From Verrucomicrobiota bacterium (lineage in GTDB: Bacteria > Verrucomicrobiota > Verrucomicrobiia > Chthoniobacterales > UBA10450), in the NCBI GenBank assembly GCA_003221195.1, contig QHQO01000029.1, positions 1 to 47,253 of the forward strand: 47,253 nt of DNA, written 5' to 3'. Within the stretch, counting starts at the first letter, position 1. The number at the start of each line of letters is the position of its first letter. The notes below the pieces were generated by a model. That model searched no databases and was not told where the DNA came from. It saw only the letters and a list, made by a program, of their open reading frames with translations. A program made the position numbers and the translations under genes. Shown one piece after another: positions 1 through 47,253 of this stretch.

Positions 1-1038
1 CGCTCGGATGTGATCCGGCGTCGTGCCACAACAACCGCCGACCACGTTGAGCCAGCCGTTCTCTGCCCACTTCGCGACCTTGGGTGCAAAAATCTCGGCT
101 GTCTCCGGAAAGCCGGTCGGCGACAGCGGATCCGGCAACCCCGCGTTCGGATACGCACTCATGTAGTACGGCGAAACGCGCGCCAGCTCTTCCACGAACG
201 GTACCATTTCATCCGGACCGAGCGAACAATTCAAACCAAAGATCAGCGGTTCCGCATGCGCGATCGATATGAGCGACGCTTCAACAGTCTGCCCGCTCAA
301 GTTTCGTCCGGATTTGTCGATTACGGTGCCCGAGATCATCAACGGCACGTTGCGTCCGGTTTTTTCCAATGCGTCACTGATAGCGAACAGCGCAGCTTTT
401 CCGTTGAGTGTGTCGAAAATCGTTTCGACAATGAGTAGATCGACGCCGCCTTCGAGCAGCGCTTTCGCTTCATCGAAGTAAGTTTGGCGAAGTTGCTCGA
501 ATGAGACCGCGCGAAACGCCGGATCGTTTACGTCAGGTGAAATCGAGGCAGCGACCGGAAGAGGGCCCATCGATCCGCCAACGAATCGTTGCTGGCCGGT
601 TTCGTTTGCGACGCGGTCCGCGGCGCGTCGCGAGATCCTGGCCGCCTCAAAATTAATTTCCTGAACGAGCGCGCGAAGATCGACATCGTCCACTACGCGC
701 TGAAAGAATTCCTGATCTTTGCGGCCACGTGTAGGTTCGCCTTGAAACAGGAAATCGTGCAGGCCAATAGTTGTTCCGCTGAACGTATTCGTTTCGATAA
801 CGTCTGCGCCGGCCTCGAGATAAGCGGTGTGAATTTCCTCGACCACCTGCGGCCGAGTTAAATTGAGCAGCTCCAGGCTGCCCTTTAGATCTTTGCCTTT
901 CCAATCGCGAAATCGCTTTCCTCGATACTCCGCTTCGGGGAGCTTGTAGTGCTGGATCATGGTGCCCATGGCGCCATCGAGAAAGACGATGCGTTCGCGC
1001 AGGAGCGTTTCCAAAGGATGGAGATCGTTTGCTGCCAT
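1..1038 (-). CDS. metH: Methionine synthase (cobalamin-dependent type), homocysteine-binding N-terminal part; runs off the left edge
   Basis: The reverse strand reads an open frame of 346 codons from ATG at 1038 to the window edge, beginning MAANDLHPLE. It matches the homocysteine S-methyltransferase barrel: DGAMGTMIQ near residue 20, ETNTFSGT near 75, and the zinc-site segments GLNCSLGP and GGCCGTTPDH, which supply the three zinc-binding cysteines. The family moves a methyl group to homocysteine to make methionine. The pterin, cobalamin and activation domains would lie left of the window, so full-length MetH is inferred. A stand-alone homocysteine methyltransferase, or a split enzyme, cannot be excluded. 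It is divergent from the MFS gene at 1341. No riboswitch was recognised in the upstream gap. Confidence 0.88.
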   Translation of the reverse strand, partial: MAANDLHPLETLLRERIVFLDGAMGTMIQHYKLPEAEYRGKRFRDWKGKDLKGSLELLNLTRPQVVEEIHTAYLEAGADVIETNTFSGTTIGLHDFLFQGEPTRGRKDQEFFQRVVDDVDLRALVQEINFEAARISRRAADRVANETGQQRFVGGSMGPLPVAASISPDVNDPAFRAVSFEQLRQTYFDEAKALLEGGVDLLIVETIFDTLNGKAALFAISDALEKTGRNVPLMISGTVIDKSGRNLSGQTVEASLISIAHAEPLIFGLNCSLGPDEMVPFVEELARVSPYYMSAYPNAGLPDPLSPTGFPETAEIFAPKVAKWAENGWLNVVGGCCGTTPDHIRA

Positions 1039-1188
1039 GATTGTTCGGGGGAACTAAAGAGCGTTTCGCTGGCGAATCAAGAAACAAATTGACGTATCAT
1101 GATGCGTAGATGTGTTTAAAATAATCATGCTCTTGCTCCGTGCTCGTAATCGAGACAGGCACAGCATTTTGCCTAGGTGCGTGACAAT

Positions 1189-1230
1189 GAATGACGAAAT
1201 CCGAATGTCGAATGACGAAATAATGACGAC
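1189..1230. repeat. Short direct repeats in the metH/MFS divergent intergenic region
   Basis: The 302-bp gap between the divergent genes (1039-1340) holds GAATGACGAAAT at 1189-1200 and again at 1210-1221, followed by a third partial AATGACGA. Further left, about 1131-1153, is a motif (CTTGCTC, GTGCTC, TAAT) also found near 37110. No gene or clear promoter was recognised in the gap. Confidence 0.6.
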
Positions 1231-1340
1231 TGATCAATTGGCGAACGATACCTGCAGATATTTCTGTATTTGAGGTACTGGTTGTCGGTCGTTTGTTTCA
1301 TCTCGACTTCTTTTCGATGTGGCGATTAGGTGAGTGCGCC

Positions 1341-2573
1341 ATGGAAGCGGTCCGGTTGTTCAAATCGCTTGACCGCAATCAACGCAATACATTCTTAGCT
1401 TGCTTCCTCGGCTGGGCACTCGATGCCTTCGATTTTTTCCTTCTTACGTTCGTGATCGTGCCGATGGCAGGCGACTTTGGCACGAGCATCGCCGAGCTGA
1501 GCTACGCGATCACGCTTACGCTGGCAATGCGTCCCGTAGGCGCGTTCATCTTCGGATTGCTCGGGGACCGGTTCGGGCGCCGCATGCCGCTGATGATCGA
1601 CATCATCTTTTACTCTCTCATGGAGTTGCTCACCGCGATCTCTCCGAATTACACCTGGCTGCTGATCTTCCGCGCCCTTTACGGAATCGGCATGGGCGGA
1701 GAATGGGGACTTGGCGCGTCGCTGGCAATGGAAACCCTGCCAACTGCCGCGCGTGGATTGTTCTCGGGAATTCTACAACAAGGTTATGCGTTTGGTTATC
1801 TGCTGGCGGCCGTTGTGTATTGGATCGTGTTTCCATTCTTCGGATGGCGCGGCCTCTTCGTCGCGGGAGCGCTACCCGCACTTCTAGTGCTGTACATCCG
1901 TGCGCAAGTGCCTGAATCGCCGGTTTGGCTGCAACGCCAGCGTGAGACGACTAATTTCTGGAACGATCTGCTGACGGTACTAAAACGGCACTGGGGTCTC
2001 TTTGTATACGTCATTTTGTTGATGACGGCGTTCAACGCCATGTCACATGGGACCCAGGACATGTATCAAACTTTTCTCGGTGAACAACGCCACTATGGCG
2101 TCACACAGAAGGCCGCGACTGGGATTATTTACGCTGTTGGCGCAATCTGCGGCGGAACAGTGGTTGGCCATCTGTCGCAAAAATGGGGCCGCCGTCGCTC
2201 GATTATTTTGACTGCCGTATTCGGGATAATCCTTATTCCCCTTTGGGTTTTTCCGTCGAGCTTCGCGCTTCTTGTCATCGGTGGGTTTGCTATGCAGTTC
2301 ATGGTGCAAGGCGCCTGGGGAGTTGTTCCCGTACATTTGAATGAACTCTCGCCCGGCGCTGTGCGCGGGACATTTCCCGGAGTTGCATATCAACTCGGAA
2401 ACTTATTTGCCGCCAACACGGCTGTTGTTGAAGCCCGGTTGGCCGATCATTTCCATGATGCAAGTGGGCATCCGGATTATGCAAAGGCGCTGGCGCTTTT
2501 TGCGCTAGTGATCTTTGTGATGTTGATCTTGCTCGCCGCATTCGGCCGCGAAGAGCGCGGAAAAGAATTCTAG
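1341..2573 (+). CDS. MFS transporter, metabolite:H+ symporter type
   Basis: A 410-residue, very hydrophobic protein with about 12 membrane segments. The first helix carries DAFDFFLLTFV, typical of the sialate/carboxylate:H+ symporter branch. The cytoplasmic loop after TM2 has the MFS motif A form LGDRFGRRMPLM, and a second copy (LSQKWGRRRS) starts the second half near residue 290. I prefer ATG 1341 because TAGGTG lies just upstream; an in-frame ATG at 1293 would add 16 residues of poor quality. The substrate (sugar acid, monocarboxylate or similar) cannot be told from sequence. The stop overlaps by 4 bp the stop of the convergent amidase, so there is no room for a terminator between them. Confidence 0.88.
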   Translation: MEAVRLFKSLDRNQRNTFLACFLGWALDAFDFFLLTFVIVPMAGDFGTSIAELSYAITLTLAMRPVGAFIFGLLGDRFGRRMPLMIDIIFYSLMELLTAISPNYTWLLIFRALYGIGMGGEWGLGASLAMETLPTAARGLFSGILQQGYAFGYLLAAVVYWIVFPFFGWRGLFVAGALPALLVLYIRAQVPESPVWLQRQRETTNFWNDLLTVLKRHWGLFVYVILLMTAFNAMSHGTQDMYQTFLGEQRHYGVTQKAATGIIYAVGAICGGTVVGHLSQKWGRRRSIILTAVFGIILIPLWVFPSSFALLVIGGFAMQFMVQGAWGVVPVHLNELSPGAVRGTFPGVAYQLGNLFAANTAVVEARLADHFHDASGHPDYAKALALFALVIFVMLILLAAFGREERGKEF

Positions 2574-3304
2574 CGATGCCCAGCGTTTGGCGTCAGGCCC
2601 GTACCGGCGCTGGGAGGCGCCGATTGTGGCTGCGATTCTGCAGCTACTTGCGTCGACCCACGGTAAACACCGGAGCCGAACCGTTGTTCGACAATTGCTT
2701 CCGCGATTCGGTCTGCGAGTAGTTCGCGATACTCCCAATCACGCGCCTGACCGCCATCACCGCGATTGCTCAAGTATCCACATTCCACAAGGACTGCTGG
2801 ACAGGTCGCGAGGCGTAGCACGCGAAAATTTGCCGTGTGCACTCCGCCATTCTTAGAGTGAGGGATAGTCATCAGTTTTCCTTGAATACTGTTCGCCAGA
2901 TCGAATGAAGCGCCCGAATGATAATACGTTTCAACTCCGTGAACGCCGCGGCGACGCGAATCGTTGAAGTGTATGCTGACGAAGATTGCATTTTTCTGTG
3001 CATTCTCGATGGCCACACGATTGTTCAATTCAATGAAGACATCCGAGTCGCGGGTCATCACCGTTTTCAGCTGAGATTCGCGCAGCTTGCGGTTAAGACG
3101 TTGGGCGACATCGAGGGCAACCATCTTCTCAGGTGGACCATAGCGGCGATATGCGCCGCTATCTTTGCCCCCATGTCCCGCGTCCACTACCACGGTATTA
3201 AAAGTCTTAGTCGTGTTTTTAACCCCGGTAGTCGTGACTGTACTGCAAGCAGCCAATGAAGCGAAAAAAGCGATTGCAAGGAGACGAGTGACCTGGCGAA
3301 GCAT
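2570..3304 (-). CDS. N-acetylmuramoyl-L-alanine amidase, lipoprotein
   Basis: A 244-residue Amidase_3 (AmiC-like) zinc hydrolase that cleaves the amide between MurNAc and the stem peptide. The chosen start (MLRQVTRLLAIAFF) gives a lipoprotein signal ending in the lipobox SLAAC. The catalytic set is visible: His in DAGHGG, Glu in PPEKMVAL, His in SIHFND and Glu in VECGYLSN. An in-frame ATG at 3370 would place charged residues before the signal and is unlikely. The C-terminal 35 residues are low-complexity and rich in Pro, Ser and Gln. It is probably anchored in the outer membrane and acts on murein. Confidence 0.9.
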   Translation of the reverse strand: MLRQVTRLLAIAFFASLAACSTVTTTGVKNTTKTFNTVVVDAGHGGKDSGAYRRYGPPEKMVALDVAQRLNRKLRESQLKTVMTRDSDVFIELNNRVAIENAQKNAIFVSIHFNDSRRRGVHGVETYYHSGASFDLANSIQGKLMTIPHSKNGGVHTANFRVLRLATCPAVLVECGYLSNRGDGGQARDWEYRELLADRIAEAIVEQRFGSGVYRGSTQVAAESQPQSAPPSAGTGLTPNAGHR

Positions 3305-3458
3305 TCTGATCTTATAGCAAAAAATACGTCTTCTACCAAAAATTTTTCGCGCGAAGCTTAAAGGATACAACGTAATTGGATGAGGGACTGTCTATTGATC
3401 GCAGTTGCAAAAAGCACTTGTGTTTTGTGCTGCTGCGCATAAAGCCTTTACTTCTTTT

Positions 3459-4733
3459 ATGATAATCCGATTTGCGATTCTCCCTTTGTTTCTTGCGCTG
3501 AACCTTTCGATGTGCAAGAAGCAGGAGAACGCTTCCTCGAGTTCGCAGCAGGCGAGCGCCTCATCGCCGACACCGGTTGCAACTCCACTAGCGGCGGCAT
3601 CTCCAAAGATCACCAAGCCGGTGGTCGATCAAACGGCCCAGGTACTCATTTTTTGTTATCACCGTTTGGTGGACAAGATTCGCTATCCCGGGACCGAGAT
3701 CACACCTGCCGCGTTTGAAGCGGAGATGAAGGAATTAAAGGATCGCGGCATTACAGTCATTTCAATGCAGGATTTGCTCGCCTGGAAGAAGGGCGAAAAG
3801 AATATACCACCGCGCTCTGCGGTCGTTACTTTCGATGATGGCTGGAAATCGCAATACGAAGTCGCGTGGCCGATTATGAAAAAATACGGTTACCCGTTCA
3901 CCATGTTCATTTACACCGAAGGCGTGCGGGGCGGCTCGTTAGGCGGCGGGGAAGCGATTACTTGGGAACAGCTTGCGGATATGCGCGATAACGGTGTGGA
4001 CATTGAAGCGCATTCCGCGACTCACCAGGATTTGCGCGAAGGGCATACGATCATGCTCGCGAGTACCGGAGGGAAGAGGACGAAGACGAAATTGACCGGG
4101 CCTCAATACGAGCAATGGATACAAAACGAAGTGGTGGGTTCCAAGCAACTGCTCGAGCAGCGACTGGGCATCAAAGTGAATTGCTTTGCAGTGCCGTTCG
4201 GGAATTATAACGAACACGTTAAAGAGATTGCCCGAAATTCCGGGTACGAGGCGATGTTTACGGTTTACGGTCAGCCCATCACCTTTACGTCGTCGATGGA
4301 TTCAATCGGTCGTTATGCGATCGAAGCGAACAAGCCCAAGGTATTTGAAGATGCTGTAAAAATGATCGCTACCTCTACTGGAGGGGGAGCAGCGGTCGCC
4401 GAAGTTGGCGCGAAGGATCTCGCGACCCAACCGGCAGATGGCGAGACAGTGCACACGGCTCTGCCTTTAATTAAGGCTAACCTCAGTCCGATTGGCGCGA
4501 TCGAGCCTGGCAGTGTGCAACTGCGCGTGAGCGGTCTCGGTGTTGTTCCTGCGAATTATGACCCGAAATCCGGTACGGTGTCATACCAAGTGACGCAAAA
4601 GTTGCACGAGAAATCGTGTAGCGTGATTATCAGCGCGAAATCTCAGGGGAAAAAGGTCGAAGCGCATTGGACTTTCGGAATTGAAGAGGGCGCGGCCGGG
4701 GGGACCTCGCCGATACCTACACCTAAAAAATAA
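3459..4733 (+). CDS. Polysaccharide deacetylase (NodB-type) lipoprotein
   Basis: A 424-residue protein. ATG 3459 gives a signal peptide ending in LSMC, a plausible lipobox; the open frame extends to 3405 but would bury the signal. A Ser/Ala/Pro-rich linker follows, then the NodB carbohydrate esterase 4 domain with FCYHRLVD, TFDDGWKSQY (metal Asp) and the metal-binding HSATHQDL. A C-terminal domain of about 90 residues (PIGAIEPGSVQLRVSGLG) looks like an Ig-like beta-sandwich. The family removes N- or O-acetyl groups from polysaccharide such as peptidoglycan or exopolysaccharide; the substrate here is unknown. Confidence 0.88.
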   Translation: MIIRFAILPLFLALNLSMCKKQENASSSSQQASASSPTPVATPLAAASPKITKPVVDQTAQVLIFCYHRLVDKIRYPGTEITPAAFEAEMKELKDRGITVISMQDLLAWKKGEKNIPPRSAVVTFDDGWKSQYEVAWPIMKKYGYPFTMFIYTEGVRGGSLGGGEAITWEQLADMRDNGVDIEAHSATHQDLREGHTIMLASTGGKRTKTKLTGPQYEQWIQNEVVGSKQLLEQRLGIKVNCFAVPFGNYNEHVKEIARNSGYEAMFTVYGQPITFTSSMDSIGRYAIEANKPKVFEDAVKMIATSTGGGAAVAEVGAKDLATQPADGETVHTALPLIKANLSPIGAIEPGSVQLRVSGLGVVPANYDPKSGTVSYQVTQKLHEKSCSVIISAKSQGKKVEAHWTFGIEEGAAGGTSPIPTPKK

Positions 4734-4934
4734 GCTCGGCGTGGGTTTTGGGGAGGGCATGCGTCTCCGCTTGCTGGTCTCGGCGGCGCTCCGAAACGAT
4801 CTTTCTTATGTCATATTCGATCGTGAAACGTTGGTGTATCAAAAGTTCGCGATCGCGGGGACGGGCTCGCCAGCACGCGGGACGCGTGCTCTACCGCGCG
4901 ACGACGGGTGGGGGCCCTCTAACTTTTTGATGTC
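4734..4934. other. Intergenic region upstream of ffh with a strong small hairpin
   Basis: Two hundred bases without a credible gene. A perfect 7-bp stem (GCACGCG, loop GGA, CGCGTGC) lies near 4874-4890 inside a GC-rich block of repeat-like character. No -35/-10 pair is convincing. The ffh promoter presumably lies here. Confidence 0.4.
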
Positions 4935-6257
4935 ATGTTTTCCCAACTCTCTGACAAACTTCAGCACGTCTTCAAAGAGCTGCGTGGACACGGCACGATC
5001 AGCGAATCGAACGTCGATACCGCGTTACGCCACGTCCGGCTGACTTTGCTTGAAGCGGACGTCGATTTTCAAGTCGCCAAAAAATTCATTGCACGCGTTA
5101 AAGAGAAAGCGCTTGGAGAAGCCGTTCTTCGCAGCATTACGCCGGGCCAGCAGATTGTAAAAATTTTCTACGACGAATTAACTGCCTTGCTCGGAGGCAA
5201 CGCCGCGCCGGTTAATCTCGGAGATACAGGCCGAGTTTTGATTGTCGGTCTTAATGGGTCGGGCAAAACAACTTCGTCTGCCAAACTGGGGCGTCTTCTG
5301 AAAAAGCAGGGTCGCACGCCAGTTTTAATCGCGTGCGATTTGCAGAGACCGGCGGCGATCGAACAGTTGGTAGCGCTAGGGAAACAAATCGACGTCCCGG
5401 TATTCACTCCCGAGCCGGGCGAAAAGAATGTGGAGCGTGCCGCTGCTCACACATCTGCCAGGGCGCGACAGCCAGGTGCGCCCATTGTCGAAATCTTCGA
5501 TACGGCAGGTCGCCAGGAGATCGACGAGGCGCTGATTCAGGAGCTAAAAAGGCTGAAAGAATTCTTAAACCCGCAGGAAACGCTGCTGGTGGTTGATGCC
5601 GCTACCGGCCAGCAGGCAGTTAGCGTTGCATCCCGTTTTGACGACGCTTTGTCCATCACCGGAATCATTTTAACGAAACTGGACGGTGACGCGCGAGGCG
5701 GCGCGGCATTGTCCATGCGCGAAGTGACGCGGCAACCAATCAAGTTCGCAGGAACTGGGGAAAAGCTCGATCAGTTTGAAGTCTTTGTTCCAGAGCGGTT
5801 GGCCGGCCGGATTCTTGGAATGGGCGACGTCGTTAGTCTGGTCGAAAAAGCGGCAGAAGCAGTGGATGAAGAAGAAGCTGCCCAATTGGAGCGGAAACTG
5901 CGAACGGCTTCATTTGATTTCAATGACTTCCTGGCGCAGTTCAAGATGATGCGGCGAATGGGGCCGCTGGAGAATATTCTTGGCATGTTGCCCAGCATGA
6001 GTAATGTGCAAGGCCTCTCTGTTGACGAGAAGCAGCTTAAGCGCACGGAAGCCATCGTGCTTTCGATGACGAACGAAGAGCGGACGCGTCCCGACATTTT
6101 GAATGCGCGGCGTCGTCAGCGCATCGCACGCGGCAGCGGCTGCACAGTCACGGAGGTAAACGATTTGTTACGGCGCTTTGATCAGATGCGGAAGATGATG
6201 AAAAGCACGGGCAAAATGAAAAAGATGATGGCGCAATTGGTGCGAATGAGAAGTTAA
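4935..6257 (+). CDS. ffh: Signal recognition particle protein Ffh (SRP54)
   Basis: A 440-residue GTPase that binds signal sequences on ribosomes together with 4.5S RNA and docks at FtsY. N domain about 1-95. G domain with P-loop GLNGSGKTT at about 105-113, the DLQRPAA segment (usually D-x-x-RPAA), DTAGRQ, and [10 protein letters not shown]. The methionine-rich M domain starts near 310 ([18 protein letters not shown]) and ends [18 protein letters not shown]. Full family length. It heads a tight cluster: rpsP starts 2 bp after the stop. Confidence 0.97.
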
Positions 6258-6258
6258 C

Positions 6259-6591
6259 ATGGCAGTTTCAATCAGATTACGCAGAGAAGGAACGAAGAAT
6301 AGCCCCTACTACAAAGTGGTAGTGGCCGACAGGCGGAGCCCGCGCGATGGGAAATTTATCGAGATCATCGGCGCGTACGATCCAAAGAAACCCGGTCACA
6401 ATAGTACGTTGAAGATTGATCGGATCGAATATTGGATCAGCAAAGGTGCACAACCATCCGATACGGTGCGCAGCTTTATAAAACAAAATAAGAAAGCAAC
6501 GACGACCTCTAAGCCGTCATCCCAAGTGGAGGCAGAAAGCCCACAATCGACACAGGCAGAGTCGTCGCCTCCGGGTGAACCCGCCGATTAG
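6259..6591 (+). CDS. rpsP: 30S ribosomal protein S16
   Basis: 110 residues with the classical S16 start [17 protein letters not shown], then [18 protein letters not shown] and [18 protein letters not shown]. The core is about 80 residues. The C-terminal 30 residues are a Ser/Thr/Gln/Glu-rich disordered extension ([14 protein letters not shown]). It follows ffh with a 1-base gap and is probably cotranscribed. Confidence 0.97.
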
Positions 6592-6773
6592 TCTCGGCGC
6601 GTTGGGTTAATAACGGTTTCTTTTCGCCGTTGGTAATATCCTCATGATGTGATCCGCTGAGGACAGCGGAGGCTGGAACGCGCCGGAGAGTCGCGATTTT
6701 GTGCTTGTTCGTGTTCAGCTGTCACGCCGTCGCTATTGTGCGAAGGCGGATTCGTGGTTAGTCTTTCTGGCGC
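6592..6773. other. rpsP-khpA intergenic spacer
   Basis: A 182-bp gap unusually long for this operon. It holds a weak inverted repeat (AACGG, 8-nt loop, CGCCGTT) near 6611-6632 and a palindromic block around 6656-6700. It may carry a partial terminator or a promoter for khpA-trmD. No gene is seen. Confidence 0.35.
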
Positions 6774-7004
6774 ATGAGAGAGTTTCTCGAATTCGTTATC
6801 CGGCAGCTGATCGAATTTCCTGACGACATGGTCCTCACGGAAATTCCGAACGGCAGAACGACCGTCTTTAAATTGCAACTTCGACGGGGAGACGTTGGCC
6901 GCGTGATTGGTCGCAGCGGCCAGACCATTCAAGCTATTCGCGCATTGCTTGCCAGTTCCGCCGCGCGCCATGGCCAGCGGGCGACCCTTGAGATCGTCGA
7001 GTAA
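6774..7004 (+). CDS. khpA: KH-domain RNA-binding protein KhpA
   Basis: A 76-residue single KH domain. The nucleic-acid-binding GxxG loop is in GRVIGRSGQTIQAIR at about residues 43-57. The rest has the expected beta-alpha-alpha-beta pattern and ends ATLEIVE. KhpA proteins between rpsP and trmD are common. They bind diverse RNAs and pair with KhpB in some bacteria. No rimM follows, although many genomes have it here. Confidence 0.93.
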   Translation: MREFLEFVIRQLIEFPDDMVLTEIPNGRTTVFKLQLRRGDVGRVIGRSGQTIQAIRALLASSAARHGQRATLEIVE

Positions 7005-7066
7005 ATCTTCATGTCCGATTCATGATTGGACGTCAGCCGCAGGTCGTTCGACGTTTTTCTTCCTGA

Positions 7067-7765
7067 GTGAAGATCGACATCCTGACATTATTTCCTGACA
7101 TCTGTGGCGCGCCTCTTGGCGAAAGCATCATGAAACGCGCGCAAGAAAACGGGATTGTTGATCTTCAAATCCATAACCTGCGGGACTGGACCACGGATAA
7201 ACACCATGTCGTGGACGACGCACCGTTCGGCGGCGGCCAGGGAATGGTGATGAAACCAGAGCCGATTTTTGCGGCTGTCAAAGATCTCCGAAATCCAACA
7301 TCCAGAGTGGTGCTGATGTCGCCCGCCGGGCAACGGTTTGATCAACAACTGGCGACACAGCTTTCGGCAGAGCCGCATGTCATCATTGTCTGCGGGCATT
7401 ATGAAGGAGTCGATCACCGTGTGATTGAACATCTGGTGGATCTGGAGATTTCCATCGGCGATTACGTTCTCACGAACGGGGCAATCGCCGCGGTCGTTCT
7501 TGTCGATGCAATCGTGCGTTTATTGCCAGGGGCGCTTGGCCATGAACAATCGGCGATGGACGACAGTTTCAATCACGGACTACTCGAAGCTCCGCAGTAC
7601 ACGCGGCCGGCAGAATTTCGCGATTGGAAGGTACCGAAGGTCTTGCTTTCCGGAAACCATGCTGAGATTGCAAAGTGGCGCAAAGAACAGGCGATAAAGC
7701 GCACGCGCGAAAACCGGCCGGATTTGCTCGATCACCTGCAAGACAAGATCAGCGAGTCACCCTGA
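7067..7765 (+). CDS. trmD: tRNA (guanine-N1-)-methyltransferase TrmD
   Basis: A 232-residue SPOUT methyltransferase that makes m1G37 in tRNAs carrying G36, which prevents +1 frameshifts. The start is GTG 7067 ([12 protein letters not shown]). Visible motifs: [15 protein letters not shown], the knot segments [11 protein letters not shown] and [26 protein letters not shown], and the catalytic-loop region SAMDDSF with PQYTRPAEF. The usual downstream partner rplS is absent; convergent fabF follows instead. Confidence 0.96.
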
Positions 7766-7873
7766 GCGATGCGAAGGAGCTCGCACAGAGAGGTTGGGAT
7801 CTTCAAATTATCTAGTATGTCACAAGCTTCGATTGGGAGGTCCCTCATTATCTGCGCGATTCGGGATGACAGA
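7754..7873. repeat. Palindromic dispersed repeat downstream of trmD
   Basis: It begins GTCACCCTGAGCGATGCGAA, overlapping the trmD stop, and ends CGATTCGGGATGACAGA. The ends are imperfect inverted arms of the GTCAT-type repeat seen at 15456, 25638 and 36557. It lies between the convergent trmD and fabF and may act as a bidirectional transcription stop, though no T-tract follows a perfect stem. Confidence 0.5.
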
Positions 7874-7881
7874 CCGCGTTG

Positions 7882-9129
7882 CTAATCAGGCTTTTTTCCC
7901 AACACCAAACACGCATTAATTCCGCCGAAACCGAACGAGTTACTTATTACATATTTCAGTTCGGCTTCGCGTCCGTGATTGGGCACAACGTCGAGGTCAC
8001 ATAAAGGATCGTGATTTGCATAGTTAATTGTGGGCGGAACCCATTGCCGATCCAAAGCGAGCGCGCAAAGCGCCGCCTCGATTGCGCCGGTCGCGCCGAG
8101 CGGATGCGCATAATAACCTTTTGTCCCACTGACTGGGATTCGTCGCGCATGTTCGCCAAATACTTGTTTGATCGATGCAGTTTCCGCACTGTCGTTGAGC
8201 TGGGTTGAGCTGGCGTGCGCGTTGATGTAATCGATTCGGTCGGGCGCTACTTTTGCATCGGCGAGCGCCTCGCGCATCGCGCGAATGGACGATTCGCCGT
8301 TTGGCAAAGGCGACGTCATATGGAAAGCATCGTTATTTAAACTATATCCGAGCACTTCCGCGTAAATGTGCGCGCCGCGGGCACGCGCATGTTCAAGTTC
8401 TTCAATGACCAGCGAGGCTCCGCCTTCGCCCATGACAAATCCATCGCGCAACAGATCGAACGGACGGCAAGCGAAGGCGGGATTCCCCGGCCATCTGCTC
8501 ATGGTCTTGATGATGTCGAACGCGCCCACAGTAATGGTCGTCAGAGGTGCTTCCGCCCCGCCTGCGACAATCACGTCTGCAAAATCGTCCCTGATGTATC
8601 TTAACGCTTCGCCCACCGATACGGTCCCACTGGCGCAACTGTTCGAATTTGTGGTGCCCACGCCGCGAAAACCGAATTCGATCGCGATATTCGAATGGGC
8701 CGAACCACCAAATACCTGAACGGCAAGCGTAGGTTGAACTCCGCGCGCGCCCTTTTTTAGATACCTGAGATACTGTTCCTCGGCCTTGCAAACGCCGCCA
8801 AGCGCCGTGCCGAAACTGACACCGATTCGGTCCTGCGGGTTTTCGCGGGAATACTCGATGTGCGCATCATCGAGCGCCATTTGCGCCGACACGACTGCGA
8901 ACTGTGCGTAGCGATCGAGTCGTTTCAGACGGTGCGGGGAGAAAAACACTTCTGGGTCCCAATCACGAATCTCGCCGGCAGAGCGCACACGGAAGACGCT
9001 GGGATCGAAACTAGCGATGTCATTGATACCGCTTTTTTCCGCGAGAATTGCCCTCCAAAAACTCTCGCGCCCGTTGCCGATGCAGGTGATTGGACCAATT
9101 CCAGTGATAACAGCGCGTCGGTGGCTCAT
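7882..9129 (-). CDS. Beta-ketoacyl-ACP synthase II family protein (FabF-like)
   Basis: A 415-residue thiolase-fold condensing enzyme that would extend an acyl chain from malonyl-ACP. The Cys-His-His triad is complete: C165 in NSCASGT, H305 in NAHASST and H342 in GYYAHPLGATGA, with K337 nearby. The C-terminus has the glycine-rich SNSFGFGGINACLVL. The gene overlaps the preceding START-fold gene by ATGA. No ACP, malonyltransferase or ketoreductase is adjacent, so this may be a specialised KAS rather than housekeeping FabF. Confidence 0.9.
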   Translation of the reverse strand: MSHRRAVITGIGPITCIGNGRESFWRAILAEKSGINDIASFDPSVFRVRSAGEIRDWDPEVFFSPHRLKRLDRYAQFAVVSAQMALDDAHIEYSRENPQDRIGVSFGTALGGVCKAEEQYLRYLKKGARGVQPTLAVQVFGGSAHSNIAIEFGFRGVGTTNSNSCASGTVSVGEALRYIRDDFADVIVAGGAEAPLTTITVGAFDIIKTMSRWPGNPAFACRPFDLLRDGFVMGEGGASLVIEELEHARARGAHIYAEVLGYSLNNDAFHMTSPLPNGESSIRAMREALADAKVAPDRIDYINAHASSTQLNDSAETASIKQVFGEHARRIPVSGTKGYYAHPLGATGAIEAALCALALDRQWVPPTINYANHDPLCDLDVVPNHGREAELKYVISNSFGFGGINACLVLGKKPD

Positions 9130-9581
9130 GCAGTGACCTTATCTGTGTTCGCCTCGACGTACGATTTCATGCAGCGCAGTGTCTTATTTGCGATGTGATG
9201 AATGAAAAAGCCACCGATAATCTTGTCCGCGATGGGCGCTAGAATCTTCACGCGAAATGCCAGGTCGTGCTTAATTTCGACCAGCACACCAGCTGGCGCT
9301 TCCTGAAATGTCCACACTACTCGCATTCCCTTCGTGAATGCTTTCAAGTGAAGAAAGCGGACTTCAGCGCGGTCGCGATCGATGATCTGTTCGGAAATCC
9401 ACGAAATGGGAATGCCTGAGCGCGTGGCAGCCATTACGACGACATTTCGATCCGGGCTCCGTTCGAGGTAACGGATATAGCGATAGTGCGGCAGAATCTG
9501 CGGCCACAATTCAAGATTCGCGGCTGTATTGAAAACCGTCGTTCTGGGTGCGCACATGACGATGGAGTTGGTTTTGTGCAT
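9126..9581 (-). CDS. SRPBCC (START-like / polyketide cyclase-dehydratase) protein
   Basis: A 151-residue protein from ATG 9581 (MHKTNSIVMCAPRTTVF). It shows the helix-grip pattern: an early NTAANLELWPQILPHYRYI, then alternating strands (VVVMAATRSGIPISWISEQ; AEVRFLHLKAF), and a long C-terminal helix. This resembles COQ10/polyketide-cyclase START domains, which bind hydrophobic ligands. The stop overlaps the KAS start by ATGA, so the two are probably translated together and act on the same acyl or polyketide-like molecule. The ligand is unknown. The open frame upstream to 9650 lacks family similarity. Confidence 0.78.
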   Translation of the reverse strand: MHKTNSIVMCAPRTTVFNTAANLELWPQILPHYRYIRYLERSPDRNVVVMAATRSGIPISWISEQIIDRDRAEVRFLHLKAFTKGMRVVWTFQEAPAGVLVEIKHDLAFRVKILAPIADKIIGGFFIHHIANKTLRCMKSYVEANTDKVTA

Positions 9582-9710
9582 CAAAAGTGATCGACACCGC
9601 AAAATGAAAACCCACCAGGCTATCGATGTTGCGCACCTTCTGCGGGACAAAGGACCCTCCCCTGAAAAGTAATTCGGCGAAAGAGAAAAAATTCTGCCGC
9701 CACAGACAAG

Positions 9711-9729
9711 GGGATCGAACCCTAATCCC
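9711..9729 (-). terminator. Possible hairpin downstream of the ferritin-like gene
   Basis: On the minus strand GGGAT and ATCCC form a 5-bp stem around a 9-base loop, about 80 bp past the ferritin-like stop. A run of T (at 9686-9691) lies 20 bases further on. A weak terminator candidate only. Confidence 0.25.
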
Positions 9730-9811
9730 TAAACCTGATGAGCACGATGCGGCTTCACGTCCGACGTTCGCAATCCTTGCTATTAACTGGCTGACGTGAC
9801 GGTTACATTTC

Positions 9812-11044
9812 TCAACCACCACCATGTCTGGCATGGTCTGCGTCGTGTGCAAGTTGGGTCATCAAGGCAAAGAACGCCTGTGACTGGCCGATGAACAGTC
9901 CCATGTCTGTCAGGAACTGCAGGGTGCTCATAGCAACGCCTCCCGTCTTGGTCGGTCGAATGATCGAAACAATGGGCAGGCTTCGATCCAGGAACGGGCA
10001 CGGCTCCGGCATGATCAGACTCTTGTTCAGGAGTTCGTCGTCCACTTCCAGATCAGGAAAAGTCACCGAAACACCAGTCACGGGATCAACAGCAGTCAGC
10101 GGCGGTGCATTGCCCGCCTTATCTGACCATGTTTGAAAGTGCATCGTTTCAGTAGGTCCGATGCTGATCAGAATCCGCAAGACCTCCTCACGGGTCGCTC
10201 TGAGTGCCAACGCCGGATACAGGCTGTTGCCACCTTGTTCAATGGTTGGAAAGTGGAAAGCCGCAGTATTTGCGATCGCCTGTAGGAAATTAGCATCAGT
10301 CGTGTCCGCATCAGTCCTGGGAATTGCCGTATGCTGGTTCACCCCTAAAGTCGGGACGGCCTGCGGAAAGGTGAAGTTTGGATCAAGATCTGGGTTATGA
10401 CTGTCGTCGCGATAACGCGTCCACCAGCTGGTGTCGATAGTGAGTTGCGTCAGGTTCGTGAGTCGTCTTCCGATCAAGTCCGGATTGACTCCCGTCGCGG
10501 TGCTGCCCATCAGAGTCCGAAACGGATCCAGATTTACAGGATCTGCTCCCTTGGACTCCAGGTAGGCGTTAAGGAAAGTATGGTGAGTGATTTCATCATC
10601 GGTGTTGTCGTGGATGTATACGGGCATGTCTTCGTCGAGCACCTCAATGGCCTCAGTGTAGGCTTCATTTCCGGTCCCGCCTGGGACTTCGTTATCCTGG
10701 ACGCCACCGAGTTCATTGTATTGGATCCAAAAGTCGGCCTCGAGTAGCTCCAGTGCCGCTGGGAACCGAAGCAGAGCTGCATCCCCCGCTGTTAGACCTC
10801 CTCTACCAGGTGTTGGCCGAGGCCCAGGTGTTGGCCGAGGTCGTGATATCTCGCTTGCTAAAGACGCATTTGCTAAGAGCCCTGCGCCGATTGTTCCGGC
10901 TCCCATTGCGAGTGATTTGCCTAGGAATAAACGACGACTGATCGAACCTTTGAGAGACTTGGCTTTTTTTTCCGCATCATTCCTGAAAGGACGATTGTCG
11001 CTCTTACCAAAATCATTTGCTGTAGGATTACGTGTTGCTTTCAT
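9812..11044 (-). CDS. Tat-exported ferritin-like domain protein
   Basis: A 410-residue protein. The N-terminus carries a twin-arginine signal (SRRLFLGKSLAMGAGTIGAG) after a basic stretch, then a short tandem repeat PRPTPGPRPTPG (residues about 69-80). The body has Glu/His-rich helices typical of the Ferritin_2 group: ALELLEADFWIQYNELGG, DEITHHTFLNAYLESKGA, and a second pair with GPTETMHFQTWSDKAG. Such proteins bind a di-metal site; the role outside the cytoplasm is not established. The DNA of the PT repeat contains two copies of CCAGGTGTTGGCCGAGG. It is separate from the fabF pair by about 230 bp. Confidence 0.85.
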   Translation of the reverse strand: MKATRNPTANDFGKSDNRPFRNDAEKKAKSLKGSISRRLFLGKSLAMGAGTIGAGLLANASLASEISRPRPTPGPRPTPGRGGLTAGDAALLRFPAALELLEADFWIQYNELGGVQDNEVPGGTGNEAYTEAIEVLDEDMPVYIHDNTDDEITHHTFLNAYLESKGADPVNLDPFRTLMGSTATGVNPDLIGRRLTNLTQLTIDTSWWTRYRDDSHNPDLDPNFTFPQAVPTLGVNQHTAIPRTDADTTDANFLQAIANTAAFHFPTIEQGGNSLYPALALRATREEVLRILISIGPTETMHFQTWSDKAGNAPPLTAVDPVTGVSVTFPDLEVDDELLNKSLIMPEPCPFLDRSLPIVSIIRPTKTGGVAMSTLQFLTDMGLFIGQSQAFFALMTQLAHDADHARHGGG

Positions 11045-11184
11045 GCCCGTAGAATCGCAGCGATTTGCGCTGCGCGCTGCATGGGAAAAGTTACGCGTTT
11101 GTTACCGCGCAAGCCGGAATGGTTTTAGCTGATCAGCGCAGGGTCGCAGTCGTTGCGATGCTGCTGTGATGTGCAAAAAGAAAA

Positions 11185-11257
11185 TGGAGCCTACGGGATT
11201 CGAACCCGTGACCTCCTCAATGCCATTGAGGCGCTCTACCAACTGAGCTAAGACCCC
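11185..11257 (-). tRNA. tRNA-Ala (GGC)
   Basis: The reverse strand folds as a 73-nt cloverleaf. Acceptor GGGGTCT pairs with AGGCTCC (with wobbles) and the discriminator is A. The anticodon stem CCTCA/TGAGG encloses loop ATGGCAT, giving anticodon GGC. The T arm ACGGG-TTCGAAT-CCCGT is perfect. CCA is not encoded. Confidence 0.97.
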
Positions 11258-11481
11258 GAGAAAACAATTGTAGATTGTAAGTTCCGAATCACAGATTGCA
11301 ACATGCCAACTGAGGGCTTGGGGCCACCGTTATCGGGAGCCGGCGAATCTCCTGAATCGCCCTTGTTCGTGACTTGCGGTAGATCAAATAATTTGACGTT
11401 TGCCTGAATAGCTTTGAAAGCGTTTCAGTCGAAGCTTGCAACGAAAGGGCGTTTGTGATGTTTAATCAGCAGAGGAACTTA
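11258..11481. other. Intergenic region between tRNA-Ala and the peptidoglycan-binding gene
   Basis: About 220 bp with no recognised gene. Short near-repeats of AGATTG occur just upstream of the tRNA. Promoters for both divergent units should lie here, but no clear boxes are called. AGAGGA at 11472 is a good ribosome-binding site for ATG 11482. Confidence 0.35.
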
Positions 11482-12471
11482 ATGAAGCTATCGAGATTCG
11501 CGGCTCTTTGTTCGGTCGTGGTACTTGGAGTGGGAATTTGCACGAGCACAGGACAAACAACCGGATTCGCTCCCCAGAATGCTCCTCGTGTCGCACCGAG
11601 TAATGGTGTTCGAGCGAGTAACGTGCCCCCCAACAATGCAAATCAGCCGTATGTTCCCCGTGGGCCGGCAAACATTGGCCAGCGCCCGTCCGGCATGCTC
11701 CCGCCTCGAGTCCAAAGTCAGCCCATCAATCTTCGGCCGAATTATTCACCGCTCACCCGGCAACTGAATACGAGGCTGGCGGCAATGAGGATTCAACAGC
11801 ACACGCCAACTGACAATGTGCAACCAACCGGCAACCTGTTGCCGCGAAGCGGAATTGTGCAAACTCCGCTATCGATAACGGACGATCAGCGCGCGGTCAG
11901 AACGGACGATCTACAGCCGACCAAACATGTGTTGGCGAAGCGAGAGATTTCGGAAGGCTTGGAGACAATCGACACCCCACACCGCGCACGAAATGGCGAT
12001 GCGCAACCGGTCGTCCGTGATTGGGCGAATCGCGATTTTAAGCAGCCCAAGGTCAAGAAGAATCACCAAACTGGAAGGAATCGGTTCAGCTATTCCGATG
12101 CGCTTCGTCGTAATTGGCACGGATGGCATAATCGCGACTGGTGGCGGCAGCATTGTAACAACATCGTTTTCGTCACGGGCGGATATTATTTCCTGGATGC
12201 GAGCTATTGGTACCCCGCTTACGGTTATGATCCGCTTAATAACTATTACGATTACGACGGGCCAATCTACACGTATAGTAATCTGCTACCCGACCAGGTG
12301 ATAGCGAATGTTCAAGCTGCGTTGCAGGACGCAGGTTACTACTTCGGGTTTGTGACTGGGTCGCTAAGCGTGGAAACGCGAGCTGCTCTTGCTAATTTCC
12401 AGCGTGACCAGGGACTGATTGTTACTGGAGCAATTGACGAGCCGACCGTCGAGGCGTTGGGATTGTACTAG
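11482..12471 (+). CDS. Exported protein with C-terminal peptidoglycan-binding domain
   Basis: 329 residues from ATG 11482, chosen for its AGAGGA site (another ATG at 11458 is in frame). A signal peptide (SRFAALCSVVVLGVGICTS) is followed by a long, low-complexity, Pro/Asn/Gln/Arg-rich stretch, then a Trp/Tyr-rich segment (WHGWHNRDWWRQH, YYFLDASYWYPAYGYD). The last 55 residues are a PG_binding_1 fold (VIANVQAALQDAGYYFG, then LANFQRDQGLIVTGAIDEPTVEALG). It likely sits in the periplasm bound to murein. No catalytic domain is visible, so its task is unknown. Confidence 0.85.
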   Translation: MKLSRFAALCSVVVLGVGICTSTGQTTGFAPQNAPRVAPSNGVRASNVPPNNANQPYVPRGPANIGQRPSGMLPPRVQSQPINLRPNYSPLTRQLNTRLAAMRIQQHTPTDNVQPTGNLLPRSGIVQTPLSITDDQRAVRTDDLQPTKHVLAKREISEGLETIDTPHRARNGDAQPVVRDWANRDFKQPKVKKNHQTGRNRFSYSDALRRNWHGWHNRDWWRQHCNNIVFVTGGYYFLDASYWYPAYGYDPLNNYYDYDGPIYTYSNLLPDQVIANVQAALQDAGYYFGFVTGSLSVETRAALANFQRDQGLIVTGAIDEPTVEALGLY

Positions 12472-12524
12472 GTATCGCATCTGGTCGCGCGCGAAGTCAG
12501 GATTCGCTTGATCAATCTGGGTGG

Positions 12525-12543
12525 GGCGATTTAAGAAATCGCC
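12525..12543 (+). promoter_or_regulatory. 8-bp hairpin directly before the bicupin start codon
   Basis: GGCGATTT, loop AAG, then AAATCGCC form a perfect 8-bp stem that ends one base before ATG 12545. In mRNA it would cover the normal ribosome-binding position. A translational role is inference; it could also be a small repeat remnant. Confidence 0.4.
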
Positions 12544-12544
12544 T

Positions 12545-13626
12545 ATGAGCGATCTGACCTTTCAAAATAATGTGCCGGATCCTCTCTTATCCGGAAAAGA
12601 ACTGCCGACTTTCAAATTCGAGTTGGAGAAATCCAAGGGGAAAGTTCTGGGGAACAGTTTTGGAAAGGAAGCGACCGTTGAACAACTTCCCATCTCCAAA
12701 GGAATCGCCGGCGTGTCGATGCAACTTGAAGCCGGTGTGATGCGCGAACTTCACTGGCACGCGACTGCAGCGGAATGGGCGTTCGTTCTCAAAGGCCGCG
12801 TTCGCACAACAGTGATTAACCCGGCCGGTCAAGCGGAGACGAATGACTTCGAACCAGGCGATATCTGGTACTTTCCTCGCGGTACGCCCACATGCTCGAG
12901 TGCCTCGGCAACGAACCGACCCATTTCATTTTGATCTTTGACAACGGTTATTTCTCCGAGTTTGGCACGTTCAGTATTACCGACTGGATTGGACACACGC
13001 CCAAGCCGCTGCTGGCGAAAAATTTTGGTCTGCCTGACTCAGCGTTCGATGGCTTTCCAAAGGAGGAAGTCTATTTTGCCCGCGGCGCTGTTCCGCCAGA
13101 ACGAATGCCGGAAAATCTTCAGGGGCCAAGCGTCTCGCCTCCAGAGACACACAAGTTTCGAATGTTAGCGGGTGCGCCGCACGCGGTTTTCAAAGGCGGC
13201 CGCGAATGGCGTATCGATTCCACTCGATTTCCCATTTCGACAACAGTCACTGGCGTAATTCTCGACCTCGAACCAGGCGCGTTGCGCGAACTTCATTGGC
13301 ATCCAAACGCCGATGAGTGGCAATATGTAATCGAAGGCGATCTCAGCGTGACGATGTTTGGGTCGCATGGCCGATTTCGAACGGAGCAGCTGAACGCCGG
13401 CGATGTCGGTTACATCCCACAGGGCTATGGGCACTCGATTGAAAACGTCGGGAGCAAGCCGAGTCGAATGCTGATCGGTTTTAACACCGGAATTTATCAG
13501 GCGATTGATCTTTCTGCTTGGATCGCCAGCAATCCGGTTGATGTTCTGGCGACTAATTTTGGCAAGCCACCTTCCTTGTTCGAGAAGTTTCCGCGCAAGG
13601 ATGTTTTCATATCGCCGAATCAATAG
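12545..13626 (+). pseudogene. Oxalate decarboxylase-type bicupin, split by a single-base frameshift
   Basis: Two cupin domains lie in different frames: the first reads 12545-12934 and the second continues in the +1 frame from about 12892. Adding one C to the CCC at about 12889-12891 restores GTPHMLECLGNEPTHF and a 360-residue protein. Cupin 1 has metal ligands HWHATAAEW, and its fourth ligand is the His lost at the frameshift. Cupin 2 has HWHPNADEW and GHSIENVG. The family decarboxylates oxalate to formate and CO2 using Mn. The lid loop reads SEFGT where OxdC has SENST; the Glu is kept. Both halves look well conserved, so a sequencing error in a C run or a very recent mutation are both possible. 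Confidence 0.82.
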
Positions 13627-13740
13627 CGTTTCGTCCGGCCAAGGCGTCAGCGTGCCGTTTTCGCGCCAGCCGCACTTCCAAAAATTTGCGACGGTCGTGG
13701 ACCACCGCTACAGGAATGACTGCTAACCGACCCTTGAGCC

Positions 13741-15429
13741 ATGCAAAAATTGATCGAATGCGTCCCGAATTTTTCGGAAGGCCGTGATCAGAACGTGATT
13801 CGACAGATCACCGATATGATTGAATCGGTGGACGGCGTTTCGCTGTTGGATGTCGATCCTGGCGCGAGCACCAACCGCACCGTGGTGACGTTCGTCGGCG
13901 GTCCTGATGCAGCGGTGGAAGCGGCATTTCGCGCCATCAAGAAAGCGTCGGAGTTAATCGATATGCACAAACACAAGGGAGCGCACCCGCGCATGGGCGC
14001 GACGGATGTTTGTCCGTTCATTCCCGTCAGCAACGTGAGCTGGGATGAAGCAATCGCCTGTGCAAATCGCCTGGGACAGCGTGTTGGCGATGAATTGAAA
14101 ATACCCGTCTATCTCTATGAAAAAGCGGCGAAAAATGAAGCGCGCTCGAATTTGTCCATAATTCGCGCGGGCGAATACGAAGGATTCTTCGAAAAAATAA
14201 GACAGCCCGAATGGAAACCAGATTTTGGGCCCGAGATATTCAGCGAAAAATCAGGGGCAACTGTAATCGGTGTTCGAGATTTTCTTGTCGCTTACAATGT
14301 GAATCTGAACACGAAATCAGTGCGGCGCGCAAACTCGGTTGCGTTTGATGTGCGAGAGCAGGGTAGGGTGCAGACCGAAGATGGAACGCCGTGGGGAAAA
14401 CCGTTGCTGGATGCAAATAGCGAGCCGATCCGGATTCCCGGTATGCTGACGCACGTCAAGGCAATTGGTTGGTTTGTGAAGGAATACGGGATTGCACAGG
14501 TCTCGATGAACCTGACCAATATCGAAGAAACGCCGTTACACGCGGCGTTCGATGCGTGTTGCGAATCGGCAGCCAGACGCGGCCTGCGCGTGACCGGCTC
14601 AGAGATTGTGGGCATGGTCCCGAAGAAATCTCTCGTTGATGCAGGGCGATATTTCTTGCGCAAGCAAAAATGGTCGGAAGGGGTGGCCGATGAAGAATTG
14701 ATCGACATCGCCATTCGCTCGATGGGCTTGAGCGAACTGAAACCTTTCTATCCAAAAGAAAAGGTGATTGAATTCAAAATCGAATCTGCTGAGCCAAAGA
14801 GGTCCCTGGCGAAGATGAATCTGCGCGAATTTTGCAACGAAACCCTCAGCGATTCGCCTGCGCCCGGCGGCGGCTCTGTCGCAGCATTAATGGGCGCGCT
14901 AGGCGCCTCGTTAGGCGGAATGGTTGCGAACTTGTCCGCAGGAAAACGCGGTTGGGATGACAAGCTCGAATATTTCAGCAATTCGGCAGTGAAAGCGCAG
15001 CAGCTCAAAGATGAATTGCTGTCGCTGGTGGATGAAGATACAGCAGCGTTCAACAAGGTAATGGATGCGTTCGCGTTGCCCAAAGAGTCAGCTGAAGAGA
15101 AAGCGGCGCGATCGACTGCGATTGAACAGGCAACCAAGTATGCAGCCGAGGTTCCGTTGAAGGTCATGGAGACCGCGTCGAAATCTTATGAATTGCTCAC
15201 TGAAATGGCCGAAAAAGGAAATCCAGCCTCGGCTTCGGATGTCGGTGTCGGCGCGTTAGCCACTCGTGCGTGTATCGAAGGTGCGGCGCTGAACGTGAAA
15301 ATCAATCTTGCGCAGCTGAAGGACGAAAAATTCAAGGGAGCTCTTGCCCAGAGAATGCGAAACATCAGCGCCGATTCCGATGCGCAGTTCGAGAACATCT
15401 ATCAAGTTGTAGGAAGCAAACTGCGTTGA
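13741..15429 (+). CDS. ftcD: Glutamate formimidoyltransferase / formimidoyl-THF cyclodeaminase fusion
   Basis: 562 residues combining two enzymes of histidine degradation. Residues 1 to about 330 are the formiminotransferase (CVPNFSEGRD, DVDPGASTNRTVVTF, KGAHPRMGATDVCPF), which moves the formimino group from N-formimino-glutamate to tetrahydrofolate. Residues about 355-562 are the cyclodeaminase (LSDSPAPGGGSVAALMGALG, then ASDVGVGALATRACIEGAALNV). The same fusion is found in animal FTCD, while many bacteria have FtcD and FchA separate. hutI follows after a 149-bp repeat-bearing gap; hutH and hutU are not in the window. Confidence 0.95.
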   Translation: MQKLIECVPNFSEGRDQNVIRQITDMIESVDGVSLLDVDPGASTNRTVVTFVGGPDAAVEAAFRAIKKASELIDMHKHKGAHPRMGATDVCPFIPVSNVSWDEAIACANRLGQRVGDELKIPVYLYEKAAKNEARSNLSIIRAGEYEGFFEKIRQPEWKPDFGPEIFSEKSGATVIGVRDFLVAYNVNLNTKSVRRANSVAFDVREQGRVQTEDGTPWGKPLLDANSEPIRIPGMLTHVKAIGWFVKEYGIAQVSMNLTNIEETPLHAAFDACCESAARRGLRVTGSEIVGMVPKKSLVDAGRYFLRKQKWSEGVADEELIDIAIRSMGLSELKPFYPKEKVIEFKIESAEPKRSLAKMNLREFCNETLSDSPAPGGGSVAALMGALGASLGGMVANLSAGKRGWDDKLEYFSNSAVKAQQLKDELLSLVDEDTAAFNKVMDAFALPKESAEEKAARSTAIEQATKYAAEVPLKVMETASKSYELLTEMAEKGNPASASDVGVGALATRACIEGAALNVKINLAQLKDEKFKGALAQRMRNISADSDAQFENIYQVVGSKLR

Positions 15430-15455
15430 AGGGATAAAGCGGCCAAGCCTATCCT

Positions 15456-15546
15456 TGTCATGTTGAGCGAAGCGAAACATCTCTAGTTTTCATCCTAGCG
15501 TCGGCAAAAAAAAGATCAGAGATTCTTCGCTTCGCTCAGAATGACA
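15456..15546. repeat. Palindromic dispersed repeat (GTCAT family) between ftcD and hutI
   Basis: Left arm 15456-15483 (TGTCATGTTGAGCGAAGCGA...) and right arm 15519-15546 (...TCGCTTCGCTCAGAATGACA) are inverted copies matching at about 24 of 28 positions around a 35-base spacer with an A-run. Related copies are at 25638 and 36557, and a weaker one at 7754. Confidence 0.85.
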
Positions 15547-15578
15547 ACGCCCTTTTTGTTTCAACGATTCAACGAATC

Positions 15579-16814
15579 ATGAGTTCTATCGCGGTTCTTC
15601 GCGCATCCCAGCTGGTCACCCTGGCCGGCCCGAAGCGGCCACGCGCGGGACGTGAACTGTCCGAACTGGCAATGATTCCCAATGGTGGAATGCTGATTCG
15701 CGACGGCAAGATCGACGTCGTCGGTCCCAGCGCTGAGATAGAAAAGAAAGCAGGCGATGCGGAAGTTATCGACGCTCGCGGGAAAGTCGTTCTCCCCGGT
15801 TTTGTTGATGCGCACACGCATTTGGTTTTTGCCGGGAATCGGCTGGACGATTTCGAGCGCCGCGCGTGCGGTGACACCTATGAGCAAATCGCCAAGGCTG
15901 GGGGCGGAATTTGGTCAACCGTTGAAAAGACGCGAGCAGCGAGTGAAACCGACCTTCTTATGCAAGCAAAAAAGCATGCAGACTGGTTCCTGCGCTGCGG
16001 AACGACAACTGTGGAATCAAAATCGGGCTACGGTCTGAGCGTCGAAGATGAACTGAAGATGCTGCGTGTGATGAGGCGCCTCAATCAAGAGACGCCGCTG
16101 GAAATTGTGCCGACGTTCCTCGGCGCACACGCAGTGCCGCGCAAAAGGCGTGCTGACGAATACGTCGATCTCGTCGTTAACGAGATGCTTTCGCGAGTGA
16201 CTTCGGACGGTCTTGCCGAATTTTGCGACGTATTTTGCGAGAGCGGCTATTTCGATATCGAACAATCGAGTCGGATACTTGGCGCGGCGAAAAAGCTTGG
16301 ATTGAAACTGCGAATCCATGCGGATCAGCTAAATAATTCAGGCGCGGCAAAATTGGCTGGCCAATTGAAAGCCACAACGGCAGATCACCTGGAAAAAACC
16401 GACAAAGAGGGGATCGCGGCATTGAAATCTGGAGGCGTGCAACCGGTATTGTTACCCGGCTCGGTCTATGCGCTTGGATCGAGCCATTATCCGCGGGCGC
16501 GAGAAATGATCGAGGCAGGTCTCTCGATCGTAATCGCGACTGATTTCAATCCCGGCTCATCGCCGACACCGAGCATGCCAATGATTTTGTCGATTGCGTG
16601 CACACAAATGAAGATGTCGCCAGCAGAGGCTGTCTCGGCATCGACGATAAATCCGGCATATTCGTTAGGCCGAGGCGATCAGATTGGCTCGCTCGAATCC
16701 GGTAAACTGGCGAACTTCTCAATATTCGATTGCGTGGATTACCGAGAGCTTGCGTATTGGTTCGGAGTTCAGCAAACGGACTCGGTTTACGTCAAAGGGA
16801 GGAGAGTCCATTAA
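15579..16814 (+). CDS. hutI: Imidazolonepropionase
   Basis: 411 residues, an amidohydrolase that hydrolyses 4-imidazolone-5-propionate to N-formimino-glutamate, the substrate of FtcD. Metal and substrate signatures: [14 protein letters not shown] (about residues 72-85), [51 protein letters not shown], and [18 protein letters not shown]. Full family length. Together with ftcD it forms the lower part of the Hut pathway. Confidence 0.96.
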
Positions 16815-16835
16815 ACACACGAAAGAATTTAGAAA

Positions 16836-17204
16836 ATGGAAGAAGAACTGCTGAAGCTTGAAGCGGAATTTGCGGAGGCAATCGTCAAAAATGATCCGGG
16901 AGCGATCGAGCGATTTGTTACCGATGAATGGATCATCATCAATGCCAATGGAGGAATCATTGATAAGGAGCGCTTTCTTGGAGTGATCAAGTCTGGCACT
17001 CTCACTCACGAGATAATGGAGTCCGATAACCTGCGGGTGCGTGTCTACGGGGACAGCGGAGTGGTAACTGCGTTGACTCGGACGAAGGGGAAATTTATGG
17101 GGCAAGATTTCAGCGCTGAGGAGCGTGCGACAGATTTTTTTGTGAGGCTCAATGGGCAATGGCGGTGCGTCCTGACGCAGCTTATTCGATTTACGAAACC
17201 GTGA
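16836..17204 (+). CDS. NTF2-like (DUF4440/SnoaL) protein
   Basis: A 122-residue cone-fold protein: an N-terminal helix (LLKLEAEFAEAIVKNDPGAIERFV), then TDEWIIINANGGIIDKERFL and four strands ending QWRCVLTQLIRF. These proteins can be small enzymes or ligand binders; the pattern does not tell which. It lies 21 bp after hutI on the same strand and may be cotranscribed, but no link to histidine breakdown is known. Confidence 0.8.
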   Translation: MEEELLKLEAEFAEAIVKNDPGAIERFVTDEWIIINANGGIIDKERFLGVIKSGTLTHEIMESDNLRVRVYGDSGVVTALTRTKGKFMGQDFSAEERATDFFVRLNGQWRCVLTQLIRFTKP

Positions 17205-17242
17205 CGCGACGTTCCGGCCCAGCCAGGTTTGGGCAGGTTTTG

Positions 17243-17261
17243 CGGCGCTTGCAGAGCGCCG
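17243..17261 (+). promoter_or_regulatory. 7-bp hairpin just upstream of tig
   Basis: CGGCGCT, loop TGCAG, AGCGCCG is a perfect stem ending 13 bases before ATG 17275. No T-tract follows, so it is a poor terminator. It may be a repeat remnant or a 5'UTR element. Confidence 0.35.
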
Positions 17262-17274
17262 TTACATTGAGGTT

Positions 17275-18612
17275 ATGAAGGTCGAAGTTGAAAAGCAGGC
17301 GGGGTCGGTCTCCACGCTGCAAATTGAAGTGCCCTCGGAGGAAGTATCCAAAGAATGGGATGCGATCGCTAACAGCTTTGCGCGTTTCGCCAAAATTCCG
17401 GGTTACCGGCCTGGTAAGGCACCGCGTGCCGTGATTGAGAAGAGATTTCGCAAGGAAATTCAGGATGAATTGACCAAGAAGCTTGTTTCCAAGAGTTATC
17501 ATGAGGCGATCGAGCAAGAACAGTTGCGGGTTGCTTCGCTGGCCAATATCGAAGACGTCCAGCTTGGCGAGGACAAGTCGATGCGGTTCCGCGCAACCGT
17601 TGTTACCGCGCCGGAATTTGAATTGCCCGAATACAAAAACATTCCAGTGCAGTTGCCGGAGACGAATGTCTCTGGGTCGGAAGTCGATGTTGCAATCGAG
17701 CGGCTACGCGATCAAACGGCCGATTTCGTTGATGTTCCGGAGCGTGGACTGGAGATGGGCGACTTTGCCGTCATCGACTTTGAGGGATCCAGCGATGGCA
17801 AGCCCATTAGTGAAATCGCGCCCCAGGCGAGCAAGAATCTTCACGGCGGGAAAAAATTCTGGTTGCATCTCGCGCCCAATAATTTTCTCCCGAAATTTTG
17901 CGAACAAATGGTAGGGCAAAAGCCGGGCGAAACGCGCACGGTAACCGTCGATTTCGCGGTGGATTTTCCGGTGAAGGAATTGGCAGGAAAACAAGCAAAT
18001 TACAATGTCACTGTGAGTGAGATTAAGCAGAAAGTATTGCCGGTTTTGGATGATGCGTTTGCGGCCAAATTGATTCCTGGAAGGACGCTTGCCGATCTGC
18101 GCCAAGTTATCGAACACGATCTTGTGCATGAAAAGAAGCATGAACGCGACCGAGCGAAAGAAGGGCAGGTCGTGAAATATTTGCACGAACGGATTCAGTT
18201 CGAGTTGCCGCCTCCCCTGCTAAAAAGTGAAACGCGTCGAGTTTTGGCAGACCTGGTGCAACGAAACCGCGAACGCGGTGTTCCTGATGAGATGTTAAAG
18301 GAAAAAGAGAAAGAGCTCGTCGAGACCTCCGCGGGGCTTGCGGCTCACCGGTTGAAGACCAACTTCATTCTGCATCGGATTGCAGAGCGCGAAAACATCC
18401 AGGTGTCACGGGACGACATCAACGCGCGGCTTCGTGAGGAAGCAGCGCGATATAATGTTCCCGTGGATAAAATGCGCAAGGAACTGCAGGGACACGATGG
18501 TCTGGACGGGTTCGCGGAACAGATACTGCTGGGTAAGACTCTTGATTTCCTTAAGGCGAATGTTAGCGTCGAGACAGCGCAAGAACCCGCTGTCAAAGAA
18601 GAAAAATCATGA
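17275..18612 (+). CDS. tig: Trigger factor
   Basis: 445 residues, the ribosome-bound chaperone for nascent chains. The N-terminal domain holds the ribosome-docking signature [16 protein letters not shown] at about 42-57. The FKBP-type isomerase domain spans about 150-240 ([38 protein letters not shown]). The C-terminal helical arms are rich in Lys, Glu and Arg. Usual family length. The stop overlaps clpP by ATGA, so the proteins are likely made together. The tig-clpP-clpX order is widely conserved. Confidence 0.97.
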
Positions 18613-19310
18613 GTGTATCGAACCAAAATCTTTCCCAGGTGCTGATCCCTATGGTCGTGGAGCAGACTGGCCGGGGCGAGCGCAGCTACGACATTTATTC
18701 GCGACTACTCAAGGATCGCATCGTTTTTATCGGGACGCCGATGGACGATCACATTGCTAATCTTGTCATTGCGCAGTTGCTGTTTTTGCAAATGGAGGAT
18801 TCGAAGAAGGACATCAATATCTATATCAATTCGCCCGGCGGCTCAGTCACTGCGGGTCTTGCGGTTTATGATACGATGCAGTTTCTCACGTGCGATGTGA
18901 CTACCTATTGCCTTGGAATGGCCGCGAGCATGGCTGCCGTCCTGCTTTGCGCGGGAACAAAAGGCAAGCGTTTCGCGCTCCCAAATTCCGATATCATGAT
19001 CCATCAGGTTTCCGGAGGCGCGCAGGGCGCTGCCAGCGACGTGGAGCGTCAAGTCGATTACATGTTCAAGCTGAAAAAGCGCCTCATTAAAATAATCGCA
19101 CAGCACACGGGTAAGTCCGAGGAACAAGTGCGGGGCGATTCGGATCGCGATTACTACATGTCTGCCCAGGAAGCGAAAACGTACGGTCTAGTGGACGAAG
19201 TGATCAAGTCTCGCAAGGAGGTGAAGCTGCTCGATGGAGCGACTCCTCCTTCCGGCGATCGATCGGTAGAAGTGGCTGAAACCGCTTTGCCGCGTAAAGT
19301 CGGAGGATAA
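18609..19310 (+). CDS. clpP: ATP-dependent Clp protease proteolytic subunit
   Basis: 233 residues. The serine-protease triad is intact: S107 in [12 protein letters not shown]132 in MIHQVSGG and D181 in [28 protein letters not shown] is the substrate-groove motif. The C-terminal 30 residues ([17 protein letters not shown]...) extend past the usual end and look disordered. It forms the tetradecamer that degrades proteins unfolded by ClpX, encoded 18 bp downstream. Confidence 0.97.
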
Positions 19311-19328
19311 GAGAGCTTCTCAAAAAAT

Positions 19329-20606
19329 ATGGCCCGCGCTTCCAACCTCACCATGTGCTCGTTTTGTGGCAAGAGCCATGCGGAGGTTCGCAAATTGATC
19401 GCCGGACCAGGCGTCTACATCTGCGATAGTTGTATAAACGTTTGCAAAAGCATCCTCGATAAAGAGCTCAACGAGGATGCTCGCCGACAGTCCTCCAATA
19501 TTCGTGTGCCCAAGCCGGCGGAAATCCGTCGGGCCCTCGATCAGTATGTCATTGGTCAGGACACCGCGAAGAAAACGTTATCGGTGGCTGTCCACAACCA
19601 CTACAAGCGGGTATTGCAATCTTCCCCCCCGGCCGATGCTTCCGCCGCGTTTCAGCCGGATCCGTTCGCTGATGTTGAGATTGAAAAAAGCAACATTTTA
19701 TTAATCGGCCCCACCGGCTCTGGCAAAACGTTATTAGCCAAAACCCTCGCGCGGATTCTGGATGTACCCTTTTGCATCGCCGACGCGACGACGCTGACCG
19801 AAGCCGGCTACGTTGGCGAAGACGTTGAAAACATTATTCTGCGACTCCTGCAGAATGCGGATTACGATGTGAAACGAGCGGAGATCGGGATCGTTTACAT
19901 CGACGAGATCGATAAGATTGGCCGGAAAACTGACAACGTGAGCATTACTCGCGATGTGTCCGGCGAAGGAGTGCAGCAGGCTCTGTTGAAGATTTTGGAG
20001 GGCAGCACGTGCAATGTTCCGCCACAGGGCGGACGCAAACATCCACATCAGGAATACATTCAGGTTAATACCGAGAAAATTCTGTTCATTTGCGGCGGCG
20101 CATTCATCGGTCTCGATAAAATTATTCAAAAACGGATTGGCCAAAAAGTGATGGGCTTCGGCAGCCCGACACTGGAAGTTGAGGAGGCGCTGCGAAAACA
20201 AGCTGTCCGGCATGTGGAACCGGAAGATTTGCTCGCTTTCGGGATGATTCCCGAATTCATCGGACGGTTGCCCGTCGTCAGCTCGCTCGATGCGCTAACC
20301 GAGGACGAAATGGTAGCGATTTTGACCGAGACAAAAAACGCGATGGTGAAACAGTACACAAAGCTTTTCTCAATGGAGGGTGTGCGTTTAGCCGTCACCA
20401 AGGATGCGTTGCGCGCGTTGGCGGCCCAGGCCGTCACGAAGGGAACGGGCGCGCGCGCGTTGCGTTCCATGCTTGAGCGGATCATGCTCGATATCATGTA
20501 CGAGGTGCCGAGTCGCGAAGATATCGCCGAGGTCACCATCAATCGGGCGGTAGTGGAAGGCAAAAAGCTCCCGCTCATTCGCAAGAAACAGGATAAGGCG
20601 GCCTGA
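19329..20606 (+). CDS. clpX: ATP-dependent Clp protease ATP-binding subunit ClpX
   Basis: 425 residues. The N-terminal zinc-binding domain has CSFCGKSH and CDSCINVC. The AAA+ core has Walker A GPTGSGKT, the pore loop in [13 protein letters not shown], Walker [13 protein letters not shown], and EFIGRLPVV as the sensor/IGF-loop region. Full length. It unfolds tagged substrates and feeds ClpP. Confidence 0.97.
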
Positions 20607-20607
20607 C

Positions 20608-20623
20608 CCCGAATTCTTTCGGG
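20608..20623 (+). terminator. Hairpin right after clpX
   Basis: CCCGAA, loop TTCT, TTCGGG is a perfect 6-bp stem starting one base after the clpX stop. It is a candidate terminator for tig-clpPX, but no T-run follows directly. Confidence 0.35.
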
Positions 20624-20626
20624 AGG

Positions 20627-20699
20627 GTTAAAAAGTTAAAAGGGTTACAAAGTTAAAAACGGTAAACGCTCTTCCGTTGTAACATTGTAACTTTTTAAC
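20627..20699. repeat. AT-rich inverted repeat between clpX and cinA
   Basis: Left arm 20627-20652 (GTTAAAAAGTTAAAAGGGTT...) and right arm 20676-20699 (...CATTGTAACTTTTTAAC) are near-perfect inverted copies. This is a separate repeat type from the GTCAT family. It could form a large cruciform or act as a bidirectional terminator because of its A and T runs. Confidence 0.7.
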
Positions 20700-20715
20700 G
20701 CTTCACCTTTTGGTC

Positions 20716-21951
20716 ATGCGCGTCATCCTTCTCAACACCGGCACGGAGCTTTTGCTTGGAGACGTGCAGGACGCGCATCTTGCGTTCATTGCACGCGAGA
20801 TTCTTTCCTTGGGTTTGCGCTTCGAGGAACGGCGTACGATTGGCGACACTGAGGCGATTCGACACACGTTAGCCGAGCTATTTCCAGGCTGTGAAATTCT
20901 TTTTGTGACTGGTGGTCTTGGTCCAACCAGCGACGACATAACACGCGAGATGGTTGCGGATCTACTCGGGTTGGAGCTCCAAAAGTCTTCGGACTTGCTG
21001 GCTTCGCTTCGGCAAAGACTTCAAGTGCGCGGAATCAAATGGACTTCCGGCATTGCGCGTCAGGCGGACGTTCCCGCAGGTGCAGAGGTCCTGCCGAACC
21101 AGAATGGCAGCGCGCCCGGCCTTTATTTGCGGGCGAATATCAATCCCCGAATTCTGTCTCCGCATCTTTTTCTGTTGCCCGGGCCTCCGCGCGAGCTCCA
21201 GCCGATGTTTCGGGCTTTTGTGATGCCGATTTTGCGTTCAATCGTCCCAGCTTCGGCTTTGATCGAGCGGCGTCTCTACAAGATTGCCGATAAGGGCGAG
21301 TCGCTGGTCGAGGAGGCGATCGGCGAGCGCGTGCTTGCGATTCCGGGAATCGAGCTCGGCTATTGCGCGCGTCCTGGCGAAGTCGACCTGCGGATCATCG
21401 GGAAAGCAAAGGCCATCGAACAAGCAGATACGATTATCAGATCGACGCTTGGACCCTCGGTCTTTTCTGCCGCGGACGAAACGCTGGAGGAAGTGATCGT
21501 AAAACTTTTGGTGCAACGCCATCAAACGGTCGCGGTTGCAGAATCCTGCACGGGAGGATTGCTTGCCAATCGCATCACAAATATACCTGGCGCATCGGCC
21601 GTTTTTCTCGCCGGTTATGTTTGTTACGCAGACCAGGCCAAGATCGAGATGCTGGATGTTGATCCGGAACTGATCGAGAAATACGGGGCCGTGAGCGAGC
21701 AAGTCGCGTGTGCGCTGGCTGGACATGCGCGCGCGTGCGCAAAATCCGATTATGCACTTGCTACGACCGGTGTTGCCGGACCGAGCGGTGGTTCGCCGGA
21801 GAAGCCCGTTGGAACTGTTTATGTTGCTCTCGCCGCATCGGGCACAACGATCGCGAAGAGATTCTTTTTTCCAACCGACCGTGAGACTTTTAAGCAAATT
21901 GCTACGCAGGCTGCGTTGGAACTGTTACGCAAGAAATTGATTGGAAAATAG
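20716..21951 (+). CDS. cinA: CinA-like protein (competence/damage-inducible; NMN amidohydrolase)
   Basis: 411 residues from ATG 20716 (MRVILLNTGTELLLGDV). The N-terminal molybdopterin-binding-like COG1058 domain (about 1-170) has FVTGGLGPTSDDITREMV and LPGPPRELQPMF. The C-terminal CinA domain (about 250-411) has VAVAESCTGGLLANRIT and TTGVAGPSGGSPEKPVGTVYVA, the nicotinamide-nucleotide deamidase signature. The family recycles NMN and hydrolyses ADP-ribose, so it is functionally related to NadD at 25 kb. A TTG at 20710 is also in frame. Confidence 0.93.
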   Translation: MRVILLNTGTELLLGDVQDAHLAFIAREILSLGLRFEERRTIGDTEAIRHTLAELFPGCEILFVTGGLGPTSDDITREMVADLLGLELQKSSDLLASLRQRLQVRGIKWTSGIARQADVPAGAEVLPNQNGSAPGLYLRANINPRILSPHLFLLPGPPRELQPMFRAFVMPILRSIVPASALIERRLYKIADKGESLVEEAIGERVLAIPGIELGYCARPGEVDLRIIGKAKAIEQADTIIRSTLGPSVFSAADETLEEVIVKLLVQRHQTVAVAESCTGGLLANRITNIPGASAVFLAGYVCYADQAKIEMLDVDPELIEKYGAVSEQVACALAGHARACAKSDYALATTGVAGPSGGSPEKPVGTVYVALAASGTTIAKRFFFPTDRETFKQIATQAALELLRKKLIGK

Positions 21952-22000
21952 GCTTGGAGTTTGCCACCGAACGGATTCGCCGTGGCGAACCTGTGTGCCC

Positions 22001-22257
22001 AGCGGGTTTTTAACTCGGTTTGTGTTTAGCGCCAAAGGCGCCGTATCGCTTCAGCCTGGGGCATCGCCCCAGGAATTCAAATTGGCGTCTAAACAAGCGC
22101 TGAAAGTGCGTTTCAAATTGCGCCGGTCAATCGAACTGGTGCCGGCGATGAATTGCGCTTTCAGCGCTGGCTTTTGTGGCCTGTAGAAACCTGGGGTCTC
22201 CCCCAGGTTGAAGATTGAATGCTGCGCCTTTGGCGCTAAACACAAACATAACCCGCT
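22001..22257. mobile_element. MITE-like element with perfect 24-bp terminal inverted repeats (copy 1)
   Basis: GTTTGTGTTTAGCGCCAAAG... at 22018-22041 is exactly inverted at 22224-22247. Outside these, AGCGGGTT (22001-22008) is inverted at 22250-22257. Inside are two more nested hairpins: CCTGGGGC/GCCCCAGG at 22055-22073 and CCTGGGG/CCCCAGG at 22190-22207, and AGCGCTGAAAG (about 22094) pairs with CTTTCAGCGCT (about 22158). The whole 230 bp can fold as one long branched hairpin. It has no transposase. The diverged copy lies at 40718-40930. Confidence 0.8.
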
Positions 22258-22316
22258 GTCTTCTATTCAGCGGAGCGTAACTTCGCTGGGCGAAGAGACC
22301 AAGAGGTCTAGTTCGG

Positions 22317-22952
22317 CTAGAAATCGCCAACGTCTACGGACATGCCAACTTTGGCGTAGTCGTAAAACAATTTTGCTCCATCGACGGATTCGCGTATGCA
22401 GCCATGCGAGGCGGGGTAGCCGGGCAAAATTCCGATGTGCATCCCGACACCTTCACCGGTGAGCCGAAGGAACCATTTCATGGACGCGCCGGCAAAGTGT
22501 GTTCCGCTCGGTGCGGATTGGCTGCGCGCACTGACTCCACCACGTACTATGCGGCCGGAACCGTCCACGAAGTCGCCGTAAAGACTGGAATGATGATTGG
22601 GGTCCTTTTCCATGACGTTGAAATGTCCATGCGGCGTTTCGTGCCCCTTTCTGCCAGACGAGACTGGGCCGTCGGCCACGACCTGGTCCCCGATCATAAG
22701 ATAAGCCCGCTGCTTTGGGATTGAGACTACGATGCGCGTATTGTCCTGCGTCGCCTGTTTCAGTAACGATTGATTGACCTTCAATGCTTCCTGTCTCCGA
22801 ATGAGATCGGACGCTTTGCGCATTGGCGGCGGAGTAGGGCTTGGCTGTCGTGACTTCGGCCCCAAATGGAATTGACCGCTCGCAGAAGAGACAACCGCGG
22901 CCAGCGAAACCAACCGAATCAACATCGAAAGTCGCATAAAATTAGCTGCCAT
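22317..22952 (-). CDS. L,D-transpeptidase (YkuD family)
   Basis: 211 residues. A signal peptide (MLIRLVSLAAVVSSASG) is followed by a Pro-rich linker and a YkuD domain. The catalytic motif is HIGILPGYPASHGCIRES with nucleophile Cys. Strand RIVVSIPKQRAYLMIGD and the segment GRKGHETPHGHFNVME are typical. It would form 3-3 cross-links in murein or attach proteins to it, in the periplasm. The start could be 22952, 22937 or 22925; the first overlaps the upstream gene's stop by 11 bp, suggesting coupling with the lysozyme-like protein. Confidence 0.92.
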   Translation of the reverse strand: MAANFMRLSMLIRLVSLAAVVSSASGQFHLGPKSRQPSPTPPPMRKASDLIRRQEALKVNQSLLKQATQDNTRIVVSIPKQRAYLMIGDQVVADGPVSSGRKGHETPHGHFNVMEKDPNHHSSLYGDFVDGSGRIVRGGVSARSQSAPSGTHFAGASMKWFLRLTGEGVGMHIGILPGYPASHGCIRESVDGAKLFYDYAKVGMSVDVGDF

Positions 22953-23715
22953 TGTAGCTGTTTACGCGCCGAATCCAACCCGATAACCATCGCGATTCAT
23001 GTCGGTCGGCCGGAGAGTTTTGTACCCGTTGAGTCAGCACTGCTTTGGCCGCGCGGGCGAATTCATCAACCGCGCCGGCGTCAGAAGTGCCGTGCATCGC
23101 TTCCAGGACTTGAAGTAGACCCCAGCCCTGGCCTTGATAGCGCTCCGTGTGCAGGACGCCTTCTCCTTTGAAATTTACGTAATCGACGACGGCGTAACAT
23201 CCTTGTGAGGTTCTCGTCAGACGTTCGAATTGTTCCTGTACACTGGCTCGATCGGGAGGCGCTGCTTCAGCCAGCATTTTCGGCAGCGCGCTTTCTAACC
23301 GGGCTATAAGAAATTCCGCCTGCAGATCGATCGTGTCCACGAGGAAGCTACGCAATTGATTCATTTCCGTTGAATGTTGAGCTCGAAGAAATTCCGTACG
23401 CGAGTTCCAAGGGCATGGCTTTTCGCCGGTTCCCAAGAGCAACGCTGGCAGCTTCGCGCCGCGCTTTGAGATAAAGCTCACCAGCTTGGGAAAACTTTCC
23501 TCGAACGGTCCCCGGCGGCCCTTTGGGTACCAAATGAAGTGGCCGATGCCAAGTGACGCGAAATCTTCGCCTGCGTTCCACGAAGTGAGGCCGGAGATCG
23601 TTCCGTTACATTCATTTTGCCAGATTTTTTTTCCGATTTTGAGAACGTCAACATGCGAGAGACTAGTTGCGTGGAGCGGCTTGGGCAGAAGGGCAATGAG
23701 CGCGGCAAAAACCAA
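22942..23715 (-). CDS. Exported lysozyme-like protein of uncertain start
   Basis: About 257 residues from a TTG at 23715 (signal VFAALIALLPKPLHA). The open frame extends to 23922, and an in-frame ATG at 23862 would overlap divergent FKBP gene sequence by 20 bp. The core has IWQNECNGTISGLTSWNAGE, then FASLGIGHFIWYPKG. The conserved Glu followed by a G-I-G-H segment recalls lysozyme-fold muramidases, but I do not recognise a characterised family. An ORF-overlap with the L,D-transpeptidase gene supports a murein role. No family assignment beyond that is claimed. Confidence 0.7.
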   Translation of the reverse strand: MVFAALIALLPKPLHATSLSHVDVLKIGKKIWQNECNGTISGLTSWNAGEDFASLGIGHFIWYPKGRRGPFEESFPKLVSFISKRGAKLPALLLGTGEKPCPWNSRTEFLRAQHSTEMNQLRSFLVDTIDLQAEFLIARLESALPKMLAEAAPPDRASVQEQFERLTRTSQGCYAVVDYVNFKGEGVLHTERYQGQGWGLLQVLEAMHGTSDAGAVDEFARAAKAVLTQRVQNSPADRHESRWLSGWIRRVNSYNGS

Positions 23716-23842
23716 CGCGGCCGAAGAGTAGGAACGTTCGGATTGCGAGCACCGCTCTGTTCTTGACGGGCGGCATTTATCTATTAGCGTCCCAGTTTCC
23801 GCGGCGATAAACTTAACTGAATCATCGCGAAGAACACGTTTT

Positions 23843-24586
23843 ATGAAACAACTTATCGTCATTTTCAGCGCATCCTTACTTGTATTGCCTTTGTTTGGGC
23901 AAGAGAAATCGACACAGCTCAAGGACCAAAAAGAGAAAGTCAGCTATAGCGTCGGTCTTCAGATTGGATTCAACCTCAGCCGGCAAAAGGTAGATATTAA
24001 TCCCGACATACTCGCTGCCGGCATAAAAGACGCCCTCGCCGGCAAACCACAAATGAATCCTGATCAAATCAAGGAGGTCATGACAACGTTTGAAAAAGAT
24101 ATGGAACAAAAACAGAAAGAAGCAGGCGAGAAAAATAAGACAGAAGGCGCAAAATTTCTGGAGGAGAACAAAAAGAAAGAGGGTGTGAAAACAACGGCCA
24201 GCGGGTTGCAGTACAAAGTCCTCAAGGAGGGAAACGGAGCGCAACCGAAGGCGACCGACACGGTCACGGTCAATTATCGCGGGACTCTGATCAATGGAAC
24301 TGAGTTCGATAGTTCATACAAGCGTGGGCAACCAGCGACTTTTCCAGTTAATGGCGTCATCAAGGGATGGACAGAGGCGCTTCAACTGATGAAAGTGGGA
24401 TCCAAATATCAATTGTTTATCCCTTCGAACCTTGCCTATGGCGAAAGGGCCGTCAGTCCGGACCTCAGCGCCAATTCGACTCTGATTTTTGAAGTGGAAC
24501 TGCTGGATGCGAAGCCCGCTCCGACACCCGGGGCTGCGGCTGCGCCGAAAGCTGCTCCCAGTCCAGCGACCTCACCAAAGAAATAG
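23843..24586 (+). CDS. FKBP-type peptidyl-prolyl isomerase, exported (FkpA/Mip-like)
   Basis: 247 residues. The signal peptide MKQLIVIFSASLLVLPLFGQ is followed by the Mip-type dimerisation domain (SYSVGLQIGFNLSRQKV... QMNPDQIKEVMTTFEKDME) and a Lys/Glu-rich long helix. The FKBP domain starts near 115: SGLQYKVLKEGNGAQP, VNYRGTLINGTEFDSSY, GWTEALQLMKVGSKYQLFIP and LAYGERAV. The C-terminus is an Ala/Pro-rich tail. It catalyses proline isomerisation and assists folding in the periplasm. Confidence 0.95.
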   Translation: MKQLIVIFSASLLVLPLFGQEKSTQLKDQKEKVSYSVGLQIGFNLSRQKVDINPDILAAGIKDALAGKPQMNPDQIKEVMTTFEKDMEQKQKEAGEKNKTEGAKFLEENKKKEGVKTTASGLQYKVLKEGNGAQPKATDTVTVNYRGTLINGTEFDSSYKRGQPATFPVNGVIKGWTEALQLMKVGSKYQLFIPSNLAYGERAVSPDLSANSTLIFEVELLDAKPAPTPGAAAAPKAAPSPATSPKK

Positions 24587-24666
24587 AAGGGGCTCTCTGG
24601 GCTTCTCAGAATCGCCTCACTTTCGGGGTTGGGCGCGTGATACAGCAGCTCTGTTCTAGTGTGGGA

Positions 24667-25026
24667 TCAGGGCGCAGTTGCGGGTTCCGATTCGAATCGG
24701 GGAGCGTCGCCCCATAGGTCTTCCAGGCTGTAAAAAGATCGTTTATCGCGATGAAAGACGTGGACAACGACTTGCAGATAATCGAGCACGACCCACTGAC
24801 TGGCCGGGAACCCGTCTATAGCCACGGGGCGAATAGAATGGTCCTCTCGCAAACGCGTTTCAATTTCGTTCGCGATTGCTTTTAGCTGCGGCTCAGACGC
24901 AGCCGAGCAAACCACGAAAAAATCAGTGAACGTCGAAATCGCGCGCAAGTCGAGGACGACAATCTCTTCCGCCTTTTTATTTGAGGCAAGCTCGGCGCAG
25001 GTTCTAGCTAAATTTTCCGGGGTTAT
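24667..25026 (-). CDS. rsfS: Ribosome silencing factor RsfS, probable AUA start
   Basis: The conserved fold begins ENLARTCAELASNKKAEE and goes on through IVVLDLRAISTFTDFFVVC, then SEPQLKAIANEIE and WVVLDYLQVVVHVFH, typical of RsfS/DUF143, which blocks 50S-30S joining by binding L14. No ATG, GTG or TTG occurs in this frame between an upstream in-frame TGA (inside nadD) and Leu codon TTG 24948, which would delete the first 26 residues. ATA at 25026 overlaps the nadD stop as ATAA and has GGAG 8 bases upstream, so I place the start there (119 residues). A base-call error turning ATG into ATA is the alternative. Confidence 0.85.
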   Translation of the reverse strand: MTPENLARTCAELASNKKAEEIVVLDLRAISTFTDFFVVCSAASEPQLKAIANEIETRLREDHSIRPVAIDGFPASQWVVLDYLQVVVHVFHRDKRSFYSLEDLWGDAPRFESEPATAP

Positions 25027-25592
25027 TTCCGTTGCTCCAGGTAAAGTTTTTCGCGGCGAATGATTTCTTCCACTGCCGACGGTACGAAATATCGAATCGA
25101 TCGACCAGTGGCAACTCTCTTTCTGATTTCAGTTGCTGAAATGTCGATTTTCCGGCGGATAACTGGGTAGGCGTGACGCGGTTGTTGGCCACTGCGATCA
25201 AGAACAACAAAACGAACCATCTTTTCCAAATCAGCGAAGCGACGCCATTTCGTGAGCTTGTCCACGTTATCTTCGCCGATCAGGCAGTAAATCGTCGCAT
25301 CAGCGTTGCGTTGCCGAATCTGCTCGACCGTATCGATGGTGTAGGAAGGCCATGGACGTCGCAACTCGCAATCATCCACTGCAAATCCAGGTTCAGCCTC
25401 AATAGCGGCTTGTATCATCCACAAGCGTATTTCGTCTTTCGCAACGGGCGCGGTCTTTCTGAACGGAGACAGCCGAGCGGGAATAAAGATCACTTCCTCA
25501 GCGCCAAGTCTCTCAAGAGCTTCGCGCGCAACGATAAGATGGCCGTGATGAATCGGATCAAATGTGCCGCCGTAAATTGCGATCTTTTTCAA
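25023..25592 (-). CDS. nadD: Nicotinate-nucleotide adenylyltransferase
   Basis: 189 residues. The nucleotidyltransferase motif GGTFDPIHHGHL is near residue 8, and ISATEIRKR near 155 is the C-terminal signature. It makes deamido-NAD from nicotinate mononucleotide and ATP. The start is TTG 25592 (MKKIAIYGG), which sits inside a repeat region. The nadD-rsfS pair is widely conserved; here they overlap at the stop/start. Confidence 0.95.
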   Translation of the reverse strand: MKKIAIYGGTFDPIHHGHLIVAREALERLGAEEVIFIPARLSPFRKTAPVAKDEIRLWMIQAAIEAEPGFAVDDCELRRPWPSYTIDTVEQIRQRNADATIYCLIGEDNVDKLTKWRRFADLEKMVRFVVLDRSGQQPRHAYPVIRRKIDISATEIRKRVATGRSIRYFVPSAVEEIIRREKLYLEQRK

Positions 25593-25738
25593 CGCTCAAT
25601 GCTTAATGTTCAACGTTCAATATTCAACTCAGTATCCTGTCATGTTGAGCAAAGCGAAACATCTCTGATCTGAGATTCTTCTCTCCGCTCAGAATCCCAG
25701 CTTCGAATACTGGCATTGAAAGTTGAACGCTGAGCGTC
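25591..25738. repeat. Nested inverted repeats between nadD and nagZ
   Basis: An outer pair of arms (25591-25630 and 25713-25738, containing ACGCTCA, GTTCAAC and TTCAAT) flanks an inner GTCAT-family palindrome (25638-25698). The inner copy reads TGTCATGTTGAGCAAAGCGA and ends CTCCGCTCAGAATCCC. It resembles the copy at 15456 but is more diverged on the right. The region holds the promoters of both divergent genes. Confidence 0.7.
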
Positions 25739-25752
25739 CATCTTTGCCGCCC

Positions 25753-26853
25753 ATGAAAGCGGATTCAGTCGGCCAGCTAATCATGACCGGTGTGCCCGGG
25801 AAGGAATTAGATGGGAAAACGGCGAAGTTATTCAGGAAGGTGACACCGGGCGCCTTTATTTTGTTTGGCCGCAACATCGAAAGTGCGCCGCAGTTAAGAA
25901 AACTGATCGATGATTTGCGCGATTTAAGCGAGATCGAGCCCATCATTACAATTGATCAGGAAGGGGGCCGCGTTTCGCGTCTCCGATTGATCGGCAATGA
26001 ACCGCCGAATGCGCAGCAACTCCGCGATAAGAATGACATGGATCTCATCCGCCGTCATGGTGACATCACGGGGCGATTGCTTCGCCTCTTCGGTTTCAAT
26101 CTAGACTTGTGCCCGGTCCTGGACATTTCGTTCGATGACAACGCAGACAATTCTCTGCGGGGCCGCTGTTACGGGAAAACAGTCGATCAGGTTGTTCGCA
26201 ACGCTGGTGCGTTCAATCGCGCCTTGAGAGGGCAGGGGATCACAAGCTGCGGCAAACATTTTCCGGGCTACTCCGCCGCGAGTTCGGACGCACACTACGA
26301 ATTGCCGCGGATCGATCGGACCCGTGAACAACTGGATCGGAGCGAACTGGCTGTATTTCGGGAAGTCATCCACGATGTAGACAGCATGATGATCTGTCAC
26401 GGCTGGTATCCCTGCTTTGAACCCGAAAAGACGCCTGCCACTTTATCGCGTCGGGTCGTAACCGATTTGTTGCGCAACGAATTCGGTTTCGATGGGCTTG
26501 TCATGACTGACGATCTCGACATGGGTGCAATCCTTACCGGCTATCAGCTCGAAGACACGATTCGACTGGCGATTGCGGCAGGGAACGACGTGGCGATGAT
26601 TTGCCATCGCATTCCTGAGATTGAGAACGTCCAACGGATCCTTGCTACGTTGCCGCAAGATCAAATCGATCGCGCTTTGCGAAATGTGGCCCAATTCAAA
26701 GAAAGACTTACACCAGCCGGCAAATTTTCTGAAGTTGCCTTCCGTAAGATTGATGACGAGATCCGGGACCTGCGCGTCGCGGTCCTCGGCGAAGAACACG
26801 TCAGACAGACGGCGTCTCAAAGCGTTCAACGCTCGCCTGTAGAGATGTTTTGA
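25753..26853 (+). CDS. nagZ: Beta-N-acetylhexosaminidase (glycoside hydrolase family 3)
   Basis: 366 residues from ATG 25753. A GH3 TIM barrel: TIDQEGGRVSRL, the substrate-binding KHFPGYSAASSDAHYELP, and the nucleophile Asp in LVMTDDLDMGAI. Family members with this lone barrel remove GlcNAc from murein fragments in recycling. The dyad Asp-His of the flexible loop is kept (SDAH), but the usual HG after KHFPG is YS here. No signal peptide is visible, consistent with a cytoplasmic NagZ. Confidence 0.9.
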   Translation: MKADSVGQLIMTGVPGKELDGKTAKLFRKVTPGAFILFGRNIESAPQLRKLIDDLRDLSEIEPIITIDQEGGRVSRLRLIGNEPPNAQQLRDKNDMDLIRRHGDITGRLLRLFGFNLDLCPVLDISFDDNADNSLRGRCYGKTVDQVVRNAGAFNRALRGQGITSCGKHFPGYSAASSDAHYELPRIDRTREQLDRSELAVFREVIHDVDSMMICHGWYPCFEPEKTPATLSRRVVTDLLRNEFGFDGLVMTDDLDMGAILTGYQLEDTIRLAIAAGNDVAMICHRIPEIENVQRILATLPQDQIDRALRNVAQFKERLTPAGKFSEVAFRKIDDEIRDLRVAVLGEEHVRQTASQSVQRSPVEMF

Positions 26854-26933
26854 TCTTCGGAGCGCCATTCCCGCGCGTGAGGCGGGTATGCATCTTGACC
26901 CCTTAGGCGACTCCAGATTATTCTCCGCTTTCT

Positions 26934-28910
26934 GTGCGCGCCGAACTTACCATTCGCGGGATAATTATAGGCGTCATCATCACGCTGGTGTTCACCGCGG
27001 CCAATGTGTACTTCGGTCTCAAGGCAGGTCTCACGTTTTCGACGTCGATTCCAGCGGCGGTGATTTCGATGGCGATCCTGCGCGCTTTTCGTGACGCGAC
27101 TATTCAGGAAAACAATATTGTGCAGACGGTTGCCTCAGCGGCAGGCACACTATCGTCGATCATTTTCGTGCTGCCGGGTTTGATCATGATTGGCTGGTGG
27201 ACTGGTTTTCCGTTCTGGATCTCTTTCGCAATTTGCGCGTTGGGCGGCATTCTGGGCGTGATGTACTCGATCCCGCTGCGGCGCGCGTTGGTGACTACGT
27301 CTGACCTGCCGTATCCCGAAGGCGTCGCCTGCGCTGAGGTTCTGAAGGTCGGCAGTACCAGCGATACCGCGCACGCTTCCGACATCGAACACGGGCGCGC
27401 AGGTCTGCTTGCCGTGTTGTGGGGATCGATCGTGGCAGCTGCATTTGCGGTGATCGTGGCCACGCAACTGTTTGCCTCAGATCTGGCGCAAACCTTTCGA
27501 ATCGGCAGGCGCGGTGCGGTGAGCGGTTATGATTTCTCTCTTTCGTTCGCGCTGCTCGCCATTGGACATTTGGTTGGTCTTTCGGTCGGCCTTGCAATGC
27601 TCATCGGCGCCGTGATCGGCTGGGGCTGGGGAGTGCCGCACTACTCAGCGCTCGTGCAAGACTTCAGTACCAGCGCGGCGGCGCTCGCGCAGAGCACCTG
27701 GAGCCGTAAGGTGCGTTTCGTCGGCGCGGGCGCGATAGGTGTGTCAGCCGTTTGGACCTTGCTCAAATTGGTAAAACCCGTCGCCAAGGGTCTCGCCGGC
27801 GCGATGGCCGCATCGCGCGCACGCAAAGCGGGCAAGGCAGACACGCTGCCGATTACCGAGCGTGATATCCCTATCGGCATTGTCGGTCTTGTCACATTGG
27901 CTTGCATGCTCCCGATTGGCTGGCTGCTCGGCTATTTCGGCACTGCGAGCGGTCTCGGCGCGCATGTAACAACGCTCATTATCGGCGGCGTCGCCTACGT
28001 CGTATTGATGAGCTTCTTCGTCTCGGCGGTTTGCGGTTACATGGCTGGTCTGATCGGTTCCTCCAACAGTCCGCTGTCGGGGATTGGCATTCTGGTCGTC
28101 ATTGGCGCTGCGTTGCTGCTCGTGTTCGGGATTAAGCCGTACGTGTCGCCGGACGCGAGTAAGGCATTGATGGCGTTCGCGCTTTTTACCACCGCAGTAA
28201 TCTTCAACGTTGCCGCGATTGCGAACAATAACCTGCAGGATCTAAAGACCGGTCAGTTGGTTGATGCAACGCCGTGGAAGCAGCAAGTGGCGCTCGTGAT
28301 CGGTGTAGTCGCGGGTTCGTTCGTGATTCCGCCGGTTCTTGATCTGGTGAACCATGCTTACGGATTCGTGGGCGCCCCGGGTGCTGAGCTGCGGCACAAT
28401 CCATTACCGGCGCCACAGGCCGGGCTGATTTCTTCGCTAGCACGGGGGGTGATCGCTGCTGATATCGACTGGAGTTTAATCCGGACCGGCGGATTGATCG
28501 GTATTTGCATCATTCTGCTGGACGAAATCCTCGCGCGCACGACCCGACACATGCGTGTTCCTCCACTGGCCGTCGGTCTTGGAATTTATCTCCCAACGCA
28601 GAGCACTTTGATGATCGTGGTCGGCGCGGTCGCGGGCTGGGTCTTCGACAAACGAGCTGAACGCAGCTCCAGGCCGGACGCAACGAAGCAGCTCGGGGTG
28701 CTACTGGCGTCGGGCTTGATCGTCGGCGAGAGCGTGATCGGCGTGGTGATCTCCGCAATTGTCGTGTTCTCTGGTGTATCTGCACCGCTGGCGCTCGTTG
28801 GGTCAGGCTTCGGAACCGCTGCGATTATCATCGGAGGGGTTGTATTCGCCGCTACTGCAATAGTACTTTATCGGTGGATCCTGCGGATGGGGACTACAAA
28901 ATCGACATGA
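26934..28910 (+). CDS. OPT family oligopeptide transporter
   Basis: 658 residues from GTG 26934 (MRAELTIRGIIIGVIIT), with about 14-16 membrane helices. The N-terminal signature ANVYFGLKAGLTFSTSIPAAVI and the segment TSDLPYPEGVACAEVL are typical of bacterial OPT proteins. They import peptides such as glutathione, or metal chelates, with protons. The stop overlaps the next start as ATGA, so it is probably coupled to the selenoprotein peroxiredoxin downstream. No Shine-Dalgarno is visible at the GTG. Confidence 0.92.
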   Translation: MRAELTIRGIIIGVIITLVFTAANVYFGLKAGLTFSTSIPAAVISMAILRAFRDATIQENNIVQTVASAAGTLSSIIFVLPGLIMIGWWTGFPFWISFAICALGGILGVMYSIPLRRALVTTSDLPYPEGVACAEVLKVGSTSDTAHASDIEHGRAGLLAVLWGSIVAAAFAVIVATQLFASDLAQTFRIGRRGAVSGYDFSLSFALLAIGHLVGLSVGLAMLIGAVIGWGWGVPHYSALVQDFSTSAAALAQSTWSRKVRFVGAGAIGVSAVWTLLKLVKPVAKGLAGAMAASRARKAGKADTLPITERDIPIGIVGLVTLACMLPIGWLLGYFGTASGLGAHVTTLIIGGVAYVVLMSFFVSAVCGYMAGLIGSSNSPLSGIGILVVIGAALLLVFGIKPYVSPDASKALMAFALFTTAVIFNVAAIANNNLQDLKTGQLVDATPWKQQVALVIGVVAGSFVIPPVLDLVNHAYGFVGAPGAELRHNPLPAPQAGLISSLARGVIAADIDWSLIRTGGLIGICIILLDEILARTTRHMRVPPLAVGLGIYLPTQSTLMIVVGAVAGWVFDKRAERSSRPDATKQLGVLLASGLIVGESVIGVVISAIVVFSGVSAPLALVGSGFGTAAIIIGGVVFAATAIVLYRWILRMGTTKST

Positions 28911-29695
28911 AACAAAGCTGGAATTGGTCGCTCTGGATCGGGTTCCTTTTCGCGTTGGCTGGTTTCTTCAGCTACACATTTTTCGCGCAATTCCCAATCA
29001 CGCGCGATTTCCCCTGGGCGAATCTCTTGTTGTTTGCTGCGGGCGGAATTTGTCTCGTGGTGGGACTATTCCGTGCATTTGGCAATGCCCGGGCTTATCG
29101 CGGCAAGATCTTCGGACCAATTTTGTCCACGCTGGCGATATTGATGTTCGGTTTATTTTCTTACGTTCTCTTCTACGAGCTGCGACAGGTCCCGCCTTCA
29201 ACTGCTGCGCCGCGAGTCGGACAAAAAGCGCCCGAGTTTACGTTGTCGGATCAAGATAGGAAGGATGTGTCTCTTCGTGATCTCGGTAGCAAATCGAAAG
29301 CCGTCGCGCTGATTTTTTATCGCGGTTTCTGGTGACCATTGTGTAACTCCGAGTTGCGGAGTTTCCAGCAAAGGCTTCCGGAACTTGAATCGCGCGGGAT
29401 TCACGTCGTTGCGATTAGCGTGGACCCACCGGAAATCAATCGGCGCCAACGACAAAAGCTTGGCTACACCTATACATTCCTGTCCGATCCAAAGGCGGAA
29501 GTGATTCGGCGTTACGATCTGTTGCATCGCGGCGCAGGACCTAAAGGGACGGATATCGCGCGCCCGGCAGAGTTTCTCATTGATTCGAGCGGAATAATCC
29601 GCTGGGTGAATCTCACCGAGAACATCGCCGTACGTGCGCGTCCAGAACAGGTGCTGGAGGTCTTCGAACAGGGTGAGCAACGTGCCTCTCAATAG
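28907..29695 (+). CDS. Membrane-anchored peroxiredoxin-like selenoprotein (Sec at in-frame TGA 29333-29335)
   Basis: The frame reads through a single TGA at codon 143 to give 262 residues with an AhpC/TSA domain. Three membrane helices occupy about 8-28, 38-58 and 68-90. The redoxin domain then starts VGQKAPEFTLSDQD, continues VALIFYRGFW, Sec143, PLC146, then NSELRSFQQRLPELES, VVAISVDPPEINR, YTFLSDPKAEVIRRYD and IARPAEFLIDSSGIIRWV. Homologous proteins have Cys at this position (RGxWCPxC). Both halves share the frame and the same domain, which argues against two genes. A stem-loop follows the TGA. Three helices suggest the domain faces the periplasm, if the N-terminus is inside. Likely a peroxide or disulfide reductase. 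A nonsense mutation is the less likely alternative. Confidence 0.87.
29329..29368 (+). promoter_or_regulatory. Bacterial SECIS-like stem-loop
   Basis: After the TGA comes a 9-base spacer, then AACTCCG (29345-29351), loop AGTTG (29352-29356) and CGGAGTT (29357-29363), a perfect 7-bp stem. A lower stem CTGG (29329-29332) with CCAG (29365-29368) would enclose the TGA. The loop begins 16 bases after the TGA and has G as its second base, in line with the published bacterial SECIS consensus as I recall it (apical loop within roughly 16-37 nt, G among the first two loop bases). Confidence 0.8.
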
Positions 29696-29761
29696 TTGCA
29701 AGCCAATGTCGCTGAGCACTGCGATTGACGGCGCTCCGCCGCTTCAATACGTTGTGCGCTC

Positions 29762-30466
29762 GTGCACCCGGAACTGGAACAACTTCTTATCCTTCAAGAT
29801 CGACAGCAGAAGATTCGGCAAATCCAGAGCGAGATCGAGACCGTGCCGCTGCGACGAACGAGTCTTGAAGCGCAGCTGGCAGCAAGCGCAAGTGCGGTAG
29901 ACGCACTGAAACAAAAGGCGCGCCAGGTCGAAGTGGACCGGAAGAGGCTTGAGCTCGACGTGGGGACACGCACGGAATCCATCTCGCGTCTCAAGACGCA
30001 GCAGTATCAGACGCGGAAGAACGATGAATTTCAGGCGCTCGGCCACGAAATCGAGCGGTACGAAAATGAAATTCGCAAGATCGAGGATCAAGAGCTCGAA
30101 CTGATGGTGCAAGCTGACACAGTTAAGGCCGACCTGGTTGAAGAAGAAAAGAAGGCGGCCAGCGTCAAAGAATCAATCGCACGGCAAACGGCTGATCTCG
30201 ACGAAAAGTCGAAAGCTTTGCAGTCGCGCCTCGAAGAATTGACCAGGGAACGCGCAGAATTGGCGACAAAAATCGATGAGGATTTGCTTTCACGTTTCGA
30301 GCGTCTTTTTAACAGCAAAGGCGATGCTGCAATAGTCGCAATCGAGCATGGAGTCTGCACGGGGTGCCACATGAAGGTGACGAGTGCGACCTCGGCCAGT
30401 GCCAGAGCCGGGAAAGAGATCGTGAGTTGCGAGAATTGCGGCCGTATTCTCTACGAAGCGCCGTGA
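29762..30466 (+). CDS. Coiled-coil protein with C-terminal C4 zinc ribbon
   Basis: 234 residues starting at GTG 29762. Residues about 5-180 form a long antiparallel coiled coil rich in Gln, Glu, Arg and Lys. The C-terminus has the C4 zinc ribbon VCTGCHMKV ... SCENCGRILY. It matches the DUF164/zf-RING_7 family, whose biochemical role is only partly known; nucleic-acid binding has been proposed. It is 66 bp downstream of the selenoprotein on the same strand. Confidence 0.88.
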   Translation: MHPELEQLLILQDRQQKIRQIQSEIETVPLRRTSLEAQLAASASAVDALKQKARQVEVDRKRLELDVGTRTESISRLKTQQYQTRKNDEFQALGHEIERYENEIRKIEDQELELMVQADTVKADLVEEEKKAASVKESIARQTADLDEKSKALQSRLEELTRERAELATKIDEDLLSRFERLFNSKGDAAIVAIEHGVCTGCHMKVTSATSASARAGKEIVSCENCGRILYEAP

Positions 30467-30537
30467 TAATCTACCTCTACCTCTCAATCTGGTCCTCCGC
30501 AGAATAAGACAAAGAGGTAGCGGAAGAGGAAGAGTGC

Positions 30538-31710
30538 TCACACATTGAACCGGAACAAAATCACGTCGCCGTCGCGCACAACATAGTCTTTCCCTTCGAG
30601 GCGAATCTTCCCCCCTTCACGAGCTTTCATCAGTGACCCTGCGGCAATCAGGTCATCACAGGAAATCGTTTCTGCCGCGATAAAACCGCGTTCGAAATCG
30701 GAATGGATAGTTCCAGCAGCAGTTGCTGCTTTGTCGCCCGCGTGAATCGTCCACGCGCGCGATTCCTTTTCGCCGGTGGTAAGAAACGTGCGCAGGCCGA
30801 GCAAATGATAAACGGCCCGAATGAGTGCGTGCACGCCGGTGTCTTCCACACCTAAATCGCGAAGATAATCCAGCGCCTCCTGCTCGTTGAGATCAACCAG
30901 CTCACTTTCCAGTTGCGCGCTGATGACGATTGCCTCCATGGCGAAATGGTGGCGCGCGTATTGCTGAACCGCTGCGACATGCTTTGCGGCCGTGTAGCCG
31001 AGATCATTGACCCCGGTGTTCTGTCGATTAGTCGTCCCGCTGCCGCGTTCAGCGCCCACGGCTACAGACGCCAACTCCGATTCCGCGACGTTGCAGGCGA
31101 AAATTGTCGGCTTTGACGTGAGCAGGAAAAACCCGCGTGCAATTGCTTTTTCCTCTGGCGTTAAGTCCGCATTGATGGCGGGTTTTCCTGCATCCAGATG
31201 GGGCAATAGCTTCTCGATAATCGCGTTCTCGTTCTTTGCGGTTTTATCGCCGGCGCGGACTTCCTTGTGCAATCGATCGTGTCTTTTCTGAAGCGAGGCT
31301 AGATCCGCCAGGACGAGCTCGGTGTTGATTACTTCAATATCTCGAACCGGATCGATGGTGGCGCTGACGTGATGGATATTGCTGTCTTCGAAGCAGCGCA
31401 CCACCTGGACAATCGCGTCCACTTCACGAATGTGATGAAGGAATTGATTTCCGAGCCCTTCACCTGCGCTGGCGCCTTTGACCAGGCCGGCAATATCGAC
31501 GAATTCGATCGCAGCTGGGACAATTTTTTTCGAATGGGAAATCTGCGCGATTTTTTGCAGGCGCGGATCAGGCACGGTCACAACGCCGACGTTTGGATCG
31601 ATAGTGCAAAAAGGATAATTTTCCGCCGGCGCCTTATGCGTCCGCGTAACGGCGTTAAAAAGCGTCGACTTCCCGACGTTTGGCAATCCTACAATTCCGG
31701 CGCTGAGCAT
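30538..31710 (-). CDS. ychF: Redox-regulated ATPase YchF (OLA1-like)
   Basis: 390 residues from ATG 31710. The P-loop is [14 protein letters not shown] and the G3 region is [20 protein letters not shown]. The NVAE segment stands in the place of the NKxD motif, which in YchF switches specificity to ATP. The C-terminal TGS-like domain ends [11 protein letters not shown]. An extra stretch of about 28 residues ([18 protein letters not shown] and following) sits between NVAESEL and HVAAVQQYA and is absent from ordinary YchF. The protein binds ribosomes and modulates stress responses. Confidence 0.94.
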
Positions 31711-31811
31711 GATTTTCTCTGTAGCGGCGGTCTGTGACCGCTGCAAATTGCTGCTGTGGCGCTTTCAGAAATAGGTTCGTGAATGATTTGATCGAGCGCC
31801 GCTGCAAACTT

Positions 31812-31828
31812 GACGGCTTAAAGCCGTC
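31812..31828. repeat. Near-perfect 17-bp palindrome between ychF and tRNA-Pro
   Basis: GACGGCTT-A-AAGCCGTC. It lies in a 179-bp gap with no other feature apart from the tRNA that follows. A similar palindromic block (GCCGT, TTCA, ACGGC) occurs near 41869-41882. Confidence 0.6.
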
Positions 31829-31889
31829 GAGTTCGTTAATGAGCTTTACTTGGCGATTTTGTCCGCTTGGTGAATAGTTCGCATTCGAT

Positions 31890-31963
31890 CGGGCCGTAGC
31901 ACAGCTTGGTAGTGCGCTTGAATGGGGTTCAAGAGGTCGCGGGTTCAAATCCCGCCGGCCCGA
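31890..31963 (+). tRNA. tRNA-Pro (GGG)
   Basis: A 74-nt cloverleaf. Acceptor CGGGCCG pairs with CGGCCCG, discriminator A. The anticodon stem CTTGA/TCAAG encloses ATGGGGT, giving anticodon GGG with G37 (the TrmD substrate). T arm GCGGG-TTCAAAT-CCCGC is perfect. No CCA is encoded. Confidence 0.97.
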
Positions 31964-32021
31964 TTATTCTAAATCCTGCGTGGTTTCGAATCGCCAAGGC
32001 CATCGTGCTCCCTAAACGAAA

Positions 32022-32480
32022 ATGCAAAATAGAAGAATAGTGGCTGCTTCTTTTACCGTTGGCCTTGCGCTCCTTTGTGCTGTTTTGCCAGTCGCCGGTA
32101 AGGACTCGGAAAACTTTCGCCCGGTTAAGCTAAATACTGACGCTTTGACGTACGCCAAAAAACTCATTAGCGAAGGACACGTCGTGGTCGACCGAAAAGG
32201 TGCCTGGGCCGAAGACCGACCTTCGACCGAGCTCGAGAATGAGTTTATCCGTCTGCACGGATTCAGCGAATATGCAAAATGGCATCTCGGAATCGACGAT
32301 CGCTACCCCGAGAACACCAAACGGAGATACAAATTTCCCTATGGCGACTTCAAAAACGTTCATCGCTGTGGGGTGCTAGCTCTACAAGCTCGAGCAGCTG
32401 ATTACAGGTATTCCGAAATCGAAAATGCGGCGGCACAACTCAGGGCGATGATCGAAGAAACTCGGAATAGAACGCCCTGA
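32022..32480 (+). CDS. Exported conserved-looking protein of unknown function
   Basis: 152 residues with a clear signal peptide (RRIVAASFTVGLALLCAVLPVAG). The body is mostly helical and polar, with ISEGHVVVDRKGAWAEDRPS and HGFSEYAKWHLGIDDRYPEN, the latter Trp/Tyr-rich. One Cys (HRCGVLAL). I do not recognise the family. It stands alone, 58 bp after tRNA-Pro, facing the convergent deacylase gene. Confidence 0.72.
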   Translation: MQNRRIVAASFTVGLALLCAVLPVAGKDSENFRPVKLNTDALTYAKKLISEGHVVVDRKGAWAEDRPSTELENEFIRLHGFSEYAKWHLGIDDRYPENTKRRYKFPYGDFKNVHRCGVLALQARAADYRYSEIENAAAQLRAMIEETRNRTP

Positions 32481-32509
32481 CGAGGATGATTCGTGATTTG
32501 CTGCTATTT

Positions 32510-33364
32510 CTACGTCCACGCTGTTAGAAACGCATCGATCAGTTCTGGGAGATCCTCGCTATAACCGCCTTCGAGGATCACAGCCGTCGGCGTATCGATC
32601 TTGTGCAAAAATTCTCCAAGCGTACTGAAATCCTCGCGCTCAAGCATCATCTGCACCAGTGGATCGCATGCGTAGGCGTCGAAGCCTGCCGAAACAAGGA
32701 GCAGATCGGGGTTAAACGCTACCAATTTTTCCAGCGCCCACTTAGCCATCTCGACATGTTGGTTTCGGGGCGTCCCGGGACCGAGTGGATAATTCGTCAC
32801 ATGCGCAAACGATTTTGTGCCCGTTCCAGGGTAACCGGGGAATTGATGGATGGATGCAAAGGCAATCCGCGAATTGTTCGCGACAATCGCTTCGGTCCCA
32901 TTGCCGTGATGCGCATCGAAATCCCAAATCGCAACGCGTCTGGCGGAGTCTTCCAGCGCATCAAGGGCGGCAATGGCGATGTTGTTGAAGTAACAAAATC
33001 CCATCGCGCGATTCTGGGTTGCGTGATGTCCAGGCGGCCGCATGAGACTGAATGCGCGCTCGCCGCTCAGCGCTGCCCGCGCAGCTTCGATCGCCGCGCC
33101 TGCAGAACGCAAAGCATGTTCATAAATCTTTGGGTAAACCGGCGTGTCCGCGTCAAAGTCACGCGTTGCGTTTCTGATCCTTTCCACATGATCACGCGAA
33201 TGCGCCCGCAACAGAGCTGCTTCACTGGCAGGCTTGGGAATGCGCCATTCCCAATCAGGATGTCGCTCCTTTAGTAATGGAACGCTACGCGTGATCCTGG
33301 CAGGCCGCTCAGGATGGGCGGGCGCCGAGTACGCCAGGCAGGATTCGTCGTGAAAAATAATCAT
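32510..33364 (-). CDS. Histone deacetylase family protein
   Basis: 284 residues, a class II-like arginase-fold zinc amidohydrolase. The charge-relay and zinc residues are in RPPGHHATQ, WDFDAHHGNGT, SAGFDAY and ILEGGYSEDL. Bacterial relatives include acetylpolyamine amidohydrolases and acetoin-utilisation AcuC-like proteins; the substrate here cannot be told. It is divergent from the glycosyltransferase at 33408 with only a 43-bp gap. Confidence 0.92.
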   Translation of the reverse strand: MIIFHDESCLAYSAPAHPERPARITRSVPLLKERHPDWEWRIPKPASEAALLRAHSRDHVERIRNATRDFDADTPVYPKIYEHALRSAGAAIEAARAALSGERAFSLMRPPGHHATQNRAMGFCYFNNIAIAALDALEDSARRVAIWDFDAHHGNGTEAIVANNSRIAFASIHQFPGYPGTGTKSFAHVTNYPLGPGTPRNQHVEMAKWALEKLVAFNPDLLLVSAGFDAYACDPLVQMMLEREDFSTLGEFLHKIDTPTAVILEGGYSEDLPELIDAFLTAWT

Positions 33365-33407
33365 GATGTTTGCAAGGTGACGGTTCAGCGGATATTCGGC
33401 TACGACG

Positions 33408-34145
33408 ATGCTAAATGGCCAGAAAATTGTGGTGGTAATGCCCGCTTACAACGCGGCGCGCACTTTGCAACGCACTTACGATGAAGTGATGGCACATGGG
33501 ATTGTTGATTTTGTGATCGTCGTGGACGACGCCAGCCACGACGATACCGTCGCAATCGCGCGAACGCTTGAACGTGTTCAGGTAGAAGTCCATCCCGAAA
33601 ATCGCGGCTACGGCGCAAACCAAAAAACTTGTTATCGCCTGGCGCTGGCTGCAGGTGCGGACATTATCATCATGATTCATCCCGACTATCAGTACACGCC
33701 GCAGCTAATCCCCGCGATGGCGGCTCTGGTGGCGAGTGGCCTTTATCCCACCGTACTTGGGTCGCGTATTCTTGGTGGGGGCGCGCTGCGTGGCGGTATG
33801 CCTTTGTGGAAATACGTCTCAAACCGTTTTCTAACACTTGCGGAAAATGCTCTCATCGGCGCGAAACTCTCGGAATATCATACTGGTTACCGCGCCTATT
33901 CGCGCCAATTGCTAGAGCGTCTGCCATTGGACCGAAACTCTGATGATTTCGTTTTCGATAACCAGATCCTTGTACAAATCATTGCCCTCGGCTGCGCGAT
34001 CGGTGAAGTGACCTGTCCTGCGCGCTACATGCCCGAAGCTTCATCGATAAATTTTCGCAGAAGCGTGCGCTATGGCCTGGGCTGCCTGGCAACTGCGATT
34101 CGTTTCCGTTTGGCGAGCTGGAAACTCGCGGAACCGATTGTTTAA
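33408..34145 (+). CDS. Family 2 glycosyltransferase
   Basis: 245 residues with a GT-A fold. VVVMPAYNAARTLQRT opens the domain; IVVDDASHDDTVAIA holds the nucleotide-binding Asp; the metal site is IHPDYQY rather than a plain DXD; GYGANQKTCY precedes the helix. HTGYRAYSRQLLERLPL is typical of polyprenyl-phosphate glycosyltransferases. No membrane helices, so it acts at the cytoplasmic face. The donor and acceptor are unknown. Confidence 0.9.
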   Translation: MLNGQKIVVVMPAYNAARTLQRTYDEVMAHGIVDFVIVVDDASHDDTVAIARTLERVQVEVHPENRGYGANQKTCYRLALAAGADIIIMIHPDYQYTPQLIPAMAALVASGLYPTVLGSRILGGGALRGGMPLWKYVSNRFLTLAENALIGAKLSEYHTGYRAYSRQLLERLPLDRNSDDFVFDNQILVQIIALGCAIGEVTCPARYMPEASSINFRRSVRYGLGCLATAIRFRLASWKLAEPIV

Positions 34146-34211
34146 GTCCGTGAGACAATAGAATCTGCCGAAAGCCAACTCCCTCTCGGCCTCCGTCGTC
34201 TGTTTTTCGGA

Positions 34212-34955
34212 TTAGTAGCGCACGCGAACCAGAAATAATCCTTCGGCAGGAGCGGCAAAACGAGCCAGGCGCTCCCGACCGGAGTCCAGCCGCGCAATGA
34301 CATCCTCGATCCGCATTTTGCCGAGAGCGCATTTCACAAGGGAGCCCACGATCAATCGAACCATTTTGTAGAGAAAACCGTCGCCATCGAACTCGATGGC
34401 CAAACACGAACCTCCTTGCCGGACACGCAGCGAATAAATTGTGCGGATCGTGCTTTTTTCTGGTTTGCCGCGATTCGCAGCGAAGCCGGCAAAATCATGA
34501 GTGCCGACGAAATGTTTGGCCGCCCGCTTCAGAATTTTGAAATCGATTGGGCGTGCGATGTGCCAGGTCCGACGATATTCAAATGGCGGCAGAACAGGGG
34601 CTAACCAGATTCTGTAACGATAAATTTTTCCTTTTGCCGAAAGTCGCGCATGAAAATCGTTCGACACATATTGGCAGCGAAGAACGCGAATAATTGGAGG
34701 CAACAATGCGTTGAGCGCTTCGGTCCAGCGTGCGGCTGATAAACGATCGTTTGGAAGATCGACGTGGGCGCACTGCGCGAGTGCATGGACACCGGCGTCC
34801 GTTCGTCCGGCGCCGTGAACGCGCGTCGGCTTGCCACGGACGCGCTCAAACGCGCGCTCCACGTGATCCTGGACGGTATTGCGATGAGATTGGCTCTGCC
34901 AACCGGAGAACGGCGCGCCATCGTACGCGATAATGAGTTTCAACCTTCGTGCCAT
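34212..34955 (-). CDS. truA: tRNA pseudouridine synthase A
   Basis: 247 residues. The catalytic Asp is in HGAGRTDAGVHALAQ near residue 53. Other signatures are IAYDGAPFSGWQ, HARLSAKGKIYRYRIW, HDFAGFAA and FDGDGFLYKMVRLIVGSLV. It makes pseudouridine at 38-40 of tRNA anticodon arms. Full family length. Confidence 0.96.
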   Translation of the reverse strand: MARRLKLIIAYDGAPFSGWQSQSHRNTVQDHVERAFERVRGKPTRVHGAGRTDAGVHALAQCAHVDLPNDRLSAARWTEALNALLPPIIRVLRCQYVSNDFHARLSAKGKIYRYRIWLAPVLPPFEYRRTWHIARPIDFKILKRAAKHFVGTHDFAGFAANRGKPEKSTIRTIYSLRVRQGGSCLAIEFDGDGFLYKMVRLIVGSLVKCALGKMRIEDVIARLDSGRERLARFAAPAEGLFLVRVRY

Positions 34956-34964
34956 TCAATGCTC

Positions 34965-35035
34965 GTGATCGGTGGTCAGTGAACGGTGATCGGTAGCGAA
35001 ATTTTGCTGTTCACGGATCACAGATCACTGATCAC
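34965..35035. repeat. Inverted GATC-rich repeat between truA and ruvX
   Basis: The left arm GTGATCGGTGGTCAGTGAAC (34965 onward) and right arm GTTCACGGATCACAGATCAC (35009 onward) form an imperfect palindrome. The right arm overlaps the last codons and stop of ruvX, so its C-terminal residues (KSDQ) are coded by the repeat. Confidence 0.6.
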
Positions 35036-35474
35036 TTTTGCTTTCCACATTGGCGGCCCGTCGATCCAGATAGCTTTGCAAAATCATCTGAGCTGCTACC
35101 TGGTCGATGTAGTCTCGGGTGTCTCGTGTCTTCTTGCCTGCGTCACGCAACGCCCGCTGGGCTGCGACAGTCGTCAGCCGCTCGTCCCAGGTAACAACCG
35201 GGCATGGCAAAATGGCACGCAACTTTTCTACGAACTGAAGGACTTCAGTTGCGGCTGTCCCGATTTGTCCGTTCATCCGGCGCGGAACACCGGCTACGAC
35301 ATGATCGATTTTCCTTTCGCGGATGATTTCCGTGAGACGCGAGAGCGCATGTTCGTTCGCTGGAATGGTCTCAAGCGGATGCGCCAGTAACTGCAACTCA
35401 TCAGATATTGCTGTTCCGATGCGCGCCCGGCCGAAATCCAGAGCCAAGATCGGGTTCATCGCGCGTTGGCTCAT
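35025..35474 (-). CDS. ruvX: Putative pre-16S rRNA nuclease / Holliday junction resolvase homologue YqgF
   Basis: 149 residues. The RNase H-like fold shows LALDFGRARIGTAISDE, VVAGVPRRMNG, VVTWDERLTT and DYIDQVAAQMILQSYLD, carrying the acidic residues. Family members process the 5' end of 16S rRNA. The start ATG 35474 overlaps the manC stop as ATGA. Confidence 0.93.
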   Translation of the reverse strand: MSQRAMNPILALDFGRARIGTAISDELQLLAHPLETIPANEHALSRLTEIIRERKIDHVVAGVPRRMNGQIGTAATEVLQFVEKLRAILPCPVVTWDERLTTVAAQRALRDAGKKTRDTRDYIDQVAAQMILQSYLDRRAANVESKSDQ

Positions 35475-36544
35475 TGCAGCTCCGGCGGAAGTTTGCCGAT
35501 CAGATTCTTGATTTTTTCTGCTTCGTGTCGGTGACAGACCAAAAGCGCGTCCTTAGTTCGCACAACAATGAGATCATGAACTCCAAGCAGTGCGATGGTC
35601 GTCCCATCCTCTTCGAAAACGATGTTGTTGCTGGAATCGATCGCAGTGATGGCGCAATTCGCGGCGTTTCCCTGCTGGTCTTTCTCAAAATAATTCGCCA
35701 ATGCTCTCCAGCTTCCGATGTCGTCCCAGTCGAAACTTGCCTCCACTACGAGAACGCGGTCCGCCTTTTCCATGATGGCATAATCGAATGAGATTCGCGG
35801 CAGTTTGCTGAAGCGGTCGCGCAAAGCATTCTCGAAGTTTTTCGGAGCGCGAAGTTGGGAAATGAAATCGGCGAGCTCGGGAGCGTGACGGTTGAATTCG
35901 CGGAGCACTGTGGGCACTGACCAGACGAACATGCCCGCGTTCCAGCGAAAATTTCCCTTTCGCAAAAATGATTCGGCCAGATCGCGGTTGGGTTTCTCGC
36001 GAAAGCGCAGGACTCGATGGATGGAGTCATTGTCGGGGTGCTTGCGCAAAAAGACTGGTTTGCCTTGCTCAATGTAACCGTAGCCGGGACAGGCCCATGT
36101 TGGTTTGATCCCGATGGTGACAAGCTCGCCTGTCTCCTCAGCTGCTTCGGCAGCCAAAGCCAGCGTTTTCTGGAAAGCTTCCTGGTTGGCAATGACGTGA
36201 TCGGCTGGGAGAACGAGCATTGTGCCTGCATGATCGCGGCCCACGACCCAGCCAGTCCCAAGGGCGACCGCGGCGGCTGTGTCGCGTTTGGCAGGTTCAG
36301 CGATGATGTTCTCTTTTGGAAAACCACCAAGCAATTTGCGCACTGCGCTTTCCTGGTCGGTGTTTGTCAGGATCAGCGTGTGGTCAGGCGGAACAACGCC
36401 TTCAAGACGCCCCAAGGTTTCTTCGAGTAGAGTCTTGTCGGAAACGAGACGCAGCAATTGTTTGGGGCAAGCGCGCCTGCTTAATGGCCAAAAGCGTTCT
36501 CCGCTGCCTCCGGCGAGGATCAGCGCGTATATCGGATTGGGCAT
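35471..36544 (-). CDS. manC: Mannose-1-phosphate guanylyltransferase
   Basis: 357 residues. The nucleotidyltransferase signature is LILAGGSGERFWPLSRRACPKQ. Others: LILTNTDQ, EPAKRDTAAAVALG, LPADHVIANQ, PGYGYIEQG and FRWNAGMFVW. It makes GDP-mannose for polysaccharide. It lacks the C-terminal isomerase domain of the bifunctional enzymes. Spelling of the neighbour overlap suggests an operon with ruvX. Confidence 0.94.
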   Translation of the reverse strand: MPNPIYALILAGGSGERFWPLSRRACPKQLLRLVSDKTLLEETLGRLEGVVPPDHTLILTNTDQESAVRKLLGGFPKENIIAEPAKRDTAAAVALGTGWVVGRDHAGTMLVLPADHVIANQEAFQKTLALAAEAAEETGELVTIGIKPTWACPGYGYIEQGKPVFLRKHPDNDSIHRVLRFREKPNRDLAESFLRKGNFRWNAGMFVWSVPTVLREFNRHAPELADFISQLRAPKNFENALRDRFSKLPRISFDYAIMEKADRVLVVEASFDWDDIGSWRALANYFEKDQQGNAANCAITAIDSSNNIVFEEDGTTIALLGVHDLIVVRTKDALLVCHRHEAEKIKNLIGKLPPELQ

Positions 36545-36556
36545 GTTCTAAATTTC

Positions 36557-36725
36557 CGTCATGTCGAGGGAAGTCGAGACATCCCGTTGAATTACCTCAA
36601 CACTAGCGCAGCGGGATTTGATTCGCTCGCTTCCCGCTCGCTCAACCTTCGGCCTTCCCGTCCATGTCGCGGCTCCCCCAGCCGCTCCATTCTCGACTCC
36701 GCCTCGCTTCGCTCGAAATGACAAG
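36557..36725. repeat. GTCAT-family palindromic repeat upstream of the small membrane protein
   Basis: The left end is GTCATGTCGAGGGAAGTCGA (36559 on), and the right end is CGCTTCGCTCGAAATGACAA (to 36724). The ends are inverted in the same manner as at 15456, but the spacer is about 110 bp. It fills most of the 233-bp gap between manC and the gene at 36778. No other gene is seen there. Confidence 0.6.
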
Positions 36726-36777
36726 CGTTGCGAAAATTGCCGTTTCTTTTTCCCAAACGCGCCGTATATGATACGCG

Positions 36778-37080
36778 ATGTCTTTTCCGATATCCATTTC
36801 AAAAACTTCCGAGCAGCTTCCGGTTGACCCGTTGCTCGTCATCACACGGGCCGCCATCGGCCTCGGCTTGGGGCTTATGATGGCCGACAAGATCAAACCC
36901 TCGATTCGCCAGGGAGCAGCCATCGCGCTTGTTGCGATCGGCGCGTTAGCAGCGGCGCCGTGGCTCGTGAAACTTACGCTGGGCCAGATCAATCGACCGG
37001 AATCAGAGTGGGGGAGTCGCGCCCGTTTGCGTTCAATTCGTGGTGCCTCCGGTTATACGTCGGATACGGATATTTACTAG
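36778..37080 (+). CDS. Small protein with two predicted membrane helices, unknown function
   Basis: 100 residues with a hydrophobic segment VITRAAIGLGLGLMMAD and a second AAIALVAIGALAAAPWLV, then a polar tail. Codon use is like its neighbours and there is little competing frame. Nothing identifies the family. It lies alone between repeats and the convergent hemW. Confidence 0.6.
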   Translation: MSFPISISKTSEQLPVDPLLVITRAAIGLGLGLMMADKIKPSIRQGAAIALVAIGALAAAPWLVKLTLGQINRPESEWGSRARLRSIRGASGYTSDTDIY

Positions 37081-37106
37081 CTGAAAACGCAGGAGCTCGG
37101 GAAATT

Positions 37107-37140
37107 CTTACTCTTGCTCGTGCTCATAATGGAGAGAATA
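37107..37140. repeat. Short repeat shared with the metH upstream region
   Basis: TTACTCTTGCTCGTGCTCAT followed by AATGGAGAGAAT. The related stretch near 1126-1157 reads TGCTCTTGCTCCGTGCTCGT followed by AATCGAGA. The pair is direct, not inverted, about 36 kb apart. Confidence 0.5.
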
Positions 37141-37154
37141 TCGCCGTAGACCGG

Positions 37155-38258
37155 CTACAGAAACGCGTCAGCAACGGAATCTGCCAGCTCTTTACCTTTT
37201 CGTGTTAGGACGAAATTTTCATGCGATTCTTGAAGCAACCCCAGTGAAATAAACTCATTCGTTTGCTGCACAAAATCCTCCAGTTCTGAGGCGGCAATTC
37301 CTTCGCGCATACGCAACGACAACGCAATTCGCTCGGTGCGTTTCATTTCGCTGGTCAGGTCTTCGCTGAATCCGATCGCGGCCTGGCCAGAAAGAACGCG
37401 ATCGATGTAAGCGCGATAATCGCAAATATTTTGCCAGCGTTGCATGCCGAGAGTCGAAAACGCGCTTGGACCGGTGCCGAGATAATCTTTTCCCAGCCAA
37501 TATGCGCGGTTGTGAACTGAGGAAAATCCAGGGCGGGCATAGTTTGAGATTTCATATTGTTCGTAGCCGGCGTCTTCCAGGATGGACATTGTCATCTCGA
37601 AAAATCCGGCATCTACGTCCGTGTTCTGCAGAAGTTCACCGCGTGCGTGGCGGAGGAAGAATTCGGTATCTTCCTCGTAGGTGAGGCAGTATGCAGAGAT
37701 GTGCTCAGGCTCGAGGCTGATCGTTTTCTCCAATGTGAATCTCCATTGCTCGATAGTCTGACCTGGCAATCCGAACATGAGATCGACATTGACGTTCGAA
37801 AATCCGGCGGCTCGCAGGATATGGAACGATTTCTCGGCTTGCTGTGAATTGTGCTCCCGTCCCAAGACCTTCAGCAATTCATTGTCCCAGGATTGAATGC
37901 CAAGACTAACTCGAGTTACTCCGAGTTTGCGAAGCAGCGTAGCCTTGCGCGCAGACACGCTCCCGGGATTCGCCTCGATGGTCCATTCTGCAAGAGATGA
38001 GAGATCGAACCGTTCGTGGAAACCTCCGAGGAGTAATTCCAACTGCGAAGTTGTGAGAGCGGTTGGCGTGCCCCCGCCGAAATAGATGGTTTCAGGTGTT
38101 AGCGTAAAGCTCGCACATTGCTGATCGAGGTCGCGCAATATTGCTTCACAAAATCGCGATGTTTGTGAGCGATCGAGCAAATCTTTGTAAAAGGCGCAAT
38201 ACGGGCAGATTCGTGCACAAAAGGGGATATGAACATAGATGTGGCGAATTGGGTTCAT
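37155..38258 (-). CDS. hemW: Radical SAM heme chaperone HemW (coproporphyrinogen-III-oxidase-like)
   Basis: 367 residues. The radical-SAM cluster motif HIPFCARICPYCAFYKD (C-x3-C-x2-C) is at the N-terminus. It continues with YFGGGTPTALT, IEANPGSVS, RVSLGIQSWDNELLKVLGR and DLMFGLPGQTIEQW. The C-terminal HemN-like region has RIALSLRMREGI. HemW proteins bind heme and deliver it to respiratory enzymes; they are distinct from the true HemN oxidase. Confidence 0.93.
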   Translation of the reverse strand: MNPIRHIYVHIPFCARICPYCAFYKDLLDRSQTSRFCEAILRDLDQQCASFTLTPETIYFGGGTPTALTTSQLELLLGGFHERFDLSSLAEWTIEANPGSVSARKATLLRKLGVTRVSLGIQSWDNELLKVLGREHNSQQAEKSFHILRAAGFSNVNVDLMFGLPGQTIEQWRFTLEKTISLEPEHISAYCLTYEEDTEFFLRHARGELLQNTDVDAGFFEMTMSILEDAGYEQYEISNYARPGFSSVHNRAYWLGKDYLGTGPSAFSTLGMQRWQNICDYRAYIDRVLSGQAAIGFSEDLTSEMKRTERIALSLRMREGIAASELEDFVQQTNEFISLGLLQESHENFVLTRKGKELADSVADAFL

Positions 38259-38413
38259 CTTTATCTGCTCCTAAATTGTAGGGCCTCCGCCGCGGCCGAC
38301 GCCAGCCGTAAAGTGCCATTTCACAGAAACGTCCTACAAAATTGGGTGCGTCTTTAAGGGATGCAGTTGTGATTCGTAGTGTTGCTCATAGAATCGCTTG
38401 GTCTTTGCTCGAC

Positions 38414-39463
38414 ATGACAGAACTCCGGAACGTAGCCCTCATTCTGTTTTGCGCCATTCCCTCAGGCCTGGCGCAAACGCCGCAGCCTGCGCCGACTCCA
38501 TCGATCGTATATTCGGTCCACGATCCTGGCTCAATCAAAGATTACAAGACGAACCCGCGGATCGTTCATGAGATGGTGAATCGGCTCGTCCTCGCCGCGA
38601 CTGGGCAGCCTGACGTAGGGAAAGCATGGGCGTCACTCGTCTCTCCCACTGACAGGGTGGGAATCAAAATCAGCGCAGCCGGCGGCGAACTTTTCACGAC
38701 GCACCACGACATCGTGAATGCGATCGTCGATGGACTGGCAGCGGCGGGGCATCCGCGTAACAGCATTATTGTTTGGGACCGGTCCCTTGGGGGGATCAAG
38801 GACGCCGGCTATCGGCTGGCAGCTGATGGCTACCCGGTGAGGGCAATCGCGCCGCACGATGGATATGATCCGAAAGCAGTCCTTTCGGCTCCTTTACTTG
38901 GGAAACTCGTATGGGGCGATTTGGAATACTTCGGTGATATAGGAAAAATGCCAATGCTATCCGATACCGAGAACACCAGCAACGTGAGTCATTTCTCCAA
39001 GATCATTTCCAGCGAGGTAGACAAGGTCATTAATGTTCCAGTGATGAGCATCAGTGAAACGAATGGAATTGCAGGTTGCATTTACAACATGACGATTCCC
39101 AACATCGATAACTGGCGTCGCTTTGCTCAAGGCTCTCGTTTTGGCGCAGAAAGCCTCGCGGAAATCTATGCTAATCCAATCATCGCAAAGAAGGTGGTTT
39201 TCAATCTAATGGATGGCCTCATCGCGCAATATGCTGGCGGCCCGCAGCCGCAACCCAACTACGCGATTCATCATGCCACACTCTATGCAAGTAAAGACCC
39301 GGTCGCGTTGGATGCCACCGCGTTGAAGTTTTTCGAACAATGGCGCGCGCGAGGCAGTCTTCCTGCGATCGGCCCAGTGGCTGCGTATGTCAGTTATGCC
39401 AGTCAGATCGGTCTGGGTAACTCCGCGCCGAATCGCATCGAGGTAAAAAATATCGGAAGATGA
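38414..39463 (+). CDS. DUF362 domain protein with signal peptide
   Basis: 349 residues from ATG 38414 (signal NVALILFCAIPSGLAQ); the frame extends to 38342 but that adds no homology. The domain shows VGIKISAAGGELFTTHHDIV, IIVWDRSLGGIKDAGYRLA, DKVINVPVMSISETNGIAGC and LYASKDPVALDATALKFFEQW, all DUF362-like. The family has no agreed function. Unlike many relatives it carries no ferredoxin domain, and only one Cys. It probably works in the periplasm. Confidence 0.85.
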   Translation: MTELRNVALILFCAIPSGLAQTPQPAPTPSIVYSVHDPGSIKDYKTNPRIVHEMVNRLVLAATGQPDVGKAWASLVSPTDRVGIKISAAGGELFTTHHDIVNAIVDGLAAAGHPRNSIIVWDRSLGGIKDAGYRLAADGYPVRAIAPHDGYDPKAVLSAPLLGKLVWGDLEYFGDIGKMPMLSDTENTSNVSHFSKIISSEVDKVINVPVMSISETNGIAGCIYNMTIPNIDNWRRFAQGSRFGAESLAEIYANPIIAKKVVFNLMDGLIAQYAGGPQPQPNYAIHHATLYASKDPVALDATALKFFEQWRARGSLPAIGPVAAYVSYASQIGLGNSAPNRIEVKNIGR

Positions 39464-39521
39464 TTTCTCCTAATTTCTTGCGGCTGCATGGGCAAATCGT
39501 CTCTGCTACGGATGACAAGTG

Positions 39522-39617
39522 AAAGCGGCGGACACCGCCGCACTCCACAAAGCAAGCGCACAGCGTGCATCAAATTGGCGGCCACGTTTTGGAGTGCGGC
39601 AGAGCTCTGCCGCTTTT
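39522..39617. repeat. Inverted repeat (AAAGCGGC family) upstream of the synthase
   Basis: Left arm 39522-39547 (AAAGCGGCGGACACCGCCGC...) and right arm 39590-39617 (...GGCAGAGCTCTGCCGCTTTT) are inverted with few mismatches around a 42-base spacer. Each arm has its own small palindrome. It fills the 184-bp gap before ATG 39648. Confidence 0.75.
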
Positions 39618-39647
39618 GATACATTCGAAGGTGGCAATGCTGATCAC

Positions 39648-40661
39648 ATGACTGCACGATCACGGTCTTCTATCCAGCACCTGCGGACAGCCATCCTGCG
39701 TTCGGTCTCTCGTTCGTTTTATCTGTCAATCCGATTCCTGCCGCAGCAATTGCGCGAACCGATCGCTCTCGCATATCTGCTTGCGCGGACAACAGACACA
39801 GTCGCCGACACAACTCGAATTCCGGGGACCGTGCGAATGAAGACTGTAAAAATGCTCTCGAACGGGATTCAAGGCAAGGTTTCGCGAGAAGTGGTTATCA
39901 ATCATGTCGCCTCGTTCGTGCCGTTACAAAAGAATGCGGCTGAGCAAACGCTCCTGGATTCGTTGCCCGATTGTCTGAAATGGCTCGAACAAATAGGGGA
40001 AGCAGATCGAGACGACATTCGCGCTGTGCTTGAGAAAATCACGAACGGACAGATGCTTGATTTGCATCGTTTCGATAATCCGGCAGAAGTGCCCGCGCTT
40101 CAGAGCGCCGCCGATCTGGACGAATACACCTATCTGGTCGCGGGTTGTGTAGGCGAATTTTGGACGCGACTTTGCTTTCGGCATCTTCGCGATTTTGCTA
40201 GCTTAATCCCCGACGAGATGCTTAGCCTCGGCCAACGGTACGGCATGGGACTTCAGTTGATCAATGTCTTGCGTGATGCCGGCAGCGATCTTCGAAGCGG
40301 TCGATGTTACTTTCCTGAGGATGAGCTTCGTGGGGTCGGTCTGAGTGCGGCGCAGATCTTGTCCCGGTCCGATCGTTTCCAACCGATCTACCAAAGATGG
40401 ATAGAAAAAGCGCAGGATGGTCTGGAGTGCGGGATGCAATATTCGCGCGCGATCCGGAACCGGCGAATGCGCGCAGCGACAGTTTTGCCAGCGTTAATCG
40501 GAGCGCGTACACTGGCACTTCTGCATAAAGCTGGCGCAAGCGCGCTGCATCGTAACATTAAGGTTCCGCGCGGCGAGGTACGCACAATGATTCTAACGCT
40601 GGCCGTTAACCTTGCATCGCGGGCAAAGATCGATGCAATTTTCAATCGAGTGAAATTGTAA
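39648..40661 (+). CDS. Squalene/phytoene synthase family protein
   Basis: 337 residues from ATG 39648. The first Asp motif is in LARTTDTVADT near residue 50, and the second is in NVLRDAGSDLRSGRCYFP near 210, the two prenyl-diphosphate-binding sites. SRSFYLSIRFLPQQLREP is the conserved N-terminal segment. It condenses two isoprenoid diphosphates, giving squalene or phytoene; the sequence seems closer to the squalene-synthase type but this is not proven. No other isoprenoid gene is adjacent. Confidence 0.9.
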   Translation: MTARSRSSIQHLRTAILRSVSRSFYLSIRFLPQQLREPIALAYLLARTTDTVADTTRIPGTVRMKTVKMLSNGIQGKVSREVVINHVASFVPLQKNAAEQTLLDSLPDCLKWLEQIGEADRDDIRAVLEKITNGQMLDLHRFDNPAEVPALQSAADLDEYTYLVAGCVGEFWTRLCFRHLRDFASLIPDEMLSLGQRYGMGLQLINVLRDAGSDLRSGRCYFPEDELRGVGLSAAQILSRSDRFQPIYQRWIEKAQDGLECGMQYSRAIRNRRMRAATVLPALIGARTLALLHKAGASALHRNIKVPRGEVRTMILTLAVNLASRAKIDAIFNRVKL

Positions 40662-40717
40662 ACGCAGCGGTTTGTAACTGCAGAATCTCGATCGCCTGCG
40701 ACGCTGATAGGACTTGA

Positions 40718-40930
40718 ATTTGTTTAGCGCCAACGGCGCAGCATTTACTGAAAGCCTGGGGCAACGCCCCAGGTTTTAGTTAAAGAAAAGTCATTAGCGC
40801 TGAAAGCGCGATTCACTTCCAGAATCTGTTCGATCAATATTGATTCGCGCTTTCAGCGCTTCTTTTTGGGACCCAACTTCCCCTAGGGCGTTGCCCCAGG
40901 CTTAAATGAGTAAGCAGCGTGGCGCTGCAG
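40718..40930. mobile_element. MITE-like palindromic element, copy 2
   Basis: It has the same plan as 22001-22257: TTTAGCGCCAACGGCGC at the left end, CCTGGGGC, AAC, GCCCCAGG hairpin, then GCGCTGAAAGCGCG (40800s) pairing with CGCGCTTTCAGCGC, then GGGCGTTGCCCCAGG, and GCAGCGTGGCGCTGC at the right. The terminal repeats are imperfect. It ends 9 bp before the stop of the glycosylase gene. Confidence 0.75.
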
Positions 40931-40938
40931 CTGCAGAA

Positions 40939-41736
40939 TTACAGAAAATAATTTCGCTGTTTTTCGTTGATTGGTTTTTCGAGCCGCTCGAGCACCTGCA
41001 TCATGTCTTCCCAGACTTTCCGTTTCTCGGAGGGCGACTGGTTCCGCAGCAGGTAGGCGGGATGATAGGTGATCATCAACGGCATGCCGTTGTATGAATG
41101 CCAGCGCCCGCGCAATTCCCGCATTGTCCCGTGTGCTCCAAGAAGACCCTCTACCGCGACTGCGCCCAGCGCGACCAGGACCCTCGGCTGAATAATATCG
41201 ATCTGTTCGGCAAGGTAAGGACGGCATGTCTGCATCTCTGCCGGTGTTGGCGCGCGGTTCCCGAACGAGCCTGCCGGCATGTTCGGACGGCATTTCAGGA
41301 TGTTCGCGATGTACACATCGTCGCGGGCGAAGCCCATCGCTTTAATAATTTTCGTTAACAATTGTCCCGCACGGCCGACGAATGGTTCGCCCTGCTGATC
41401 CTCATCCGCGCCGGGCGCTTCGCCTATGAACATGATTTCCGCGTCGGGATTGCCAACCCCAAAAACGGTTTGAGTTCGCGAGCGGGCAAGATGCGCGCAC
41501 TTTGTGCAACCGCAAACGCGTTCGCGAACGGCCGCGAGCATCTGTGCTTTATTCGATCCAGTTTGTTGGAGCCGCGGTCCTGTGGGCGAGACGCCCGCTT
41601 CTGCCAGGGAAGCAGCTACAGAATATGAATATTGCAACTGCTCCAGCGCGTTTCTTGATACACGCGGCGCCCGATCACTTGTCTCTCGAATTTTTTCCAG
41701 CTCGGCGATAACAAGTTCGAGCGCGGGCTGCATCAT
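40939..41736 (-). CDS. Uracil-DNA glycosylase, type 4-like with iron-sulfur cluster
   Basis: 265 residues. The Fe-S cysteines are VCGCTKCAHLA, ILKCRPN and MQTCRPYL. Motif A is GEAPGADEDQQGEPFVGRAG, and motif B is TYHPAYLLRN. It removes uracil from DNA. The N-terminal 65 residues (SDRAPRVSRNALEQLQ...) are extra and probably disordered. Full family core is present. Confidence 0.92.
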   Translation of the reverse strand: MMQPALELVIAELEKIRETSDRAPRVSRNALEQLQYSYSVAASLAEAGVSPTGPRLQQTGSNKAQMLAAVRERVCGCTKCAHLARSRTQTVFGVGNPDAEIMFIGEAPGADEDQQGEPFVGRAGQLLTKIIKAMGFARDDVYIANILKCRPNMPAGSFGNRAPTPAEMQTCRPYLAEQIDIIQPRVLVALGAVAVEGLLGAHGTMRELRGRWHSYNGMPLMITYHPAYLLRNQSPSEKRKVWEDMMQVLERLEKPINEKQRNYFL

Positions 41737-41903
41737 TTGGAACGAGCATCCAAAATTTTGAACGGCCCTGCAATCTCTTTGTGCAATGAGAGACTTGAGG
41801 TTGGGACTGGGCTCTCATTAACACCGGCTTTCAAGTCGGTTTTCACAGCGAGAAATCGATATTAGCCGTTTCAACGGCGTACAGTTTCGTAAGTGCAATA
41901 CAC
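41737..41903. other. Gap between the glycosylase and response-regulator genes
   Basis: About 167 bp with no gene. Small palindromes occur (CCGACTT-like near 41820-41845 and GCCGT, TTCA, ACGGC at 41869-41882). Both flanking genes run on the minus strand, so this should contain the end of the regulator transcript and the glycosylase promoter. Confidence 0.3.
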
Positions 41904-42602
41904 CTAGGCATTACGCGTGCTTAGCCATTGCAAGGCGAAGCGCGCTACTTCGCGTGAATTTTTCAGATCAAGTTTGTCTTTGATGTGCGACCGGTGAGTC
42001 TCCACCGTTTTGGGGCTGAGATGCAGCAGCTTCGCAATCTGCCGCACATCATTGCCTTTGCCGATCAATTCCAGAATTTCAAGTTCGCGATCGCTCAGTC
42101 TCTCCACCGCGTCGGCCTCTCCTTCGGCCTGGCGATGCGCGAACTTTGTGATCACCTGCGCTGCCATTGCTGGGCTGAGGTAGGGTCGTCCGCTAAAGAC
42201 TTCGCGAATTGCCTGGATCACATTGGCCATCGCTTCATGTTTCATGACATAGCCCTCTGCGCCGGCGCGCAGCGCGCGCAATGCGTAGAGCGATTCATCG
42301 TGCATCGAAAGGACCAAAATCGGCAGCTTCGGAAATTCTGCCCGTACATTCTTGATTAGCTCGATGCCGTTGGCTCCAGGCAAACTTAGGTCGACGATCG
42401 CCAGATCGGGAGTCAGTTTGCGAATTACGTCCATCGCTTCCGCCGCGTCGGCGGCTTCACCGCTGACCGCAAAAGTTCCATCGGACTGGATCAATTCCTG
42501 GAGTCCTTTTCGAAATAACGGGTGATCATCGACGATCACGATGCTTTTCACATTCGGCGAAAACGGCTTCGTGGGCTTGTCAGTCGACTTATCAGCTTTC
42601 AT
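41904..42602 (-). CDS. LuxR-type (NarL/FixJ) response regulator
   Basis: 232 residues. The receiver domain has the acidic pair D25-D26 in VIVDDHPLF, phosphoacceptor D71 in AIVDLSLPG, a switch Ser near 99 and K121 in YVMKHE. The C-terminal LuxR helix-turn-helix (about 165-225) contains LSDRELEILELIGKGN and LSPKTVETHRSHIKDKL. It would bind DNA after phosphorylation, most likely by the histidine kinase encoded upstream. The spacer between the two genes is 140 bp. Confidence 0.94.
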   Translation of the reverse strand: MKADKSTDKPTKPFSPNVKSIVIVDDHPLFRKGLQELIQSDGTFAVSGEAADAAEAMDVIRKLTPDLAIVDLSLPGANGIELIKNVRAEFPKLPILVLSMHDESLYALRALRAGAEGYVMKHEAMANVIQAIREVFSGRPYLSPAMAAQVITKFAHRQAEGEADAVERLSDRELEILELIGKGNDVRQIAKLLHLSPKTVETHRSHIKDKLDLKNSREVARFALQWLSTRNA

Positions 42603-42742
42603 TTCTACAGCAACCGTCCAAGGCTCCGGTTTCCGAGCGATCCCGGTCCCGCAGGGCTCTCTCCTGTCGTGTCATTTTTCAGCGTTTTTTTTACTCGCCC
42701 AGTAAGAGTTCGCCGACAGGCCACCTTCCCGATGTAGAAAAT

Positions 42743-45670
42743 TTAGATTAATGCGGCTAACGCCTTCGCCATTTTTGCAGGGAATGGTCTTATCCGGTTA
42801 TTTTTGCCCTGTTTTGATTGGCCCGCTTTACGCGGCAAATAACAGGATACGCGTGTGCCTCGTCCTTTTGGAGACTCGATCTCCAAACGGGCGCCCATCA
42901 ATCGGGCCCGGTAGCCCATAATGTGAGCGCCCAGGCCCCGCTTGGTTTTCGGCTCTTTTGGCAATCCGACACCGTTATCGATCACGCGCAAAACCATCTC
43001 CTTTCCGGCCCGCTCCAGTTTAATCACAATTTCTCGTGCTTCAGAATGTTTATTGGCATTAATGACTGCTTCACGAGCGATGCGATAGAGTTCACCTGCT
43101 GCCATATCATCTTCAATGTGGAAGGACGGTTTGACTTCCAGCCGGCAGGGTATTCGCCAGATTTCCCGGTCAACCAAGTCTTCCATGGCCGTTATGAACC
43201 CAGCTGAATCGACGTCGATACGGTGCAAGGCGCGGGAAAGATTGCGAGTATCGGTCGCAGCGTCGTTCACCAGTTGCGCGATTTTTTCAATGTCACCTAC
43301 TTCGATGACCCGATGGTTTTTCAGTCGCAATGCAACCGAACGCGCCATGAACGCCACTGCGGTAAGGTGTTGGCAAAGTCCATCGTGTATTTCCTGGCCG
43401 AGACGTTGCTGCTCGCGATCGCTGATTTCAAGAATTTCCCCTTCCAAGCCTTTCCGTCGCGTAATCTCGTCCTGCAATTCTCTGTTTGCCACGCGCAGAT
43501 CGCGTGTTCGCTCGCGCACGCGTTCTTCCAACAGGTCTTTAGATTTTCGCAGTGCGTCTTCCGCCTTTTTGCGCTCGGTGATATCGATGGCTACAACTAC
43601 CGCCGACTCCGGCCTGCCTGTAGCGTTGAGCACTGGTGTATTGCAGACGTTGATCCAGATAGCAGAACCGTCCTTGCGTAGGTAACGCTTGTCCGTTTCG
43701 ACTGGCTGGCCTCTTTGCGCCATCTCCCGGAAGCGGCGTTTGGTGACATCAACATCGTCGGGATGAGTGATTGCGAAGATGCTCGTGGTCGCGAGTTCTG
43801 CATTTGTGTAACCGAGCATTTCGCAGAATCTCTTATTGGCGAAGATGAAACGGCCGTTTAAATCGCAACTCGCAATGCCGGCGCTACTTTGATTGATAAT
43901 CGCTCGCAGGCGCTCCTCCGAGTTTCGCAGGGCTTCCTCGGCTCTTTTTTGTTCGGTGCCGAGAGTAAGCTGGCGTGCGATTGTCAGCGAGAGGGTCAGT
44001 TCGGAGTCGGAGAAAGAGTGCGGCTTATCATAGTAGGTCATGAACTTCCCGATGAGTTTTCGGTCTGCGATTAGCGGGATGAAGTTGGCGGCTCGAATGC
44101 CTTCAGATCTGACTGCCGCCTTCAATTTTTTCGGGAGATCCGCAAGATCGACATCGGGAATGCAGACCGGCTGGGGATTTTTGGCATCTGCTCTCCAAGG
44201 CGAATGGCCTTCCACTGCATTGCGGTAACGTTTTGACAAATCGTGCCAGGCTACGAAACGCATCACCTCCTTCTCGTCAAAGAGCAGAATAGAAGCGTGA
44301 TCACACCGCAGAACTGTTCGAACCGCATCAAGTGCAGCCTGGTAAATTTCGGAAAGCGACGTGGCGGTGTTTTGCTGTTGGGCAAATTGATAAAGTGCCT
44401 GTTGCTGTTGCTCGCTCTGTTTTCTCGCGGTGATGTCCGTAAAATAGAGGTTTACGTAATCGCCTTCCGGCACCGGCGCGACCACAACCTGATACGTACG
44501 GTTACCAAAACTTATCTCCACAACGCTGCGTTCGCGAGCCGCGGCAAACCGCCGGATTCCAGGAGGCGCGGCGTGGCCGACTGTTACCCCAAAACTTTTC
44601 AGGAGTTTTTCTGCAGCTGGATTTGCGAACGTCACGATTTGTCCCTGTGCTAACCGAATGATTGGTGCAGGATTTTCTACCGGTAGGCGGCTGGCAATTT
44701 CCAAAGCCTGTTCGGTACGTTTGCGTGTGGTGATATCGTTGTTTGTCTCGAGGATGTACGCGCGGTTTCCCCGCGCGTCGCGATCCAGCACCCACCGCGA
44801 GAACACGGTCAAGCGCCTGCCGTCGCGCGAGGTGTGAACGAACTCGCCTTCCCAGTAATTATCACGATACAGTTTTTCGTAGATTTTCGGTAGAGGTTCG
44901 GGGTGTTCCGACTTGAACAAATTGTGGGTCACTTTGCCGAGCGCTTCCTGAGGCATGTAGCCGTAAGTTTTTGTGGCGCCTGTGTTCCAGTAAGTGATTC
45001 GGTCGTTTGCGTCGCGAACGATGATGGCGTCGTTGGTCAAATCCAGCAGGCGCGCCTGCTCGGCGAGCTGTTGTTCGTGGCGCTTGCGTTCGCGCAAATC
45101 AACGATGGCAGTTTGGTAGAGCAGGGCGCCATTTGTTATCGTCGAGCTGATCGGTGTACTTAAAAGTTGCGCCGGGATCGGTTCGCGTTTTCTGGTCTTT
45201 AACTGCAATTCCGTTTTTACCTGTCGCTGTGATGTGCGGCAGTAAAGCAGGTGCCGCATGAACAAATCCAAGTCAGCGACATAGAACGCGAATGGGCGTC
45301 CGATTAGTCGATCCCTTGGTTCGCCCAGCAATTCAGTTGCGGTCAGATTGGCTTCCTCGATTCGGCCGGTCCGGCCGAAGCTGACATAGGCAATGGGGGC
45401 GAAATCGTAAAGATCGACAAATCGCTGTGTGGCGGCTTCCAGTTCCGTCTTCGGATTTCGGATTGCCCCATTCCTCGTGGAACGAGTGGGCCTATTTTTC
45501 TTAGCGTCTTTTCGTTTGTCGTGTTGAGACAAAAATTTCCGCGGCCCACGGGATATTCCTCGCGTTGTTTTCAAGGAGGCCGGAATCGACCGGCGTGTGT
45601 CGCGGTGGTCTGCAGCGCCGTTGTGGCGCGCACGCTTAAGCTTGCGTTTGTTATTGACGCGACGAGGCAT
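42743..45670 (-). CDS. Cytoplasmic multi-PAS/GAF sensor histidine kinase (HisKA_3 type)
   Basis: 975 residues with no membrane helix. A basic N-terminus of about 75 residues precedes PAS domains at about 80-190, 200-320, 330-430 and 600-725, and a GAF domain at about 440-590. The dimerisation/phosphoacceptor region has RLGQEIHDGLCQ with His about 762. The ATPase has REAVINANKHSEA, VIDNGVGLPKE and GLGAHIMGYRARLMG. The type pairs with LuxR regulators, matching its downstream neighbour. It starts 24 bp after the stop of the CheR/PAS gene. The sensed signals are unknown. Confidence 0.93.
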   Translation of the reverse strand: MPRRVNNKRKLKRARHNGAADHRDTRRSIPASLKTTRGISRGPRKFLSQHDKRKDAKKNRPTRSTRNGAIRNPKTELEAATQRFVDLYDFAPIAYVSFGRTGRIEEANLTATELLGEPRDRLIGRPFAFYVADLDLFMRHLLYCRTSQRQVKTELQLKTRKREPIPAQLLSTPISSTITNGALLYQTAIVDLRERKRHEQQLAEQARLLDLTNDAIIVRDANDRITYWNTGATKTYGYMPQEALGKVTHNLFKSEHPEPLPKIYEKLYRDNYWEGEFVHTSRDGRRLTVFSRWVLDRDARGNRAYILETNNDITTRKRTEQALEIASRLPVENPAPIIRLAQGQIVTFANPAAEKLLKSFGVTVGHAAPPGIRRFAAARERSVVEISFGNRTYQVVVAPVPEGDYVNLYFTDITARKQSEQQQQALYQFAQQQNTATSLSEIYQAALDAVRTVLRCDHASILLFDEKEVMRFVAWHDLSKRYRNAVEGHSPWRADAKNPQPVCIPDVDLADLPKKLKAAVRSEGIRAANFIPLIADRKLIGKFMTYYDKPHSFSDSELTLSLTIARQLTLGTEQKRAEEALRNSEERLRAIINQSSAGIASCDLNGRFIFANKRFCEMLGYTNAELATTSIFAITHPDDVDVTKRRFREMAQRGQPVETDKRYLRKDGSAIWINVCNTPVLNATGRPESAVVVAIDITERKKAEDALRKSKDLLEERVRERTRDLRVANRELQDEITRRKGLEGEILEISDREQQRLGQEIHDGLCQHLTAVAFMARSVALRLKNHRVIEVGDIEKIAQLVNDAATDTRNLSRALHRIDVDSAGFITAMEDLVDREIWRIPCRLEVKPSFHIEDDMAAGELYRIAREAVINANKHSEAREIVIKLERAGKEMVLRVIDNGVGLPKEPKTKRGLGAHIMGYRARLMGARLEIESPKGRGTRVSCYLPRKAGQSKQGKNNRIRPFPAKMAKALAALI

Positions 45671-45694
45671 CTTTTGTCTGGCGGCGTGATTTGA

Positions 45695-47253
45695 CTACGT
45701 CGCCTTCCTCCCTCCCTCAATGTCCACCAGCGTGATGACGGCGCCGTCGATTTTGTCATCAGTTGTACGATATGGCCGGACCCGCAGTGAGTACGGACGG
45801 CCTTCCTTATCGGTCACTTTACGCTCGCGTGTTCCCAGCGTTTCGATTACTTCGCGCAAGATACTGTCCAGGTCGGAAATATTAATATTAGGTCGCAGTT
45901 CGCTTAACGGCCGGCCGATGTCGGTCGGCAAAATATTAAAGGCGCTGCGGGCCGCCGGCGTTGCGCGCCGCACTGTCAATGCATTATCCACCATCACGAT
46001 TGGCATTTGAGTGCTGGCGAGCAGATTGTTGAGCTCGTTGGTCAACTGCATCATCTCAAGATTGCGGTTGCTCAGCTCCTCGTTCAGTGTCGTGAGCTCT
46101 TCGTTGGTTGATTGTAATTCTTCCTTTGCGGTCTCCAGTTCTTCGTTCGTAGATTGCAGCTCTTCGTTGCTCGACTCGATTTCTTCGTTGGCAGCCTTCA
46201 ATTCTTCATTGGTCGCCTCCTGCTCTTCGATGATGGTTTGCAGCGAATCCTTCGAAGCTGCCAATTCCCGGCGCAGATCCGTAACTTCACGTTGCGCTGA
46301 TGTTTTTCCCAGCACGCGCATTAACCTTTCCGGCTTATTTCCGCTCGCGGTTTCGTCAAAAATCACCAGAAACCACGACTTATCGGCGCCGGGGACTTTG
46401 AATGGTACAACCTGAATATTTATCTCGTAGCTTTTGCCTCGGAGCGTAACTTTCGCCCGCTCTGCCCGGGCAGGCTTGTCTGTTTTGATGGCGCGACGAA
46501 TCGTGGACCGCAAGTCTGGCACGAGATTCGGGCGCGCCAATTGAATGAGATTCAGCGTCGCTGGCCCAGGCGTATGCTCGAGAAACAGGTCGGTGTGGCC
46601 ACGAAACTGTTGCACCAGGAAGTTATGATCAATCACGACTGCCGCCGGCGCGTAGGTGCTGAGAACGATGCGATCCGCCATTTTTAAAATGTCGGCGTTG
46701 AAAGTTATGCCATTACCAGATCGGGCCGTCGTTCCGAACCGCGAGAGTTCAAGACCGCGCGGCGCAATGAGATCGGCCGCGCGCGGACCGGTCTTGGCTT
46801 CCTTGGTGTAAATTTTATTTTTTTTGTCCACGAGTTTGAAAAGCTCGTCGTACATCCCCACCGATTCGGCTGGCCCCAGGATCAAGTAGCCATTCGGATT
46901 GAGCGCGTAGTGAAATTGCGGGAGGCAACGCTTGTGCAACTCCGGACTCAGATAGATCAGGACGTTGCGGCAGCTGATCAGGTCCAGTCGCGAGAAGGGC
47001 GGATCGGCCGTGATATTTTGTCGTGCGAACGTGCAGATGTCGCGCACGCTGCGATGAATCTGATAGGAACCATCGCGCTTGATGAAAAAGCGATTAAGTC
47101 GCGCCCTTGGCACATCTTTCTCGATTGCGCTTGGGTAAATTCCCGCACGCGCATGCTCGATGACCGATTCGCTCAAGTCGGTGCCGAAAATCTGGACGCG
47201 GATTTTGGAAAGTTGGTTGCCAAGCACTTCGAGAATGCAAATAGCGAGCGAAT
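45695..47253 (-). CDS. CheB/CheR-type fusion with coiled coil and PAS domain; 5' end beyond the window
   Basis: The frame stays open to the right edge, and its first visible residues (SLAICILEVLGNQLSK) belong to the CheR SAM-binding domain. FGTDLSESVIEHARAG, DLISCRNVLIYLSPEL and YLILGPAESVG are the CheR methyltransferase core. A PAS-like middle region follows (APAAVVIDHNFLVQQF), then a heptad coiled coil of EELQSTNEELETAKEELQ type, then a PAS domain ending VITLVDIEG. A CheB methylesterase domain is usual N-terminal to this but is not visible. Function is likely signal integration; the coiled coil joins sensor and output. It is probably in one operon with the kinase. Confidence 0.9.
   Translation of the reverse strand, partial: SLAICILEVLGNQLSKIRVQIFGTDLSESVIEHARAGIYPSAIEKDVPRARLNRFFIKRDGSYQIHRSVRDICTFARQNITADPPFSRLDLISCRNVLIYLSPELHKRCLPQFHYALNPNGYLILGPAESVGMYDELFKLVDKKNKIYTKEAKTGPRAADLIAPRGLELSRFGTTARSGNGITFNADILKMADRIVLSTYAPAAVVIDHNFLVQQFRGHTDLFLEHTPGPATLNLIQLARPNLVPDLRSTIRRAIKTDKPARAERAKVTLRGKSYEINIQVVPFKVPGADKSWFLVIFDETASGNKPERLMRVLGKTSAQREVTDLRRELAASKDSLQTIIEEQEATNEELKAANEEIESSNEELQSTNEELETAKEELQSTNEELTTLNEELSNRNLEMMQLTNELNNLLASTQMPIVMVDNALTVRRATPAARSAFNILPTDIGRPLSELRPNINISDLDSILREVIETLGTRERKVTDKEGRPYSLRVRPYRTTDDKIDGAVITLVDIEGGRKAT

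Follow-up and report, generated by a model that had tools for sequence, protein, structure and literature searches.

The window, that is, the whole analysed stretch of 47,253 nucleotides, is contig C176 of a MAG of 3.1 Mb (276 contigs, 86.8% complete, 4.3% contamination), and the features of interest within it are given in Table 1. Between the ATG at 28907 and the TAG at 29693-29695, frame translation encounters a single internal stop, and when this TGA is read through, U falls at residue 143 of the product, within RGFWUPLC (in the wider context, RGFWUPLCNSELRSFQ). The initial annotation had held that one frame is broken only by this codon, that gene callers would split the gene and leave a downstream half with a TTG start, and that both sides of the break belong to the same redoxin domain. 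All three statements are borne out: read-through gives one product of 262 residues, the ORF listing yields two pieces, 28874..29335 and the TTG-started 29339..29695, and PF00578 matches each half (25.5 bits upstream of the TGA and 63.2 bits downstream of it, at a cut-off of 26), with 108.1 bits for the product as a whole.

Table 1. Features of the predicted selenoprotein locus (positions in the window)
Feature	Position	Strand	Basis or remark
OPT-family transporter gene, directly upstream, 4-nt overlap (ATGA) with the selenoprotein gene	26934..28910	+	PF03169, 347.3 bits
Predicted selenoprotein gene, read through TGA as Sec143	28907..29695	+	262 aa; redoxin domain behind three predicted membrane helices
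Three hydrophobic helices, residues 11-27, 39-55, 72-88	28937..29170	+	hydropathy
AhpC/TSA (PF00578) domain, residues 104-233	29216..29605	+	Pfam
Predicted Sec codon (TGA in frame; U143 in the UPLC motif)	29333..29335	+	TGA kept in relatives; TGC in five homologues that are more distant
Predicted bacterial SECIS hairpin AACTCCG-AGTTG-CGGAGTT	29345..29363	+	loop starts 16 nt after TGA; bSECIS criteria

The AlphaFold2 model of the read-through product (mean pLDDT 82.6, pTM 0.69) has helices at residues 7-21, 37-59 and 69-91, followed by a redoxin domain in which most ten-residue blocks lie at pLDDT 75-96, the active-site block at 75. Helices 2 and 3 are joined by a loop with three K/R and no acidic residue so that, by the positive-inside rule, this loop would be cytoplasmic and the redoxin domain is probably periplasmic. 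Among the best 80 of 157 related loci, broken and cut-off copies included, a crude hydropathy count finds three segments before the site in 54, and 0, 1, 2 or 4 in the other 26. All 21 NCBIfam models listed for the protein stay below their cut-offs; these bit scores are those of the protein of this gene itself, the other 27 family members having been compared by E-value only. The best-scoring model is that of the ResA-type thiol-disulfide oxidoreductases (NF002854), at 52.9 bits far under its cut-off of 170. ResA carries a CxxC pair, and in this respect the two proteins are alike, whereas the three predicted helices and the Sec set the present protein apart. The SelL-related redox protein (NF040769) shares the Prx-like redox domain and comes next, with 49.7 bits against a cut-off of 120.

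What kind of enzyme would this be? The top Foldseek matches of the model are Bcp4 (E 3.5e-14) and AhpE (E 5.9e-14), and C146 aligns with the peroxidatic Cys (alignment to 2cx3 and AhpE). With the AhpE and Bcp (PrxQ) peroxiredoxins, then, the protein shares the fold and the position of C146, but differs from them by its membrane anchor and at two of the three catalytic residues: U143 aligns with the Ser of 2cx3 and the Thr of 1xvw, the SxxC/TxxC position, and P220 with the catalytic Arg, Arg116 of AhpE. The register of the alignment is fixed by the R116A entry 4xih, which has Ala in the P220 column; Pro220 would act as the cis-proline of thioredoxin-type enzymes. Thus, the term peroxiredoxin used in the initial annotation is upheld for the fold by AlphaFold2 and Foldseek, but not for the active site. 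The protein combines PF00578 with UxxC, as do the Prx-like thiol:disulfide oxidoreductase selenoproteins in the available text of PMC13188914. Sec in place of Thr/Ser, Cys146 in the place of the peroxidatic Cys and Pro in place of the catalytic Arg make a UxxC oxidoreductase likelier than a peroxidase, and Prx-fold UxxC thiol:disulfide oxidoreductase would be the better name; both the disulfide specificity and the topology are predictions from residues and charge only.

The main competitor of this assignment is a Sec-dependent peroxidase, in which Sec143 or Cys146 would reduce hydroperoxides at the membrane surface in the manner of the Sec-peroxiredoxins and GPX-like proteins. The peroxiredoxin fold, with its PF00578 score and its closest structural matches, and the peroxidatic position of C146 all fit such an enzyme, but the replacements at residues 143 and 220 do not, and neither does the motif, which is UxxC, as opposed to the TxxU of Sec-Prx (motifs tabulated in PMC13188914, to the extent of its available text). 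We consider the peroxidase unlikely, albeit a contender to be reckoned with. Deiodinases are membrane-anchored proteins of the thioredoxin fold, and the combination of an N-terminal membrane anchor with a Sec domain of the thioredoxin superfamily might, by analogy, bring to mind reductive dehalogenation or some other special Sec chemistry. This idea appears very improbable: the match to a deiodinase-related NCBIfam model is very weak (12.7 bits, E 0.065) and far under the 250-bit cut-off of that model, and a UxxC motif in which the second Cys is kept in 81/81 rows of the wide set (best 80 of 157 relatives) suggests ordinary thiol exchange.

How is the TGA codon maintained among the relatives of the gene? 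Matches at E<=1e-20, some of them to a fragment only, were found in 34 of the 83 genomes of the GTDB family, and the family alignment, composed of the gene and 27 of the 29 loci taken from these matches (L023 and L044, whose matched stretch contains another stop, were omitted), has TGA at the same codon in 28/28 rows. In a wide scan of species genomes with this alignment, from which the best 80 of 157 relatives were taken, the site is TGA in 80/80; the two sets are not independent, as 26 of the 27 family loci recur among the best 80 of 157 wider loci. The search patterns of the wide scan were DIARPAEF and another with Cys at the site, and the best 80 of 157 were presumably retrieved through the former, so that the invariance of residues 216-223 in the wide rows is by construction, whereas the conservation of the TGA is not. 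Both C146 and a Trp codon (TGG) directly before the TGA are present in all 81 rows of the wide set (best 80 of 157). By title, the best 80 of 157 are mostly Verrucomicrobiota and Acidobacteriota, with single records of Deltaproteobacteria, Binataceae, Nevskia and Bacillota; the contig labelled Deltaproteobacteria (L064) is probably mis-binned, given its verrucomicrobial neighbour genes and its clustering with verrucomicrobial loci in the tree. The closest record in this set of the best 80 of 157 is a Verrucomicrobia MAG (L102, 94%) and the closest genus-named one a Candidatus Udaeobacter MAG (L054, 87%), and the host of the gene is most likely a Candidatus Udaeobacter-like soil verrucomicrobium. 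Several MAG copies contain other breaks, namely a second stop in L102 and frame shifts in L103, L107, L120, L131, L081 and L044, which may be assembly errors or decay.

The initial annotation had proposed to look for conservation beyond the TGA, and the sequence that follows this codon is indeed conserved. In 36 pairs of nine close rows, pN/pS is 0.28 for codons 1-95, 0.37 for codons 101-142, 0.08 for codons 144-154 and 0.17 for codons 155-250, the last value being indicative of purifying selection downstream of the TGA. Together with the TGA in all family rows and in all of the best 80 (of 157) wider loci, this amounts to a pattern far beyond chance.

Immediately downstream of the TGA lies the predicted hairpin AACTCCGAGTTGCGGAGTT (29345-29363), the first base of which is 9 nt past the TGA. 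The bSECIS model, in the available text of PMC13188914, comprises a loop of 3-9 nt, an upper stem of 4-16 bp, a G in the first two loop positions and a distance of 16-37 nt from the UGA; by this description, the present hairpin qualifies, with 7 bp, the loop AGUUG (5 nt, G second) and 16 nt from the UGA. A stretch of 20 nt, AACTCCGAGTTGCGGAGTTT, is identical in 26/28 family rows (L036 and L047 differ), and synonymous constraint in the gene, taken over windows of six codons, peaks at codons 147-152 (mean excess 0.80 vs a median of 0.07 over 247 positions). The 42-nt segment of the gene has a folding energy of -14 kcal/mol (z -3.43); in three examples from Acidobacteriota, the energy of the 42-nt fold is not unusual (z -1.65, -1.38 and -0.23), so free energy alone would not reveal the hairpin there. 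Pairing was evaluated on 81 rows (77 distinct) of the wide set, with the best 80 of 157 relatives, against 500 shuffles. Hairpin cells are paired in 91.8% of cases vs 25-55% after sliding of one arm; a change on both sides is seen in 19 cells vs a shuffled mean of 4.1, and the covariation score is 0.157 vs 0.097, neither value being reached in any of the 500 shuffles. Two of the five pair measures are not above the shuffles, namely double-change pairs (2 vs 1.8) and further pair types (5 vs 4.7). The double changes, with U-A replaced by C-G in 10 rows and, at the adjacent pair, C-G replaced by U-A in 9 rows, are confined to one acidobacterial group and thus may represent a single event. The two outermost A-U pairs are absent in 25 and 19 of the 77 rows, respectively, so that the core of the hairpin consists of five pairs. 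A search of the source genome for further selenoproteins with the hairpin model (R1) retrieves the gene itself (E 5.8e-15) along with two weak matches (E 0.024 and 0.372); the sequence around the first of these was inspected, and both are presumably chance matches.

The initial annotation also stated that the organism would need SelA, SelB, SelD and tRNA-Sec, and all four are present in its own genome. They are encoded on one strand, in one cluster, on contig C202 (13,561 bases). The tRNA-Sec has the anticodon tca according to ARAGORN and scores 63.9 bits with Rfam RF01852 (gathering threshold 47), and the three proteins all exceed their NCBIfam cut-offs: SelD with 373.8 bits (125), SelA with 482.9 (267.9) and SelB with 344.1 (242.25). 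The start codon of selD is an ATG preceded by GGAGGTG, and selD too contains an in-frame TGA, within CAGUASK; hence, the genome contains at least one further predicted selenoprotein. The gene and the sel cluster are on different contigs of a MAG, so binning could mislead. In tests that ignore kinship, with the presence of SelB defined as a match at E<=1e-60, SelB was found in 29/34 family genomes with a homologue of the gene vs 21/49 without one (Fisher p 1e-4) and, at >=90% completeness and <=5% contamination, in 8/8 vs 12/22 (p 0.029). The five homologue-bearing family genomes, out of 34, in which SelB was not found are MAGs 78-84% complete. Outside the family, 21 of 22 carrier genomes, chosen by title from the best 80 of 157 loci, have SelB (the exception is G469), and these 21 include the genome of L064, with its possibly mis-binned contig. 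Among the four weaker homologues in the source genome, L002 has Thr at the Sec site (TxxC type) and L004, which otherwise aligns poorly, has Cys; in L003 and L005, the site did not align.

Taken on sequence grounds, the conclusion that 28907-29695 encodes a selenocysteine-containing protein is nearly certain, and the core proposal of the initial annotation, namely a three-helix membrane anchor that carries a redox domain with the Sec-containing active site UPLC, withstood the sequence tests named for it. Could the TGA nevertheless be a genuine stop in a degenerate or split gene, leaving a membrane stub of 142 residues together with a redoxin fragment that either is non-functional or has a start of its own? 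Gene-finding rules do split the frame, and the frame is broken in the copies of some relatives, but a site that is always TGA and never TAA or TAG in 80/80 (best 80 of 157 loci), the purifying selection beyond it, the conserved hairpin and the Sec machinery in the genome leave this explanation hardly credible. Even less plausible is the decoding of UGA in this lineage as another amino acid, such as Trp in genetic code 4, for which the frame would indeed be open with TGA as sense, but TGA serves as an ordinary stop of the OPT gene (28908-28910), the zinc-ribbon gene (30464-30466) and selD, Cys occupies the site in distant homologues, and Trp already precedes the site throughout the wide set.

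A further check named in the initial annotation was whether homologues have Cys or Sec at position 143, and both occur: TGA in the relatives and TGC (Cys) in five more distant homologues. A survey of the phylum of G467 (the genome of L080, filed under Terriglobia) yielded matches at E<=1e-20 in 52/396 genomes; with at most six candidates scored per genome, 30 loci were compared at the site, of which 27 have TGA (3 of these being genes already among the best 80 of 157) and 3 have TGC (L162, L163 and L166). The distant verrucomicrobial homologues L052 and L053, from matches in 5/387 genomes of the phylum, also have TGC, followed in L052 by a stop five codons later. In a tree built from the gene and 108 of the 111 loci (L052, L081 and L102, with short or broken flanks, were dropped), the four Cys rows group together (85/76) outside a 92-row all-Sec clade (99/100) that contains the gene; no Cys form is seen within this clade, with only four Cys rows available. 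The bootstrap had yet to converge, midpoint rooting was used and the Cys rows lie where long branches meet, so that the direction of change between Sec and Cys is not fixed by this tree.

The neighbourhood of the gene is partly shared among relatives. Of the best 80 of 157 wider loci, 24 are preceded by the end of an OPT gene in the same orientation (OPT matches overall, 26/80), and the two genes that follow in the window, those of the zinc-ribbon protein and YchF, are matched in 29/80 and 27/80 loci, respectively. The 4-nt overlap with the OPT gene was detected by script at 13 loci, and four more (L102, L103, L107 and L120) have ATGA in the letters, the script start being absent or different. 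Nearly all loci with OPT, zinc-ribbon or YchF matches are verrucomicrobial; among the records filed under Acidobacteriota, OPT is seen only in L112. The gene overlap is a plain observation, and we hypothesize that it reflects a functional link with the transporter.

These findings can be combined into a single reading that we regard as probable, if considerably less secure than the presence of selenocysteine as such. Under this reading, the hairpin just after the UGA at 29333 would direct SelB and Sec-tRNA to decode this codon as selenocysteine; machinery, codon and hairpin are all visible in the sequence, and from these we infer the insertion itself. The three N-terminal helices would anchor the protein with the redoxin domain facing the periplasm, where Sec143 and Cys146 would form a thioredoxin-like UxxC pair within the peroxiredoxin fold. 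The Sec might then attack the disulfide of a substrate, or some other oxidised sulfur compound, and the selenenylsulfide so formed between Sec143 and Cys146 would be re-reduced by a thiol reductant. In Udaeobacter-like genomes, this disulfide oxidoreductase would be translated together with the OPT transporter, to which the overlap of the two genes points and with which it may cooperate.

Selenoproteins of this kind are not new. Prx-like UxxC proteins have long been known, as described in the available texts of PMC1088965 (a Prx-like selenoprotein with UXXC), PMC2398784 (Prx-like 1 and Prx-like 3) and PMC13188914 (Prx-like thiol:disulfide oxidoreductases with PF00578 and UxxC/UxxU). The protein encoded by this gene resembles them in its AhpC/TSA or redoxin domain and in Sec being the first residue of a thioredoxin-like UxxC; it is set apart, by descriptions only, by the three-helix anchor, which is not mentioned in the available texts of these three sources. 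More generally, the main texts of PMC13188914, PMC9312934, PMC2398784, PMC1088965, PMC1794560, PMC12013277 and PMC5029168, as far as available and exclusive of supplements, contain no mention of a three-helix UxxC selenoprotein. Among the tabulated entries in the available text of PMC13188914 is a 'Redoxin family protein, UxxC' (HEU0032618.1 / MBA3499694.1); for Acidobacteria, four selenoproteins in three families are tabulated in that of PMC1794560, and three known selenoprotein genes are given for the acidobacterium Occallatibacter riparius in that of PMC12013277. The present family could already be this redoxin entry or be among the acidobacterial selenoproteins so counted. According to the available text of PMC12013277, deep-Sep needs Cys homologues among the best matches, and searches with this requirement could overlook genes such as this one.

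What would follow for the biology of these bacteria? The all-Sec clade of 92 rows, for which only 4 Cys rows are available outside, is a natural case for the question of why Sec is kept over Cys, and with the gene itself comes a predicted subfamily of membrane-anchored selenoproteins whose genes are split by gene callers. A more far-reaching scenario, which we put forward as speculative and rather doubtful, is an obligately selenium-dependent membrane redox system: periplasm-facing UxxC oxidoreductases of soil Verrucomicrobiota and Acidobacteriota that would contain Sec throughout the main clade and, in Udaeobacter, would have a translationally coupled OPT partner, with reduction of disulfide-linked or oxidised substrates for uptake. 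If true, such a system would tie the organism to selenium. Udaeobacter is very abundant in soils, and this uncultured lineage gains a concrete, testable selenium requirement.

The selenoprotein gene is preceded directly by a gene for an OPT transporter, and this pairing is preserved in many relatives within the Verrucomicrobiota; among the records filed as Acidobacteriota, it was observed in one only. The verrucomicrobial version of the gene, with verrucomicrobial neighbours, is also present at L064, on a contig filed as Deltaproteobacteria that was probably mis-binned. Seven homologous copies (L102, L103, L107, L120, L131, L081 and L044) carry a second stop or a frame shift besides the TGA, breaks that reflect either errors of MAG assembly or gene decay.

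The TGA is also found at the predicted selenocysteine site in a sister branch of the family (L147, L148, L150, L151, L152, L154 and L155), for which two or three membrane helices are predicted. In six of these seven loci, a different possible hairpin, CTGCAAGGTTTGCAG with a GGT loop, lies farther past the TGA, hinting that the SECIS was rebuilt at another position. More divergent relatives (L156-L161, L164 and L165), again with TGA at the site, have one hydrophobic segment ahead of it; in L159, the open frame runs for 445 residues past the TGA, suggesting a fusion.

Coordinates of the transporter and selD genes
Feature	Location	Strand	Remark
OPT transporter gene	window 26934-28910	+	ATGA overlap with the selenoprotein gene
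selD with in-frame TGA	L022:6029-7087 (contig C202 of the same genome)	-	TGA in active-site loop CAGUASK

In the same genome, selD is adjoined by the genes for tRNA-Sec, selA and selB and, given the in-frame TGA in its active-site loop, SelD itself is predicted to be a selenoprotein too.
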